A stretch of 64,000 bases of DNA from Archangium gephyra (GTDB taxonomy: Bacteria; Myxococcota; Myxococcia; Myxococcales; Myxococcaceae), in contig NZ_CP011509.1 of NCBI RefSeq assembly GCF_001027285.1, forward strand, positions 1,868,501 to 1,932,500, written 5' to 3'. The notes under the pieces are model-generated. The model worked only from the letters and a program-made list of their open reading frames with translations, searched no databases and had not been told where the DNA came from. How positions within the stretch are numbered: the first letter of the stretch is position 1; every line of letters begins with the position of its first letter. Made by a program: the position numbers and the translations under genes. Positions 1 to 64,000 of this stretch are shown here, in pieces.

Positions 1-263
1 ATGGCCGGGTGTGGGTGGAGGTCCAGGACAACGGCCACGGCATCGCCCCCGAGAATCTGGGCCGCATCTTCGAGCCCTTCTTCACCACCAAGCCGCCGGG
101 CGTGGGCACCGGGCTGGGCCTGTTCATCTGCCATGGCCTCATCTCCGGGTTCGGCGGCGAGCTCTCCGTGGAGAGCCAGCCGGGCCGGGGCGCCACCTTC
201 CGCGTCCTGCTGCCAGCGGCTCCCGCCGTCCAGGACGAAGCTCCTTCCAGCGCGGTGGCCTGA
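1..263 (+). CDS. Sensor histidine kinase, C-terminal fragment (HATPase domain)
   Basis: This is the 3' end of a gene that begins before the window; the reading frame has codons starting at position 3. The visible residues are the ATP-binding half of a histidine kinase: an N/G1-type box DNGHGI, an F box EPFFTTK and a G2 box GTGLGLFI, ending in a short Ala/Pro-rich tail. It would autophosphorylate a histidine lying upstream of the window. The next kinase gene starts 93 bases downstream on the same strand, so the two may be co-transcribed. Sensor input and partner regulator cannot be seen. Confidence 0.9.
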
Positions 264-356
264 GCTTCCTGGCGGGCAGCCCCCGTCTCCTCCCTCCCCT
301 GGCGTTCCGGGTGGGTCCGTGCATGGATTCGCGCTTCAACCCGTTGAGCGCGCTCC

Positions 357-2594
357 ATGCCGACCTCGATTCCTTCCCGCCCTCGTGCCTCCCTGGCCCG
401 CGCGACGCTCCTGCGGATGGGCATCCGCATCGCGGTGGTCATCGCCCTGGGGACGCTCTTCAGCTACCTGCACCTGTTCAACACCCTGCGCGACCAGTCC
501 CTCGTCCAGCTGGAGCGCTCGGTCGTCGAGCGCGGCCAGCGCGAGGAGTCCATCTTCGTCCTGGCGGATGGCCACCACGCCTTCCTCCGGAAGGTCCTCC
601 TGGAGCGCCTCCAGTCCTTGAGCCAGGAGGAGGCGGACTCCCGCTTCGAGCACCTGACCGCTCGGCTCCCCGACGGGACGATCCGCAACCGCCCCGAGCG
701 CTTCGATGGCACGAAGCTGCCGGGGATTGTCGTGCTCCGTGGCGTGTCCGTCGATGGGGATCTCCGCAAGCGGATCGTGGCGGCCTATGACGTGCTCGCC
801 CAGCACGGGCCGGCCCTCCTGACGCGCGTCACGGATAGCTACCTCACCCTGCCGGAGGGCGCGTTCGTGGTCCTGTGGCCGGAGCGCCCCACCTGGTGCC
901 AGGACGCCGAGCCCGACTATCCGTTCGCCATCTACGACTACTTCACCAACAGCCTCCCCCAGAACAACCCCCAGCGGCGGACGGCCTGGTCCGGCGCCTT
1001 CTGGGACACGGTCTCGAAGGTCTGGATGGTCACGGCCTCCACCCCGGTGGACGTGGAGGGCCGGCATGTGGCCACCATCAGCCATGACGTCCTGCTGGAT
1101 GAGCTGATGGCCCGCACCGCCAGGGGCCACCTGCCCGGCGCGTACAACGTCATCTTCCGCGATGATGGTCAGCTCATCACCCATCCCGAGCTGAAGCTGG
1201 ATGGCACCGTGGCCTACAACATCCGCGATGCCTCGGTGTCCGGGGACTCCACCCAGCTCGGCTCTCCGGAGCAGCGGGCCCACCTGCGGCACATCTTCGA
1301 GCGGGTGGTGGGACGCGCGCCCGAGCAGCGCGTGCTGGCGCTGCCGGAACACGGTGCATACCTCGCCACGACCCGGCTGGGGGGCACGGGGTGGAACTTC
1401 GTCACGGTGCTCCCCGAGAGGGAGATCACCGCGCCCGCCCTCGATGCGGCGCGCTACGTGCTGGTGTTCGGCCTGGCCTCGCTGGTGCTGGAGCTGGCCA
1501 TCATGTTCTGGGTCCTGCGGGAGCAGATCTCCCGCCCCCTGCTGGCCTTCACCCACGCCACCGATCGGATCGCCACCGGGAACTTCCAGGTCGAGCTGGA
1601 CACGCGGCGTGAGGACGAGCTGGGACAGCTGGCTCAGTCCTTCCGCCTCATGGCCGATGAGGTCCAGCGGCGAGAGGAGGCCCTGCGGCAGGCCAACGAG
1701 GGGCTGGAGCAGCGGGTGGACGAGCGCACCCGGGAGCTCAAGGACGTCCACCGGCAACTGGTCCAGGTGGCCCGGCAGGCGGGCCGGGCGGAGGTGGCCA
1801 CCAGCGTGCTGCACAACGTGGGCAACGTGCTCAACAGCGTCCACACCTCGGCCATGCTGGCCAAGGAGCGGCTGGTGGGCCTTCAGGTGGATGACGTTGG
1901 CCAGCTGGCCACCCTGCTCGAGGAGCGCCGTGGTGATCTCGCCACCTTCCTCACCGAGGACGCGCGCGGCAGGCATGTCATGCCCTTCCTCAGCGGGCTG
2001 GGACAGCACCTGCGCAAGGAGACCCATGAGGCCGTGTCGCTGCTCGACGAGGTGAACCGGTACACCGAGCACATCGGCACCATCGTGAAGCTGCAGCAGA
2101 ACTACACGCGGGCGCCCCGGCTCAACGAGCCGGCCCACCTGGCGGAGCTGCTGGAGGACGCCCTGCGCATCAACTCGGCGGGGCTCACCCGTCATGAGGT
2201 GAAGGTGGAGCGGCACCTGTCCCCCGTGCCCCAGGTCCTGACCGACAAGCACAAGGTGTTGATGATCCTGGTCAACCTCATCAGCAACTCGAAGTACGCC
2301 CTGGATGCGGCGCCCGCGGAGCAGCGGTGCCTGACGCTGCGGATGGAGGCGCCCGCGGCCGACCGCGTCCGCATCGAGGTGAGTGACAACGGGATGGGCA
2401 TCGAGCCGGAGCTGCTCACGCGCATCTTCCAGCACGGCTTCACCACCCGAGAGGAGGGCCACGGCTTCGGCCTGCACTCCAGCGCGCTGGCGGCCCAGGA
2501 GCTGGGCGGCACGTTGACGGCGCACAGCGAGGGGCCAGGGCGCGGCGCCACCTTCATCCTGGAGCTGCCCTGCACTCCTCCGGAGGCGGCATGA
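357..2594 (+). CDS. Transmembrane sensor histidine kinase (Cache-like, HAMP, divergent HisKA, HATPase)
   Basis: This is a 745-residue membrane sensor kinase. A membrane segment at about residues 20-40 is followed by a large periplasmic region resembling a double-Cache sensor (about 45-360), a second membrane segment (about 365-388), a HAMP linker and a coiled coil. The phosphoacceptor region has the divergent form LHNVGNVLNS with the likely histidine at residue 486, and the ATPase domain carries DNGMGI and GHGFGL. The ATG overlaps no upstream gene. The stop overlaps the ATG of the response regulator by four bases (ATGA), so the two are translationally coupled and should form a pair. The ligand is unknown. 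Confidence 0.92.
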   Translation: MPTSIPSRPRASLARATLLRMGIRIAVVIALGTLFSYLHLFNTLRDQSLVQLERSVVERGQREESIFVLADGHHAFLRKVLLERLQSLSQEEADSRFEHLTARLPDGTIRNRPERFDGTKLPGIVVLRGVSVDGDLRKRIVAAYDVLAQHGPALLTRVTDSYLTLPEGAFVVLWPERPTWCQDAEPDYPFAIYDYFTNSLPQNNPQRRTAWSGAFWDTVSKVWMVTASTPVDVEGRHVATISHDVLLDELMARTARGHLPGAYNVIFRDDGQLITHPELKLDGTVAYNIRDASVSGDSTQLGSPEQRAHLRHIFERVVGRAPEQRVLALPEHGAYLATTRLGGTGWNFVTVLPEREITAPALDAARYVLVFGLASLVLELAIMFWVLREQISRPLLAFTHATDRIATGNFQVELDTRREDELGQLAQSFRLMADEVQRREEALRQANEGLEQRVDERTRELKDVHRQLVQVARQAGRAEVATSVLHNVGNVLNSVHTSAMLAKERLVGLQVDDVGQLATLLEERRGDLATFLTEDARGRHVMPFLSGLGQHLRKETHEAVSLLDEVNRYTEHIGTIVKLQQNYTRAPRLNEPAHLAELLEDALRINSAGLTRHEVKVERHLSPVPQVLTDKHKVLMILVNLISNSKYALDAAPAEQRCLTLRMEAPAADRVRIEVSDNGMGIEPELLTRIFQHGFTTREEGHGFGLHSSALAAQELGGTLTAHSEGPGRGATFILELPCTPPEAA

Positions 2595-3079
2595 GTGAGA
2601 CGGAGCGCAAGCGGCGCATCCTGGTCATCGATGACTCCGCGGCCATCCACCAGGACTTCCGGCGGCTGCTCTGTCCGGAGCGCGGCGAGGGCCCGGCGGA
2701 GCTCGCGCAGCTGCGGACGGCCCTCTTCGGCGCACCCACCGCTCCCGCGCGGCCCTCCGGCCCGGAGTTCGAGGTGGAGTCGGCCTTCCAGGGCCAGGAG
2801 GGGGTCACCAAGGTGCGGGAGGCCGTGGCGGTGGGCCGTCCCTACGCGCTGGTCTTCCTGGACTACCGGATGCCGCCCGGCGGCAATGGCGTGGAGACGC
2901 TGCGCGGCCTGTGGGCGGTCCACCCCTCGCAGCGGGTGGTGCTGTGCTCGGCCTACTCCGACTACTCCTGGGAGGACATCGTCGAGGAGTTCGGCGAGAC
3001 CCCGCTGCTGAGGGAGCTGCGCAAGCCCGTCAACGGCCACGAGTTGCGCCAGCTGGCGCTCACCCTCACCGAGCCGTAG
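2591..3079 (+). CDS. Response regulator, single receiver domain with an internal insertion
   Basis: This 162-residue stand-alone receiver domain has the acidic pair D15-D16, the phosphoacceptor D91 in VFLDYRMP and the conserved lysine K145 in RKPVN. Between helix 1 and strand 2 (about residues 28-62) it carries an insertion rich in Gly, Ala and Pro, which is longer than in CheY-type receivers. No output domain is present, so it probably acts by protein contact or in a phosphorelay. The overlap with the upstream kinase makes that kinase its likely donor. Confidence 0.9.
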   Translation: MSETERKRRILVIDDSAAIHQDFRRLLCPERGEGPAELAQLRTALFGAPTAPARPSGPEFEVESAFQGQEGVTKVREAVAVGRPYALVFLDYRMPPGGNGVETLRGLWAVHPSQRVVLCSAYSDYSWEDIVEEFGETPLLRELRKPVNGHELRQLALTLTEP

Positions 3080-3260
3080 GCCGTCCCTTCGGTCTGCCAC
3101 TCCCCGAGCCAGCCGACTGAGGCCCCGCGCCAACGCCCTCGCGGCCGGTGCCGTGCGCCTCGACTCGCCTCTCGTCGTCATCCCCCACCAGACATGAACG
3201 CCTCCAGCGCCGCACGCAGCTCCTTCGCGGGCTCGAGCGAGGGAGGGATATGCTTTCCAC

Positions 3261-3901
3261 ATGGGCGTGAGATTCTTCTGGCTCTCTGTCTGCATCCCCC
3301 CGAGCACTCATCTGGAGTTGCCTCGAGCTTCGCCGCGGCTGTAGCCCTCTCGCCCGTGAGCCCGACCGCGCGCCAGGTACTCCACCGCTGGCGTGATGCC
3401 CCAGGGTCCCTTTCTCCCGAGGCTGTTCCGGATCCTGCCCACCCTGGCTCTTGGACGTACCCCGAAGGGACCGAAGCGTTCGAGCAGCTCTTCCGCCCGG
3501 AGGCGCTGAGTGCATTCGGGCAGGGATTCATCAAAACGGGCGCGGAGGCGAACGGCTGGGGCATCCAGCTTGGCGCTGACAATGGCAGCCTGCTCATGAC
3601 CGACCGCATCCCCGCCGCCGCCGCCCTGTACTTCGGTTTGGGGGCGGAGCAGGCGGCACGTCTACCCGGCCACTTCGGCGCCCTCTTCGTGGCTCCGAGC
3701 GATGTGGGCGGACTTCTCCCGGCCCTGGATGCGGTGCTTGAGCACCCCTCACCGGAGATGCTCGCGAGGGCCCGAAGGTGGCTCAATGGCGGGAACAACA
3801 CCCGCGTCCGCCCCGAGGCACTGTTCTCCTTCATCCCGAGCGCCCTCCGGACAGCCCAGGCGCGGAAAGAAGGAGTGTTGCTGCTCACGGCCAAGGGCTG
3901 A
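3261..3901 (+). pseudogene. Unknown protein, reading frame broken by one base in a C6 run
   Basis: I do not recognise this family. The long frame from 3194 to 3901 reads well only after about position 3300; its first residues look like non-coding translation. The other frame starts at ATG 3261 (MGVRFFWLSVCIPP) and stops quickly. Adding one C to the C6 run at 3296-3301 joins the two into an uninterrupted protein of about 213 residues. The body contains FEQLFRPEALSAFGQGF and AAALYFGLGAEQAARLPGHF and ends VLLLTAKG. A GGGAGGG element precedes ATG 3261. The gene converges on the DUF6310-like lipoprotein gene and may be functionally linked to it, for example as a partner or immunity protein; this is inference only. 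The break may be a sequencing error. Confidence 0.6.
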
Positions 3902-3928
3902 CGCGCTGGCCGCGATGGCACCCCGGCG

Positions 3929-4987
3929 TCAGCGTTTACACCCCGTCACCACGACCTCGAGCCGCAGGCCCGCCTCCTCCAGTGCTGGCATCAGCGCGGC
4001 CTTGTGCTCCTCGGTGCTGACCCCGACCACGAAGTCATACCCACAGGCTCTCGCGATTCTGCTCTCTTCCTCGAACTCCACCAGCTCGTCCGCGAGCTCC
4101 TGCTGTTTGACGAACTCGTTGTACCTGCCGAACTCGTCCGTCTTGATCTCCCACAGCACCCGCACGCCGACTTGCAGCGCGTCGAAGGCCTTGCCGTCTA
4201 CAACCGCGTCCATTCCGGGCCAGCGGTTGGGCGGATACCGGTCGGCGCAGTCGTCGTGGGCCTTGTCACCGCCGCGGTGCTTCTTCGGAAAGGCCTCGCA
4301 CTTTCGTTCACGCTCCCTGTCGGTGGGCTCGGGCGGCACCGGTGGCGGCCAGTCCTCTCCCGCAGGCTCCGGCTTGGGCCGTCGCTTCTTCTTGGGTTGC
4401 TGAGGGACGGGCTTCGTCTCTACCACCGGCCGCGCTTCTGGCACGGGCAGCGTCGGCGGCGGCCGCACCTGGGGACGGCCCCGCTTCTCGTACGCCTCCA
4501 GCGCCTCTGAGATCGCGAAGCCCACCACCACCACGCCAGCGACGACCACCGCACCCACGACCAGCTCCGGCGCCGCGAGGACACAGACCCCGATGCCCAA
4601 GGCCCCGGCGCCCGCGGATGCGACCGAGCACCGTCCCGTGGTGTCCCTGAACCGCACCCGCTCGTGGTCGAGCGCGTAGAAGCACCGCTCCACCAGGTCG
4701 GCCCATGGCTGGCCCGCCTCCTCAACGACGCACCGGCCCCCGTCCGTCCAGGGCAGCTTCGCCGCGCGCCGGAGATTGGCGACCACCCGGTCCTCGCGCG
4801 GTTCCTCGGCCGCCACCTGGGCACCACCGCCCATGGGGTAGCTCGTCGCGCACGCCAGCTGCAGCCCGAGCACCGACGCAAGCACCGCCCGCACAGCGCG
4901 CCTCGGCGAGCCCCACGAGCTCCACCAGGCCTCGAGCTGCGTTCCGCTGCCCTCTCCCACCGCGGGACTCGGGTGCTTCTTCAACAT
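3929..4987 (-). CDS. DUF6310-like lipoprotein with PD-(D/E)XK-like C-terminal domain
   Basis: This 352-residue protein has a lipoprotein-type leader ending LQLAC (Cys46), a strongly hydrophobic segment at about 137-160, a Pro/Lys-rich linker (170-225), and a C-terminal domain starting with Cys/His residues (KKHRGGDKAHDDCAD). The domain then shows acidic residues D260/D264/D269 followed by VLWEIKT (E280, K282), an arrangement like the active site of PD-(D/E)XK nucleases. From memory it resembles myxobacterial DUF6310 proteins. A membrane-anchored protein with a variable nuclease-like tail suggests a polymorphic-toxin type effector, but that is inference. A GGGGGAGG ribosome site precedes the ATG. 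Confidence 0.72.
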   Translation of the reverse strand: MLKKHPSPAVGEGSGTQLEAWWSSWGSPRRAVRAVLASVLGLQLACATSYPMGGGAQVAAEEPREDRVVANLRRAAKLPWTDGGRCVVEEAGQPWADLVERCFYALDHERVRFRDTTGRCSVASAGAGALGIGVCVLAAPELVVGAVVVAGVVVVGFAISEALEAYEKRGRPQVRPPPTLPVPEARPVVETKPVPQQPKKKRRPKPEPAGEDWPPPVPPEPTDRERERKCEAFPKKHRGGDKAHDDCADRYPPNRWPGMDAVVDGKAFDALQVGVRVLWEIKTDEFGRYNEFVKQQELADELVEFEEESRIARACGYDFVVGVSTEEHKAALMPALEEAGLRLEVVVTGCKR

Positions 4988-5075
4988 GGCGCTGGCCTCC
5001 CCCAGGAGCCTCAGCCCAGGAGGATAGGATGCGGGACGGCCAACCCTACAGGGGGGGCCGGCCCCGCGGAGGCCC

Positions 5076-5891
5076 TCAGGGCGTCTTGCGGTGCCGGGCC
5101 CGCCAGGCGCTGGGGGACTCGCCCGTCATCTTGCGGAACAGGCTGCTGAAGTGCTGGAGCGAGGCACACCCCACCTCCACCGCCACCGAGGTGAGCTTGG
5201 CATCGCTCTCCAGCAGCAGCGTCTGCGCGGTGCGCACCTGCACGGTGTTGAGCTCGGACTGGAAGGAGGTGCCGGCCTCGCGCAGGCGGCGCTGGAGCGT
5301 GCGCTCGGACATGCCCAGCTCCCGGGCCACGTCCGCGAGGTTGGCGTCCACCAGCCGGTGGCGCAGCACCCGGTGCAGCTCGCCGAGCAGCGGGGACTGC
5401 CCCATCAGCTGCATCACCAGGTCATTCAGCTCGTTCATCAGGGCGCGGGACTCGGCCTCGGGACGGCCCAGCCAGGCGAGCGCCTCGTGCGCATCCGCGA
5501 AGGCCCGCGTGGGGTAGCCGGAGCTGACGAGGCTGTAGAAGCCGCCCACCACCGCGCCCGCCATGCCCTCGGGCCGCACCAGCGCCTGGCGCTTCACCGT
5601 CTGGGAGAAGCCGGAGATGCGCGGCGCCATGTACTTCACCAGCACGGACAGGCCGTTGGCGTCCGGGGCCTCCACGCGGCTGGCGTCCACCAGCGACAGG
5701 TGGGGCGCCGCGGGCGCGAGCTCCACGTCCAACACCTGGGTGAGCCGGTGGATTTGAGACTCGCCGGGCCTTCCCCACACGGTGAACCCGCACAGCTCGG
5801 GCGTGGCGTACCAGTGGAAGAAGTTCTCTCCCGTCAGATAGCGGCCGATGGGGTCTCGGAGGTAGTCGTCGAGTCCTTCTGCGGAGCGCAC
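5076..5891 (-). CDS. AraC-family transcriptional regulator
   Basis: This protein of about 271 residues has an N-terminal AraC-ligand-type domain (YLTGENFFHWYATPELCGF at the start) and a C-terminal two-helix-turn-helix AraC domain (DVARELGMSERTLQRRLREAG and VAVEVGCASLQHFSSLFRKMTGESP). The open frame extends to 6317, but that extension lies inside the desaturase gene and looks non-coding, so I place the start at GTG 5891, where homology-like sequence begins. This start overlaps the desaturase 3' end by 58 bases and has no clear ribosome site, suggesting translational coupling. The regulator may control the desaturase or lipid metabolism. Confidence 0.85.
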   Translation of the reverse strand: MRSAEGLDDYLRDPIGRYLTGENFFHWYATPELCGFTVWGRPGESQIHRLTQVLDVELAPAAPHLSLVDASRVEAPDANGLSVLVKYMAPRISGFSQTVKRQALVRPEGMAGAVVGGFYSLVSSGYPTRAFADAHEALAWLGRPEAESRALMNELNDLVMQLMGQSPLLGELHRVLRHRLVDANLADVARELGMSERTLQRRLREAGTSFQSELNTVQVRTAQTLLLESDAKLTSVAVEVGCASLQHFSSLFRKMTGESPSAWRARHRKTP

Positions 5892-6736
5892 GGCGCGGCA
5901 GCATAGCGCCTGAGGAGCCGGGCCACCCAGGCTGGATGGATGGGGGCCAGCGGGGTTTGCAGTGCTGGACGAAGCAACCCCTCGGAGGCCAGCCGCTCCG
6001 TGAGGGCCGGCAGCTCCCGCCAGGGCGCCTGGGGGCGCAGGTGGTGGGCCTGGTGGTAGCCGGCGTTGAAGCACAGCAGGTTGTACAGGCGGGACGTGGA
6101 CGTCACGGCCAGCGAGTCCCGGCGGGTGGCGTCCGTCTCGTGGTGGGCGGCCAGGTTGAGCACGTGGATGGACAGCTGCCCCGCCAGCATCATCCCGAAG
6201 TAGGACAGGGCCAGCCAGGGCCGCCACAGCGCGAGCGCCACCAGGGAGCCCTGCAGCAGGACGAAGTCGAGCACCAGCTCGGCGCGCTGGCCCTTCTTCT
6301 GGGCGGCGGCCTTCCACACCTTGGCCAGCAGGCCGTAGGGCCAGAGCCAGGGGGTGAGGGTGGAGCGCACCAGGTACGTCACCGCGCCCTCGCCGGAGCG
6401 GCGCCGGCCCCAGTCCCCCTCTCCATCATTGTACTTGTGGTGGTTGAAGTGATGGAGGTGGTAGCCGCGGTAGGCGAAGCCGCACGCCATGCCGAGCGTG
6501 CGCGACACCAGCCAGCGCAGCGCCCGGGGGCGGGCGATGGGCTGGTGCATGTGGTTGTGGAGGACGGCGTAGTTCCAGAAGAGGAGGAGGAAGCCGGCCA
6601 CCAGCAGGGTGACGCGGCCCGTCATGGGCACGGTGTCCCAGCTCACCAGCAACGCGGCGAGCCAGGTGCACCACAGGCCATGAACGGCGAGGTGGGACAC
6701 ATCCAGCGTGGGGGAGGCGGTGGGGCGGTGGGACAT
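5834..6736 (-). CDS. Membrane fatty acid desaturase family protein
   Basis: This 300-residue integral membrane protein carries the three histidine clusters of the di-iron fatty acid desaturase/hydroxylase family: HNHMH near residue 61, HLHHFNHH near 95 and a distal GYHQAHH near 227. Hydrophobic stretches lie at about 15-60 and 160-200. It probably introduces a double bond or hydroxyl into a membrane lipid or a carotenoid-like substrate; the substrate cannot be inferred. Its 3' end overlaps the AraC regulator gene. It lies 111 bases from the XRE regulator gene transcribed in the same direction. Confidence 0.88.
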   Translation of the reverse strand: MSHRPTASPTLDVSHLAVHGLWCTWLAALLVSWDTVPMTGRVTLLVAGFLLLFWNYAVLHNHMHQPIARPRALRWLVSRTLGMACGFAYRGYHLHHFNHHKYNDGEGDWGRRRSGEGAVTYLVRSTLTPWLWPYGLLAKVWKAAAQKKGQRAELVLDFVLLQGSLVALALWRPWLALSYFGMMLAGQLSIHVLNLAAHHETDATRRDSLAVTSTSRLYNLLCFNAGYHQAHHLRPQAPWRELPALTERLASEGLLRPALQTPLAPIHPAWVARLLRRYAAAPCAPQKDSTTTSETPSAAI

Positions 6737-6847
6737 GGCCCCTTCGATGTACGCACGCGGGGTGTGAACTGCTTCATTGCGCGCGCCAATCGGTTGCGCC
6801 AGCGCGAAAATCCGGACGTTCCCCCCGCCTCTCTGGCCAGCGGTGGA

Positions 6848-7297
6848 TCAGTCCTCGCCCTCGCGGCGCAGGGTGGAGGCCACCAGGGAGAGGGCCCGGA
6901 TCTGCGTGCTGTTCAGCTTGCGTACGTTGCGCAGCAGCCGCCGCATCGCCGGCTGCTCCTGCTCGGCCGGGGGCGGGGGCTCCTCCCAGACAGGGGGCTG
7001 GGGCGAGCTGAGCGCGAGCAGGGCATCCGCGGACAGGTGCAGGGCCAGGCAGATGCGGCGCAGGGTGGGGACGCTCGGCATGAGCAGCCCCCGCTCCAGC
7101 CGGCCGTAGACCTCGGTGGCCACGCCGATGCGCTCGGCCACGTCCGCCTGCGTCAGACTGGCCTTCTGCCGGGCTTCCCGGGCCGCGTCACCCAGGGCCT
7201 TGGACAGCTTCAACTTCGCCTCGCGCTTGCTCCGGCGGGGGCGGAGCGGGGGAGGGGTCTGCTCGGGGGGGACTTGAAAAGTAGTCTTCGACGCCAT
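6848..7297 (-). CDS. XRE-family (Cro/CI-type) DNA-binding regulator
   Basis: This 149-residue protein has a basic N-terminus, a helix-turn-helix of the Cro/CI type at about residues 35-95 (LTQADVAERIGVATEVYGRLERG) and a Pro/Glu-rich linker before a C-terminal helix. It is preceded by a strong promoter whose spacer is a perfect inverted repeat (7327-7343), which suggests autorepression. The desaturase gene follows in the same direction and may be part of the same transcript. The inducing signal is unknown. Confidence 0.88.
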   Translation of the reverse strand: MASKTTFQVPPEQTPPPLRPRRSKREAKLKLSKALGDAAREARQKASLTQADVAERIGVATEVYGRLERGLLMPSVPTLRRICLALHLSADALLALSSPQPPVWEEPPPPAEQEQPAMRRLLRNVRKLNSTQIRALSLVASTLRREGED

Positions 7298-7321
7298 GGC
7301 TCCGTCCTGACTCCTCGCTGG

Positions 7322-7350
7322 CTTATATGACTTCGCAAGTCATGTGTCAG
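7322..7350 (-). promoter_or_regulatory. Sigma-70-type promoter with palindromic operator in the spacer
   Basis: On the minus strand CTGACA (7345-7350) and TATAAG (7322-7327) are separated by exactly 17 bases, close to the consensus for housekeeping promoters. The spacer contains a perfect inverted repeat, ATGACTT-CGC-AAGTCAT (7327-7343). The XRE gene starts 25 bases downstream of the -10 element. A repressor bound here would block polymerase, so autoregulation by the XRE protein is the simplest reading. Confidence 0.7.
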
Positions 7351-7385
7351 CGGCGACTTTGGAAGTGGGTTGTGGGGTGGAACAC

Positions 7386-7436
7386 GAAAAAGAAAGAGGC
7401 CCCCGGCGCGTGTTGGTGGCACGTGCCGGGAGCCTC
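7386..7436 (-). terminator. Rho-independent terminator (minus strand)
   Basis: The arms 7396-7412 and 7420-7436 pair over 15 of 17 positions with a 7-base loop. Read on the minus strand the hairpin is followed at once by TTTCTTTTT. It would end transcripts coming from the 7621-8373 gene and insulate the XRE promoter just beyond it. The gene-free stretch 7298-7620 otherwise shows only a second possible stem (CAGGGGC...GCCCCTG, around 7498-7530). A small RNA ending at this terminator is possible but no good promoter was found for it. Confidence 0.75.
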
Positions 7437-7620
7437 TCGAGGCACCAAGGAAGAAGCCGTGCTCCTCCCAACGGATGCCCATGGGGTGCTGACAGGGGCC
7501 CGGTGTCACCCGCACCTTGCCCCTGCACGAGCCGACCAGTGGCGCTACCCGGAAGGACTCGCGTGTTTCGTGTTACCTCTCAGCTTGAGTCTGGGATACC
7601 CACCTGTCAAGTCACATGCG

Positions 7621-8373
7621 TCAGGGGTTCAGCGCCTGCGGAGGACGCGGAGCGCTGTACCCGGGCAGGTAGCATTTGCCCTCGAGTTCGTAGGCATCCT
7701 CCCCGCAGGGAGGACGGGCCGCGATTTCGACCCAGCATCCACCGCGAAGGACGATCTCGTGCCGCGACTTGCACGGCGGGCGGTTCTGACCCCGGAAGGG
7801 TCCCTGGGGCATGGGAAGGGCAATGACATCCATCCCGTTCGTGTAGAGCGATGAGGCGGGGTCCGGGCTGTCCATGGTGAGCACCGGCGGTGCCGCGGGG
7901 GTGATGGGCTCCGGCGTGGCGTGCGTCCACGGCGTGAGCCCGAGCGCTAGCAGCAGGGCCACCCCGGTTCCACTCGGGGCTCGCGGGCGCGGAGGGGAGG
8001 GCTTCTGGGGACCGGCCGTCAGATGGGCCCGCGTCTCCGGCCGCGTGTCGATGCGCATCAGCGCCGAGGCCCACCGCTCGAGCATCCACGTGAGCTGCCG
8101 GGGTTGTCCGTTCGCGGGCGCGCGCTCCACCTCCAGCGCGAGGTAGGGCGGGGTGACGTTGGCGGTGGCGCGCACTTGCCAGTCCTCCTCCGCGCGCAGA
8201 TCTCCTTTCGGTCCGGGCATGAGCACCAGGGCCGGGTTGCCCGTCTCGTTGTTGCGTGCCTCGTACAGCCGCCCCAGCCCGCCACCGATGGCACGGTAGC
8301 GTTTGAGAACGCGGTAGGGCTCCGGGGGTCCATCGTTCGGATGGCTGTCTTCCTTCTCGTCTTGCTTCTCCAT
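7621..8373 (-). CDS. Unknown protein with kinase-N-lobe-like start and one membrane segment
   Basis: This 250-residue protein has no confident family. Residues 20-75 (YRVLKRYRAIGGGLGRLYEAR, then a beta-rich stretch) resemble the glycine-rich N-lobe of Ser/Thr kinases, but no catalytic loop follows. After a Pro-rich linker comes a hydrophobic segment (GVALLLALGLTPWTHA, about 138-153) and a C-terminal domain of about 80 residues with four Cys (PPCKSRHEIVLRGGCWVEI, PPCGED, GKCYLPG), probably outside the cytoplasm. The Cys-containing tail is typical of myxobacterial kinase-associated proteins, which is a weak memory-based comparison. A terminator lies about 185 bases downstream. Confidence 0.7.
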   Translation of the reverse strand: MEKQDEKEDSHPNDGPPEPYRVLKRYRAIGGGLGRLYEARNNETGNPALVLMPGPKGDLRAEEDWQVRATANVTPPYLALEVERAPANGQPRQLTWMLERWASALMRIDTRPETRAHLTAGPQKPSPPRPRAPSGTGVALLLALGLTPWTHATPEPITPAAPPVLTMDSPDPASSLYTNGMDVIALPMPQGPFRGQNRPPCKSRHEIVLRGGCWVEIAARPPCGEDAYELEGKCYLPGYSAPRPPQALNP

Positions 8374-8560
8374 GGGGTGTCCTCCCGGAGAAGACTCCTA
8401 GCACACCGGGCTGACCAATCGGGTTGGGTCGATCCAACCTCTGAAGTCGAGCTGAACTGACCCGAGGAATCTCCGCATGATTTTCCAGGTCCCTGGCTCC
8501 AGAGAGGTGGGAGCCCTGCGATTGCCTCTCGCAAGCCCGGCTCCCATCGGGGGACACACC

Positions 8561-9085
8561 ATGCGCCAGATGACGGTTGCCGTACTGCTCGCTGCCTTCA
8601 CGGTGGGCTGTGCCACGACGAGAAGCAAGCTCGACACCTCGAAGCCGCTGTGGCTCAAAGAGGGGACCTTCCGCCAGGACAACCAACCCCTCCTGCTGTC
8701 CGATGTCGAGGAGGCGTTCGAGAAGCATCCCTACACCCGGACCCGGATGGACGGCTATCAGGCGAAGAAATGGACGGGAATGATCCTCGCCTACGCCGGC
8801 GGAGCCCTCGTCGGGTGGAACGTGTCGGACAACCTCCTTTTCCAGTCAGGCCCCGCCGCCACCAAGAACTGGACGCCGTCCCTGGTGGGGGCCGGCTCCG
8901 TGGCCCTGGCCATTCCGTTCGCCCTCATGGCGCAATCGCAGCTGAACTCGGCGGTGGAGTCCTACAACAAGAGCCTCTCCATGACCGGGACGCGGATGCT
9001 GGACACCGCGGTCCCCTTCATCGCCGTCCTGCCCCAGCGGCAGGGAGGCAATCAGTGCTTCGCGGGCGTCACGATGTCCTTCTGA
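8561..9085 (+). CDS. Small lipoprotein with two hydrophobic segments, unknown function
   Basis: This 174-residue protein starts with a lipoprotein signal (MRQMTVAVLLAAFTVGCATT, lipidated Cys17). Two further hydrophobic segments lie at about 73-90 and 112-127. The open frame extends upstream to 8477 but the lipoprotein leader fixes the start at 8561. It would sit at the inner or outer membrane facing the periplasm. No catalytic motif is visible. Confidence 0.8.
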   Translation: MRQMTVAVLLAAFTVGCATTRSKLDTSKPLWLKEGTFRQDNQPLLLSDVEEAFEKHPYTRTRMDGYQAKKWTGMILAYAGGALVGWNVSDNLLFQSGPAATKNWTPSLVGAGSVALAIPFALMAQSQLNSAVESYNKSLSMTGTRMLDTAVPFIAVLPQRQGGNQCFAGVTMSF

Positions 9086-9393
9086 CCGCCCCGTGACTCC
9101 AGACGGGCCCGAGGGCTGAACCCATGAACAGTGTTCACCTCGGGCCTGGCTTCCCGGAGATCGCGGGACGTACCTCTCCCTGATCGCGCGGAGGCCCGAG
9201 AAATCGGCCCCAGCGCGATTGTCAACTCCAGAGGTGGGTCAGGACGAAAAGTCCCAACCATTTCAGGGGTTTACCTCTCATGAAGGTCTGACATATGGTG
9301 GCGCGCTCCCGGGGGTCCCCGGGTACCGGAGTCCCCGCGTTCCCAGGTGCGGCGGGCTCCTGGCGTGCCCCGGTAGGGAGGGCTGTTCAGGCC

Positions 9394-11112
9394 GTGAGCG
9401 AAGAGCGTCCGGACGCGCTGCTCAAGAGCGCACTCGAAAAGATCGTCTACTTCGAGGCTCGTGCCGAGCAGCTCAACCACGAGCTGACGTCCACGCGCGA
9501 GGAGATGGAGCACCTGCGGCGCGAGCTGTCCCAGTCCGAGGAGCGCGAGCTGGCGCTGCGCCGCGAGGTGGCCGGGCTGGAGGTGCGCCTGGGCCGTATG
9601 GCCTCCGAGCGCGAGGAGCTCACCCGCCTCAACCAGGCCCTGCGCACCGAGCGCAGCCAGCTGCTCGGCAAGCTGCTGGAGGCCAGCCGCATCCGCACCT
9701 CGGACGGGCGCGAGGACGACGACGACGACGGCCTGGGCATCGACCTGGCCTCGTTCATCTCCCAGCTGCGCAGCGAGGCGCTCGAGCGTCCCGCCGTGAC
9801 CGCCTCCGCCCCGTCCGCTCCCGCCTACCCGTGGCCCTCGCAGCCCGAGCCGCAGCGTCCGCAGGAGGTGGAGCAGCCCGCCCCCGCGCTCGCGGTGGTG
9901 GCGGCGTCCGCGGCGGGCGTCTCCCCGGTGATGCAACACGCGCAACGCCTCTTCCTGGAGGGGCGGCTGGCGGTGAGCGCCGGGCAGATGGCGGAGCTCT
10001 CCGGCGGCGGTGACGAGACGCTCTTCGGCTTCTCCGTGCGCGAGCTGTCTGCGCCGGATGCCACCTCGCGCGTGCGCGCCGCCGAGCGCCTCAAGGCCCT
10101 GGGCCAGCCGGCCGCCGCGCCCGCGCTCGCCACGGCGCTGCACGCGGAGAAGGACGCCACCGTCCAGGTGGCCCTGCTCGCCGCCTTCTCCGAGGTGGGC
10201 AAGGAGGAGGGCGTCCTCGTGGTGTCGCCCCTGCTGGCCTCCTCCGTCCCCGAGGTGCGCATCGCCGCCCTCAAGGCGCTGCTGAGCATCGCGCCCCGGG
10301 AGGCCGCGCCCCACCTCGCCCAGGCCGTGAAGGACCCGGACCGCTCCGTGCGCCGGCGTGCCTCGCTCCTGGCGCTCGGCCTGGAAGGGGAGGGCGCGCG
10401 CCGGCTGGGCGAGGAGGCCATCCACGACACGGATCCCGAGGTGCGCAGCCTCGCCGCGCTGGCGCTCGGCGCCGGCAGCGGGGAGAACGCCCGGATGATG
10501 CTGCTGGAGGCCCTCAAGGATGACGAGGTGCGCGTGCGCCGCTCCGCCGCGCAGAGCCTCTCGCGCATCCTCGGCCATGATGTCTCCGCGGTGGTGGACA
10601 TGGACGAGGGCCGGCGCCGCCGGGAGATCCGCCGCCTCGCCACGCTCCCCGTGCTGCCGGTGCGCGCCTCGCTCCTCCCGAAGCCGGCCCCCCGCGCCGC
10701 CGCGCCCGTGGCCGCTCCCGCGCCCGTGGCCCCGGCCGCCGTCCAGGCCCCGGTGCCCGCCGCTCCACCCGCGCGTCCCTCTCCCGCTCCGTCCACGGCC
10801 CACCGTGCCGCGGTGCCGGCCGCCGCTTCCCCGGCCCGGGGCGTGGCCCAGCAGGCCGTCCGGACCGCCGCCGCGCCCCCGGCCGCCCAGGCCCAGCCCG
10901 TGTCGCGCCCCGCCGCGCGCCAACCCGTCTCCCCGGTGGAGGCCCTCTGCGGGCCGCTGATGTCGGAGATCCGCGCGGCCATCCGGGGCCGCTCGCTCGG
11001 TGAGCTGGCCTCCGGTATCTCCGCGCCCCCCGAGCTGGCCGAGGAGGCGCTTACCCTCCTGGTGGCCAGGGGAGCGATCATTCGGCGGGGCCACAAATAC
11101 TTCGCCGCTTGA
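9394..11112 (+). CDS. pomY: PomY-like cell division positioning protein (coiled coil, HEAT repeats, Pro-rich)
   Basis: In Myxococcus xanthus PomX, PomY and PomZ form a cluster on the nucleoid that moves to midcell and stimulates FtsZ-ring formation. This protein has the PomY architecture: an N-terminal coiled coil (about 1-95), a HEAT-repeat block (about 212-400) and a long Pro/Ala-rich region (about 429-515). It ends with about 55 residues that look like a winged-helix unit (LGELASGISAPPELAEEALTLLVARG). I chose GTG 9394 (VSEERPDALLKSALEK) over ATG 9295 because the intervening residues look non-coding and an AGGGAGGG lies upstream. The downstream pomZ and pomX genes support the assignment. 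Confidence 0.85.
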   Translation: MSEERPDALLKSALEKIVYFEARAEQLNHELTSTREEMEHLRRELSQSEERELALRREVAGLEVRLGRMASEREELTRLNQALRTERSQLLGKLLEASRIRTSDGREDDDDDGLGIDLASFISQLRSEALERPAVTASAPSAPAYPWPSQPEPQRPQEVEQPAPALAVVAASAAGVSPVMQHAQRLFLEGRLAVSAGQMAELSGGGDETLFGFSVRELSAPDATSRVRAAERLKALGQPAAAPALATALHAEKDATVQVALLAAFSEVGKEEGVLVVSPLLASSVPEVRIAALKALLSIAPREAAPHLAQAVKDPDRSVRRRASLLALGLEGEGARRLGEEAIHDTDPEVRSLAALALGAGSGENARMMLLEALKDDEVRVRRSAAQSLSRILGHDVSAVVDMDEGRRRREIRRLATLPVLPVRASLLPKPAPRAAAPVAAPAPVAPAAVQAPVPAAPPARPSPAPSTAHRAAVPAAASPARGVAQQAVRTAAAPPAAQAQPVSRPAARQPVSPVEALCGPLMSEIRAAIRGRSLGELASGISAPPELAEEALTLLVARGAIIRRGHKYFAA

Positions 11113-11152
11113 GGCAAGGTATGCGCCGCCAGGTTTCGACGAAGGGTTCTCC

Positions 11153-12112
11153 ATGGATGCGCCGACGTACAGCTCCAAGCAGGTGGCCGAGATGCTCGGC
11201 TTGCCACCGAAGTCCATCGCCTCGGCGCTGAAGCAGGACAGCTACACGGGCGCCGAGGTCTGGGCCCTGCGCACGCAGCTGGGCGCGTTCCCGCCGTCGC
11301 TCGGCCGCCGCAAGCAGCTCTTCCTCAACTTCAAGGGCGGCACGGGCAAGACGTCCCTGTCCACCTCCTACGCGTGGCGCCTGGCGGAGCTGGGCTACAA
11401 CGTCCTCCTCGTGGACCTCGACAGCCAGGGCCACGCCACCAAGTGCCTGGGCTTCGAGGGCGAGGACTTCGACAAGACGCTCCTCAACGTCCTGGTGCGC
11501 AAGTCGCCCATGTCGGAGGTCATCCAGAAGTCCTCCCTGCCCAACCTGCACTTCGTCCCCTCCAACCTCACCATGTCCACGGTGGACCTGGCGCTGATGC
11601 CCATGGCGGGCCGCGAGTTCAAGCTGCGCAACGCCCTGAAAGAAGTCGAGGCCCAGTACGACGTCGTCGTCTTCGACGCGCCCCCCTCCTTCGGCCTGCT
11701 CAACCTCAACGCCCTCATGGCGGCCAACGACCTGTTCGTCCCGGTGCTGGCCGACTTCCTCTCCTTCCACGGCCTCAAGCTGCTCTTCGAGACGGTGCAG
11801 AGCCTGGAGGAGGACCTCAACCACGTGCTGGACCACGTCTTCATCGTGGTCAACTCCTTCAACGCCACCTTCAAGCTGGCCAAGGAGGCGCTGGAGGCGC
11901 TCCAGACGCACTACCCGGAGTACCTGCTGCCCACCATCATCCGGCAGTGCACCAAGTTCGCCCAGGCCTCCAGCGAGGGCCGGCCCGTCTTCGTGGCGGA
12001 CCCGGGCTCCAAGGGGGCCACCGACATCGAGGCCCTCATCCAGAATGTGCTTCCGCGCTTGCGGGCGGGCACGGCTCCCGGTAGCGATAGCGGCGCGCAG
12101 CAGGCCGGTTGA
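11153..12112 (+). CDS. pomZ: PomZ, ParA/MinD-type ATPase positioning the division site
   Basis: This 319-residue ParA-family ATPase has a deviant Walker A KGGTGKT (K61 to T67, catalytic K66) and the switch motif LLVDLDSQG with D90. K66 and D90 match the positions studied in M. xanthus PomZ. In that species ATP-bound dimers bind DNA non-specifically, and ATPase activation by PomX and PomY drives cluster movement on the nucleoid. An N-terminal helix-rich extension (1-50) precedes the fold. The start ATG 11153 follows pomY by 40 bases, and pomX begins 41 bases after its stop. Confidence 0.92.
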   Translation: MDAPTYSSKQVAEMLGLPPKSIASALKQDSYTGAEVWALRTQLGAFPPSLGRRKQLFLNFKGGTGKTSLSTSYAWRLAELGYNVLLVDLDSQGHATKCLGFEGEDFDKTLLNVLVRKSPMSEVIQKSSLPNLHFVPSNLTMSTVDLALMPMAGREFKLRNALKEVEAQYDVVVFDAPPSFGLLNLNALMAANDLFVPVLADFLSFHGLKLLFETVQSLEEDLNHVLDHVFIVVNSFNATFKLAKEALEALQTHYPEYLLPTIIRQCTKFAQASSEGRPVFVADPGSKGATDIEALIQNVLPRLRAGTAPGSDSGAQQAG

Positions 12113-12153
12113 CGTATAACGCCCTCTCTCCCGCTCTCAGGCTCGTCTCGTCC

Positions 12154-13194
12154 ATGAAGAAGGCCTTCGAACAGAACGTGTCCCGCGCCAAGCCGCGCCT
12201 CCGTCTGGGTGCATTCACCGGCGTCGTCGATCCCGCCGCGCCCGAGGAGCCGCAGGAGCCCACCCAGGCCCTGGCCCAGGAGCCCGAGCAGGCCCCGGCC
12301 CCCGAGCCGGAGCCCGCTCCCGAGCCTCCGTCCGCCACCCACGACCTGTCCGCCGAGGTGCGGGCCCGTGTCGAGCGCGCCCGCGCCCCGCGTCCCACCG
12401 CCTCCGAGGTGATTGACGCCGCCCTGCGCGCCCCCGCCGTCCAGGCACCCCAGGAGGTGGCCGCGGCTCCGGTGGCCCGCGTGGAGGCCCCCGAGCACGA
12501 GGTGGAGGTGCAGACGCCCGCCCCGCCCAGGGAGGACCTGGACAACCAGGCCCGCCGCGAGCGGCTGAAGGAGCGCCTCAAGGCGGTGCGCGAGAACCCG
12601 CGTCCCGAGCCCCTGCCGGCCAGCGTGGCCGAGGCGGGCCTGCGCGCGGTGGAGCGCATCTCGGCGCTCCAGTCCGAGCTCACCAAGGTGAAGGCGCTCA
12701 ATCTCACGCTCACCCAGGAGCTGGAGGTGTCGCGGCGCCAGGCGGAGAAGGCCACCGAGGAGGCCCGCCTGCGCATGGACGAGGCGCGCCGGCTCGCCAC
12801 CGACATGGAGGGCCGGGTGAAGCTGCTCGGCGACCTCGAGCGTGAGCTGGCCGCGCTGGAAGGCGAGCGCGACGAGGCCCTGCTGTCGCTGCAGGAGGCG
12901 CGTCAGGCCATGCAGGCCGCCGCCCAGGAGCGCACCACGCTGGAGGCCGCCGTCGCCGAGGCCAAGCGCGCCCTGGCCGACAGCCTCTCCGAGGAGGAGC
13001 GGCTCGCCGGTGAGCTGGAGTCCGCCAAGGACGAGGCCTCCGCGCTGCGCCGCACCGTGGACACGCTCCAGGGCGAGCGCGATGTGCTGGCCCAGCAGGT
13101 GGCCTCGCTCACCGCCGAGCGCGCCGAGCTGCTCGAGGCCCGCAAGGCGCTCGAGGCCGTGCACCGGGCACTGAGCCAGGCTGTTTCCCGCTAG
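12154..13194 (+). CDS. pomX: PomX, coiled-coil scaffold and PomZ-activating protein
   Basis: This 346-residue protein starts with MKKAFEQNVSRAKPRLRLG, matching the conserved N-terminal PomX peptide in which K13 and R15 stimulate PomZ ATPase; both residues are present here. A disordered Pro/Glu/Ala-rich region (about 25-140) is followed by a long coiled coil (about 150-346) that should drive polymerisation. It is somewhat shorter than the roughly 400-residue M. xanthus protein, mainly in the linker. The N-terminal peptide fixes the start at 12154, although the frame is open from 12109. A hairpin follows the stop. Confidence 0.92.
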   Translation: MKKAFEQNVSRAKPRLRLGAFTGVVDPAAPEEPQEPTQALAQEPEQAPAPEPEPAPEPPSATHDLSAEVRARVERARAPRPTASEVIDAALRAPAVQAPQEVAAAPVARVEAPEHEVEVQTPAPPREDLDNQARRERLKERLKAVRENPRPEPLPASVAEAGLRAVERISALQSELTKVKALNLTLTQELEVSRRQAEKATEEARLRMDEARRLATDMEGRVKLLGDLERELAALEGERDEALLSLQEARQAMQAAAQERTTLEAAVAEAKRALADSLSEEERLAGELESAKDEASALRRTVDTLQGERDVLAQQVASLTAERAELLEARKALEAVHRALSQAVSR

Positions 13195-13223
13195 TCCCCG
13201 GGTACAGTCCCCGCCCGCTTCCG

Positions 13224-13257
13224 AAGCCCGCCGGTCCTCGTGACCTGGCGGGCTTTG
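13224..13257 (+). terminator. Candidate terminator after pomX
   Basis: AAGCCCGCC (13224-13232) pairs perfectly with GGCGGGCTT (13247-13255), giving a 9-base-pair GC-rich stem 30 bases after the pomX stop. The following T-run is poor (TGTCG), so termination may be partial. It separates the pom genes from the ferritin-like genes at 13415. Confidence 0.5.
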
Positions 13258-13414
13258 TCGCGTCTGGAGCCCTGGAGGGCAGGCGGAGAGCCAGCGTGGG
13301 TTTGCCGCACCCGGGAGGGAGTCGGAGCTTTACCGGCGAACCCGGGAGGGGTGTACGCCGAGCGCTCCATCGTCCCTCCCGAGACACTCACAGTCGTGAC
13401 GCAAGGAGTGACAC

Positions 13415-14611
13415 GTGGCTCTAGACCTCTTCAAGGAGAAGGGTGTCCCACTGGATCGCCAGCGGTTCACCTGGAAGGACCTCACACGGAGAACCCTCAG
13501 CAAGCTGGATGACGACGCCTTCACCCGCGTCCGCGTCATCCTGATGAACGGCATCGAATCGGAGTCGGTGCGCTTCAGCCACTCCTGTGCGCGGATGGTC
13601 CGGGAGCTCCGCGAGCCGCTCGCCCTCATCCGCCGGGTGGAGCACTTCCAGCAGACGTTGATCAACTGGCTGAATCCGGCGAACCAGTCTCCCCTGGAGA
13701 CCACGCTCGGCTACGAGCAGACGGCCATCGAGGTGACGGCGAGCGTGGCCCAGCACGAGCCCGATCCGTACCTCGCCCAGGCCTACCGCTTCGGCATGCT
13801 CGAGGACTTCGATCACCTGTACCGGTACTCGGCGCTGTACGACCGGCTGTGCGGGAAGGATCCGAACAACATCACCCAGAGCTATACGGACATCATCCCC
13901 GGACGGCTCACCGCCATCGAGCACCGCCATCCGCTGGACGACGTGCGCCGGCCGTATGAGGCGCGCACCGCGGCCCCCATCACCAAGCTCAACGCGCTCA
14001 CCATCGTCTCGGCCGAGAACCAGGTTCACACCTACTACATGAACATCGGGCCGATCTTCACCGACCCGGTGGCGCGCCAGCTCTACGCGGAGATCGCCGC
14101 CATCGAGGAGCAGCACGTCACGCAGTACGAGTCGCTGTGCGACCCGGGCGAGTCGTGGCTGGAGAAGTGGCTGCTGCACGAGGCCAACGAGGTCTACAAC
14201 TACTACAGCTGCCTGCAGTCCGAGACGAACCCGCGCATCAAGGAAGTGTGGCAGCGGTTCACGGACTACGAGCTGGGGCACCTGCACTACGTGATGGAGC
14301 TCTTCCAGCGGCTGGAGGGACGCGACCCGGCCGAGGTGCTGCCCCGGGAGCTGCCGGAGCCCATCGGCTACCACAGCCACCGCGAGTTCGTGCGCAAGGT
14401 GCTGATGAACGAGGAGGGCCTGAGCGCCAAGGGCACCGAGTTCGTGCCGCGCGCCGAGGAGGCCGAGCGCACGCTGCTCTACCGGCAGCAGCTCAACTCC
14501 GAGGGGAGTCCGTCCGCGATGGCCTCCGCCGGCTACCGCTGGCGTCCGGGCACCGAGCTCTCGGAGGAAGCCGAGCGTGTGAGCACCCTGGCCGAGGGGA
14601 GGATCCAGTAA
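13415..14611 (+). CDS. Ferritin-like (di-metal four-helix) protein, function unknown
   Basis: This 398-residue cytoplasmic protein has no signal peptide. The central part shows the spacing of ferritin-like metal ligands: EIAAIEEQHVTQYE, then LLHEANEVYNYY, then YELGHLHYVMELF, that is two ExxH pairs and extra glutamates on separate helices (about residues 228-305). The N-terminal half (1-170) and C-terminal tail are not recognised. Its stop overlaps the ATG of a second ferritin-like gene by one base (TAATG), so both are made together. A role in metal or oxidative-stress handling is plausible but unproven. Confidence 0.72.
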   Translation: MALDLFKEKGVPLDRQRFTWKDLTRRTLSKLDDDAFTRVRVILMNGIESESVRFSHSCARMVRELREPLALIRRVEHFQQTLINWLNPANQSPLETTLGYEQTAIEVTASVAQHEPDPYLAQAYRFGMLEDFDHLYRYSALYDRLCGKDPNNITQSYTDIIPGRLTAIEHRHPLDDVRRPYEARTAAPITKLNALTIVSAENQVHTYYMNIGPIFTDPVARQLYAEIAAIEEQHVTQYESLCDPGESWLEKWLLHEANEVYNYYSCLQSETNPRIKEVWQRFTDYELGHLHYVMELFQRLEGRDPAEVLPRELPEPIGYHSHREFVRKVLMNEEGLSAKGTEFVPRAEEAERTLLYRQQLNSEGSPSAMASAGYRWRPGTELSEEAERVSTLAEGRIQ

Positions 14612-15366
14612 TGGAACGCAAGGCGAGTGAGATGGGGATGAACCGGACGGGCCTCATGGTCCACCCGGTGAAGAGCAAGGAGACCATCGAGGGCTCCGAG
14701 AAGTTCGCGCCGGACATCCCGGGGGATGCGTCGGTCATCGCGAAGGCGCGCCAGGACTTCTCGCGGGAAGCGGGCAACCTGGGCACGGTGCCACCGCCGA
14801 ACCTGAAGGGCATGGCCAAGGCGGCGATGGACCTGCTCAAGGGCGGCCGGTCCACGGTCTTCGTGGACAAGCTGGGCCAGCGGCTCGGCTTCGAGCGCAC
14901 CGGGACGCGGCTGTACGAGCTGGCCCTGTCCAAGCTGGACGTGTTCGGCACGTGGGACGGTGGGCCCTCGCGCGAGCAGCTGGAGAAGATCCGCCTGGAC
15001 GAGCTGTCTCACATGGCGCTCGTCAAGCGCACCCTGGAGAAGCTGGGGGCGGACCCCACGGCGCTCACGCCCGCGGCGGAGCTGCAGGCCAACCTGTCCG
15101 AGGGCGTGCCGAGGATGCTGGCGGATCCGCACGTCAACCTGCTGCAGTCGCTCGAGGGGCTGCTGACGGCCGAGCTCGTGGACAACGCGAGTTGGGAGCT
15201 GCTCATCGAGCTGGCGCGCGAGCTGGGGCACCAGGCGATCGCCGAGGACTTCCAGCGGGCCCTGGACGCGGAGCAGGAGCACCTGGCGCTGGTGCGGGCC
15301 TGGCTCGCGGCCGGAACGCGGCTGGAGGCGAAGGTCGGCGAGGAGGCCGCGGGCGCTCCGGCGTAG
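14611..15366 (+). CDS. Second ferritin-like protein, coupled to the preceding gene
   Basis: This 251-residue protein is mostly helical after residue 40. It has ExxH motifs in LDELSHMALVKRTLEKLG (about residue 132) and DAEQEHLALVRAWLA (about 217), a pattern expected of a ferritin/rubrerythrin-like fold. Translation starts at the last base of the upstream stop codon, so the two ferritin-like proteins probably form a complex or act sequentially. The substrate or metal is unknown. It is followed at once, on the opposite strand, by the DUF924 gene. Confidence 0.7.
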   Translation: MERKASEMGMNRTGLMVHPVKSKETIEGSEKFAPDIPGDASVIAKARQDFSREAGNLGTVPPPNLKGMAKAAMDLLKGGRSTVFVDKLGQRLGFERTGTRLYELALSKLDVFGTWDGGPSREQLEKIRLDELSHMALVKRTLEKLGADPTALTPAAELQANLSEGVPRMLADPHVNLLQSLEGLLTAELVDNASWELLIELARELGHQAIAEDFQRALDAEQEHLALVRAWLAAGTRLEAKVGEEAAGAPA

Positions 15367-15948
15367 TCACTGGAACGAGGAGTTCGGCTCCTGGAGGAAG
15401 GCCATTTCCTCCGGAGTCGAGTCCCGGCCCAACAGGGAGTTGCGATGGGGGAAGCGCCCGAAGTGCGCGATGACATCGAGGTGGCGCTGGGCGTACGTCC
15501 GCAGCGTGGCGCTGGTCTGGTACTGCGGCACGAGCGCCTCGAAGAGGGACACGGCGATGCGCTGATCGTGGATGTCCTCGCTGTGCACGAAGGGCATGTA
15601 GAAGAACCACCGCCAGACGGGGGGCAGGGGCACGTCGAGGCCGCGGGCGAGCGCATGACGCGCCACCTCGAGGGCCCGGGCGTCGGTGGCGTAGGCGCGG
15701 GCCGAGTCGCGGAAGATGTTGCGTGGGAACTGATCCAACAGGAGCACCAGGGCCAGGGCACTGCGCGGCTCGTCGCGCCACGCCTGGAGTCCCCCCTCGG
15801 CGGCCTTCTCTTGGGTGGCGAGGAAGCGGCGGGCGCACTCGGCGTCGAAGGCTGGCTCCTGCTCGAACCAGCGACCGCGCGGCTCGGTGTAACCGGGCTC
15901 GTCCGGACGGCCGAACCAGAAGGTGAGGATGTCGTCCACGCTGGCCAT
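15367..15948 (-). CDS. DUF924 family protein
   Basis: This 193-residue protein matches the DUF924 family (COG3803): an N-terminal VDDILTFWFG, the central LLLDQFPRNIFR, and RWFFYMPFVHSED before a C-terminal helix. Members are soluble, all-helical proteins of unknown function, sometimes described as TPR-like. The frame opens at 15978, but MASVDD at 15948 is the conventional start and has a GGAGG upstream. Its stop abuts the convergent ferritin-like gene with no gap. Confidence 0.88.
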   Translation of the reverse strand: MASVDDILTFWFGRPDEPGYTEPRGRWFEQEPAFDAECARRFLATQEKAAEGGLQAWRDEPRSALALVLLLDQFPRNIFRDSARAYATDARALEVARHALARGLDVPLPPVWRWFFYMPFVHSEDIHDQRIAVSLFEALVPQYQTSATLRTYAQRHLDVIAHFGRFPHRNSLLGRDSTPEEMAFLQEPNSSFQ

Positions 15949-16019
15949 GGTTGCCTCCTGGGATTGTCTTTCTAGCACCCGCTCCTCAGCTTCCCACGAA
16001 GTCGTCTCCTCTGGAGGTC

Positions 16020-16547
16020 ATGACGATGCTCGAGCAACACAATCCGGACAACCCGGCCCTGCACAACCCGTCCCTGAGGAAGGAGTCCTTCGTTGCCCTG
16101 GGCACCATCGGGGCGCTTACGGCGGGCACGGCCCTGCTGGGAGGGAGTGTCTCGAACAGTGGACAGCTCTGGTACAAGCGGCTGCGCAAACCCGGCTTCA
16201 CGCCTCCGCCCTGGGTGTTCGGTCCGGCGTGGACGGCGCTGTACGGGCTGATGTCCATCTCCGCGTGGCGGGTGTGGAACCGGCCGGCGGGCCCGAGGCG
16301 CTCGTGGGCGCTCGCCCTGTGGGGCCTGCAGCTTGGCTTCAATGCGCTCTGGTCCCCGCTCTTCTTCGGCAAGCACCGCCAGCGCGAGGCGCTCGCGGAC
16401 ATCGCGGCGCTGGGCGTGAGCCTCGCGGCGTACACGGCGGTGGCGCGCAAGGTGGACACGGGCGCGGCGTGGATGATGGTGCCCTACCTGGCCTGGGTGG
16501 GCTTCGCCAGCGCGCTCAACGAGGAGATCGTCCGTCTCAACCCGTGA
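16020..16547 (+). CDS. TspO/MBR family membrane protein (tryptophan-rich sensory protein)
   Basis: This 175-residue protein has the five hydrophobic segments of TspO/MBR proteins and characteristic motifs: WYKRLRKPGFTPPPWVFGPAWT at the loop after segment 1 and ALWSPLFFGKHR after segment 3. The family binds tetrapyrroles and acts in porphyrin handling and stress signalling in the bacterial membrane. ATG 16020 is preceded by CTGGAGG; a second ATG lies two codons on. The ABC transporter gene starts 33 bases downstream. Confidence 0.9.
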   Translation: MTMLEQHNPDNPALHNPSLRKESFVALGTIGALTAGTALLGGSVSNSGQLWYKRLRKPGFTPPPWVFGPAWTALYGLMSISAWRVWNRPAGPRRSWALALWGLQLGFNALWSPLFFGKHRQREALADIAALGVSLAAYTAVARKVDTGAAWMMVPYLAWVGFASALNEEIVRLNP

Positions 16548-16579
16548 CATGATGCCCTCCTCTTCTTTCGGAGGGCTCC

Positions 16580-17491
16580 ATGGAGCTCCGCATCCAGAAC
16601 CTGTCCAAGCGCTATCCCAACGGCACCCAGGCGCTCCAGGACGTCACGCTCACCATCAAGCCCGGCATGTTCGGGCTGCTCGGGCCCAACGGCGCGGGCA
16701 AGTCCACGCTGATGCGCACCCTGGCCACCCTGCAGGAGGCCGACAGCGGCGGCGCTTCGCTCGGTGACCTCGACGTGCTGAAGGACAAGGACGCGGTGCG
16801 CCGGGTGCTCGGCTACCTGCCCCAGGACTTCGGCCTCTACCCGAAGGTGACGGCCGAGGACCTCCTCACCCACCTGGCCACCCTCAAGGGCATCTCCAAC
16901 GCCCGCGAGCGCAAGCAGGTGGTGGATGCGCTGCTACAGCAGACGAACCTCCACCACGCGCGGCGCAAGCAGCTCGGCGGCTTCTCCGGCGGCATGCGCC
17001 AGCGCTTCGGCATCGCCCAGGCGCTGCTCGGCAACCCCAAGCTGCTCATCGTGGACGAGCCCACCGCGGGCCTCGATCCGGAAGAGCGCGTGCGCTTCCA
17101 CAACCTGCTGAGCGAGATCGGCCAGGACGTCATCGTCATCCTCTCCACGCACATCGTCTCGGACGTGCGCGACCTGTGCCCGCAGATGGCGGTGCTCAAC
17201 GGCGGCAAGGTGCTGCTCACCGGCGCGCCCGAGGACATCATCGCCCGGCTGGACGGCCGCATCTGGAAGAAGTTCGTGGACAAGGCGGAGCTGCCCAAGC
17301 TCCAGGCCGAGCTGCCCATCATCTCCCACCGGCTGCTGATGGGGCGCACGCTCGTGCACGTCTTCAGCGCGGGGGCTCCGGACGAGTCCTTCGCGCCGGC
17401 CGTGCCGGACCTCGAGGACGCCTACTTCGCCACCATCAAGGGTCACCTCGCGCAGGAGCCGGCCTCCGGCGTCCAGGCCATCGCGGGCTGA
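16580..17491 (+). CDS. ABC transporter ATP-binding protein
   Basis: This 303-residue cytoplasmic ATPase has Walker A GPNGAGKS (35-42), the signature LGGFSGGMRQR and Walker B LLIVDEP (155-161), with a C-terminal extension after about residue 225. It lies 13 bases before the permease/peptidase fusion gene and is its obvious partner. Together they form an exporter of the type found in myxobacteria and Bacteroidetes, whose substrate is unknown. Confidence 0.93.
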   Translation: MELRIQNLSKRYPNGTQALQDVTLTIKPGMFGLLGPNGAGKSTLMRTLATLQEADSGGASLGDLDVLKDKDAVRRVLGYLPQDFGLYPKVTAEDLLTHLATLKGISNARERKQVVDALLQQTNLHHARRKQLGGFSGGMRQRFGIAQALLGNPKLLIVDEPTAGLDPEERVRFHNLLSEIGQDVIVILSTHIVSDVRDLCPQMAVLNGGKVLLTGAPEDIIARLDGRIWKKFVDKAELPKLQAELPIISHRLLMGRTLVHVFSAGAPDESFAPAVPDLEDAYFATIKGHLAQEPASGVQAIAG

Positions 17492-17504
17492 GGAGCCACC
17501 CCCC

Positions 17505-20500
17505 ATGCTCTCCATCGCGCTCTTCGAGCTGCGCCAGCGGCTCAAGCTGCTGTCCACCTGGGTCTACTTCGGCGTCTTCCTCGCGCTCGCCTTCCTCGCG
17601 ATGAACGCCTCGGGAGGCGCCTTCAAGACCGTCATGATGGGCGGGAGTGTCGGCGGCAAGGTGCTCGCCAACTCGCCCTACATGCTGAACTCCCTGCTCA
17701 CCCTGTTGGGCTTCGCCGGAGTCATCGTCACCGGTGGGGTGATGGGCCAGGCCGTCTACCAGGACTTCGCCCACGGCACGCACACCCTCTTCTTCACCGC
17801 CCCCATCTCGCGCGCCCGCTACCTGCTCGGCCGCTTCCTCGGGGCCTTCCTCACGCTCGTCCTCATCTTCTCGAGCATCGGCCTGGGGGCCCGCCTTGGC
17901 GCCGCCATGCCCTACCTGGAGCCGAGCCTCATCGGCCCCACCGTGCCGGGCTCGTACCTGCGGCCCTACCTCGTCGGCATCCTGCCCAACCTCTTCTTCA
18001 CCGGGGCGCTCTTCTTCGGGATGGCCGCGCTCACCCGCCGCATCCTCCCCGTCTACGTCACCAGCGTGGTGCTGCTCGTGGGCTACCTCATGAGCGGCCG
18101 TCTGTTGAGCGAGTTCGACACCAAGTGGATCGCCGCGCTGGTGGACCCGTTCGGCATGAACGCGATGCGGCTGGTGACGGAGTACTGGACGCCCGCGGAG
18201 AAGAACACCCTCCTGGTTCCGCTCGAGGGCTGGTTCCTCCTCAACCGCATCACCTGGGTGGGCCTGGGCGCCGCCATGCTCGGCTACACCCTGTTGCGCT
18301 TCCAGCGCACCCACGCGCTGGCGGGAGGCCGCGTGGAGGCCCCTGCCGAGACCGAGGCGCCCCGGGCACCGCTCACGGCCCTCTCCGTCACGCGCGACTT
18401 CCGGGACGGCACCTTCCTGCGGATGCTCCCGCGCCTGGCGTGGCTGGACCTGAAGGAGACGGTGAAGAACATCTACTTCCTGGTGATGGTGCTGGCCGGC
18501 ATCATCATGGTGTTCGGCGCCTCGCGCACGCTCGGCGTCATGTTCGGCACCCCGGTCTACCCGGTGACGTACCTGGTGTTGGAGCTGGTGGGCGGCGGCT
18601 TCGGCCTCTTCCACGTCATCATCATCACCTTCTATTCGGGCGAGCTCATCTGGCGCGAGCGCGACGCGCGCATGAACCAGCTCTCGGACTCGCTGCCCGT
18701 GCCCGGGTGGCTGCCCTTCCTCTCCAAGCTGCTGGCGCTGATGGGCGTGCAGGTGCTGCTCAACGCGGTGCTGCTCGTCTGCGGCGTGCTGGTGCAGCTC
18801 TTCAACGGCTATACCCACCTGGAGCTCGGCCTCTACGTCACGGAGCTCTTCGGCTACCGGCTGCTGGACCTGTGGCTGCTGTGCATGCTGGCGGTGCTCG
18901 TCCACGTGCTGGTGGACAACAAGTACCTGGGCCACTTCACGATGGTGCTCTACCTGCTGGCGAGCACCTTCGCCTCGGCGCTGGGCTTCGAGCACGGCCT
19001 GTACAACTACGGGAGCGCGCCCAACCCCACGTACTCGGACATGAATGGCTACGGGCCCTTCGTGGCGCAGATGGTGTGGTTCCGCGTGTACTGGGCGCTC
19101 GTGGCGGTGGCGCTGGCCTTCGTCTCGCACCTGTTCTGGGTGCGGGGCACGGAGGGGGATGCCCGGTGGCGGGTGAAGCTGGCCGGCGCGCGGGCCTCGC
19201 TGCCGGTGCGGGTGGGCCTGGCGCTGTCCGTGGTGGGCACCATGGCCGTGGGCGGCTTCGTCTTCTACAACACCAACCGCCTGAACACCTTCCGGACGGA
19301 GAACGAGGAGCTGACGCGGTCCGCCGACTACGAGAAGAAGTACAAGCCGCTCGCGAAGGTGGCGCAGCCGCGCATCGTCTCGGCGAAGGTGCAGGTGGAC
19401 CTCTTCCCCGAGGAGCCGCGCATGCGGGCCCGGGGCACCTTCGGGCTCGTCAACAAGACGGCAGAGCCGGTGAAGACGGTGTACGTCAACCTGCCCGAGG
19501 ACTTGAAGGTGTACCGGCTGGTGGTGGCGGGCGTGGAGTCCGCGTCCGAGCAGGACACGCGGCTGGGCTTCTCCACGTACACGCTGCCCACGCCGCTGGC
19601 GCCGGGGGCCTCGGCCGAGCTCCAGTTCGAGCTGGGCCTGGAGCCGCGCGGCTTCCGCAACAAGGGCGCGGAGACGTCGCTCGTGGAGAACGGCACCTTC
19701 CTGCACAGCACGCTGTTTCCGCGGCTGGGCTACGTGGATGACTTCGAGCTCCAGGACGACGAGGCGCGCAAGAAGCAGGGGCTCGCGCCCAGGGAGCGCA
19801 TGGCGGACGTGAACGACCTGGAGGCCCGGCGCAACACGTACATCGCCTCGGACTCGGATTGGATCACCTTCGAGGCCACGGTGAGCACCTCGCCGGATCA
19901 GCTCGCCATGGCGCCCGGCTACCTCCAGCGCGAGTGGACGGAGAACGGGCGGCGCTACTTCCACTACACGATGGACAGCCCCATCCTGAACTTCTACTCG
20001 TTTCTCTCCGCGCGCTACGCGGTGAAGCGCGACACGTGGAACGGCGTGGCCATCGAGGTGCTCCACCACCCGTCCCACACGTACAACGTCGAGCGGATGA
20101 TCCAGGGCGTGAAGGACTCGCTGGAGTACTACACGAAGAACTTCGGGCCCTATCAGCACCGGCAGGTGCGCATCCTCGAGTTCCCCCGGTACGGCACCTT
20201 CGCCCAGGCCTTCCCCAACACCATTCCGTACTCGGAGGGCATCGGCTTCATCGCGAAGGTGGACCTGGAGGACCCCAAGGACGTGGACTACCCCTACTAC
20301 GTGACGGCCCACGAGGTGGCGCACCAGTGGTGGGCCCACCAGGTCATCGGCGGCAACGTGCAGGGCTCCACGCTCATGTCCGAGACGCTCTCGCAGTACT
20401 CGGCGCTGATGGTGATGAAGAAGAAGTACGGCGAGGCGCGCATGGGCCGCTTCCTGCGCTACGAGCTGGATGGCTACCTGCGCGGGCGCGCCTTCGAGCG

Positions 20501-21077
20501 CAAGAAGGAGTCGCCGCTGCTGCTCGTGGAGGGCCAGCAGTACATCCACTACAACAAGGGCAGCCTGGTGATGTACGCGCTGCAGGACTACATCGGCGAG
20601 GACAACCTCAACCGCGCCCTGGCCGCGTACCGGCAGAAGGTGGCCTTCCAGCAGCCGCCGTTCACCAACTCGCCGGAGCTGCTCGCCGAGCTGCGCGCGG
20701 TGACGCCCGAGCACCTGCAGTACGTGCTGCATGACTTCTTCGAGCGAATCACCCTGTACGAGAACCGGGCGCTCAAGGCGACGTACACCGAGGTGGCGGG
20801 CGGGAAGTTCGAGGTGAAGGTCACCGCGAAGGCGCGCAAGCTGGAGGCCAGCGGCACGGGCGCCGAGTCGGAGCTGAAGCTCGCGGACTGGGTGGACGTG
20901 GGCGTGCTCGACGAGGACGGCAAGCCGCTCTACCTGGAGAAGGTGCAGGTGACGAAGGAGGACGTGGAGTTCACCGCGCTGGTGGACCAGCGTCCGGCGA
21001 GGGCCGGCCTGGATCCGCTCAACAAGCTCATCGACCGCAAGCCGGATGACAACACGGTGGCGGTGGAGAAGCTCTGA
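17505..21077 (+). CDS. ABC-2-type permease fused to M1-family metalloaminopeptidase
   Basis: This 1190-residue fusion joins an N-terminal membrane half (about 1-590) with two sets of roughly six membrane segments of the ABC-2 type to a periplasmic M1 peptidase-like domain (about 620-1190). The zinc site HEVAH at 936-940 and the downstream SETLSQYS glutamate are intact, so catalysis is likely. Paired with the upstream ATPase, the protein may couple export with N-terminal trimming of a peptide, or use the peptidase fold for recognition. A repeat hairpin follows the stop. Confidence 0.92.
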   Translation: MLSIALFELRQRLKLLSTWVYFGVFLALAFLAMNASGGAFKTVMMGGSVGGKVLANSPYMLNSLLTLLGFAGVIVTGGVMGQAVYQDFAHGTHTLFFTAPISRARYLLGRFLGAFLTLVLIFSSIGLGARLGAAMPYLEPSLIGPTVPGSYLRPYLVGILPNLFFTGALFFGMAALTRRILPVYVTSVVLLVGYLMSGRLLSEFDTKWIAALVDPFGMNAMRLVTEYWTPAEKNTLLVPLEGWFLLNRITWVGLGAAMLGYTLLRFQRTHALAGGRVEAPAETEAPRAPLTALSVTRDFRDGTFLRMLPRLAWLDLKETVKNIYFLVMVLAGIIMVFGASRTLGVMFGTPVYPVTYLVLELVGGGFGLFHVIIITFYSGELIWRERDARMNQLSDSLPVPGWLPFLSKLLALMGVQVLLNAVLLVCGVLVQLFNGYTHLELGLYVTELFGYRLLDLWLLCMLAVLVHVLVDNKYLGHFTMVLYLLASTFASALGFEHGLYNYGSAPNPTYSDMNGYGPFVAQMVWFRVYWALVAVALAFVSHLFWVRGTEGDARWRVKLAGARASLPVRVGLALSVVGTMAVGGFVFYNTNRLNTFRTENEELTRSADYEKKYKPLAKVAQPRIVSAKVQVDLFPEEPRMRARGTFGLVNKTAEPVKTVYVNLPEDLKVYRLVVAGVESASEQDTRLGFSTYTLPTPLAPGASAELQFELGLEPRGFRNKGAETSLVENGTFLHSTLFPRLGYVDDFELQDDEARKKQGLAPRERMADVNDLEARRNTYIASDSDWITFEATVSTSPDQLAMAPGYLQREWTENGRRYFHYTMDSPILNFYSFLSARYAVKRDTWNGVAIEVLHHPSHTYNVERMIQGVKDSLEYYTKNFGPYQHRQVRILEFPRYGTFAQAFPNTIPYSEGIGFIAKVDLEDPKDVDYPYYVTAHEVAHQWWAHQVIGGNVQGSTLMSETLSQYSALMVMKKKYGEARMGRFLRYELDGYLRGRAFERKKESPLLLVEGQQYIHYNKGSLVMYALQDYIGEDNLNRALAAYRQKVAFQQPPFTNSPELLAELRAVTPEHLQYVLHDFFERITLYENRALKATYTEVAGGKFEVKVTAKARKLEASGTGAESELKLADWVDVGVLDEDGKPLYLEKVQVTKEDVEFTALVDQRPARAGLDPLNKLIDRKPDDNTVAVEKL

Positions 21078-21118
21078 CTCCTCTCCCTCTCCCCTCGGGA
21101 GAGGGTCGGGGTGAGGGT
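21078..21118 (+). repeat. Dispersed intergenic hairpin repeat, copy 1
   Basis: This element directly follows the permease/peptidase stop. Its core CCTCTCCC...GGGAGAGG forms a stem, followed by TCGGGGTGAGGG and a little later CTCCCGGGT. A near-identical element lies at 44691-44732, also directly after a stop codon. Such elements recur between genes in many GC-rich proteobacteria. It could serve as a terminator or mRNA end-protector. Confidence 0.75.
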
Positions 21119-21179
21119 ATCGAGGCTCCCGGGTCCTGACCTTTGACCCGTGAGCACTCTGGCGCCATGGTGGGCGGCC

Positions 21180-22100
21180 ATGAAGAAACCAGTGAGCCGG
21201 ATCTGGAAGGTGTTGCTCGGGGTGCTGGCGGGGGTGGTTCTGTTCCTCGCCCTCGCACTCACCGCGGTGCCGGTCCCCGAGCGCACCGGCTTCGGCCCAT
21301 CGCTCACGGAGTTGCGAGCGCTCGCCACGTCGACGGGCGAGCCGCTGCCCACGGAGTTCCGCCGCATCGTGGTGGGCGAGGGGACGATGCCGGAGTTCGC
21401 CCTGGTGGCGGGGCGGTTGCTCGGGACGCGTGCGGCCGTGTACCAGGCGCACCAGGTCCTCTACGGCGATGGGCGGAGCGTCATCGTCGATGCCGGGAGT
21501 GACGAGGAGACGCTGAAGCGCAACATGCCCGGCTCCCACCTCCAGGCGGACAACTACGCCCGGCTCCAGGAGGTGATGCGCCGCGCCGACGCCATCGTCC
21601 TCACGCACGAGCACTTCGACCACAGCGCGGGCATCGCGCACTCGCCGTACCTGGAGGAGGTCGCTCCACGGGCGATGCTGACGGAGGCCCAGCTCCACGG
21701 GCGCGACGCCGAGCGCGCCGGCTTCACCCCGGAGGTGGTGGGCCGCTTGAAGCCGCTGCGTTACGAGGGGATGCACCTGCTGCGGCCGGGCGTCGTGCTC
21801 ATCCGGGCGCCGGGCCACACACCGGGGACGCAGCTGGTCTACGTGCGGCTGGCGGACGGCCGGGAGTTCCTCCTGGTGGGAGACATCGCCTGGCACCAGG
21901 ACAACATCCTGCTGCCGCGCATGCACCCGAGGCTGGTGAACTGGCTGCTCGGCGAGGACGGCGAGGCGATGGCGAATCAGCTCCGCTACCTCCATGAGCT
22001 GCGGAAGGCCACGCCGGAGCTGAACCTCGTGGTGGCGCACGATGCGGAGCTGATGGCCGGGCTCCTCCAGCGCGGGCTGGTGCAGGACGGATTGCGGTAG
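21180..22100 (+). CDS. MBL-fold metallo-hydrolase with N-terminal membrane anchor
   Basis: This protein of about 306 residues has an uncleaved-looking hydrophobic N-terminus (KVLLGVLAGVVLFLALALT) and a metallo-beta-lactamase fold. The zinc motif THEHFDHSAG (H143 to H148) is complete, and later histidines appear in RAPGHTPG, GDIAWHQD and VAHDAEL. Substrates of this branch include lactones and thioesters; the exact one is unknown. GTG 21150 in the same frame is an alternative start. The active domain would face the periplasm. Confidence 0.88.
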   Translation: MKKPVSRIWKVLLGVLAGVVLFLALALTAVPVPERTGFGPSLTELRALATSTGEPLPTEFRRIVVGEGTMPEFALVAGRLLGTRAAVYQAHQVLYGDGRSVIVDAGSDEETLKRNMPGSHLQADNYARLQEVMRRADAIVLTHEHFDHSAGIAHSPYLEEVAPRAMLTEAQLHGRDAERAGFTPEVVGRLKPLRYEGMHLLRPGVVLIRAPGHTPGTQLVYVRLADGREFLLVGDIAWHQDNILLPRMHPRLVNWLLGEDGEAMANQLRYLHELRKATPELNLVVAHDAELMAGLLQRGLVQDGLR

Positions 22101-22172
22101 GACTCCGCGCGTCCTGTGTCCGGCGTCTGTCCTGGCGTGCGAGCAGGTGACCGGACAGGTAGATAAGCCAAC

Positions 22173-22202
22173 TTGACGTGACGGGTTCTCACAGTGGATA
22201 CT
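22173..22202 (+). promoter_or_regulatory. Possible sigma-70-type promoter for the nuclease pair
   Basis: TTGACG (22173-22178) and GATACT (22197-22202) are 18 bases apart, about 130 bases before the likely start of the Mrr-like gene. The match is moderate. No other promoter-like signal stands out in the 22101-22332 gap. Confidence 0.35.
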
Positions 22203-22332
22203 GCCGTGCGCGTCACATGCACGGCGGGTGTGTGGGCAATGAATGGCGTGTGCGTTGGATCGCAACGCGTGTCAGAGGGGCTCGTTAGCCTTTGAGCAGG
22301 ATGAGGCGGGGTTGGGGGTCGGGAGGTGGGGC

Positions 22333-22869
22333 GTGGAAGCGGGGGAGGAGAGGTACGTCGGCTGGGTGCGGTCCATGGGGAGGGCCGCGCTGCTCGATCT
22401 GTGGGCACAGATGCAGGAGGGTCAGGGCCTCGAGCCCTGGCCGCCAGGAAGAGCTTTCGAATACCTCATCCTGCGTGCGTTCCAGCTCGAGGGCGCACAG
22501 GTCGTCTGGCCCTATGGGGGACAGTGGGAGCAGGTGGATGGGGCGGTCTACGTCGATGGGCTCTCGTGTCTGGTCGAGTGCAAGCACTGGCGCGAGCCTG
22601 TCGATTTCAGCCCGATCGCGAAGTTCAAGGTGCGGGTCGATCGGCGGCCCCCGGCCGCTCTGGGTTTGATGTTCAGCGTGAAGGGGTTCACTGAGCCCGC
22701 ACTACGGGAGGCCTACGCGCAACCCTTGCGCAATGTCCTGCTGTGGGACGGCAGGGATGTGTCTCTGGCTTTGAGGGGCGGCATGCGTGCGGCCCTCGGG
22801 GCCAAATGGCGAAAGGCCGTGGAGGAAGCCCAGGTGGATTACGAGCTCAAGGCGGAGGATCTTCGATGA
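22333..22869 (+). CDS. Mrr-like restriction-endonuclease-fold protein
   Basis: This protein of about 178 residues has the fold signature of Mrr-type PD-(D/E)XK nucleases: E43 in GRAFEYL, D69 in QVDGAV, and E82/K84 in LVECKHW, followed by the family-like GLMFSVKGFTEPALREAY and ILLW-type strand NVLLWDG. Mrr relatives cleave DNA, often modified DNA, in phage defence. The start is uncertain: GTG 22333 has a GGGAGG at the right distance, while ATG 22243 and ATG 22375 are in the same frame. Its stop overlaps the next gene's ATG (ATGA), so the two proteins are co-made. No methylase is adjacent. Confidence 0.78.
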   Translation: MEAGEERYVGWVRSMGRAALLDLWAQMQEGQGLEPWPPGRAFEYLILRAFQLEGAQVVWPYGGQWEQVDGAVYVDGLSCLVECKHWREPVDFSPIAKFKVRVDRRPPAALGLMFSVKGFTEPALREAYAQPLRNVLLWDGRDVSLALRGGMRAALGAKWRKAVEEAQVDYELKAEDLR

Positions 22870-23420
22870 TTCCGTGTCTCGTCGTGCGCGGAGAGGTGAA
22901 TGCCCTCGTGCTTCGCAAGCTGCTCGAACCCGAGTTCGGGCGCGAACTCCGGGTGCTCGGAACGGACTACTTCTCGGAGAGTGTCTCCTTGGCCAGGTCT
23001 GTGCTCAGCAATCGCAAGGCCATCGTGGCCCTGGTCGTCGATACACGCTCAACCGAGCTCCAGCGGCTCCGGGAGTTGCACCGCTTCCTCGTCTACGCGC
23101 TGGTCCAGATTGAATCTCCGGACCTGTGGAAGGTGGTCCTGGTGGTGCCGGACACGGAGACCCTGCTCTTCCAGGACCGGAACGTGCTGCGTCAGGTGCT
23201 CGGGCGGGAGCCGACGGAGGAGGAATGGACTCGAGGCCAGAGCGAGCCTCTCCGCGTCCTGGAGGAGGTGTTCGGGCTCAAGGAGATACGCCTCGACAAG
23301 GAGCTGTGCCGGCGCCTGGAGCCGGTGGACGTGAGCTGTCTGGCCGGGCACTTCGTCGTGCGGCAGGTGCGGGAGTTCTTCCAGGCCCACCGGGAGGGAC
23401 GCACCACCCTGGTGTTCTGA
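22866..23420 (+). CDS. TOPRIM-like protein coupled to the Mrr-like nuclease
   Basis: This 184-residue protein is not a confident family match. The N-terminus (CLVVRGEVNALVLRKLL) resembles the glutamate strand-helix of TOPRIM domains, and AIVALVVDTRSTELQRLREL resembles the DxD strand with the second Asp replaced by Arg. A strand with VVLVVPDTETLLF follows, as in DUF4276/DUF4435-type proteins. It may be a degenerate TOPRIM subunit that regulates or targets the upstream nuclease. The four-base overlap makes a two-protein complex likely. Function is inferred. Confidence 0.65.
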   Translation: MIPCLVVRGEVNALVLRKLLEPEFGRELRVLGTDYFSESVSLARSVLSNRKAIVALVVDTRSTELQRLRELHRFLVYALVQIESPDLWKVVLVVPDTETLLFQDRNVLRQVLGREPTEEEWTRGQSEPLRVLEEVFGLKEIRLDKELCRRLEPVDVSCLAGHFVVRQVREFFQAHREGRTTLVF

Positions 23421-23433
23421 GCCGCCCCGCGCG

Positions 23434-24240
23434 CTAACGCATGGACAGGCGTCCGGCCATCACGGGGCCGCGGGAGGCCGCCAGCCGCCGGCGCCGGATG
23501 ATGGAGCGCAACCCCAGCCACATGGCCGCGAGCGACGCCACCATCCACACCGCCGCCCAGAAGGGCGCGGGCAGGTAGGTGAGCTGCGCCATGGCGTGCG
23601 CGTCGGAGACACCCACCTCCAGGCCGTAGCCGAACAGGCCCTTGATGTCCTGCAGTGCCAGGAGGCACGAGAGCGCGGCGATCCACACGACGAGCCCGCG
23701 CCGCAGCCACACCGGCCCCTTCCAGGCCACCAGTCCGAGCAGCGCCCCCATGCCGGCGATGAAGCCGAGCGTGAAGAGTCCGTCCGAGCGCGACGAGCCG
23801 GTGGCGAGCGCGTGGGCGGCTCCCGGATCCGGTGGCAGCAGCGGTACCCACAGCACGGCCACGCCCACCATCCAGACCACCAGCCCCCACAGCAGCGCAC
23901 GTCCGCTGCGCATGCGGCCGGCGGCCACCAGCAGCAGGGCCCCGGCCAGCGAGGAGCCCACGTAACCGCCCGAGGCGATGAGCAGCTCCCTCCAGAGCGA
24001 GCCGGTGAGCGAGTGGTAGGTGAGCCCGCCCGTGGCCGGGCTGATGGTGACGCTGCTCACGTGGGAGCCCACGGCCCAGGCCGCGAGGGCGTGTCCGCTC
24101 TCGTGCATGAGCGTGACCAGCAGCCGGAAGGGGTACAGCCATACCGTCTGCCAGAGGAAGAGGCTGGCCGCGGCGGCGAGCACCAGGCACGCCAGCAGCG
24201 CGCGGGTGGACATCGGCGGCGGCTCGGGGACGGGACGCAT
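23434..24240 (-). CDS. M50-like integral membrane metalloprotease
   Basis: This 268-residue protein with about seven hydrophobic segments has HESGH (46-50) in the first transmembrane region, as in the M50B-like family (PF13398). A start at M10 is also possible. These proteins are predicted intramembrane zinc proteases, and in actinobacteria many are uncharacterised. It is convergent with the nuclease pair, 13 bases apart. The substrate is unknown. Confidence 0.82.
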   Translation of the reverse strand: MRPVPEPPPMSTRALLACLVLAAAASLFLWQTVWLYPFRLLVTLMHESGHALAAWAVGSHVSSVTISPATGGLTYHSLTGSLWRELLIASGGYVGSSLAGALLLVAAGRMRSGRALLWGLVVWMVGVAVLWVPLLPPDPGAAHALATGSSRSDGLFTLGFIAGMGALLGLVAWKGPVWLRRGLVVWIAALSCLLALQDIKGLFGYGLEVGVSDAHAMAQLTYLPAPFWAAVWMVASLAAMWLGLRSIIRRRRLAASRGPVMAGRLSMR

Positions 24241-24287
24241 ACTCCTTGGACGCTAACACGGGGGCTTTCGTTCCGCCGGTCCCTCTC

Positions 24288-25354
24288 CTAGTGAAGTTCC
24301 ACGGGACTGCCCCAGCTGTCCGAGAAGAACTGAATCACGTGGGCGTGCTCGAAGACGATCTCCCGGGGTTGCTCCGTCAGGTGGCCGTGCTCGGGGACAA
24401 TCATCAGCGAGACCTCCCGATGGTGCGCCCTGGCCTTCCGGACGAACGCATCCGCATCCGACAGGGAGACCTTGGGATCCCGCCCTCCGAGCATGAGCGC
24501 GAGGGGCCCCTGGAGCCTGTCCACGTAGGTGATGGGGGAGATGGCCTGGAGCAGTTCGGGCTCGGTGCCGGGGTCTCCGTACTCGCGTGCTCTCGCCTTC
24601 CTCAGGTCCTCCGGTGCGTTCTTGAAGAAGGAATAGAGGTCCGTCTTCGCGGCCAGGGCGAAGCCCGCGTCGTACGTTCCCGCGAAGCGGGTCATTCCGA
24701 CGAGCGCCTGGTTGCCGCCATAACTCCAACCGAGGATGCCCACCTTCGGGGCCGTGCCGTCCCGGCTGAAGCGCGTCCGGACGAATTCGCCGCAGGCCTC
24801 GATGTCCGTCTGGGCCTCGGGCTTCCGGGGGCCGTTGTCCGCGTCCGCCCACGCCTCGTCGCAGCGGTCTCCCCGGATGTGGGGCTCGACGAAGATGAAG
24901 CCGGCCCGCAGGAAGAACTCCGGCCTCCAGTGGTAGCGGAGCGGTGCACACGCCCCGTTGTAGAAGACGATGACGGGGCAGACGGTGTGCTCACAGGGCG
25001 GCGGAACGCGGATGACGAGCGCAATCGTCACCGCGCCATGCTGGAAGGACTCCACGCTCCCGGTGGCGCTCCAGCGCAGGGTCTTGCCTCCATCCGCGAG
25101 GAGCTCCGTCAGCCGGGCGGTGAGCCGCGGGTCGGGCTCCCGCTTGGGGTAGGCCGCGTAGAGCTCACTCGGGGACCTGCTGCCCGTGACGAGCGCCGCC
25201 CCCTGTAATCCGGACTGTTCGCATCGGAATGGGCCCCGAGTACCGGCGCCGGGGCCTCCGTGGGTCGTCTCTCCGGATGCGCGCAGCCCGGGAGCCCCAG
25301 GAACAGCAGGGCGCCGAGCCAGACCGGACTCGCGAGTGTCTTCGCCATCGCCAT
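24288..25354 (-). pseudogene. Alpha/beta-hydrolase lipoprotein, frame broken by one base in a C5 run
   Basis: The body (frame ending at 24288) is a dienelactone-hydrolase or prolyl-oligopeptidase-like enzyme: nucleophile motif LGWSYGGNQ, acid in GGRDPKVS, and the final HGHLTEQP histidine. The matching N-terminus lies in another frame: MAMAKTLASPVWLGALLFLG ending in LPGCA, a clear lipoprotein leader starting at 25354. Adding one base to the C5 run at 25199-25203 fuses the two into about 355 residues. The uninterrupted frame to 25370 would instead give an implausible soluble N-terminus. Either the gene is a fresh pseudogene or the base was lost in sequencing. It is divergent from the methyltransferase gene across about 59 bases. 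Confidence 0.75.
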
Positions 25355-25413
25355 GGCGGCATCCTGCCACCCCCCGTACCGCGGAGGTTGGGGCTCGTCA
25401 TAGAGTGGAGGGG

Positions 25414-27627
25414 ATGGCGCCCAAGACGAGCAAGGCCGAGACGTACGCCGCCCAGCACCGCGGCGGCGCGGACCACTACGCCACCTACTTCGCGGGCATG
25501 GATGCGTCCATGCAGCAGAAGGTGGCCCTCACCACCGCGCACTTCCCCACGCGCGGCCGGGTGGCGGACATGGGCAGCGGCTCGGGCCGCGGCACCTATG
25601 ACCTGGCCTGTCTCTACGGCGGCCTGGAGCTGGTGGGCGTGGACATCAACCCCGTGTCCGTGGACATGGCCACCGCCTCCTACCAGCGCCCCAACCTGCG
25701 CTTCGTGGCCGGCGACATCGCCGACCCCGTCTTCCCTCCCGAGTCCCTGGATGGGGTGCTCGACTCGTCGGTGCTCCACCACGTCACCAGCTTCAATGAC
25801 TTCTCGCTCGCCCGTCTGGAGACGTGTCTGGACAACCAGGTGCGCGCGCTGCGCACCGGCGGCGTCATCATCATCCGCGACTTCCTCGTCCCGGATGGCC
25901 CCGAGGAGGTGTGGCTGGATCTACCCACCACGAATGGGGCCGCCGAGGGTCCTGTCCAGGGTCTGTCCACCGCCGCGCTCTTCGAGCGCTTCGCGCGCGA
26001 CTTCCGCTGCAGTGTCAACCGGGCGGGGCCGGTGCCGTATACGCGGCTGGACTCGCCCCACGCGGGGCATGTGCGCTACCGGCTCGCGCTGCGCGCCGCC
26101 AACGAGTTCATCCTCCGCAAGGACTACCGCACCGACTGGGACGTGGAGCTGCTCGAGGAGTACACCTATTACTCCCAGGCCCAGTTCGAGGCCGCCTTCC
26201 GGCGCCGGGGGCTGCGCATCGTCAGCTCGATGCCCATCCGCAACCCGTGGATCATCGCCAACCGCTACGAGGGCCACTTCCACCTGTCGGGGCTGGATGG
26301 GAGGCCGCTGCCGTACCCGCCCACCAACTACCTCATCGTGGGCGAGAAGGTGCCGCCCGGGGCGGGCGTCGAGCTGCGCGAGGAGCACAGCGAGCCGCTC
26401 GCGACGCCGCGTTTCCTGTCCCTGAGTGCCTGGCGCCACGAGGAGACCGGCCGCCTCTGGGAGCTGGTGGAGCGCCCGGGGCGGACGATGGATGTGCTGC
26501 CCTGGTTCCGCCAGGACGGCCAGGTGTTCGTGCTGGCCAAGAAGGGTTTTCCGCGGCCCATCGTCAACGCGTGCGCGGACCATCCCAACCTCGGGGGCGC
26601 GGAGCTCTCCGGCTACGTCACCGAGCCCCTCTCCGCCATCACCCATGGTGGCGAGGCCCCGGACAAGGCGATTGCCCGCATCCTTCAAGAGCGGGCCGGG
26701 CTCGCGGCCGACAGCATCCGCGCCCTGTCCGAGCCCGCGCGCTACTTCACCTCGCCCGGAGGGGTGAACGAGCGCGTGTCCGCCTGGCTGGTGGAGGTGG
26801 CTCCGGCCAGCAATCCGCCGGTGCCGGACTATGCCCCGTTCACCCACTCGGGCTCGGTGCGCGAGCTGGACGCGCGCCAGGTGCTCCGCGCCTGCCACGT
26901 GGGCGGCATGGTGGATGCCCGGTTGGAGCTCAACATCCATCGCCTGCTGCGCCACCTGGGCACCTCGCCCGGGCCGTGGATCGGCGCTCCCATCCAGCTC
27001 ACCGAGCAGTCCGGTGGGCCGAAGTGGGCCGAGGATGCCCTGACGCCCGCGCGGCGCGCGGTGTTCTCGATGTACGAGGACGGGGCGGTGGGCTACCTGG
27101 ACCTGCGCACCGGCACCTTCTCCGAGCTCGAGGCGCGGGGGCAGGTGCTGGCGAGCGTGCCGCGCGAGTACCTCGTGCCGCGCGAGGCCAGCCGCAACAC
27201 CGCGGTGGCACTCCCGGTGGTGCGGACGAAGGAGGGCATCCGGGTGGGCCTCGAGCATCGGGAACTGCCGGCGGTGCAGCACTTCACGGGCAGCGCCACC
27301 CTCGCGGTGACACCGGCCTGGCGGCTGGCGCGGACGCTCGGTGACCTCAGTCAGGTGCCCGCCTTCATCACCGAGCGCCTGCGCGAGGAGTTCTCCGTCA
27401 AGGTGCGCCGCACCTGGGAGCTCGGTGGCTCGTACCATGCGACTTCGGGCGTCACCCCCGAGCTGGTCTGGCCCTTCGCCGTGGAGGTCGAGGCGGATGC
27501 GGCGTGCGACTCGCGCCTGCGCTGGATACCGCTGGAGGTGCTGGTGGGCCAGCTGGACGCGGTGCAGGACGCGCACCTGCTGGTGGTGGCCTGGCGGCTG
27601 GCGCACGCGCTGGGCGTGCTGGGGTGA
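25414..27627 (+). CDS. SAM-dependent methyltransferase fused to two Nudix-like domains
   Basis: This 737-residue protein opens with a class I methyltransferase (about 1-250): motif I VADMGSGSGRG (50-60), D78 in GVDINP, and LDGVLDSSVLHH. The rest carries two Nudix-like modules. The first, about 390-480, has GGEAPDKAIARILQERAGL, where two of the three Nudix-box glutamates are replaced. The second, about 610-735, has RLREEFSVKVRR and a similar strand pattern (PELVWPFAVEVEAD). Both boxes are degenerate, so they may bind nucleotides or NAD-like ligands rather than hydrolyse them. The start ATG 25414 follows GTGGAGGGG; the open frame to 25186 is not used. I do not know a named family with this layout. 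Confidence 0.78.
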   Translation: MAPKTSKAETYAAQHRGGADHYATYFAGMDASMQQKVALTTAHFPTRGRVADMGSGSGRGTYDLACLYGGLELVGVDINPVSVDMATASYQRPNLRFVAGDIADPVFPPESLDGVLDSSVLHHVTSFNDFSLARLETCLDNQVRALRTGGVIIIRDFLVPDGPEEVWLDLPTTNGAAEGPVQGLSTAALFERFARDFRCSVNRAGPVPYTRLDSPHAGHVRYRLALRAANEFILRKDYRTDWDVELLEEYTYYSQAQFEAAFRRRGLRIVSSMPIRNPWIIANRYEGHFHLSGLDGRPLPYPPTNYLIVGEKVPPGAGVELREEHSEPLATPRFLSLSAWRHEETGRLWELVERPGRTMDVLPWFRQDGQVFVLAKKGFPRPIVNACADHPNLGGAELSGYVTEPLSAITHGGEAPDKAIARILQERAGLAADSIRALSEPARYFTSPGGVNERVSAWLVEVAPASNPPVPDYAPFTHSGSVRELDARQVLRACHVGGMVDARLELNIHRLLRHLGTSPGPWIGAPIQLTEQSGGPKWAEDALTPARRAVFSMYEDGAVGYLDLRTGTFSELEARGQVLASVPREYLVPREASRNTAVALPVVRTKEGIRVGLEHRELPAVQHFTGSATLAVTPAWRLARTLGDLSQVPAFITERLREEFSVKVRRTWELGGSYHATSGVTPELVWPFAVEVEADAACDSRLRWIPLEVLVGQLDAVQDAHLLVVAWRLAHALGVLG

Positions 27628-27646
27628 GCATGAGCCGCGCGCGCTC

Positions 27647-28423
27647 ATGAGACCTGGGGCGGTTCGGTCAACCGCATGCATATGTCTTCTGGCCCTGTTG
27701 CTGCAGGCGTGTGCGACGGCGGGGTCGGCCGGTGGTCTGGGGCGCGAGGATGCGCTTCCAGAGGTGTTCATGGTCTCCGAAATGCCGTTACCGGGACTCG
27801 AGCGGTTGCTGGAAGTGTGTCGGGAGCACGGTTTCTCCGTGGACTCATCGCCACCGGGGCGGGCCATCCCAGCCGCGGGTGAGCTCGTGGCGGGCCATCC
27901 CTTCGACCCGGTTCTCGCCACCGTCTACAGGCGGATGGGCGGGCTGCGCATCACCGGGAATGACGGCGAGTTCCTGCTGCATCGTCTTGATGACCAGGTG
28001 GATGGGCTCGCCCTCGCCACCGGGGCGCGGCGACGGGGCACACAGGAGCCTTTTCATTCCTCCGTGGCCTTCGGTTGCATCCCAGACCTCGCCTACTACT
28101 ACGCCGTGCTACCGGGTCTGGCCGACGAGCGGGGACTTCAACCCGTCATCTACATCAACGCCTATGCGGAGAGGTATGTCCTGCCCGTTGCCTCGGACGT
28201 GGATCGCTTCTTCGACACCCTCTCGCGCTACCTCGAAATCCTGGTGGTGGATGAGGGGTATCGTCTCGATGGGATGCGAGGAGTCGACTTCCCCGCGGGC
28301 GTGCCCGAGCTCATCGCTCGCGACCGGCGGCTCGTCGAGATGCTCGTCGCCGGGCGCTTCGATTTCATCATGAACCTGGGGGACGAGTATCAGGACTGGC
28401 TCGCCCGGGTGAAGTCGGCCTGA
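27647..28423 (+). CDS. Lipoprotein with possible SMI1/KNR4-like domain
   Basis: This 258-residue protein has a lipoprotein leader (CICLLALLLQACATAG). The body contains HPFDPVLATVYRRMGGLRI and, near the end, LPVASDVDRFFDTLSRYLEIL, a spacing reminiscent of SMI1/KNR4 (SUKH) proteins, which include many immunity proteins and regulators. This is a pattern judgement and not certain. It starts 19 bases after the methyltransferase stop and may be in the same transcript. It converges on the sensor kinase at 28439. Confidence 0.6.
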   Translation: MRPGAVRSTACICLLALLLQACATAGSAGGLGREDALPEVFMVSEMPLPGLERLLEVCREHGFSVDSSPPGRAIPAAGELVAGHPFDPVLATVYRRMGGLRITGNDGEFLLHRLDDQVDGLALATGARRRGTQEPFHSSVAFGCIPDLAYYYAVLPGLADERGLQPVIYINAYAERYVLPVASDVDRFFDTLSRYLEILVVDEGYRLDGMRGVDFPAGVPELIARDRRLVEMLVAGRFDFIMNLGDEYQDWLARVKSA

Positions 28424-28438
28424 GCGGCAGGGGAGGCC

Positions 28439-30784
28439 CTACTCCCGCCCTTCTTCCTGATGCGCGGGGACGTCCCTGCGGCCGTGCTCCGGCTCCACGG
28501 CCGCCGGCAGCCGCACCGTGGCCACCGCGCCGCCTCCCTCGCGCGGGCGCAGCGAGATGCGGCCTCCGTGACGGCGGATGATCTCCCGCGACACGTACAG
28601 CCCCACGCCGATGCCCGCGATGCCCGTCAGCTCGCGCCGGTCTCCCCGCTCGAAGCGCCCGAAGAGCTGCTCCTCGTCCTCCACGCGCAGGCCAATGCCC
28701 CGGTCCGCCACCACCAGCTCCGCCTCGCCCTCGGGCCGCCTCCGCGTCCACACCTGGATGGTGCCTCCCGTCGGGCTGTACTTGATGGCGTTGGACACCA
28801 GGTTGTGCACCACCTGCTCCAGGCGCAGCTCGTCGAAGTCGCCCACCACGGGCTCCGCCTCGAGCTCCAGCGTGTGCAGCGGCGAGGCGCTCACCAGTGA
28901 CTCCGCCACCCGCCGCACCACCTCGCTCAGGTCCATCCGCGTGCGCTGCAGCGGCAGCTGCTCCAGGCCCAGCTGCGAGGCGTCCAGCAGCTGATTCACC
29001 AGCCGCGTCACCCGGTCCACCTGCCGGCTCACGTTGTCCAGCCGCTGCGTGTGCTCGTCCCCCAGCTTGCGCCGCAACAGCTGCACCTGCGCCTTGAGCG
29101 CCGTGAGCGGCGTCTTCAGCTCGTGCGAGGCGATGGAGAGGAAGGCGTCCTTCTCCCGGCTGGTACGCTCGATGGCCTCCAGCTGCCGGGACAGCTGCCA
29201 CGCCATCCGGTCGAACGTCTCCGCCAGCTGGTTCAGCTCGCGCGGTGCGTCCTGGGCCGCCTCGGCGGCGCGGGCCGAGCGCTCCCCCGCCGCCAGCCGC
29301 GCCGCCGCGTGCGACACCCCCTGCACCGGGGCCACGATGGTGCGCGAGAAGGTCAGCGCCAGCAGCACCGCCGACACCGTGGCCAGCCCCAGCGTCCCGA
29401 GCAGCCCGAAGTAGGAGCGCTCCACGTCCCGCTGCAGCCGCGTGCCCGGCTGCTGCACCACCACCCTCCAGCCCAGCGGCGCCACCTCCACCACGCCGAA
29501 GTGCTGCAGCGTGCTCATGCGCACCAGCGTCACCGCGTCCTGCTCGGCCTCGTAGGTGCCCGTGCCCTTGGGGCCCGCCTGCTCCAGGGCCCGCGCCAGG
29601 GCCGTGCTGATGATGCTGCGCACCTGCTCCGTGCCCTCCTCCGCCGAGTCGAAGACGAGCCCTCCCCGCGTGTCGACGACCAGGATGCGCCGCTGCCCCT
29701 CTCCAATCTGCGCCTGGGCATGCCGGCGCAGCCGCGGCAGGTCCACCGCCGCCAGCACGTAGCCCGCGTACTGCTCGTCGCGGCGGATGGGCGCCAGCGT
29801 CACCACCAGCGGCCCCGAGCTGCCTCCGCGTCCGAGGAAGACGTCACTCACCAGCGGCCCGCGCGCCCGCCGCACCTCCTGCACATAGGCGCGGTCCGAG
29901 AAGTCCATGCCCACCAGCGGACGGCCCGCCGCGTCGGTCCTCGGGGAGAACGCGAGCGCCACCCCCTCCGGACTGCCCACGTAGGCGTTGAGCACCTCGG
30001 GCGAGTAGGTGACGAGCGCGTCCAACTCCCCCTCCAGGAAGGGGGGGCCCGGCAGCGCTCCCTCCGGCGAGAGGCTCGACGAGAGCGAGCGGGCCAGCCG
30101 TGACACCCCATGGCGGGCATGCTCGAGGCTGCTCTCGATTTCATTGGCCACCACCCGCGCGGCATGCAGGTTGGCCTCGTCCAGCTGCCGCACCTCGGAG
30201 GTGTAGCGCTCGCGGCCCTCGGCGCCACCCAACACCAGCAACGGGATGAGGGCCCCCAGCGTGAGCGCCGAGCCGAAGGCCCGGCCCAGCGACAGGTCCA
30301 CCAGGGGCAGCGGCAGCAGGGCGCGCAGGCGCCGGCGCACGGACGGCAGCAGCAGCACCACCTGGAGGATGAGCGCCGCCAGCAGCCCGTTCACCGCCTG
30401 CTTCAGCCCCGCCACCAGGATGGCCGAGGTGGGGATGTCCTCCAGCAGGAAGTAGGTGACGAGGAAGTACAGCGGGCTGAGCCCCCAATACAGCGCGTCC
30501 GCCACCACCGGGGTGACACGCCGGCGCAGCGCGCCCACGAAGAGGCCCTCGAGCGTGAGGTTGAGCCAGCCCCACGGGTGGCCCCACAGCCAGAGCGTCC
30601 TCACGCCGGACACGGCTCCCGCCAACGCTCCGGCCACGGGCCCGCACAGCACCCCGGCGGTGAGCACCAGCAGCGGCCCGAGCAGCAGGTGCACCCCGGG
30701 CAATACCTCGAGGGCCGCCAGGTTCAGCAACCCCCCGGCGAGCCCGAGGCCCAGGCCGCAACCGATTCGCCTCAGGACGCTCAT
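28439..30784 (-). CDS. Membrane sensor histidine kinase with multi-pass N-terminus and Cache domain
   Basis: This 781-residue kinase begins with about five hydrophobic segments (1-160, similar to 5TM-receptor sensor modules). Next come another membrane span, a periplasmic Cache-like domain (about 195-430 with SPRTDAAGRPLVGMDFSDRAY), a second span, HAMP, then HisKA with FLSIASHELKTPL (H554) and an ATPase domain with NAIKYSP and GIGVGLYVS. No regulator gene is adjacent, so it is an orphan kinase here. It is divergent from the OmpA gene across a 343-base gap. Confidence 0.92.
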   Translation of the reverse strand: MSVLRRIGCGLGLGLAGGLLNLAALEVLPGVHLLLGPLLVLTAGVLCGPVAGALAGAVSGVRTLWLWGHPWGWLNLTLEGLFVGALRRRVTPVVADALYWGLSPLYFLVTYFLLEDIPTSAILVAGLKQAVNGLLAALILQVVLLLPSVRRRLRALLPLPLVDLSLGRAFGSALTLGALIPLLVLGGAEGRERYTSEVRQLDEANLHAARVVANEIESSLEHARHGVSRLARSLSSSLSPEGALPGPPFLEGELDALVTYSPEVLNAYVGSPEGVALAFSPRTDAAGRPLVGMDFSDRAYVQEVRRARGPLVSDVFLGRGGSSGPLVVTLAPIRRDEQYAGYVLAAVDLPRLRRHAQAQIGEGQRRILVVDTRGGLVFDSAEEGTEQVRSIISTALARALEQAGPKGTGTYEAEQDAVTLVRMSTLQHFGVVEVAPLGWRVVVQQPGTRLQRDVERSYFGLLGTLGLATVSAVLLALTFSRTIVAPVQGVSHAAARLAAGERSARAAEAAQDAPRELNQLAETFDRMAWQLSRQLEAIERTSREKDAFLSIASHELKTPLTALKAQVQLLRRKLGDEHTQRLDNVSRQVDRVTRLVNQLLDASQLGLEQLPLQRTRMDLSEVVRRVAESLVSASPLHTLELEAEPVVGDFDELRLEQVVHNLVSNAIKYSPTGGTIQVWTRRRPEGEAELVVADRGIGLRVEDEEQLFGRFERGDRRELTGIAGIGVGLYVSREIIRRHGGRISLRPREGGGAVATVRLPAAVEPEHGRRDVPAHQEEGRE

Positions 30785-30840
30785 CCGTGCCCACGGTGCG
30801 CACCTGCTGCCGTCACGGCAACGTTTCTTTGCCCTCTGGA

Positions 30841-30944
30841 GCTACTGGCGGTACGAACTCCCGGTTCACTGAAGGACAGAGCAGGCGGGCGCGAGACTTC
30901 TCCAGCGCTACTGGAAGCCGGAATCGCGGCTCCCCGAAGGACAG
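30841..30944. repeat. Two imperfect direct repeats in the OmpA/kinase divergent gap
   Basis: GCTACTGG occurs at 30841 and 30907, and GAAGGACAG at 30871 and 30936. The two modules have the same internal layout and a 65-66 base spacing, about six helical turns. They lie in the otherwise empty region 30785-31127 between divergent genes and could be tandem binding sites for a regulator. No promoter was confidently identified in this gap. Confidence 0.45.
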
Positions 30945-31127
30945 GCTGGCGTGCGACGCACCCTGAACGATCTCTGGACAGAGTGCGGTATCTCGGGTCT
31001 GTATGCGCCCGGCGTCATCCAGGAGTCATACGGGGAGTCTTCCTCGCCTCGCGCTTCACCTGGGATGCAGTGCCGAGGGGCGGTCCAGTCCGACACGGAC
31101 CCGCAGGGGCCCCGACACGGAGAAATC

Positions 31128-32990
31128 ATGAGCTACACCAAGCCGTCCCCGCATGGCGGGACGATGCGGGCGGGAGTCATGCGCCTGTCCGTTGTTGCCT
31201 CCCTTCTGCTCGGCCCCGCCGCGCTCGCGCAGCCCGCGGGCCTGCCGGCCTTCGAGCTGGAGCGTCTGGAGCTCAACCCCAACGGCCGCGGCTCGCTGCT
31301 GATGGGCACCGGCGAGCTGCTGCCCAAGGGCGGCTTCCGCCTCTCGCTCGCGGGCCAGTACGAGAACGATCCCCTGGTGATGTACCGCAACGGCAACCGG
31401 CTGGGCTCGGTGGTGGGAAACCGGGTGACGGGACACCTGCTGGCCGCCTGGGCGCCGATGCAGTGGCTGGAGCTGGGCCTGCAGCTGCCGCTGGTGGTGT
31501 GGCAGAGCGGGGATGACCTCGGCGCGCAGAACATCGCGGCCCCGGCCAGCACGGGACTGTCCACGCCCACGGCGCACGTGCGGCTGGGACTGCTCGCGCA
31601 GCGGCGGGAGGCGCCGGTGGACCTGGCGCTCGAGCTGGGCGTGGGCCTGCCCGTGGGCAGCGTGGACACGCTCTCGCGCGACAGCATCGTCCGCCTCTCG
31701 CCCAAGGTGATGTTGGGCCGGAGCTTCGGCGCGCTGCGCGCGGGTGTGGAGGCCGGTGCGCTGATCCGTCCCGCCGTCGTGCTGGGGGACGTGGGCGAGG
31801 TACAGGACGAGCTGGGCAACGAGGTGCGCCTGGGCGCGGTGGTGGCCACCACGGGCGAAGGGCTGCGCGGTGAGCTCAACGTGCGCGGCAGCGTGCCGCT
31901 CACCCGTGAGTCGGGCTCCCTGGAGGTGCTGGCGGGCCTGCGGCTGCCCCTGGGCGAGTCGCTCGAGGCCTATGCGCTGGGGGGCCCCGGTTTTGGCAAT
32001 GCCCCGGGCACGCCCACCTTCCGCCTGCTGCTCGGCGTGGCGGTGGGTGGAGGCGAGCGGGTGGAGGCCTCGCGCCGCGATGACGACGGCGATGGCGTGA
32101 TGAATGGCGAGGACACGTGCCCCATGGAGGCGGGCCCGGCCGAGCGCCAGGGCTGCCCGGTGAAGGACACGGACCAGGACGGCCTCGAGGACTCGGCGGA
32201 CACGTGCCCCACGGAGGCGGGGACGGCCGAGCGTCAGGGCTGCCCGGTGAAGGACACGGACAAGGACGGCCTCGAGGACACGACGGACACGTGCCCCACG
32301 GAGGCGGGCCTCGCCGGACGCCAGGGCTGCCCGGTGCGCGACGCGGACCAGGACGGCCTCGAGGACGCGGCGGACAAGTGCCCCAGCGAGGCGGGGACGG
32401 CCGAGCGCCAGGGCTGCCCGGTGCGGGACGCGGACAAGGACGGTATCGAGGACGCGGCGGACAAGTGCCCCAGCGAGGCGGGCCTGACGGAGCTGCGCGG
32501 CTGCCCGGCGAAGGACACGGATGGTGACACCGTGTCGGACCACCTGGACAACTGCCCCGCCGAGAAGGGCGTGGCGACGAACGCGGGCTGCCCGGTGGCG
32601 CAGAAGCAGATGGTGGCCATCCAGAAGGGCAAGCTGGAGATCAAGGAGCAGGTGTTCTTCGCCACCGGCAAGGCCGTCATCCAGCCGCGGTCCTTCAAGA
32701 TGCTGGACCAGGTGGCGCGCATCCTCCAGCAGCACCCCGAGGTGGACAAGATGGTCATCGAGGGCCACACCGACAACCGTGGCAACGCGGAGGCCAACCG
32801 CAAGCTGTCGCTGGCGCGGGCCGAGGCGGTGATGGGCTACCTGGTGAGCAAGGGCGTGGAGCCGGCGCGCCTGGAGGCGAAGGGCTTCGGTCCGGACCAG
32901 CCCATCGCGACCAACAAGACGGACAAGGGCCGCGCGGCCAACCGGCGCGTGGAGTTCATCATCGTCACCCCCGAGCGCGAGCTGAAGTAG
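31128..32990 (+). CDS. OmpA-family outer membrane protein with thrombospondin type 3 repeats
   Basis: This 620-residue protein has a signal peptide (RLSVVASLLLGPAALAQPA), a beta-barrel-like N-terminal domain (about 35-305), six calcium-binding thrombospondin type 3 repeats (about 315-490, DxDxDG with Cys-Pro), and an OmpA C-terminal peptidoglycan-binding domain (about 505-620, VEGHTDNRG...NRRVEF). The barrel would sit in the outer membrane and the OmpA domain would anchor it to the wall. Start ATG 31128 is chosen because the signal peptide follows; the frame is open from 30951. The AgmC-like gene follows after 18 bases and may be co-transcribed. Confidence 0.9.
   Translation: MSYTKPSPHGGTMRAGVMRLSVVASLLLGPAALAQPAGLPAFELERLELNPNGRGSLLMGTGELLPKGGFRLSLAGQYENDPLVMYRNGNRLGSVVGNRVTGHLLAAWAPMQWLELGLQLPLVVWQSGDDLGAQNIAAPASTGLSTPTAHVRLGLLAQRREAPVDLALELGVGLPVGSVDTLSRDSIVRLSPKVMLGRSFGALRAGVEAGALIRPAVVLGDVGEVQDELGNEVRLGAVVATTGEGLRGELNVRGSVPLTRESGSLEVLAGLRLPLGESLEAYALGGPGFGNAPGTPTFRLLLGVAVGGGERVEASRRDDDGDGVMNGEDTCPMEAGPAERQGCPVKDTDQDGLEDSADTCPTEAGTAERQGCPVKDTDKDGLEDTTDTCPTEAGLAGRQGCPVRDADQDGLEDAADKCPSEAGTAERQGCPVRDADKDGIEDAADKCPSEAGLTELRGCPAKDTDGDTVSDHLDNCPAEKGVATNAGCPVAQKQMVAIQKGKLEIKEQVFFATGKAVIQPRSFKMLDQVARILQQHPEVDKMVIEGHTDNRGNAEANRKLSLARAEAVMGYLVSKGVEPARLEAKGFGPDQPIATNKTDKGRAANRRVEFIIVTPERELK
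32079..32600 (+). repeat. Thrombospondin type 3 coding repeats (about 87-base period)
   Basis: Six near-identical units of about 29 codons repeat DTDxDGLEDxADTCPTEAG and a GCPV turn. Close nucleotide identity between units suggests expansion by recombination. The number of units may vary between strains. Confidence 0.8.
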
Positions 32991-33008
32991 TCGAAGGAAT
33001 CCAAGAAC

Positions 33009-36000
33009 ATGAAGAACGGACTCTTCAAGAAGTGGCTCACGGCGGCACTGTGCGTGCTCGCCCTCGGCTCGACGGCGGCCCTGGCCGAGCCGGACTCGTT
33101 CGGTCTGGGCACCGGGCGCAATGGCTCGCCCACGATTTCGACCGCTGGCAACACCCTCAACAGCTACGCCCCGGTGACGGCACCGCTGGCCCCGGGGGAT
33201 GTCTCTATCCCGATGGGGGCGTGCGTGGGGAATACCGCCTGCTTCGCGGCGGGAGACCTGGTCATGGTGCTCCAGACGACCGGTGTCGTGCCGGTGCCCG
33301 CCTCGGGAACGACGGGCCCCCTCGACATCACCAATGACGTGGTGGGCCGCTGGGAGTTCGCGCGGGTGGCCTCGGTCTCGGGGTCGGCGCTGACGCTGAC
33401 CGCGCCGCTCATCTACTCCTACGCGGCGAACGTGTCCCAGGTCATCCGGGTCCCCGAGTACGTGAACCTCACCGTCACCGGTACCGGCCGCATCACCGCG
33501 TTCCCCTGGAACGGGAGCGCGGGTGGTGTCATCGCGTTCCTCGCCACGGGCACGGTGAGCAACGCCGGGCAGATCAACGCCAACGCCGCTGGATTCCGTG
33601 GGGGCCTGTTCGTCGATGACGAAACCACTGCGGTGGGTTGCACGGGACTGGATGAGGCCGCCGCCCTGGGGGCCCAGAAGGGCGAGGGGATCGCCAACGT
33701 GCGCTACGGCGCCACGCACACCGGACGCGGCAGCGTGGCCAATGGGGCGGGAGGCGGCGTCTGCCACAAGTCGGGCGGTGGTGGTGGTGGTAACTACGGG
33801 GCCGGTGGCATGGGTGGGCGCTCGGACGGTTCCATCGACGGGGCGCGGATTGTCGGAGGCATGGGCGGCGCGGCGCTCATCTACTCGATGCTGAACCACC
33901 TCACGCTGGGCGGTGGCGGCGGAGCCGGTCAAGGCAGCGACGCGTCGGGCGCACCGGGTGGGCGAGGCGGTGGCATCATCTTCGTCCGGGCCAACCAGCT
34001 CACGGGCACGGGCACCATCCAGGCCTCGGGTGGCGGAGGCGGCTCCTCGAATTCGGATGGTGGCAGTGGCGGTGGCGCGGGTGGCTCCATCTATCTGCGC
34101 TTCGCCAGCACGGCCGCGTGTAGCGCCGTTACCGCCAATGGTGGCGTCGGTGGCACGGTGAACACCGGCCAGGTGGGCCCCGGCGGTGGTGGTGGTGGTG
34201 GCCGGGTGCTGTTCCAGGCCGCGACGGGAGGCACCTGCAACCTCGTCCTCATTGGCGCCGCGCCCGGCAACCAGCAGGACCCCACGGCGCCCGATGGCAC
34301 TCCCTACGGGGCGACGGCGGGCGCCAACGGTGTCCCCGTCACGCTGACGACCGGTTTCGTCGTGCCGCCGGTGCCCACGGTGACCACGCCGGCCAACAAC
34401 AGCTTCACCAGCAACCGCCGGCCCTTCATCGAGGGCACGGCCCAGCCCAACACCACGGTCGTCATCTACATCGACGGCGTCGAGGTCGGCCGGGCGACTT
34501 CCAACTCCGCCGGTACCTACATCTTCGCGCTGCCCGCGGACCTGTCCGAGGCCAGCCACACGGTGCAGGCGGCCACGGAGCTCAACGCGGTGCAGAGCGC
34601 CAGGAGCCCGGCCAACACCTTCACCGTGGACCTCACGCCCCCGGACACCACCATTGTCTCGGGGCCGCCGAGCCTCACCAACTCCACGAGCGCGACGTTC
34701 GACTTCGGCTCGGAGGCGGGCGCGACGTTCGAGTGCAGCCTGGACGGTGCGGCCTTCACCGCGTGCGCGGACCCGGAGACCTTCACCGGCCTGACGGCGG
34801 AGAAGGCGTACACCCTGCGGGTGCGCGCGAAGGACGCCGCGGGCAACGTGGATCCGACTCCCGCCAGCTACACGTGGACGGTGGACCGCACGCCGCCGAA
34901 CACCGTCATCGTCTCGGGTCCTCCCACGCGCACCAACGCGACGAGCGCGACGTTCGATTTCGCGGTGGAGGTGCCGGAAGCGGGCGTGACGTACGAGTGC
35001 AACCTGGATGGCGCGGGCTTCACCGCCTGCGCGGACCCGGAGACGTTCACGGGTCTGACGGCGGAGAAGGCGTACACCCTGGAGGTGCGCGCGAAGGACA
35101 CGGCGGGCAACGTGGATCCGACTCCGGCCAGCTATACGTGGACGGTGGATCGCACGGCGCCGGACACCACCATCGTCTCGCGCCCTCCCGCGCGCACCAA
35201 CGCGACGAGCGCGACGTTCGACTTCAGCTCGGAGGCGGGCGCGACGTTCGAGTGCAGCCTGGACGGCGCGGCCTTCACCTCCTGCGCGGACCCGGAGACG
35301 TTCACGGGCCTGACGGCGGAGAAGGCGTACACCCTGGAGGTGCGCGCGCGGGACGTGGCGGGCAACGTGGATCCGACGCCAGCCAGCTACACCTGGACGG
35401 TGGATCTCACGGTGCCGGACACCACCATCGTCTCGGGTCCCCCGGCCCTCACCAACTCGCCGAGCGCGACGTTCGATTTCAGCTCGGAGGCGGGGGCCAC
35501 CTTCATGTGCCGGCTGGATACCGCGCTGACGTTCTCTCCCTGCTCGGACCCGGAGACCTTCACGGCCCTGGGTGACGGGGCGCACCGGCTCGAGGTGAGC
35601 GCCGTGGACGCGGCGGGCAACATGGACCCGACCCCGGCGGTCTACACCTGGACGGTGGATCTCACGCCGCCGGACACCACCATCGTCTCGGGGCCGCCGA
35701 GCCTCACCAACGTGACGAGCGCGACGTTCGACTTCAGCTCGGAGGCGGGCGCGACGTTCGAGTGCAGCCTGGACGGTGCGGCCTTCACCGCGTGCGCGGA
35801 CCCGGAGACGTTCACGGGCCTGACGGAGAAGGCGTACACCCTGCAGGTGCGCGCGCGGGACGCCGCGGGCAACGTGGACCCGACGCCGGCCAGCTACACC
35901 TGGACGGTGGATTTCTCGGCGCCGGAGACCACCCTCGTCTCGAATCCGCCGAACCCCAGCAACTCGCCGGACGCCACGTTCGACTTCAGCTCGGAGGCGG

Positions 36001-37097
36001 GTGCGACGTTCGAGTGCAGCCTGGATGGCGCGCCCTTCACCCCCTGCACGGGCCCGGTGTCCTTCACGGGGCTGGGTGATGGATCGCACACGTTCCAGGT
36101 GCGCGCGGTGGATGCCGCGGGCAACGTGGATCCGACGCCGGCCAGCTACACCTGGACGGTGGATGCCGCGGTGCCGGAGACCCTCATCGTGTCGGGTCCG
36201 CCCTCGCGCACCAACGCGACGAGCGCGACGTTCGACTTCATGTCTCCGGAGCCGGGCGTCACGTTCGAGTGCAGCCTGGATGGGGCCGCCTTCTCCGCCT
36301 GCGCGGATCCGGAGACCTTCACGGGCCTGGACGAGCGGACCCACACGCTCCTGGTGCGCGCGCGGGATGCCTCGGGCAACGTGGATCCCTCGCCAGCCAT
36401 CTACAGCTGGACGGTGGATCTCACCCCGCCCGCCGCGCCCGTCGTGGTGAGCCCCGCGCCGAACGCGACGGTGGACACCCTCACGCCCGTCATCAGCGGC
36501 ACGGCGGAGCCTCTCAGCACCGTCACCGTCATCATCGACGGCGTCGAGGTGGGCACCGCCCGGACAGATGCGTCCGGCAACTGGAGCTACACGCCCACCA
36601 CGCCGCTGCTGCTGGGCGAGCACCAGGTGCTGGCCCGGGCCACGGACGAGGCGGGCAACGCCGGCCCCACCACTTCCGAGCCGCGTATCTTCAACGTCGC
36701 GCAGGACACCTCGGCGCCGGAGACGTCCATCGACTCCGGTCCGACGGGGACCACCTCGGAGCGCACCGCGACGTTCGAGTTCAGCTCGAACGAGCCGGGT
36801 GTGACGTACGAGTGCAGCCTGGACGGCGTTCCCTTCACCCCGTGCACCTCACCGGTGACCTTCACCGGTCTGACGGATGGCGAGCACACCTTCCGGGTGC
36901 GCGCTCGCGATGCCGCGGGCAACGTGGATGCCTCTCCGGCCGGCCGCAGCTGGACCGTGGACCCCAACGCGGGGGGAGACGTCGCCTTCCTGGGCGATGG
37001 CATCGGCTGCTCGGCCACGGGCGGTGACGCCTCGCTGCTGCTGCTGGGCCTGGGCACGTTCCTCTCGCTGTCCCGCCGCCGCCGCCGCCGCAGCTGA
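33009..37097 (+). CDS. agmC: AgmC-like Ig-repeat surface protein with MYXO-CTERM-type tail
   Basis: This 1362-residue exported protein has a signal peptide (ALCVLALGSTAALAEP), a domain of about 200 residues, a Gly-rich region with GGGGGG stretches (about 240-450), a first Ig-like domain, and then a series of about 85-residue Ig-like repeats beginning PPDTTIVSGPP and ending YTWTVD. Its C-terminus has GCSATGG, a hydrophobic stretch and an Arg cluster, the layout of MYXO-CTERM surface sorting signals. The name follows myxobacterial proteins annotated as adventurous gliding motility protein AgmC; I cannot verify orthology. A strong terminator follows. Confidence 0.75.
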   Translation: MKNGLFKKWLTAALCVLALGSTAALAEPDSFGLGTGRNGSPTISTAGNTLNSYAPVTAPLAPGDVSIPMGACVGNTACFAAGDLVMVLQTTGVVPVPASGTTGPLDITNDVVGRWEFARVASVSGSALTLTAPLIYSYAANVSQVIRVPEYVNLTVTGTGRITAFPWNGSAGGVIAFLATGTVSNAGQINANAAGFRGGLFVDDETTAVGCTGLDEAAALGAQKGEGIANVRYGATHTGRGSVANGAGGGVCHKSGGGGGGNYGAGGMGGRSDGSIDGARIVGGMGGAALIYSMLNHLTLGGGGGAGQGSDASGAPGGRGGGIIFVRANQLTGTGTIQASGGGGGSSNSDGGSGGGAGGSIYLRFASTAACSAVTANGGVGGTVNTGQVGPGGGGGGGRVLFQAATGGTCNLVLIGAAPGNQQDPTAPDGTPYGATAGANGVPVTLTTGFVVPPVPTVTTPANNSFTSNRRPFIEGTAQPNTTVVIYIDGVEVGRATSNSAGTYIFALPADLSEASHTVQAATELNAVQSARSPANTFTVDLTPPDTTIVSGPPSLTNSTSATFDFGSEAGATFECSLDGAAFTACADPETFTGLTAEKAYTLRVRAKDAAGNVDPTPASYTWTVDRTPPNTVIVSGPPTRTNATSATFDFAVEVPEAGVTYECNLDGAGFTACADPETFTGLTAEKAYTLEVRAKDTAGNVDPTPASYTWTVDRTAPDTTIVSRPPARTNATSATFDFSSEAGATFECSLDGAAFTSCADPETFTGLTAEKAYTLEVRARDVAGNVDPTPASYTWTVDLTVPDTTIVSGPPALTNSPSATFDFSSEAGATFMCRLDTALTFSPCSDPETFTALGDGAHRLEVSAVDAAGNMDPTPAVYTWTVDLTPPDTTIVSGPPSLTNVTSATFDFSSEAGATFECSLDGAAFTACADPETFTGLTEKAYTLQVRARDAAGNVDPTPASYTWTVDFSAPETTLVSNPPNPSNSPDATFDFSSEAGATFECSLDGAPFTPCTGPVSFTGLGDGSHTFQVRAVDAAGNVDPTPASYTWTVDAAVPETLIVSGPPSRTNATSATFDFMSPEPGVTFECSLDGAAFSACADPETFTGLDERTHTLLVRARDASGNVDPSPAIYSWTVDLTPPAAPVVVSPAPNATVDTLTPVISGTAEPLSTVTVIIDGVEVGTARTDASGNWSYTPTTPLLLGEHQVLARATDEAGNAGPTTSEPRIFNVAQDTSAPETSIDSGPTGTTSERTATFEFSSNEPGVTYECSLDGVPFTPCTSPVTFTGLTDGEHTFRVRARDAAGNVDASPAGRSWTVDPNAGGDVAFLGDGIGCSATGGDASLLLLGLGTFLSLSRRRRRRS
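34638..36420 (+). repeat. Array of seven Ig-like coding repeats (about 255-base period)
   Basis: Units begin near 34638, 34893, 35157 and then about every 255 bases, with local length changes of a few codons. Each encodes PDTTIVSGPP...FECSLDGAAF...WTVD. A further, more diverged unit lies near 36715 after a different Ig-like domain. High identity between units makes this stretch prone to copy-number change and misassembly. Confidence 0.85.
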
Positions 37098-37118
37098 GCG
37101 CTCGCGGAGCATGACCCG

Positions 37119-37162
37119 GGCCGGGCTCCCCTCCCCACGTGGAGGCGGGGCCCGGCCTTTTT
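37119..37162 (+). terminator. Rho-independent terminator after the AgmC-like gene
   Basis: GGCCGGGC (37119-37126) pairs with GCCCGGCC (37150-37157) and is followed by TTTTT. It lies 22 bases after the stop and also separates this gene from the convergent kinase gene. Confidence 0.85.
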
Positions 37163-37169
37163 CCTGCGC

Positions 37170-38738
37170 TCAGTGCACCTGGTGGGTCGAGTCCGTGGCG
37201 GGCCGCGGCTCCGGCGGCGTGGGGTTGGCGGCGGACAGCAACGGGAGGGCCACGTAGAAGGTGGCGCCCCGGCCCACCTCGCTCTCCACCCAGATGCGGC
37301 CGCCGTGGCGCTCGACGATGTCGCGGCTGATGTAGAGGCCCAGCCCCAGCCCGCCATAGGACGTGATGGAGACGTTGCGGGCGCGGAAGTAGCGCTCGAA
37401 GAGCTGCTCCTGCTGGTCGCGGGGAATGCCAATGCCCTCGTCCGACACGGACAGCAGCGCGAAGTCGCCGCGCACGTCCAGCGTCACGCGCACGGTGCTG
37501 TCCGCGGGGCTGTACTTGAGCGCGTTCTCCAGCAGGTTGGCGATGACCTGCTCCAGCCGGTACGGGTCTCCCCGGATGCGCACCCCCTCCTCCGGGTGCG
37601 AGTAGTCGATGCGGTGCTGGCCACGCTCGGCGTCCATCGTGGTCAGCGCGCGCTCGACGATCGCATCCAGCCGCATGGGCTCGAAGTGCAGCGCGAGCCG
37701 GCCCGCCTCGATGCGCGAGGCATCCAGCAAGTCATTGATGAGCGCCGCCAGCCGCACCAGGTGCTGGCGCGCGTGGCGCAGCAGGGTGGGGTCCACCGGC
37801 TCCTTGCGCTCCATCCGGCGCTCCAGGCTGGCCAGCCGCAGGGACAGCGGGGTGAGGGGTGTCTTCAGCTCGTGCGAGGCGATGGTGAGGAAGTCGTCGC
37901 GCACGCGGATGGCCTCCTGGGCCTCGCGGAAGAGGCGGTTGCGCTCGGCCTCCGCGCTGCGCTGCTCGGTGACGTCCTCGACGATGCCCACGCCTCCCTC
38001 CACCTGGCCGTCCTCGCCGAAGCAGGGCGCGAAGTGGGCGCGCACGGGGGTGAGCTTGTCCGCGGTGACCGAGCGGTACTCCCCCTCGTAGTAGGCGTGG
38101 CGCCCGGCGAGCACGTCGCGCACGCAGGCCAGGATGGCCTCGTCCTGGAGGGTGAGCAGGTTGAGCCCGATGAGCAGCCGCTTGGAGGAGCCCATGATGC
38201 GCACGAAGTAGTCGTTGCACGCGACGATGGTGGGCGCGGTGTCGAAGTGGAAGAGGCCCAGCGGGGCGTTCTCGAAGACGAGCTGGTAGGCGCGCTCCCC
38301 GGCGGAGCCCGGCGGGTGCGGTGCGTGCGCGTGCACCGCGGAGGACACCCGCTCCAGGGGCTCGTCGGTGTAGTCGGGGAGCTCGGGCGGGCGCCGCAGC
38401 ACCACGGCGATGCGCTCCCCGCCACCCCCCATGGCGGTGCCCACCGTCACCTCCACCTCCAGCTCCGAGCCCTCGTGCCGCAGCAGGAAGACGCGCACGG
38501 GCCTGCCGCTCAGCGCACGCCGCCGGCCCAGCAGGTAGCGCAGGAAGGAGTGCCCATCGAAGGTGCGCAGGCGCTCGGGAACCAGGCGGGCGAAGGGCTC
38601 TCCCCGCAGCTCCTTCAGCGTCCAGCCAAGCAGGCGCTCGGCGGCGGGATTCAGGTAGAGGACGCACTCGTCGCCGTCGCAGGCCACGAGTGGATCCGCC
38701 ATGGCGTTCATCAGCTCCCTGAAGTCATCGCCAGCCAT
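37170..38738 (-). CDS. Soluble PAS-domain sensor histidine kinase
   Basis: This 522-residue kinase lacks membrane segments. Two PAS domains (about 1-105 and 150-275, including YQLVFENAPLGLFHFD) precede HisKA with FLTIASHELKTPL (H289) and an ATPase domain with NALKYSP, DEGIGI and GLGLGLYIS. It senses an internal or diffusible signal; the ligand is unknown. No regulator is adjacent, so it is an orphan kinase. It converges on the AgmC-like gene. Confidence 0.92.
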   Translation of the reverse strand: MAGDDFRELMNAMADPLVACDGDECVLYLNPAAERLLGWTLKELRGEPFARLVPERLRTFDGHSFLRYLLGRRRALSGRPVRVFLLRHEGSELEVEVTVGTAMGGGGERIAVVLRRPPELPDYTDEPLERVSSAVHAHAPHPPGSAGERAYQLVFENAPLGLFHFDTAPTIVACNDYFVRIMGSSKRLLIGLNLLTLQDEAILACVRDVLAGRHAYYEGEYRSVTADKLTPVRAHFAPCFGEDGQVEGGVGIVEDVTEQRSAEAERNRLFREAQEAIRVRDDFLTIASHELKTPLTPLSLRLASLERRMERKEPVDPTLLRHARQHLVRLAALINDLLDASRIEAGRLALHFEPMRLDAIVERALTTMDAERGQHRIDYSHPEEGVRIRGDPYRLEQVIANLLENALKYSPADSTVRVTLDVRGDFALLSVSDEGIGIPRDQQEQLFERYFRARNVSITSYGGLGLGLYISRDIVERHGGRIWVESEVGRGATFYVALPLLSAANPTPPEPRPATDSTHQVH

Positions 38739-38887
38739 GTTTCCCTCGGGGAAAGAGGGTCACCTCCTAGAGCCTACAGGGTGGAGATGGCGGGGCCGAC
38801 GGGCCGAAGGCCATGGTTGCCCGGCTGCCGTGCCGAGGTGGGGGCGGGGTCAAGCCACCTGCCGCTTCCATCCTCAGCTTTCCCCGC

Positions 38888-39385
38888 ATGAAGCCGTTCG
38901 ACTGGCATGGCATCTGGGCTCCGGAGATGCACCCCCTGGAGGTCATCTTCCGCGTGTCGATGGTGTTCCTCTTCTCGCAGCTCGTCCTGCGGCTGCTCGG
39001 GCGCAAGGAGCTGGGGCGCTACTCCACCTTCGACCTGGCACTGCTCTTCCTGCTCACGGTGTGTCTGCGCCGTACGCTCGTGGGTGATGACGACAGCCTC
39101 ACCACGGGCTTCATCGCCCTGGCGACGCTGGGCGCGTGGGACCGGTTCTTCTCGTGGTTGTCGTTCCGTGACCGCGCCGCGGCCCGGTTGCTGGAAGGCC
39201 GCCCGCTGGAGCTGGTGCACGAGGGCGAGCTGGTGCACGAGAACCTGCGCAAGAGCCGCATCTCCCGGAAGGAGCTGCTCAGCCGGTTGCGCTCCCATGG
39301 CCGGGACGATCTGGGCACCGTGCGCGCGGCCTTCCTCGAGCCCAATGGCCGGGTGACGTTCCTCTTCCGCGAAGCCGGGCAGTGA
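38888..39385 (+). CDS. DUF421 (YetF-type) membrane protein
   Basis: This 165-residue protein has about three N-terminal membrane segments with the family motif LGRKELGRYSTFDLALLFLL and a cytoplasmic C-terminal domain (RPLELVHEGELVHENLRKSRIS) typical of DUF421/YetF. The function of the family is unclear. ATG 38888 is the conventional start, although the frame is open from 38813. It is convergent with the endonuclease/phosphatase-family gene with a one-base gap. Confidence 0.88.
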   Translation: MKPFDWHGIWAPEMHPLEVIFRVSMVFLFSQLVLRLLGRKELGRYSTFDLALLFLLTVCLRRTLVGDDDSLTTGFIALATLGAWDRFFSWLSFRDRAAARLLEGRPLELVHEGELVHENLRKSRISRKELLSRLRSHGRDDLGTVRAAFLEPNGRVTFLFREAGQ

Positions 39386-39386
39386 C

Positions 39387-40376
39387 TCACGCCCCGGCGG
39401 GCGCGGGAGGCTCGGCGTGCGCGGCGGGCGGCTCCAGCTGGAAGCGCGCGATGAGGGGCATGTGGTCCGACAGGCCGTGGAAGCGGCTGCGCACGTCTCC
39501 GAAGGGGCACGTCTCGTCGGCATCCAGCCAGCGCACGCCGCCTCCGGAGAAGATGTGGTCCAGGTGCATGCGCATGTGCATGAAGCCGGCGGTGGGAAAG
39601 CCGCGGGCCAGCCGTGGATCTATCTGCCCCACCGCCGCCTGGGCGTCGATGAAGCAGGCCTCGTCGCACAGGAAGTGGAAGACGGGTGAGGCGGGCGGTG
39701 AGTTGAAGTCGCCACAGACGAGGAAGGGCTCACCGTTGGCGCGGGCCCGCACCAGCTGGGCCAGGGCGCGCGCCTCGTGGAGCTGGTTGATGCCGTTGCC
39801 CATCTTCTCGCGGGTGGCCCAGAAGGCGCGGGAGAAGGGGGTGGGCAGGCTCAGGTGGGTGTTGAAGATGTGGAAGGGCAGCCCGTCTTCCATGCGCAGC
39901 AGCCGCATGTGGGCACAGATGCGGCTCTGCTTGCGCTCGCGCAGGGCCCGCACATGGTGGTGGGTGATGTGGTGGGGCGAGTCCACGTTGTGGGTGTCCA
40001 CGGCGAGCCGCTGGGTGTTGACGAGGATGGCCAGCCCGGTGGTGTAGAGGGAGAATTCACCCACCTTGTAATGGTGGGCGCGGAAGTAGAAGGCCTCGTA
40101 GGGCATGGGGCGGCGCAGGTTGGAGAACGTCTCCTCCATGCGCCCCATGAAGGCCTCCAACTGCGTCTCGTCGGGGCGGGTGCGCCGGTGGGCCACGTTG
40201 CTGCGGAAGGACTGGGTCTCCACCTCCTGCAGGCAGACGATGTCGGGTAGTGGATCCAACGCGGCCAGCGCCGCGGCGACCCGCCGTTTGGGCCCCAGCG
40301 TGCTGGCGAGCCCGCGCAGGGCATGTCCGAAGTAGCGGACGTTGTAGCTGACGATGCGGAGGGGCGTAGGGGCCAT
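39387..40376 (-). CDS. Endonuclease/exonuclease/phosphatase family protein
   Basis: This 329-residue protein shows the metal-dependent EEP fold: LRIVSYNVRYFG at the start, VCLQEVET, FNTHLS, LVCGDFNSPP and the terminal GLSDHMPLIARF with the catalytic Asp-His pair. Family members hydrolyse DNA, sphingolipids or phosphoinositides; which one applies cannot be told. No signal peptide is visible, so it is probably cytoplasmic. Confidence 0.88.
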   Translation of the reverse strand: MAPTPLRIVSYNVRYFGHALRGLASTLGPKRRVAAALAALDPLPDIVCLQEVETQSFRSNVAHRRTRPDETQLEAFMGRMEETFSNLRRPMPYEAFYFRAHHYKVGEFSLYTTGLAILVNTQRLAVDTHNVDSPHHITHHHVRALRERKQSRICAHMRLLRMEDGLPFHIFNTHLSLPTPFSRAFWATREKMGNGINQLHEARALAQLVRARANGEPFLVCGDFNSPPASPVFHFLCDEACFIDAQAAVGQIDPRLARGFPTAGFMHMRMHLDHIFSGGGVRWLDADETCPFGDVRSRFHGLSDHMPLIARFQLEPPAAHAEPPAPAGA

Positions 40377-40533
40377 GCTCGCTCGAAGTTACGGATGCTC
40401 CGCCTCCAGTGGGAGCACCCTGGACCTTGCACATCCCCCCCGTGTCCGGATACTCCGCCGCAACCGGGGTTGCTCGGCTCCCCCGGAAGCATGCGGACCG
40501 CCCGCTGCCCGGCAGTGGGCCTGGAAAGGAAAG

Positions 40534-41088
40534 ATGACCATGATGCTGCGTTCGACGCTGTGTGCGGTGGCCGCCATGATGACGGTGGGCCTGATGGGCT
40601 GTGGTGAGCAGCCGAAGTACTACCGGGTGTCCATCGACCGCTCGAACCTGAGCAGCATGCCCGGCTCCTGCTACAGCTCCGGCACCGCGCCGACCCCCAA
40701 CGACCGGACGACGAACACCGTGGATGTCGAGCAGTGGGTGCTGTGGGACGGGGTCGAGGACCAGAAGTACCTGGCGGTGGGCGATGTCACCTACGCGCTG
40801 GGTGATGCCCTGGTGGACATCGATGTGGGCGACGCCATCGTGAGCACCAAGGCGGACAAGCCGACCTTCACCGCCGAGCGGACGCGGACCGGTCCGAACC
40901 GCGTCTCGCGCGCCACCTATACCCTCGACAAGGTGGGGGAGACCCTGCAGGGGACGATCGCGCTGAGCTACGAGTGCACCGGGTCCACCGGGTGCCCCGT
41001 GGCCAACTGCAGCGCCTCGCTGAACTTCGTGGGCCGCCGCCTGACCGCCGAGCCGATGGTCGTGGTGTCCAACGACTCCGAGAACTAG
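40534..41088 (+). CDS. Small lipoprotein, unknown function
   Basis: This 184-residue protein has a lipoprotein leader (AVAAMMTVGLMGCG, Cys23) and a beta-rich body with several Cys (PGSCYSS, YECTGSTGCPVANCS), suggesting disulphides in the periplasm. A GGAAAGGA ribosome site precedes ATG 40534. No family is recognised. The MoxR gene follows 49 bases later. Confidence 0.75.
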   Translation: MTMMLRSTLCAVAAMMTVGLMGCGEQPKYYRVSIDRSNLSSMPGSCYSSGTAPTPNDRTTNTVDVEQWVLWDGVEDQKYLAVGDVTYALGDALVDIDVGDAIVSTKADKPTFTAERTRTGPNRVSRATYTLDKVGETLQGTIALSYECTGSTGCPVANCSASLNFVGRRLTAEPMVVVSNDSEN

Positions 41089-41137
41089 CGGCCAGGCAGG
41101 CGCCGGAGGCGGACCGATGTTAAAGGAGGGGACAGCC

Positions 41138-41980
41138 ATGACGTCCTCTCCTTCTCGATTCCGCGGAACCGATTCCTACCTCTCCAGCGAGGGCCTCCAG
41201 GCCGCCGTCAACTGCGCGCTGACGCTCCAGCGTCCGCTGCTGGTGCGCGGTGAGCCTGGCACGGGCAAGACGCTGCTGGCCGAGGCCGTCGCCGAGAGTC
41301 TGGGCCAGCGCCTGCTCACCTGGCACGTGAAGAGCACCACGCGTGCCCAGGACGGCCTGTACGTCTACGACACCGTGCAGCGCCTGTACGACTCGCGCTT
41401 CGGCGACGGGGACGTGCGCGACATCCGCCGCTACATCCGCATGGGCCCGCTGGGTGAGTCCTTCGCCTCGAAGGAGCGCGTGGTGCTGCTCATCGACGAG
41501 GTGGACAAGGCGGACGTGGAGTTCCCCAACGACCTGCTCCACGAGCTGGACCGGATGCGCTTCCGCATCTCGGAGACCAACGAGGACGTGGTGGCCGCGC
41601 ACCGCCCGGTGGTCATCATCACCAGCAACAACGAGAAGGAGCTGCCGGACGCCTTCCTGCGCCGGTGCGTCTTCCACTTCATCGACTTCCCGGACCAGGA
41701 GCTGATGCGGCGGATTGTGGCGGTGCACCACCCGGGGCTGGACGAGTCGCTGACGGAGCAGGCCCTCAAGGTCTTCTACGAGCTGCGCAACTTCACCCGG
41801 CTGCGCAAGCGCCCGTCCACGAGCGAGCTGGTGGATTGGATCGCCGTGCTCAAGGCCAACGGCGTGACGAACGTGAAGCTGGAAGACAATCTGCCCTTCC
41901 TGGGCGCGCTGCTGAAGCGTGAGCAGGACCTGATGGCGGTGGCGGAGGCCTTCGGGCGGGGCCGCCGGACGAAGGCCTGA
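41138..41980 (+). CDS. MoxR-family AAA ATPase
   Basis: This 280-residue AAA+ ATPase has Walker A GEPGTGKT (38-45), Walker B VVLLIDEVDKAD and sensor 1 VIITSNNEKELPDAFLRRC. MoxR ATPases pair with von Willebrand factor A proteins as chaperone-like complexes for metal-cofactor insertion or protein activation. The VWA partner follows 12 bases downstream. The ribosome site is AAAGGAGGGG. The client protein is not visible nearby. Confidence 0.92.
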   Translation: MTSSPSRFRGTDSYLSSEGLQAAVNCALTLQRPLLVRGEPGTGKTLLAEAVAESLGQRLLTWHVKSTTRAQDGLYVYDTVQRLYDSRFGDGDVRDIRRYIRMGPLGESFASKERVVLLIDEVDKADVEFPNDLLHELDRMRFRISETNEDVVAAHRPVVIITSNNEKELPDAFLRRCVFHFIDFPDQELMRRIVAVHHPGLDESLTEQALKVFYELRNFTRLRKRPSTSELVDWIAVLKANGVTNVKLEDNLPFLGALLKREQDLMAVAEAFGRGRRTKA

Positions 41981-41992
41981 GCGAGGCGAGCC

Positions 41993-43201
41993 ATGTTCCT
42001 GCCCTTCCTCTATGAGTTGCGGCGGCGCGGGGTACCGGTGGGCGCGCAGGAGGCGGTCGCGCTGGCGGGGGCGCTGAAGGCGGGGCTGCACGACAGCTCG
42101 CTGGATGGCTTCTACCACGTGGCGCGCGCGCTGCTGGTGCACGCGGAGACGCACCTGGACGCCTTCGACCAGGCCTTCCTGGCGCACTTCAAGGGCATGG
42201 AGGGCGCGGGGCAGAAGCTGAAGGACGAGCTGCTGGAGTGGTTGAAGGAGGCGCGCGAGCGGCGCGAGCTCACCCCGGAGGAGCGGGCGCTGCTGGAGCA
42301 CTTCGACGTGGAGGAGCTGGAGAAGCTCTTCCAGCAGCGGTTGGACGAGCAGGACGAGCGGCACGACGGCGGGAAGAAGTGGATTGGGACGGGGGGCGCG
42401 TCGCCCTTCGGGCACTCGGGGACTCCGCGCGAGGGCTTCCGGGTGGGAGGGGAGGGGGCCGAGGGCGGTGGCGGCCGCATGGCGATGAAGATCGCGGGTG
42501 CGCGCCGGTACCAGGGCTACCGGGGCGACGTGGTGCTGGACACGCGGCAGATGGCGGTGGCGCTGCGCAAGCTGCGGGCCTTCGCGCGCGAGGGCGTGGC
42601 GGACGAGCTGGACGTGGAGGGCTCCATCGCGGCCACGGCGAAGAACGCGGGCGAGCTGGAGGTGGTGACGCGCCCGCCGCGCCGGCCGAACACGCGCGTG
42701 GTGCTGCTGATGGACGTGGGCGGCTCCATGGATCCGTACGCGCACCTGGTGAGCCGGCTCTTCTCGGTGGCGAAGCAGGCCACGCACTTCAAGGAGCTGC
42801 GCACGTACTACTTCCACAACTGCGTCTACGGGCGCGTGTTCGACACGCCGTACCTGGTGGGCGGCCTCGGCGTGCCGGATCTGCTGGCACAGGTGGGGCG
42901 GCACCACAAGCTGGTGGTGGTGGGCGACGCGTTGATGGCGCCGTACGAGCTGACGATGCGGACCAACGCCGAGGGCCGGTATGACCCGACGGAGGGCAAG
43001 GAGGGGCTGGTGTGGCTGATGGAGCTGGCGCGGCACTTCGAGCGCAGCGCCTGGCTCAACCCGGAGCCTCCGCAGACGTGGCGGGGCAACACCATCCAGG
43101 CGGTGAAGAACGTCTTCGACATGTTCCCGCTGACGCTGGAGGGCCTGGGTGAGGCGGTGGCGCACCTGACGAAGGGCCGCATGGTGCGCGGGCGCCGGTA
43201 G
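41993..43201 (+). CDS. VWA (CoxE-like) protein, partner of the MoxR ATPase
   Basis: This 402-residue protein has a helical N-terminal half and a C-terminal von Willebrand A domain. Its metal-site motif reads DVGGSMD, with Gly in place of the first Ser of DxSxS. Neighbouring a MoxR ATPase, it should form the adaptor that recognises the client protein. It lies 12 bases after the MoxR gene in the same transcript. Confidence 0.88.
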   Translation: MFLPFLYELRRRGVPVGAQEAVALAGALKAGLHDSSLDGFYHVARALLVHAETHLDAFDQAFLAHFKGMEGAGQKLKDELLEWLKEARERRELTPEERALLEHFDVEELEKLFQQRLDEQDERHDGGKKWIGTGGASPFGHSGTPREGFRVGGEGAEGGGGRMAMKIAGARRYQGYRGDVVLDTRQMAVALRKLRAFAREGVADELDVEGSIAATAKNAGELEVVTRPPRRPNTRVVLLMDVGGSMDPYAHLVSRLFSVAKQATHFKELRTYYFHNCVYGRVFDTPYLVGGLGVPDLLAQVGRHHKLVVVGDALMAPYELTMRTNAEGRYDPTEGKEGLVWLMELARHFERSAWLNPEPPQTWRGNTIQAVKNVFDMFPLTLEGLGEAVAHLTKGRMVRGRR

Positions 43202-43241
43202 GGGCCCCCTTGAGTCGCACGAGGTTTTCGGGCCAACGTCG

Positions 43242-43264
43242 CCCCTGTTTCCACGAAACAGGGG
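43242..43264 (+). promoter_or_regulatory. Perfect hairpin covering the ribosome site of the reductase gene
   Basis: CCCCTGTTTC (43242-43251) and GAAACAGGGG (43255-43264) form a 10-base-pair stem with a 3-base loop. The right arm contains most of the Shine-Dalgarno sequence (AGGGGAG) of the gene starting at 43272. It could be an RNA switch limiting translation, or a DNA operator for a redox regulator. Confidence 0.6.
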
Positions 43265-43271
43265 AGCAGCG

Positions 43272-44132
43272 ATGACGACGATTCTGGTGACGGGTGCCAC
43301 GGGCACCATCGGTTCGCAGGTGGTGTCCGCGCTCAAGGGGCGCAATGGCGTGACGGTGCGCGCGGCGGTCCGCAGCGCGGCCAAGGCCGAGGCGCTCAAG
43401 GGCGGCAACGTGTCGCCCGTGGACTTCGAGTACACGAAGCCGGAGCAGGTGCAGAAGGCCGTGGCGGGTGTGGAGAAGCTCTTCCTCGTGACGCCCTTCA
43501 GCCAGGACCAGGTGGACCTGGGCGCGCGGCTCGTGGATGCCGCCAAGGCCGCGGGCGTGAAGCACATCGTGAAGCTGTCGGCCATGGGCGCGGACTTCGA
43601 TGGCGGCATCCAGCTCGGCCGGTGGCACCGCACCCTGGAGCGCTACATCCAGGGCTCGGGCCTGACGTACACCTTCCTGCGGCCCAACAACTTCATGGAG
43701 AACTTCATCAACTTCTACCCGCCGGGCAAGGACGGGAACATCTACCTGCCCTGGGGCCAGGGTGCGTGCAGCTTCATCGCGGGCTCGGACGTGGCCGCGG
43801 TGGCCGCCACCGCGCTGACCTCGAGCGGCCATGAGAACAAGGGCTACACCCTCACCGGCCCCGAGGCCTTCACCATCGGCCAGGCCGCCGCCATCATCGG
43901 CGAGGTGTCCGGCAAGAAGGCCAGCTATGTGGACGTGCCCGAGGCGGCCGCGAACAAGGCCATGCTCGACATGGGCATGCCCGCGTGGATGGTGGACGCG
44001 ATGATGGAGCTGCACGGCATCGACAAGGCGGGCTATGCGGGCGAGGTGACGGACGTGGTGCAGAAGCTCACCGGCCGCGCGCCCGTGAGCTTCGCCCAGT
44101 TCGCCAGGCAGCACGCCGCCTCCTGGAAGTGA
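43272..44132 (+). CDS. NmrA/SDR-type NAD(P)-binding protein
   Basis: This 286-residue protein starts with the dinucleotide-binding motif LVTGATGTIG and continues as an atypical short-chain dehydrogenase of the NmrA type (KLSAMGADFDG, YTFLRPNNFMENF, ALTGPEAFTIG-like segment). Relatives reduce quinones or sense NADPH. The Ohr peroxidase gene 110 bases downstream hints at an oxidative-stress context. Confidence 0.88.
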   Translation: MTTILVTGATGTIGSQVVSALKGRNGVTVRAAVRSAAKAEALKGGNVSPVDFEYTKPEQVQKAVAGVEKLFLVTPFSQDQVDLGARLVDAAKAAGVKHIVKLSAMGADFDGGIQLGRWHRTLERYIQGSGLTYTFLRPNNFMENFINFYPPGKDGNIYLPWGQGACSFIAGSDVAAVAATALTSSGHENKGYTLTGPEAFTIGQAAAIIGEVSGKKASYVDVPEAAANKAMLDMGMPAWMVDAMMELHGIDKAGYAGEVTDVVQKLTGRAPVSFAQFARQHAASWK

Positions 44133-44242
44133 AGCACTGGCGACATTGAGGCGCCGGGGCTCCTCCGGAACACCATGCGGGCGCGAGGCGAGCGGGTTAG
44201 AAGGGCCGCTCACCTCGCAGTCCTCTCTGGAGGAGTCTCCCC

Positions 44243-44683
44243 ATGGCCCCTGTCGCCATCCAGCCGCTCTACACCGCCACCGCCACCTCGCACGGGGGCC
44301 GCAACGGCCGCGTCCGCTCGGACAACGGAACCATCGACATGCCGCTCACGATGCCCAAGGCCCTGGGCGGCCCGGAGTCCGCGGGCTCCACCAACCCCGA
44401 GCAGCTCTTCGCGGCGGGGTATTCCGCGTGCTTCGAGGGCGCGCTGCGGCTGGTGGCCGGGAAGATGAAGAAGCAGATCAAGGACGCGCACATCACGGCG
44501 AAGGTGACCATCGGCAAGACGCAGGAGGGTGGCTTCGGTCTGTCGGTGGCGCTGCACGGCAAGCTCGAGGGCGTCTCGCAGGCCGAGGCGGATGAGCTGA
44601 TGCACGCCGCGCACAAGGTGTGCCCGTACTCGTTGGCCACCCAGGGCAACATCGACGTGAAGCTCTCGTCCGAGGCGGCCTGA
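44243..44683 (+). CDS. ohr: Ohr-type organic hydroperoxide reductase
   Basis: This 146-residue OsmC/Ohr fold protein has both redox cysteines, C63 in GYSACFEGAL and C127 in HKVCPYS, plus the early YTATATSHGGRNG segment. It reduces organic hydroperoxides in the cytoplasm using lipoamide-type donors. No OhrR regulator is adjacent. A dispersed hairpin repeat follows the stop. Confidence 0.93.
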   Translation: MAPVAIQPLYTATATSHGGRNGRVRSDNGTIDMPLTMPKALGGPESAGSTNPEQLFAAGYSACFEGALRLVAGKMKKQIKDAHITAKVTIGKTQEGGFGLSVALHGKLEGVSQAEADELMHAAHKVCPYSLATQGNIDVKLSSEAA

Positions 44684-44690
44684 GTCCACA

Positions 44691-44732
44691 CTCCTCTCCC
44701 TCTCCCACCGGGAGAGGGGTCGGGGGTGAGGG
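44691..44732 (+). repeat. Dispersed intergenic hairpin repeat, copy 2
   Basis: This element nearly matches 21078-21118: CCTCTCCC, a short loop, GGGAGAGG, then GGGGTGAGGG and CTCCCGGGT. Both copies sit directly downstream of a gene on the same strand. Confidence 0.75.
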
Positions 44733-44761
44733 TGCCACGCCTCCCGGGTTGAATCCGTGGA

Positions 44762-45178
44762 CTAGGGTGCTTCCGCGGGCGCCACGCGGAAGGTATTGGA
44801 CGCCACGTCCTGGCGCTCCCCGTCCCAGTCCACGTTCGTGACGTAGCGGTACGTCCCCTCCGGGAGCGTGCCGGGAAGGGCGTGGAGTGACTCGTCGCTC
44901 ATCACTCCTGGCCAGATGTTGTACTGGGCGGCATTGCAGATCCGCCGGCCGGGGGGTGGAACCACCGTCCACGTTCCTCCCTCGTCGCGTTGCAGCGAGG
45001 ACATGCAGAGGTTGTAGCCGAGCACTTGGAGCGAGTCGTTCCGCAGCAGCAGCTTCACCGACGAGCCGGGCGCGTAGGTCTCCTGGTCCGTCTTCAGGAT
45101 CGCCTCTCCCACCAGCGGCACACCACAGGCCGTCAGCCAGAGCACCGCACCGCCCAGAATCACGTTCCGCTGAAACAT
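44762..45178 (-). CDS. Small lipoprotein with Ig-like (BsuPI-type) domain
   Basis: This 138-residue protein has a lipoprotein leader (ILGGAVLWLTACG, Cys18) and a single beta-sandwich domain: LKTDQETYAPGSSVKLLLRNDS and LPEGTYRYVTNVDW. The pattern resembles BsuPI or Big-type domains. The start ATG 45178 has GGGGGTG upstream; the frame is open to 45274. Its role is unknown, perhaps binding or inhibition in the periplasm. Confidence 0.72.
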   Translation of the reverse strand: MFQRNVILGGAVLWLTACGVPLVGEAILKTDQETYAPGSSVKLLLRNDSLQVLGYNLCMSSLQRDEGGTWTVVPPPGRRICNAAQYNIWPGVMSDESLHALPGTLPEGTYRYVTNVDWDGERQDVASNTFRVAPAEAP

Positions 45179-45261
45179 GTTGTTCACCCCCATCGAGGCT
45201 CGCCGGCCCGAGCGTCGTGGCCGAGATGATACGGCTTCATGGCGGGTCCGGGTGGGTCTGC

Positions 45262-46656
45262 TCACTTCGCCCACAGCCGGAAGATCGTCAGCCGATCGTC
45301 CGGGGCGAGCCCCACGGTATAGACGTAGTTCCGGGTCCCGAAGGGCACCTCGTACGTGTAGAGCCGCTCATCACCCAGGGTGCGCCGCTGGACCAGCACC
45401 AGCTTGCCCGCGGGCCCCAGCGTACGCAGCTGCTCCTGATATGCCTGGGCGCCTTCCGGGAAGAACCCCTTGGGCGGGTACGCGAAGTGGGCTTCCTCGA
45501 GCCCTTCGCTCCGCACCTGCTCGAGCAGCGCCGCCAGCTTCGCGGTGACCTGGGGCTCCGTGTCCGGGATGGGCGTGGGGAGTGGCACGGCGAGCGCGGG
45601 GTTCATCAGCGCCGCGATGCCGTCCACGATGCGCGAGGGCCTCGCGTGGGCGGAGTTGGTCAGCACGATGATGGAGAGGCCCTCCCCGAGGAAGCGGGAG
45701 TAGTGCGTCGAGAAGCCCTGCCATCCTCCCGAGTGGTGGTGCAGCGGCTTGCCGCCGCGCTCGTCGAACATCCACCCGAAGCCATACGGGAAGGTGGCGC
45801 CGCTGGAGAGCTTCACGGGCGAGAGGATCTCCTGCCAGCTCGCCGGGGTGAGGAGGGCGCGGGCCTGGACCGCCGCATCCCAGGCGATCAGGTCCTTCAC
45901 GGAGAAGTAGAGCGCCCCGTCCCCCGTGGTGTTGAGCGACGGCGAGACCCACTCCTGGTTCTTCACCTCCCCGTTGACCAGGCGGTAGCCGGCCGCGCGG
46001 TGGGGAACCAGATCCTCCTCGCTGATGCCCCGCGCCGTCTTCATGCCGGCGGGCTTGAAGACCTGGTCGCGGAGGATGTTGCCATAGAAGGTGCCGGCGA
46101 CCCGGTTCACGATGATGCCCAGCAGCACATAGCCGGTGTTGCTGTAGCTCCAGCGCGAGCCGGGGGTGAACTCGATGGGCAGCGCGTAGCAGAAGCGCGC
46201 GAAGTCCTCATCGGTGTAGTCCTTGCGCGGGTCGAGCAGTCCCTCGAGATCGGCGAGGCCGGAGGTGTGCGTCAGCAGGTGGCGCACGGTGATGGCGCCC
46301 CACGCGGCGGGGGCTTCGGGGAAGAACTTCGTCAGGGTGTCCGACAGTGAGAGCCTGCCCGCCTCCACCTGCAGCATCACCGCCGTGGCGGTGAACTGTT
46401 TGCCCAGGGAGCCGGACTGGAAGATGGTTTCAGGGCCCACCGGAACCTGGTGCTCGAGGTTGGCGAAGCCGTACCCCTTGGCCAGCACGACCTTTCCGCG
46501 GTGCACGATGCCCAGGGCGACACCGGGCACCTTCTGGCGCTCCATCTCCTCCCGCACGAACGTGTCGATCCGCTTGAGGACCGGGCCGGGTGCGGCGGCG
46601 GTGGCGGGGCGGGCCGAGGCGAGCCCCACCAGCAGCAGCACAGCGGAGAGCTTCAA
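45262..46656 (-). CDS. Class C beta-lactamase-related serine hydrolase
   Basis: This 464-residue exported enzyme has a signal peptide (MKLSAVLLLVGLASARPATA), the SxxK motif SLGK (S83, K86), the YxN motif YSN and a late HHSGG (HxG-like) motif, followed by an additional C-terminal domain of about 100 residues. Relatives are esterases, D-aminopeptidases or peptidoglycan-active enzymes; true beta-lactamase activity is not implied. Confidence 0.9.
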   Translation of the reverse strand: MKLSAVLLLVGLASARPATAAAPGPVLKRIDTFVREEMERQKVPGVALGIVHRGKVVLAKGYGFANLEHQVPVGPETIFQSGSLGKQFTATAVMLQVEAGRLSLSDTLTKFFPEAPAAWGAITVRHLLTHTSGLADLEGLLDPRKDYTDEDFARFCYALPIEFTPGSRWSYSNTGYVLLGIIVNRVAGTFYGNILRDQVFKPAGMKTARGISEEDLVPHRAAGYRLVNGEVKNQEWVSPSLNTTGDGALYFSVKDLIAWDAAVQARALLTPASWQEILSPVKLSSGATFPYGFGWMFDERGGKPLHHHSGGWQGFSTHYSRFLGEGLSIIVLTNSAHARPSRIVDGIAALMNPALAVPLPTPIPDTEPQVTAKLAALLEQVRSEGLEEAHFAYPPKGFFPEGAQAYQEQLRTLGPAGKLVLVQRRTLGDERLYTYEVPFGTRNYVYTVGLAPDDRLTIFRLWAK

Positions 46657-46712
46657 AAGGCGGGAAGAGGAGTGCAGGCGGAGCTCCTGTGCAAGGAGCC
46701 GCCGATACTACC

Positions 46713-47036
46713 TCACCCGAAGCTGGCCACCTCGGTGAGCACGGCGCGCGAGGGCCGCGTCACGTAGCCGAAGTGCTTGTCCGACTCGGCGCGCAGGTGC
46801 TTCGCGGCGTCGCTGGCCACGTAGCGCTCCACGGCCTCCAGGCTCGTCAGCTCGTAGTGGCACACGTAGCGCGCCCATCCGTCCGAGGCATGGACGGTGT
46901 CCTTCCACTTGCGGCAGCGCAGGAAGCCGGGTTGGCGCAGCACCTCGGGGACGTGGATGTCCTCGTGCCAGCGGTTCCACGCCTCCTCGGCGGAGGGCAG
47001 GACCTCGACGGTGACGGAGTAGAGGGCCGGTTTCAC
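46713..47036 (-). CDS. DUF4286 family small protein
   Basis: This 107-residue single-domain protein has a ferredoxin-like pattern: YSVTVEVLPSAEEAWNRWHED, IHVPEVLRQPGFLRCRKW and YVCHYEL. It resembles DUF4286 and stress-response dimeric alpha/beta-barrel proteins. It starts at GTG, overlapping the upstream stop (GTGA), so it is coupled to the lipoprotein gene. The longer frame to 47480 is a shadow of that gene. Confidence 0.75.
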   Translation of the reverse strand: MKPALYSVTVEVLPSAEEAWNRWHEDIHVPEVLRQPGFLRCRKWKDTVHASDGWARYVCHYELTSLEAVERYVASDAAKHLRAESDKHFGYVTRPSRAVLTEVASFG

Positions 47037-48217
47037 TTCCGCACCTCCGGGAGCCAGGTGCCCCAGCGGACCAGCCGCGTGCTGCCCTCGGGCTCGCGCT
47101 TGCCTCCCGGGCCCACGCGCTCGGTGCCCTCGGTGAGTGTCTGGAAGCGCGCCTCGTAGGGCAGGCCCGACAGCGTGGGCGCCCACGGGTCGGCCGCGTA
47201 GGTCTCCGAGGAGACGCGCTGCGTGCCCTCCTCGTTCGTGGTGCGCTGCACGGTGAGCGCGGGCACGTCGCGGCCCTCCACGGTGAAGGTGCCACGGGTG
47301 GCCGTCGTGGCGGCCCCGGTTGGAGGCCACTCCCCGGTGGTCAGCACGTCGATGGGCAGGTTCAGCAGTGCCTCCTCCAGGGGCTGTGGCTCGGCCTGGG
47401 AGAAGTCGGAGCAGGGCGTGGCGTTGGCGTCGACGGGGCCCTCGGCGCGCAGGAGGAAACCGCGCTCGGCGGCGAAGCACACGCGCTGCACGGTGGGCGA
47501 GGGGCCCACTTCCACGCGCCGGTCATGGTACGCGCCAGGGCCCAGGGGCCGCTCCAGCGCGGGCGGCGTGGCGGTGGCACCGGCCGTGCCCTCGCGCGCT
47601 TCGAGCAGCTCGAGCTGGTAGTTGCCCTGGCCGCCAAAGCCGGACAGCGTGGTGTTCGCCTCGAGCAGGCCGCGCGTGAGGTAGAGCGGGCCCGGCTGGA
47701 CGGCGTACACACGGGTGCTCAGGGGGCCGTCCACGGGGCGTTGATCGCTCACGTAGCGCATGGCCTCCCAGGTGCGGCCGGCGGCGGAGGCGTTCTCCGC
47801 GGTGGCCTGTCCCTGCTGGGGGACGTCGAGCGTGCGCGTGCTGTCCGCGCGCACGGGGACGAGCAGCTCCTTCGCCAGCCGCGTCTGGGTCAGGGGCAGG
47901 CCGGCCTGGTCGGTGAAGGACGCGCGCAGCCACACCCACGGCTGCTGCACGGCTACCACCTCCAACACCACCTGGCCCGCCAGGGTGCGCGCGCCGCCGT
48001 CGGCGCCCCGGCTGGCGGAGAAGGAGTAGGCGACACGGTCACCCACGCGGGCGCGCTGCCAGGAGGCGGTGTCGGTCCGCACGGGGGAGGGATTCTGGGC
48101 CTGGGTGTCGGAAGGAGACGGGCCGCTCGACTTCGTGCTCTCGCAGCCGGGGAGGAAGGTCAGGGCCGCGCCCAGCAGCGCGGTGGCCAGGGGAAGGGGA
48201 GGGTGGCGCATTCGCAT
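47033..48217 (-). CDS. Large lipoprotein, unknown function
   Basis: This 394-residue protein has a lipoprotein leader (ATALLGAALTFLPGCES, Cys25) and a low-complexity Ser/Pro linker, then mostly beta-rich sequence without a known domain. ATG 48217 starts the leader; the open frame to 48286 adds residues without signal character. It is coupled to the DUF4286 gene and divergent from the ankyrin gene. Confidence 0.8.
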   Translation of the reverse strand: MRMRHPPLPLATALLGAALTFLPGCESTKSSGPSPSDTQAQNPSPVRTDTASWQRARVGDRVAYSFSASRGADGGARTLAGQVVLEVVAVQQPWVWLRASFTDQAGLPLTQTRLAKELLVPVRADSTRTLDVPQQGQATAENASAAGRTWEAMRYVSDQRPVDGPLSTRVYAVQPGPLYLTRGLLEANTTLSGFGGQGNYQLELLEAREGTAGATATPPALERPLGPGAYHDRRVEVGPSPTVQRVCFAAERGFLLRAEGPVDANATPCSDFSQAEPQPLEEALLNLPIDVLTTGEWPPTGAATTATRGTFTVEGRDVPALTVQRTTNEEGTQRVSSETYAADPWAPTLSGLPYEARFQTLTEGTERVGPGGKREPEGSTRLVRWGTWLPEVRK

Positions 48218-48258
48218 GGGGGGCTTGATACACCGGGAGTGGATTTCCGGGAGGCTCC

Positions 48259-48828
48259 ATGAGGTCGAAACAGGAAGGGGTTTCAATCCTCCACGGCTGG
48301 CGAGCGGCGCTCGCCCTAATGGGGGCGGTGGGGGTGCTGGGACTGCCCTGGCTGTGGACCGAGGTCCTGCGTCCCAAGGCCGCCCGGCAGTTGTCGTTGG
48401 CCGTGATGCGGGGAGACGTCCGAGCCACCGGCGTGTGGCTGCGGCTCGTGGACCCGGACCGCATGGCCTACTCCGTCCTCGGCGAGGCCGCGAGGCAGGG
48501 GAACACGGAGCTGGTCCGCCTGCTCCTGGAGCGGGGCGCGGACGTCAACCACCGGGGGAAGGATGGCCCCACCCCGTTCCAGCAGGCCGCCCGGTATGGG
48601 CACCTGGACGTCATGCGTCAGCTCATCACCGCCGGTGCGGATGAGGAGGACGACGAGGCCCTGGAGAGGGCCAGCCAGGACTGCCGGCCGGAGGCGGTGA
48701 AGCTCCTGCTCGGACAGGGGGGCTGGCGGCGCAAGACGCCCCTCCTCCCCGAGACGGTGGAGCGGGCGCGGCGGCTGGCCGGGGCGGCGGGGTGCGAGGC
48801 CGTGCTGCGGCTGCTCCCCTCCCCCTAG
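48259..48828 (+). CDS. Membrane-anchored ankyrin repeat protein
   Basis: This 189-residue protein has an N-terminal membrane segment (ALALMGAVGVLGLPWLW) and about four ankyrin repeats, including SVLGEAARQGNTELVRLLLERGADVNHRGKDGPTPFQQAA. The repeats, probably periplasmic, would bind another protein. A GGGAGG precedes the ATG. Confidence 0.85.
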   Translation: MRSKQEGVSILHGWRAALALMGAVGVLGLPWLWTEVLRPKAARQLSLAVMRGDVRATGVWLRLVDPDRMAYSVLGEAARQGNTELVRLLLERGADVNHRGKDGPTPFQQAARYGHLDVMRQLITAGADEEDDEALERASQDCRPEAVKLLLGQGGWRRKTPLLPETVERARRLAGAAGCEAVLRLLPSP

Positions 48829-48918
48829 CGCTCGCCGCTGGACGTCTCCCGCACGGCTCCGGACGTTGGCCTACAGGGGCCCTCGGCGGAAAGCAGCGGC
48901 GGTGTACATTTGCAGGCC

Positions 48919-50553
<1,635 letters not shown>

Positions 50554-50592
50554 TCTGGTAACTCCCGCGCCCTCGGGATTCGAGGGCGCCGC

Positions 50593-50602
50593 CGACGTGT
50601 CG
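50593..50602. promoter_or_regulatory. Upstream palindrome, distal site of the Cys-rich gene
   Basis: CGAC-GT-GTCG (centre 50597.5) is the weakest of four related sites. It lies 43 bases, about four helical turns, upstream of the next palindrome and about 145 bases before the expected transcription start. An isolated GCTCGAC half-site at 50623-50629 lies between the two. Confidence 0.5.
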
Positions 50603-50632
50603 AGCCCACGCAGCGCGTCTCCGCTCGACGCC

Positions 50633-50648
50633 GCTCGACATGTCGAGC
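50633..50648. promoter_or_regulatory. Upstream palindrome, proximal site of the Cys-rich gene
   Basis: GCTCGACATGTCGAGC is a perfect 16-base palindrome about 100 bases before the expected start, a normal distance for an enhancer-binding protein. Its core CGAC-N2-GTCG recurs in front of the Ser/Thr kinase gene. Confidence 0.7.
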
Positions 50649-50680
50649 CCCGCTCCCCGCCCCCTTATTCGAGAGATCCC

Positions 50681-50697
50681 GGCCGGAAAAACCGGCC
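50681..50697 (+). terminator. Short GC hairpin between regulator and Cys-rich gene
   Basis: GGCCGG-AAAAA-CCGGCC forms a 6-base-pair stem with a 5-base loop, about 130 bases after the regulator's stop and 20 bases before the sigma-54 promoter. No T-run follows, so termination is only possible. Within 50554-50843 I see the palindromes, this hairpin and the sigma-54 promoter. Confidence 0.4.
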
Positions 50698-50715
50698 TTG
50701 GCGCCTCCAGCGGGA

Positions 50716-50731
50716 CGGCACGCCTGTTGCT
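50716..50731 (+). promoter_or_regulatory. Sigma-54 (-24/-12) promoter of the Cys-rich protein gene
   Basis: CGGCACG-CCTG-TTGCT matches the consensus TGGCACG-N4-TTGCW except for the first base. The invariant GG (50717-50718) and GC (50729-50730) have exact spacing. Transcription should start near 50742, giving a leader of about 100 bases before the ATG at 50844. Confidence 0.78.
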
Positions 50732-50843
50732 CTATGCTGTCGACATCCGGGGCCGGGAGGAGCCGAGCAGCATGGGGGGCGGCTCCTCCCGGACCTCGGG
50801 GGTTTCGAGTCGCAACTCGGTTTGACTCCTGGAGGGGGAAACC

Positions 50844-51368
50844 ATGTCGCAGCACAAGATGATGAAGACGGGTGGCAGCAAGCAGCGGAATGCCAGGAAC
50901 GAGGGAGCGGCGTTCACGGTTCCGGAGAACTGCCCGTGCCTCAAGCGGTTCAAGGTGCGCGTGGTGTTCAAGACGCAGGACTCCATCGAGCCGATGCGCC
51001 CTCCGTGCGTGGACGAGAACGGCAATGAGACGGAGTGCCCCACCCTCGTGCCGGTCTTCTCCGTGGAGGGCACGGCCTCCCATTCACCGGGCCACTGCCC
51101 CTGCCTCGAGCGCCTCAAGGTGCGCGTGCTGCTCGAGCAGGAGGCGTCCACCGGGACCATGGGTCTCAAGTGCGTGGACGAGAACGGCAATGAGACGGAG
51201 TGCCCGACGGGGCTCGTGCCGGTGGTCCCCGTGGAGGAGGCGGTCTCCCTGGAGGGCTCCGTGTGGTGCCCCTGCCTCACGCATGCGTGGGGACTGGCGC
51301 CGAAGGAGGAGACGGCTGGCGTGAAGGGCCTCCCTTCCAGGCCCATGCCGTTCTTCACCCAGCTGTGA
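50844..51368 (+). CDS. Duplicated Cys-rich 'CPCL' protein, unknown function
   Basis: This 174-residue protein has no signal peptide and no recognised family. A unit of about 55 residues occurs twice: CPCLxRxKVRVxx, then CVDENGNETECPT and LVPVxxVE. A third CPCL starts the C-terminal tail. Ten Cys in regular positions suggest metal binding or disulphides. Thirty-five bases (51006-51040 and 51171-51205) are identical between the two units. The gene is driven by a putative sigma-54 promoter next to an enhancer-binding protein and faces the Ser/Thr kinase gene. It could be a regulated small effector or kinase substrate. Confidence 0.7.
   Translation: MSQHKMMKTGGSKQRNARNEGAAFTVPENCPCLKRFKVRVVFKTQDSIEPMRPPCVDENGNETECPTLVPVFSVEGTASHSPGHCPCLERLKVRVLLEQEASTGTMGLKCVDENGNETECPTGLVPVVPVEEAVSLEGSVWCPCLTHAWGLAPKEETAGVKGLPSRPMPFFTQL
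51006..51205 (+). repeat. Internal duplication in the Cys-rich gene (165-base period)
   Basis: The stretches 51006-51040 and 51171-51205 are identical over 35 bases, including third codon positions, while flanking parts of the two units have diverged. This suggests recent duplication or gene conversion. Confidence 0.8.
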
Positions 51369-51396
51369 GTGGCAACGCGTGCCGGTCCCGGCGGAG

Positions 51397-55056
<3,660 letters not shown>

Positions 55057-55123
55057 GGCAATTCCCCCGGGATGAGAGCGCACTTTATAGCCTCCATTCA
55101 GACGGGTGAGTACCCCGGGCCCA

Positions 55124-55139
55124 AGCAAGGGGTGCGCCA
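55124..55139 (-). promoter_or_regulatory. Sigma-54 (-24/-12) promoter of the Ser/Thr kinase gene
   Basis: Read on the minus strand, TGGCGCA-CCCC-TTGCT matches TGGCACG-N4-TTGCW with exact GG to GC spacing (55138 to 55126). Transcription should start near 55113, about 57 bases before GTG 55056. Confidence 0.78.
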
Positions 55140-55178
55140 GGGCGGGGTCCGCCGGGGGAGGGTGCTCCGCGAGGAGGG

Positions 55179-55194
55179 TTTCGACATGTCGAAA
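55179..55194. promoter_or_regulatory. Upstream palindrome, proximal site of the kinase gene
   Basis: TTTCGACATGTCGAAA is a perfect 16-base palindrome whose inner 12 bases equal those of the 50633-50648 site. It lies about 74 bases before the expected start. Confidence 0.7.
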
Positions 55195-55200
55195 GCCTTC

Positions 55201-55214
55201 TTCGACACGTCGAA
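55201..55214. promoter_or_regulatory. Upstream palindrome, distal site of the kinase gene
   Basis: TTCGAC-AC-GTCGAA is centred 21 bases, two helical turns, from the previous site and shares its half-sites. Same-face spacing favours cooperative binding by one regulator. Confidence 0.65.
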
Positions 55215-55228
55215 ACGGGCACGCCGGC

Positions 55229-56917
55229 TCAGCGGGCCGAGTGGACCTCGGCGCCGGCCACCACGGTGAGCTTCACCTGGGCGGTGAGCAGCTGCGCCGG
55301 GGGAGCCTCGACCGGATCCACCGAGAGCACCACGAAGTCCGCGTCCATGCCCGGCTCGAGCCGGCCCCGCTCGTTCTCCGCGAAGGCCGCCTGGGCCGCA
55401 CCCACCGTGAAACCCTCGAGGGCCTCCTCGCCGCTCAGCCGCTGCGTGGGGTACCACCCGTTGAGGGGCTGGCCCTCGGCGTCCTGCCGCGTGCGCGCCG
55501 CGTACAGCCCCCGCAGCACGTCCGCCCGCTCCACCGGGAAGTCACTGCCGAAGGCCAGCGGCGCTCCCGCCTCCTTCAGCTTGCGCCACGCGTACGCGCC
55601 CTGGATGCGCTCGGGCCCCACGCGCGTCTCCGCCCAGGGCATGTCGCTCGTCGCGTGCGTGGGCTGCATGCTCGCGACGAAGCCGTTCTTGCCCAGCCGG
55701 ACGATGTCCTCCAGGCGCATCACCTGCGCGTGCTCCACCCGGTGCCGCAGGTGGCGAGTCCCCGTGGCCTCCGCCTGGCGCAGCAGCGTCTCCAGCACCA
55801 GCGTGTTCGCCCGGTCTCCAATCGCGTGCGTGGCCACCTGGAAGCCGCGCTCCATGAAGGCCTTCACCCGCGCCTCGTACTCCTCGGGCGAGAGCAGCAG
55901 TAGTCCCCGGTGGGCCGGCTCGTCGCTGTAGGGCGCGTGCAGCGCCGCGCCCCGGCTCCCCAGCGCCCCGTCCAGGCTCAGCTTCACCGCGCGCAGCGTC
56001 AGCATCCGGCCCTGGAAGGGGCCCTCGCGCAGGTACGTCTCGCGGTCCGGGCCCTGGCCATCCGCCATCACGTAGAGGCGCAGCGGCAGCCGGCCCTCCT
56101 TGTCCCAGCGCTGCATCAGCCGGAAGGTGCGCAGATCCATGCCCGCGTCGTGCACGCCCGTGAGCCCCACGCTGGCGCAGTGTGCGAGCGCCGCGGCCAG
56201 CCGCGCCTCCAGCTGCGCGTCCGTGGGCGGCGGCAGCACCGCGTTCACCAGGTTCATCGCGTTGTCCACGAGGATGCCCGTGGGCTCTCCGTCCGGACCG
56301 CGCAGGATGCGGCCTCCCTCCGGGTCCGGCGTGTCCTTCGTAATCTTCGCGCGCCGCAGGGCCTCGCCATTCACCCACATGGCGTGGCCGTCGATGCGCT
56401 CGAGCACCACGGGGGTGTTGGGCAGCTTCGCGTCCAGCTCCGCCCGGCCGGGGAAGCTCTTCTCCGGCCAGTCGTTCTGGTCCCAGCCCTGGCCGATCAG
56501 CCAGTCCCCCTGCCGGGCCGTGGCGGGAGCGGAGGCCACGCGCGACAGCACCTCGTCCCGCGAGGCCGTGCCCTCCAGCCGCACCCCGGCCAGACTGGCG
56601 CCCAGGCCCGAGAGGTGCCCGTGCGCGTCCGTCAGGCCGGGCACCACCGTGGCTTCTCCCAGGTCCACCACGCGCGCGCCCGCTCCCGCCGCGGCGAGCA
56701 CCTCGTCCCGGGTGCCCACCGCGAGCACCTTCCCCGCGCGCACGGAGAGTGCTTCGGCCATGGGCCGCTCCGCATCGAGCGTCCGCACGCGCCGCGCCAC
56801 ATACACGGTGGTGGTGGAAGAAGAGGGGGTCTGCCGCGCCTCGGGAGCACGCTGGGCACAACCGGCCGCGCACACGACGAGGAGCACCGCGCCGAGGAGA
56901 GACTTCATACCGTGCAT
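55229..56917 (-). CDS. Amidohydrolase-family lipoprotein (Amidohydro_3, YtcJ-like)
   Basis: This protein of about 562 residues has a lipoprotein leader (LLGAVLLVVCAAGCAQ) and a metal-dependent amidohydrolase fold: DAHGHLSGLG (HxH), the central TGVHDAGMD, HAIGDRANT, RVEHAQVM and the late GSDFPVE aspartate. Members hydrolyse N-acyl or related amide bonds; the substrate is unknown. ATG 56917 has AAGGTG nearby; ATG 56908 is an alternative. Palindromic sites of the kinase gene lie just after its stop. Confidence 0.88.
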   Translation of the reverse strand: MHGMKSLLGAVLLVVCAAGCAQRAPEARQTPSSSTTTVYVARRVRTLDAERPMAEALSVRAGKVLAVGTRDEVLAAAGAGARVVDLGEATVVPGLTDAHGHLSGLGASLAGVRLEGTASRDEVLSRVASAPATARQGDWLIGQGWDQNDWPEKSFPGRAELDAKLPNTPVVLERIDGHAMWVNGEALRRAKITKDTPDPEGGRILRGPDGEPTGILVDNAMNLVNAVLPPPTDAQLEARLAAALAHCASVGLTGVHDAGMDLRTFRLMQRWDKEGRLPLRLYVMADGQGPDRETYLREGPFQGRMLTLRAVKLSLDGALGSRGAALHAPYSDEPAHRGLLLLSPEEYEARVKAFMERGFQVATHAIGDRANTLVLETLLRQAEATGTRHLRHRVEHAQVMRLEDIVRLGKNGFVASMQPTHATSDMPWAETRVGPERIQGAYAWRKLKEAGAPLAFGSDFPVERADVLRGLYAARTRQDAEGQPLNGWYPTQRLSGEEALEGFTVGAAQAAFAENERGRLEPGMDADFVVLSVDPVEAPPAQLLTAQVKLTVVAGAEVHSAR

Positions 56918-57001
56918 CGCACACCTTTCAGACTGCCCCGGTTGCCGGGGTCGGTGGCGGCGCACTCTGGCGCACTCGCGCGCCAGTGGGAATGCGTGGG
57001 G

Positions 57002-58983
57002 TTAGCGCTTCACGGGCTCGGCGGTGCCCTTCCGCACCGCGTCATCGAGCAGGGCCCTCGCCTTGTTCATGGCCTCGCGGTGGGCCTTCTCCATCTGCTC
57101 GCCGAGCACCTCCATCTGGTGGCCCAGCTCCTCCATGGGCGCGCTGTACTTCTCCATCTCCCGGCCCAGCGCCTCCATGGGCTCGCCGAACTTCTCCATC
57201 TCCTGGCCGATGGCGTCCATCTGCTCGCCGAGCTCGTCCATCTGCTTGTCGAGGGTGTCCTGCTCGCGCTCCAGCTCCTCCATCTGGCGCGCCAGCTCCG
57301 GGGACTCCTTGTCGTGCTCCTCCTCGTAGCGATCCTGTGCGAGAGACAGCTCCGCCAGCTTGCGCCCGATCTCCCCCATCCTCGCGCCGAGCGCGCCCTG
57401 CTTGCCGCCGAGCTCGCCCATCCTCCCGCCCACCTCGCCCTGCTTGCCGCCGAGCTCGCCCATCCTTCCGCCGAGCTCGGACATCTTCTCGCCCAGCTCC
57501 GACTGCTTCTCGCCAACCTCCGACTGCTTCTTGCCGAGCTCCTCCACGGGCGCGAAGGCGCTCTCGAAGGCCTTCAGCGTCGCCGCGTCCCGGATGAGGT
57601 ACTCCTGCTCGTCCTGGCGCATGTAGAGGACGGGCCGCGTCCCGCCCGCCAGGGAGCGCGCTCTCCGCAGGTCGCGCGTCGAGCCGGCCATCGTCGCGTC
57701 GTTGTCCGAGCGCAGGAGGACATAGGCGAACATGTCGTCGTCCATCTCCTCGTGCGCCACCGGCACCTTCGGGGGCACGGGGGGCGGGGGCGGGACCGGA
57801 GGCGCCGCGAGGGCGAGCCGGGGCGGGGGGGCGGCGCGGGCGTGGGCGGCACGGGCTTCACGGGCGCCGGGGGCGGCGTGGCCATGGACGGAGCCAGGGC
57901 CGCCTGGGGCGCGGTGGGCGTGGCGGTGGGCGTCTCGCGGGCCACCACCTGGAAGGGCACGAGTGCCACCAGGGCGAGGCCTCCCAGGGTCCAGCGAATC
58001 CAACGAGGGCGGTGCTTCGAATCAGTCCCAGCGTGTTCCAGCATGGCGATCCTCCGTTTCAGGGCTGCGAGGTGTGACGAGGCACCAGGCACCGCCGCAG
58101 CAGCCGGAGCGCGGGCGACACCAAAGACGAGAAGGAGCCGCCCGTACTCGCGGGGCCCGGCCCCGGTGGCCTGGAGCGCGGCGGCATCACAGGCCTCCTC
58201 GCGGGCGAGCGCGTACTCCTGGCAGGCGCGCCGCACGAGCGGATGGAAGAAGAGCGCCACCCGCGCGAGCGTCGGCACCCAGCCGAGCCACAGGTCTCCG
58301 CGCCGCACGTGGGCGAGCTCGTGCGCCAGCGCCATGCGCTGCTCCTGGGGCGACAGGGTCTCCAGCGCGCGGCGCGGGAGGATGATCTCGGGGCGCAGCA
58401 GGCCGAGCGCGAGCGGGCTCGGCGCATGCTCGGAGACGAGCAGGGGGGGGACGCTCTTGAGGCCCAGCTCGCGCCCGAGCACCTCCGCCGCCTGGTGCAG
58501 CGAGGCGTCCTCCAGGGGCCGGGCCGCGCGCCGGATGCCGCGCAGCTGCACGAGTCCCCGCAGCAGCTCGCGGCCCTGCCAGGCGATGCCTCCGAGCCAT
58601 ACGGCCAGGGCGCCCAGCAGCAGGGGCCGCCAGTCCGTGCGCGCCTCCGGGGGCTCCGATGCGCGCATCTCCGGGGCTTGCACCTCCGGGGTGGGCTCAC
58701 CCCCGGTCACGGCCGGGGCCACCGTCCGCGCGAGGGCCACGGGCGCCACGGGCGCGGGCAGCAGGGGCAGGCGCACCGGGCCGGGCGCGCACAGGCCCAC
58801 CAGACACTTGAGGGCCACGAACCACCACAGCATGGTGCGCACGGACGCGGGCAGCCTCGGCAGCAGCCGCGTGAGCGCCCACACGGCCAGCGCGCAGAGC
58901 GCTCCCTGCCACGTCACCCGCCACAGCGTGCGCAGCACCTCCAGCCCGTGCTCCATCACCATGTGCATGTCCAGGGCGCTCAT
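57002..58983 (-). pseudogene. BlaR1-type M56 metallopeptidase, frame broken by one base in a G7 run
   Basis: The N-terminal frame (to about 57830) encodes a membrane M56 peptidase with HELAH (221-225) and EEACDAAAL, and a final membrane span near 365. The next frame continues as VAHEEMDDDMFAYVLLRSDN and a long helical tail of ExGGKQGE/MGELG-type heptads to 57002. Adding one base to the G7 run at 57825-57831 joins them in the Pro-rich linker, giving about 660 residues. It overlaps the blaI-like stop (ATGA). As in BlaR1/MecR1 systems, the sensor would cut the BlaI-type repressor on signal. The tail repeats are unusual. The break may be a sequencing error. Confidence 0.8.
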
Positions 58984-59366
58984 TCCTCCCCCTCCTTCTT
59001 GGACTTGAGACGGGCGACGGCCTCCTCCAATTGCCGCAGCTCCTCGTCGCTCACTTCGTCGGCCTGGGACAGCCACGTGGCGAAGGGCGAGAGCGAGCCC
59101 GCCAGCGACTTCTGCACGAAGTCCCCCACCACGCCGCGCAGCAGCTCCGCCAGCGGCACGCTCGAGCTGTACTGGTAGACGCCCTCCACCTTGTGCCGCG
59201 TCAGGTGACCCTTGGTGCGCAGCCGCTCCATCACCGTGAGGATGGTGGAGCGCGCCAGCCCCTGCGGCTCGCCGAACTTCTCCGCCACCTCGCCCACGGT
59301 GGCGGGGCCGTGCTCCGCCACCCAGCGCAGCACCACCAACTCCTGGTCTCCCACCGGCTTCTTCAT
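58980..59366 (-). CDS. blaI: BlaI/MecI/CopY-family repressor
   Basis: This 128-residue repressor has the winged-helix domain QELVVLRWVAEHGPATVGEVAEKF and TILTVMERLRTKGHLTRHKVEGVYQY, and a C-terminal dimerisation and cleavage region. It is co-translated with the M56 sensor. Two operators lie 14-66 bases before its ATG, so it should repress its own operon. A beta-lactamase-like target is not adjacent, so other stress targets are possible. Confidence 0.92.
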   Translation of the reverse strand: MKKPVGDQELVVLRWVAEHGPATVGEVAEKFGEPQGLARSTILTVMERLRTKGHLTRHKVEGVYQYSSSVPLAELLRGVVGDFVQKSLAGSLSPFATWLSQADEVSDEELRQLEEAVARLKSKKEGEE

Positions 59367-59379
59367 GGCCTCACCCGCG

Positions 59380-59397
59380 TGACTACAACTGTCGTCA
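59380..59397. promoter_or_regulatory. BlaI-type operator 1
   Basis: TGACTAC-AACT-GTCGTCA is an inverted repeat with one mismatch, 14 bases upstream of the blaI-like start. It matches the TACA/TGTA-type site of BlaI/MecI repressors. Confidence 0.7.
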
Positions 59398-59414
59398 CGA
59401 TGGGAAGGTAGCGG

Positions 59415-59432
59415 TGACTACGTTTGTAGTCA
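59415..59432. promoter_or_regulatory. BlaI-type operator 2
   Basis: TGACTAC-GTTT-GTAGTCA has perfect 7-base arms. It lies 35 bases from operator 1, so two repressor dimers could bind over the promoter. Confidence 0.8.
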
Positions 59433-59506
59433 AGCCGGACTGGGCAGGAGTGTTTTTTCCGGGGGGAGGCCCGTGGCGCGCTGGGGTCCGGCTCCCCCCG
59501 GCCAGC

Positions 59507-61237
59507 TCAGGTGCGCTCGAGCACCAGCTGCGTCCAGTCCGCGCCCAGGCGCAGGCGGGGCACGGTGATGGTGCCATCCGAGGCGGCGGTGACGGTGCCG
59601 CTGGCCGTGCCGAAGGTCCAGCGGATGCGCTCGCCGGGCAGGCACCGGAAGCGCTGCATGCGCCGGGGCGTCACGTCCACCACGGGCGAGTCGGTGACGC
59701 CCGGGCCGATCACCGCGCGCAGCGGCAGGACGAAGCGCCCGTGCGTGTCCACGAGCTGGCGGGTGTCCCAGCGCAGCGAGCGGTTGAGCATGCCCGCCAC
59801 GTCTCCATCCCAGCCCGTGTCCCCGGCCACCTTCGGGTCTCCCGCGTAGCCGGAGTCGTTGCGCCAGGGCTGGCGCCCGTTGCCCCCGGTGCCCGGGTGT
59901 CCATCCCACGAGGAGCGGCTGAAGGCCGGGAAGGCCAGGTCGCGCCGCAGCAGCGTCTGCGCGTCCGCGCGCGGGTTCCAGCCCCGGTCCCACCACCGCG
60001 GGCCCAGCCATGGGTCCGTCTCCACGTGTCCGCCCTCGTCCCAGACGGCGACGTGGCCGATGTGCTGGGCCTGCAGCATCCCGTAGAAGGACTCGCCGGT
60101 GAGGCTGCTGGGCCCCACCACGGAGCCGAAGTGGATGATGGGGTCGTCCTTGCCGTGCTCCAGGAAGAGGAACTGCGAGCGGGCGCCGGGCTCGTCACGC
60201 AGGGCGCGCGTCATGTCCAGGCGGCTCCACACGCCGAGGCCATCCGCGTCCGGCAGCTCCTCCTCGGGCATGCCCCACAGCGAGGAGAGCTGCGCCAGCC
60301 GCCAGGGACGGTGGGCCCGCGCCACCGGCTGCGCGTGCCTGGCGAACACCCCCGCGAAGTGCCGCGACTGCAGCAGGCCGAGCGCCAGCGCGCCCGCGCC
60401 GCCCATGGAGTCTCCCTCCACGAAGACGCGCTCGGGGTCCGCTCCCGGGTAGCTGCGCAGCACCCACTCCAGCAGCGCCAGCACCCGGCGCGCGGTGTAC
60501 GGCGGCACGGCGCCCGCCAGCGTCTGGCTCCGGGGCAGGCTCTCGGAGTAGCCCCACCAGTACGTGAGGTTGGGGTCACTCGGCTCGATGACGAAGCGGT
60601 CCGGGGCCACCTGCTTCTGCGGGGGCCAGTTGCCCACCCCGTGCAGGCGCACCGTCACCGGCATGGGGTAGCCGGCCGAGGCCGCCAGCGGCACCGACAC
60701 CACCGCCGGGAAGGTGCGCCCGGCGTACCCGGGGCTGTCCAACCACTCATCCGTGGGCTGCTCCAGCGTCAGGCGCAGCGTGCCGTGCAGCTCCTCGCGC
60801 TCGAGGATGCGCGGCTCGGGCGGGCGCACGGTGTCGCGCACGGCGATCGTCATCCGCGTCTGCGCCGTGGCCCGGCTGTCCTGGGCGGTGAAGCGCACCT
60901 CGTGGCGCCACCCGCCCTGGATGAAGTCCGGCTGGAAGGTGAGCGTGCGAGCGGCCTCGTCCCACCGCGCTCCCGCGGGCAGTCCGTCCACGAAGACGCG
61001 GGTGGGGCCCTGGGCGCCCTCCACCTGCACCGTGACGCGCAGCACCTCCTCCTCGTTCACCGTCTCGAGGGGAGGTACACGCAGCGTGAGGGCCTGGGGT
61101 CCGTTGAGCGTCAATGGATCCGTCTCGGACTGTGCGGACGCGCCCCGGGGCGAGTCCACCAGCAACATGGCCATCAGCCCCAGCGCGAGCGCCGGGTGCC
61201 GCGGAATGCAAGACAGGAGCTGCCTCCCCCAACGCAT
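59507..61237 (-). CDS. Exported alpha/beta-hydrolase, esterase-like
   Basis: This 576-residue protein has a signal peptide (ALALGLMAMLLVDSPRGASAQ), an N-terminal beta-rich Ig-like part (about 40-130), and a hydrolase domain with GDSMGGAGAL, where the Ser would be the nucleophile. The likely acid and histidine are in EHGKDDP and DEGGHVETDP. A C-terminal beta-rich part follows. It could be a secreted esterase or polyester depolymerase. The gene is preceded by an empty 130-base gap. Confidence 0.82.
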   Translation of the reverse strand: MRWGRQLLSCIPRHPALALGLMAMLLVDSPRGASAQSETDPLTLNGPQALTLRVPPLETVNEEEVLRVTVQVEGAQGPTRVFVDGLPAGARWDEAARTLTFQPDFIQGGWRHEVRFTAQDSRATAQTRMTIAVRDTVRPPEPRILEREELHGTLRLTLEQPTDEWLDSPGYAGRTFPAVVSVPLAASAGYPMPVTVRLHGVGNWPPQKQVAPDRFVIEPSDPNLTYWWGYSESLPRSQTLAGAVPPYTARRVLALLEWVLRSYPGADPERVFVEGDSMGGAGALALGLLQSRHFAGVFARHAQPVARAHRPWRLAQLSSLWGMPEEELPDADGLGVWSRLDMTRALRDEPGARSQFLFLEHGKDDPIIHFGSVVGPSSLTGESFYGMLQAQHIGHVAVWDEGGHVETDPWLGPRWWDRGWNPRADAQTLLRRDLAFPAFSRSSWDGHPGTGGNGRQPWRNDSGYAGDPKVAGDTGWDGDVAGMLNRSLRWDTRQLVDTHGRFVLPLRAVIGPGVTDSPVVDVTPRRMQRFRCLPGERIRWTFGTASGTVTAASDGTITVPRLRLGADWTQLVLERT

Positions 61238-61368
61238 GGTGCCACACCCTCACGGTTCCAAAGCCCTGCCGAGTCACTGAGCAAACCGCGTGCCCCTGAC
61301 GCGCACGCGAACCGACGTCCTGGTGCCGCTCTTCCCGACGCCGTTGTTTCCGGCGACGCCTCCTTGCT

Positions 61369-62124
61369 TCACGGATGGTCCGGATGCAGCCGATGCCGCC
61401 ACCGGGTGCGCTGGGCGGTGAGCGCATGATTCTCGAAGAACTTCACCAGCACCACCCCCGCGATGAAGCCTCCCACGTGGGCCCACACGGCGACACCTCC
61501 TTCGGCCTGGAGCTGATTGAGCTGGGGCAGGCCGGTGATGACCTGCACGCCGAACCACCACAGCAGCACCATCCAGGCGGGCAGGGGGATGACGAAGAGG
61601 AAGAAGAGCATGTTCACCCGCACGCGCGGGTAGAGGATGAGGTAGGCCCCCATGATGCCGGAGATGGCGCCCGAGGCCCCCACCACGGGGATGGGCGAGG
61701 AGGGGTCCACCAGCACCTGCGCCGCCGCCGCCGCCAGGCCGCAGATCACATAGAAGGCGAGGAAGCGCAGCCGCCCCATGCTGTCCTCGACGTTGTTGCC
61801 GAACACCCAGAAGAAGAGGCAGTTGCCCAGCAGGTGGCCCCAGCTCCCGTGGAGGAACATGGAGGTGACGGGCGTGAAACGGTTGATGGGCTCGTTGTCC
61901 ACCACGCACGAGAGGCCCTGGCCGAGCGGCACCGCGAGCCCCACCGGCGCCTGGTGGGTGAGCTCCCCCGGGACGAGCCCGAGGTTGCACACGCTGGAGA
62001 CCAGCGCCACGAAGTTCACGCCGGCCCCCTGGATGTAGAACCAGGTGATGCCGATGACCGCGAGCAGCAGGTAGGTGACCACCGGTGTGCGGAGTGTGGG
62101 GTTGTCGTCGCTGAGGGGAATCAT
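61369..62124 (-). CDS. Rhomboid-family intramembrane serine protease
   Basis: This 251-residue protein has six membrane segments, HGSWGHLLGN in the second core helix, the catalytic S151 in VVGASGAISG and H216 in AHVGGFIAG. Rhomboids cut transmembrane segments of client proteins. Start ATG 62124 follows the usual N-terminal spacing; the open frame to 63117 is antisense to the neighbouring gene. Confidence 0.93.
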   Translation of the reverse strand: MIPLSDDNPTLRTPVVTYLLLAVIGITWFYIQGAGVNFVALVSSVCNLGLVPGELTHQAPVGLAVPLGQGLSCVVDNEPINRFTPVTSMFLHGSWGHLLGNCLFFWVFGNNVEDSMGRLRFLAFYVICGLAAAAAQVLVDPSSPIPVVGASGAISGIMGAYLILYPRVRVNMLFFLFVIPLPAWMVLLWWFGVQVITGLPQLNQLQAEGGVAVWAHVGGFIAGVVLVKFFENHALTAQRTRWRHRLHPDHP

Positions 62125-62250
62125 CGGGCGGCTCCAAGATGTCCACGGCGGAGCGGTGGGGGAGGGGGAGTGCTTCACGCCTGTAAGACGTCTGACGTCC
62201 CGCCCCGAGGCCGCTTCCTCACGATAGGGGACGACCCTAGCTCTGTGCCC

Positions 62251-63204
62251 ATGAATCCCATCACCCCTCGCTCCGTTTCGTTGCCGGCTCTGCGCATGCA
62301 GGTGTTGGAGGCGGGCCCCGCCGATGGGCCGCTGGTGCTCCTGCTCCACGGTTTTCCCGAGCTGTCCGAGAGCTGGCGCGAGGTCCTGCCCCGGCTGGCC
62401 GAGGCGGGCTTCCGCGCCGTGGCGCCGGACCTGCGCGGCTATGGCGGCACGGACCGGCCCGCGGAGGGTTATGACCTCGACACGCTGGCCGGGGATGTCG
62501 TCCAGCTGGCGCGGCACCTCCAGCCGGACAGGCCCGTGTACCTGGTGGGCCACGACTGGGGCGGGGTCATCGCCTACCACGTGGCGGCCATGCACCCGGA
62601 GGTGGTGGAGCGTCTGGCCGTGGTCAACGCCCCGCATCCGGAGCGGATGGCGCGGGAGATATGGAAGCCCGGGCAGCTCGTGCGCTCCTGGTACGTCTTC
62701 TTCTTCCAGCTGCCCTGGCTGCCCGAGCTCCTGCTCTCCGCGCGGGGCGGGGCCCTGGTGCCACGCATGTTGCGGCGGGAGATGGTGGACCCCTCGCGCG
62801 TGCCCCCGGGACGGCTGGCCGAGTACGAGGCGAACTTCTCCAGCCGCGAGGCGGCGCGCGCGGCCATCGACTACTACCGCGTGGCGTTCCGCCGCACCGT
62901 GGACCCGCGCCGCCTGCGCGAGCCGCGGCCCTACCCGCGCATCCGCGCGCCCTTCCTGCTCATCTGGGGCGAGCAGGACACCGCCCTGCGCAAGCAACTC
63001 ACGCGGGGGCTGGAGCCGTACTTCGAACAGAAGCCCGCGGTGCAGTACCTGCCCGAGGAGGGCCACTTCGTGCCGCTGGAGGCCCCGGAGAAGGTGGCGG
63101 CGCTCCTCATCGAGCACTTCTCCGCGGGACGGGCCCTGACGGACGAGGAGGCGCGCTGGCCCCGGGAGACGGCCTCCCTCGAGGGGCAGCAGCCCCCGGC
63201 GTGA
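62251..63204 (+). CDS. Alpha/beta-hydrolase, epoxide-hydrolase-like
   Basis: This 317-residue soluble enzyme has the oxyanion motif HGFPE (33-37), an aspartate nucleophile D102 in VGHDWGG, an acid in GEQDTAL and the catalytic His in EEGHFVPLE, with a cap domain between. An Asp nucleophile fits epoxide hydrolases and haloalkane dehalogenases; the HGFPE motif favours the former. It is divergent from the rhomboid gene. Confidence 0.88.
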   Translation: MNPITPRSVSLPALRMQVLEAGPADGPLVLLLHGFPELSESWREVLPRLAEAGFRAVAPDLRGYGGTDRPAEGYDLDTLAGDVVQLARHLQPDRPVYLVGHDWGGVIAYHVAAMHPEVVERLAVVNAPHPERMAREIWKPGQLVRSWYVFFFQLPWLPELLLSARGGALVPRMLRREMVDPSRVPPGRLAEYEANFSSREAARAAIDYYRVAFRRTVDPRRLREPRPYPRIRAPFLLIWGEQDTALRKQLTRGLEPYFEQKPAVQYLPEEGHFVPLEAPEKVAALLIEHFSAGRALTDEEARWPRETASLEGQQPPA

Positions 63205-63216
63205 GCCGGCCCCGGT

Positions 63217-63738
63217 TCACTCGTCGAGGTGGAGCTTGCGCACCAGCTCCGCGTACTTCTCCGGCGGGAGGTGGGCCTTCAACAGCGCCTGCCTCATCTG
63301 CTCGCCCTTCTTGTACGAGGCCGAGTAGCCGCACTCGGGGAAGAACTCCGGCAGCGCCTCGTAGACGAGGTTGCGCGGGTAGTCCCGGCACATGCCCGGC
63401 CGGCTGTCGTAGGAGTCACACTGCTTCGTCACCGGATCGTAGTGCGTGCAGCGGAAGACGAAGAGCTTGAGGCGCCGGTCGTCGCTCACGAACTCGAAGC
63501 CGTTGACGACGCGGTGCCACGTCAGCGTGAGCCAGCGCAGCGAGCGCAGGAAGAACACGGGCCGGCTCACGGGGATGACGGGCGTCTCGCAGCACCGGCC
63601 GCAGCCGTTGCAGGAGCCCTTGAGCCGGTAGCGCGGCTCTCCCCGGGCCCGCAGCACCAGGCGGGTGAACCCGAGATCAAGGGTGTAGCGCACCAGAGCG
63701 AGCCGTTTGATGGCACGGCGGAGGAGCCCGTCCTTCAT
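63217..63738 (-). CDS. YkgJ-family Cys-cluster protein
   Basis: This 173-residue protein has CNGCGRCC, then CTHYDPVTKQCDSYDSRPGMC and a late Cys, the zinc- or iron-cluster pattern of YkgJ (CxxCxxCC) proteins. The function of the family is uncertain. Start ATG 63738 is conventional; the frame is open to 63885. It is convergent with the epoxide-hydrolase-like gene. Confidence 0.88.
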   Translation of the reverse strand: MKDGLLRRAIKRLALVRYTLDLGFTRLVLRARGEPRYRLKGSCNGCGRCCETPVIPVSRPVFFLRSLRWLTLTWHRVVNGFEFVSDDRRLKLFVFRCTHYDPVTKQCDSYDSRPGMCRDYPRNLVYEALPEFFPECGYSASYKKGEQMRQALLKAHLPPEKYAELVRKLHLDE

Positions 63739-63922
63739 GGGCGGGGAGTGTACCCGGGTGCCGGGCTCCCGCGGCTCCCCGGGTGGGTTCCAGGCAAGCT
63801 GCTGTGTTTCAGGCCCGCTGCACGGTGGGCTCCGAGCGGGTTGTCCCCCGGGGCGGCTTGGCGCGAGGGAGGGGCCGTGCTTCAAATCGACTCCTCATCT
63901 TCAACCCGTGGGGGAGAACCGA

Positions 63923-64000
63923 ATGAAGCCGTCCATGCGCTCGCCGTGGTCCCTGTCGTTGGTGCTGCTCGCCGTCACCACGCTCGCCACCGGATGCGCG
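63923..64000 (+). CDS. Lipoprotein, N-terminal fragment at the window end
   Basis: Only the first 26 residues are visible: a positive start, the hydrophobic stretch LSLVLLAVTTLATGCA and the lipobox Cys at about 25. GGGGGAG lies upstream of ATG 63923. The function cannot be told. Confidence 0.7.
   Translation, partial: MKPSMRSPWSLSLVLLAVTTLATGCA

Follow-up and report, generated by a model that had tools for sequence, protein, structure and literature searches.

Within a 64,000-nucleotide stretch of the Archangium gephyra genome (the window), two small genes overlap by a few bases, and the question is what holds them together: gene 1 is predicted to encode a bare Mrr-like nuclease, and gene 2 a degenerate TOPRIM protein. 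A sequence-only reading had proposed the two as a candidate defence pair. Both open reading frames and the ATGA overlap on which it relied were recovered at the positions given in Table 1. Here we describe the pair as a recurrent unit in which the nuclease is repeatedly lost while its partner is kept, a pattern which the earlier reading did not foresee and which points to the relation of a toxin and its keeper.

Table 1. Features of the two-gene locus and of the region upstream of it (window positions).
Feature	Position	Strand	Description
Gene 1	22333..22869	+	178 aa; predicted stand-alone Mrr-type PD-(D/E)XK nuclease; GTG start; E43, D69, E82, K84
Gene 2	22866..23420	+	184 aa; predicted OLD-like TOPRIM protein; active site decayed (R8, N12, D59-T60-R61), E98 kept
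ATGA overlap	22866..22869	+	Gene 1 stop and gene 2 start; from sequence
Promoter-like site	22173..22202	+	TTGACG-18-GATACT, sigma-70-type; upstream of the window pair; predicted from sequence
Leader motif	22269..22289	+	GTGTCAGAGGGGCTSGTTAGC, 21 bases; common to the Archangium orthologues

The start of gene 1 at the GTG is supported because the orthologue in genome G065 has an ATG aligned to this codon and the same purine-rich GGGAGGTG precedes both. The promoter-like site is the one match of its kind in 22050-23500, against a mean of 0.1 in shuffled sequences, and an equivalent site lies 5' of the leader motif in all six Archangium orthologues, starting 62, 96 or 97 bases before the motif. 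The motif itself is present in the same six loci, including the four in which the nuclease is broken (in one orthologue with a single further change), and together with the next base it forms the dyad GGCT-N4-AGCC. It has one site in the whole genome at up to one mismatch, and was absent, at up to five substitutions, from the other pairs among 37 loci compared. Such a motif is possibly an operator or a leader element. A terminator-like site at 22650-22664 was disregarded because it lies inside gene 1.

Gene 1 matches the Pfam family Mrr_cat (PF04471) with 39.2 bits (cut-off 21, E 8.8e-10) over residues 39-142 of its 178, and no other Pfam family at E <=10. The four residues which the sequence-only reading had assigned to an Mrr-like active site are all in place: among the 75 sequences of the gene-1 alignment (that of the window included), G39, E43, D69 and K158 are invariant, and E82 and K84 are at least 90% conserved. 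The six best Foldseek rows of the AlphaFold model (pLDDT 92.6, pTM 0.89) are MspJI, HindIII and EndoMS (E 8.9e-5 to 9.9e-4), with MspJI on top (E 8.9e-5, prob 1.00) and EndoMS in the sixth row (E 9.9e-4). The gene-1 profile found no convincing solved relative by sequence, and gene 1 had no NCBIfam match and no PADLOC match at E <=10. These features support the prediction of an Mrr-like nuclease that consists of the catalytic domain alone. The PADLOC Csx1 model matched 6 of the 75 alignment members (best 9.8e-7), and other PADLOC models one to three each; we read these matches as the shared nuclease core.

Within Myxococcota, the nuclease site EDEK is kept in 25 of 30 gene-1 copies. K84 is replaced with R in five nuclease copies, the frames of which are still open. 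Three loci of genus g19 (L067, L068, L069) combine R for the catalytic Lys of the nuclease with a gene 2 without DxD, both frames being open. A deep, divergent pair in two Archangium genomes (L073:8720-9858 and L070:8838-9982), with gene 1 26% and 20% identical to that of the window, has ExR for ExK in the nuclease and, again, both frames open; to judge by this replacement, these nucleases may be catalytically dead.

Gene 2 of the window reaches the cut-off of no family in Pfam or NCBIfam and has no PADLOC match at E <=10. Phage_RpbA and DUF2859 were below cut-off and were dropped, and the MAD4 model (NCBIfam NF047734) gives 12.9 bits, with a cut-off of 160. At E <=1, the 80 members of the gene-2 alignment show weak matches to DUF3226 (11 members), OLD-like_TOPRIM (11 members, best 0.0029) and DUF4276 (9 members), and 25 of the 80 weakly match MAD4 (best 3.3e-7). 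The predicted structure is a single domain of 184 aa (pLDDT 92.1, pTM 0.86). VIA-align, which re-ranks the list of Foldseek only, placed the TOPRIM of the OLD protein 6nk8 first (Z 12.7, rmsd 3.4 over 166 residues), and the five top rows are all OLD proteins (Z 12.7, 11.5 for 6njx, 11.4, 11.4, and 9.9 for 6p74). The first unrelated fold has Z 9.4, tied with the fifth OLD row, and GajA (8sm3) has Z 8.6, so that 6p74 and GajA are not separated from lumazine synthases in this ranking. Foldseek alone gave no match at E <=0.001; a response regulator came first, and the OLD protein 6p74 second (prob 0.93, E 0.05). Because the gene-2 profile found no convincing solved relative by sequence, the link to OLD is drawn from the fold and the weak Pfam matches.

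The consensus of gene 2 outside the myxobacterial set reads EG-x-x-D ... DAD ... PE-x-E. There, 42 of 64 copies combine E8 with DxD, compared to 5 of 35 within the set, counts that leave out 11 genome-contig loci already present from the phylum search. In the window, R8 and N12 stand where relatives outside Myxococcota mostly have E and D, and D59-T60-R61 takes the place of DxD, with E98 kept. The predicted fold and the canonical site in most of the non-Myxococcota relatives support the identification of gene 2 as a degenerate TOPRIM of OLD type. The sequence-only reading, which had described a TOPRIM domain with DxR for DxD and had named an unrelated fold as grounds for refutation, was right on the domain, as the model folds as a TOPRIM, and underestimated the extent of the decay, which takes in positions 8 and 12.

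A scan of genome contigs with gene 1 returned 76 loci in about ten phyla: Cyanobacteriota, Chloroflexota, Thermodesulfobacteriota, Planctomycetota, Acidobacteriota, Pseudomonadota, Armatimonadota, Bacteroidota, KSB1, Gracilibacteria and Myxococcota. Gene 2 lies directly 3' of gene 1 in 75 of the 76 loci, all found by gene 1 alone, and the exception (L147) is a gene-1 fragment. A four-base overlap ([AGT]TGA, in frame with gene 2) is present in 57 of the 75 two-gene loci, a count with which an independent recount agrees. The gene-1 and gene-2 distance matrices correlate over 83 loci with r = 0.87 (maximum of 0.20 in 500 permutations), a value also expected from common descent of the pair alone; this comparison left out nine gene-2 rows (partial, short or masked) and three loci with disrupted gene 1, and the four broken Archangium loci contribute no gene-1 row. 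Because the same order recurs in 75 of 76 loci and the distances are correlated, the pairing is more than chance. Gene 2 is the faster-changing member, with a median identity of 24% versus 44% for gene 1.

The distribution of the pair is patchy. The earlier reading would have been refuted if the two genes belonged to the myxobacterial core. They do not: gene 2 was matched in 19 of 195 Myxococcota genomes, one of these by a fragment only, and the matched genomes include all six Archangium genomes searched. Of 148 genomes drawn from the cyanobacterial order of Calothrix (G195), the same 7 carry both genes. In the gene-1 tree, sequences of different phyla stand together on well-supported branches (Chloroflexota with Thermodesulfobacteriota; one Planctomycetota with Cyanobacteriota; Thermodesulfobacteriota with Pseudomonadota), from which we infer transfer between phyla, and the 30 myxobacterial rows lie on one side of a modestly supported branch (91/57). 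Besides the window pair, its genome contains three others, at 4.267, 7.695 and 1.376 Mb, four in all; at 8.017 Mb there is a fragment of gene 2. All six Archangium genomes also carry a second pair (L056, L058-L062), in which neither frame is interrupted; in G000, it is flanked by what we take, from ORF resemblance, to be hemE and thiolase genes. Plasmid records were matched by gene 1 of Calothrix (three) and, partially, by gene 1 of the window (four), and none by gene 2 of the window; the pair was not found in viral contigs, nor in phage records searched with the Calothrix gene 1. A conjugative Rhizobium beringeri plasmid (L205:2441-5874) carries the pair, with a gene 2 of 129 aa, near a gene annotated as 7-cyano-7-deazaguanine synthase.

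The two genes decay unequally. In four of the six Archangium orthologues of the window pair (G061, G062, G063 and G064), the nuclease is broken, with different segments lost and different endpoints; in the G061 remnant, Asp69 is moreover replaced by Ala. The nuclease is intact in G000 and G065, and gene 2 is open in all six genomes. Because the endpoints differ while G000 and G065 are intact, we take the four deletions as separate events. Further broken nucleases accompany a full-length gene 2 in Hyalangium L055, L085, L109, L139, L146, L179 and L180, and on a Leptolyngbya plasmid (L204), gene 1 is split next to an open gene 2 of the short type. Thus, a broken nuclease is found with an open gene 2 in 12 loci (4 in Archangium and 8 others), with a bias toward open gene 2 in that the Archangium, L179 and L180 cases came through searches with gene 2 or with both genes (both genes served as queries in Myxococcota and in the order of G195). 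The reverse, a broken gene 2 beside an intact gene 1, was not seen, with L082 (masked) and L090 and L094 (contig ends) unjudgeable. The gene-1-only scan, which is biased against broken nucleases, gave 6 to 0 among 75 loci (L074, L085, L109, L139, L146, L149).

The individual cases differ in kind. L109 and L139 are broken near the C-terminus only, and the automatic rule scored L139 as intact; L138, at a contig edge, was not counted as broken. In L085, L109, L139, L146 and L179, the defect is a point or frame change. Several of these loci are on contigs of drafts or metagenomes, and sequencing error may explain the defects, although such errors should strike gene 2 too. Among 111 entries scored, at least four of which (L178, L181-L183) are duplicate contigs, 97 are intact, 11 are broken or partial, 2 lack gene 1 and 1 lacks gene 2; a full-length gene 2 without gene 1 or a gene-1 remnant was never found in these 111. 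The gene-2 profile covers only the first half of six copies (L054, L095, L099, L104, L135, L142), which are open to a normal-looking end and which we read as shorter or diverged variants, apparently unbroken.

Among the Archangium genomes, the dN/dS of gene 2 ranges from 0.15 to 0.59 over all 15 pairs, and from 0.40 to 0.51 in pairs with G064. Between G061, G062 and G063, all of them with a broken nuclease, the values are 0.15, 0.24 and 0.28, part of this history being older than the nuclease losses; for gene 1, the value between the two intact genomes is 0.18. Gene 2 is under purifying selection in G061, G062 and G063 despite the broken nucleases.

We tentatively favor, at somewhat less than an even chance, the explanation that the pair is a toxin-antitoxin-like or conditional restriction conflict module in which gene 2 controls a harmful gene 1. 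The two genes would be one copy of a small, horizontally spreading module. Gene 1 would be a bare PD-(D/E)XK DNA endonuclease, potentially harmful to its own cell, and the product of gene 2, translated straight after it, would bind the nuclease and restrain or direct it. Outside Myxococcota, the partner would mostly retain a metal site of its own; in Myxococcaceae, where this site appears mostly decayed, the role in binding or control alone would be left. Loss of control, for example upon phage takeover or plasmid loss, would release the nuclease. Once the nuclease is destroyed, the cell would be safe and the partner may persist.

This explanation is preferred because the nuclease is often lost with the partner kept, the two genes are rarely apart, the partner is fast-changing, and catalysis appears to have been lost in the partner and not in the nuclease; plasmid carriage was also counted in its favor. 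Several points count against it. The canonical residues kept by 42 of 64 copies outside the myxobacterial set speak for an enzymatic role of gene 2 there. The gene order is the opposite of that in classical type II toxin-antitoxin operons, where the antitoxin gene usually precedes that of the toxin; here the nuclease gene leads. We know of no TOPRIM fold that serves as an antitoxin. The five open nuclease copies with R for K84 and the higher dN/dS of gene 2 in pairs with G064 weigh on the same side. A broader claim, that the pairs make up a cross-phylum toxin-antitoxin-like class with an Mrr nuclease as the poison and an OLD-type TOPRIM as the antidote, ancestrally a nuclease whose own site was discarded in most myxobacterial copies, is more speculative and we hold it as a doubtful possibility.

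The main rival to control of the nuclease by gene 2 is a two-enzyme restriction or abortive infection system, in which two co-nucleases, or a nuclease and a specificity subunit, are directed at DNA entering the cell, perhaps modified DNA, and gene 1 is lost as any costly defence gene may be. We consider this rather unlikely, although several observations speak for it: the top structural match of gene 1, MspJI, is modification-dependent, gene 2 matches the TOPRIM domains of OLD and GajA, the canonical TOPRIM site is widespread outside the myxobacterial set, and the model that matches 25 of 80 gene-2 members, MAD4, is that of a defence protein. Because many such pairs act against phages, the two readings overlap, and the pair is a possible defence system.

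Single neighbours of a defence-like kind add to this evidence. A PglZ gene (848 aa) lies directly downstream of the pair in L138 (L138:873-3416), from a Pseudanabaenaceae genome, and beside the pair on Leptolyngbya plasmid1 (L203) there are four short CDS annotated as alkaline phosphatase domain-containing, which are probably PglZ remnants. An 848-aa pair neighbour in Anaerolineae (L086:6036-8579, minus strand) matches LmuB models (5.7e-29) and, more weakly, mad3 (2.3e-18). At L107, where the pair precedes a DNA polymerase III gamma/tau gene, a cytosine methylase is encoded upstream. In the PglZ-adjoining sub-branch (L138:873-3416; L203:6031-7021), gene 2 is shortened to about 150 aa. Of the 114 neighbours of relatives, 4 are matched by the mad6 model and 3 by the mad3 model; when ten proteins were tried with PADLOC, one of these candidates proved to be a kinase that fits PD-T4-6 far better, and one was LmuB-like.

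Judged by raw, uncontrolled neighbour counts, the surroundings of the pair do not readily suggest a defence island. Neighbour genes were called by a crude longest-ORF rule, and of 118 immediate neighbours listed for 64 loci, 114 were scanned (four were left out of the alignment). No PADLOC family occurs in more than 4 of the 114, among the best 25 of 141 listed, and no Pfam family in more than 4 (Uma2), among the best 25 of 129. When 19 neighbours from other phyla were taken one by one, most of those matched by Pfam were metabolic, transport or replication proteins, and three had no family. In L131, the pair is flanked by a PAPS-reductase-domain gene and an EF-Tu-like GTPase gene, probably cysD and cysN. 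Its neighbours in L140 are a Bmp binding protein and an ABC ATPase, one of the two being confirmed at L103 and one at L141; in L084 they are TrkH and homoserine dehydrogenase, and in L119 an M3 peptidase and methylmalonyl-CoA mutase.

In the window, the gene directly 3' of gene 2 encodes an M50B peptidase (Pfam), and the upstream neighbours are presumably metallo-beta-lactamase-like and M1-peptidase-like proteins, judging by motifs; the statement of the sequence-only reading that the pair stands alone, with no methylase, holds for these immediate neighbours. A large peptidase-like gene and the M50B peptidase flank the pair in all six Archangium genomes. Three of them (G062, G064 and G065) gave no match to the gene directly 5' of the window pair, and in G064 additional sequence lies to either side of the pair. 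Among 86 genomes of the family, the M50 neighbour was located in five from other genera; because its surroundings there are non-syntenic and without the pair, they provide neither an empty site nor a dating. A copy of a dispersed G+C-rich repeat (CTCACCCCNNCCCTCTCCC) lies at 21097-21115 on the minus strand of the window; the repeat has 415 exact matches in the genome (189 forward, 226 reverse), compared with 0 for the backwards control pattern.

Besides the low count of any one PADLOC family among the 114 neighbours (at most 4), three points weigh against the two-enzyme system: the pair comes without a sensor, ATPase, helicase or methylase; the site of gene 2 is decayed in most Myxococcota copies while that of gene 1 is kept; and the survival of gene 2 over gene 1 in 12 loci versus none is left unexplained. 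From the sequences compared, the decay pattern appears to be explained more readily by gene 2 restraining a harmful nuclease than by a two-enzyme restriction system.

The retained gene 2 can, alternatively, have an independent job, for instance as a DNA-binding regulator or a repair factor, with gene 1 as a dispensable accessory. That gene 2 stays open and constrained in the four Archangium genomes with a dead nuclease, where the leader motif and the promoter-like site are kept as well, suits such a role. We nevertheless judge it improbable, given that no full-length gene 2 without gene 1 or its remnant turned up in the 111 entries, that the distribution is patchy and that divergence is fast. 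A DNA-repair pair, with an EndoMS/NucS-like structure-specific nuclease and a RecR/OLD-like TOPRIM helper, is suggested by the sixth Foldseek row of gene 1, but is very improbable for a patchy, multi-copy, sometimes plasmid-borne and repeatedly inactivated pair, the nuclease of which is outscored as EndoMS by MspJI and HindIII.

If gene 2 indeed restrains gene 1, it would be an antidote with a nuclease fold. The passage from an intact pair to a dead nuclease with a surviving partner within one genus is a natural series that makes control of the nuclease by gene 2 directly testable. If the two genes are instead an anti-phage pair, they would be a small two-gene system missed by the PADLOC models searched.

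The sequence-only reading knew of no named system of exactly these two genes, and nothing in PADLOC, NCBIfam, Pfam or the literature searched speaks to the contrary. Among titles and the beginnings of abstracts, a literature from which subscription papers and preprints mostly fell outside, we found no description of an Mrr and TOPRIM pair. PMC3710099 speaks of an N-terminal domain fused to TOPRIM or to Mrr-like domains, and not of an operon of Mrr and TOPRIM; in PMC12839542, the partners of OLD-ABC ATPases are TOPRIM proteins or PD-(D/E)XK nucleases, an arrangement other than TOPRIM with PD-(D/E)XK. With the Mrr/MspJI-type Type IV restriction endonucleases, gene 1 shares the predicted PD-(D/E)XK core in Mrr order (E, D, ExK); it differs in consisting of the catalytic domain only, with no modified-DNA recognition domain in its 178 aa, and in being coupled to TOPRIM in 75 of 76 loci. 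The Mrr protein of Escherichia coli has an additional, N-terminal DNA-recognition domain.

The known OLD-type TOPRIM proteins, those of OLD, Gabija and PARIS, are effectors acting together with an ATPase. In the pair described here, which spans about ten phyla, such a protein has a second nuclease as its partner, and there is no ATPase. The model of gene 2 aligns along its length with the TOPRIM region of OLD nucleases of classes 1 and 2 (GajA of Gabija). The pair differs from these in the lack of an ABC ATPase or a UvrD-type helicase and in the PD-(D/E)XK nuclease that partners gene 2 in the 75 two-gene loci, and gene 2 of the window, unlike OLD, has lost most of the acidic metal-binding residues. 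In contrast to Gabija (GajA with the UvrD-like GajB), neither window protein matches PADLOC at E <=10, and the neighbour of gene 2 is the M50B peptidase. In PARIS, according to PMC10568477 and PMC12839542, the TOPRIM protein AriB is a separate gene in a two-gene module with the OLD-ABC protein AriA. The window pair resembles it in the separately encoded TOPRIM and the two-gene organization, with a nuclease here in place of the ABC ATPase. The resemblance to MADS consists in the weak MAD4 profile similarity of gene 2, the window copy being far below the cut-off, and no NCBIfam MADS model is among the matches of gene-1 members. Type II toxin-antitoxin systems differ from the pair in that here the putative toxin gene comes first, the partner has no known antitoxin fold and neutralization is only putative; they are like it in having two small, coupled genes inherited together, in plasmid and chromosome copies, and in one-sided decay, the loss of the toxin with retention of the antitoxin being paralleled here by 12 loci versus 0, a partly gene-2-biased count, and by 6 versus 0 in the gene-1 scan.
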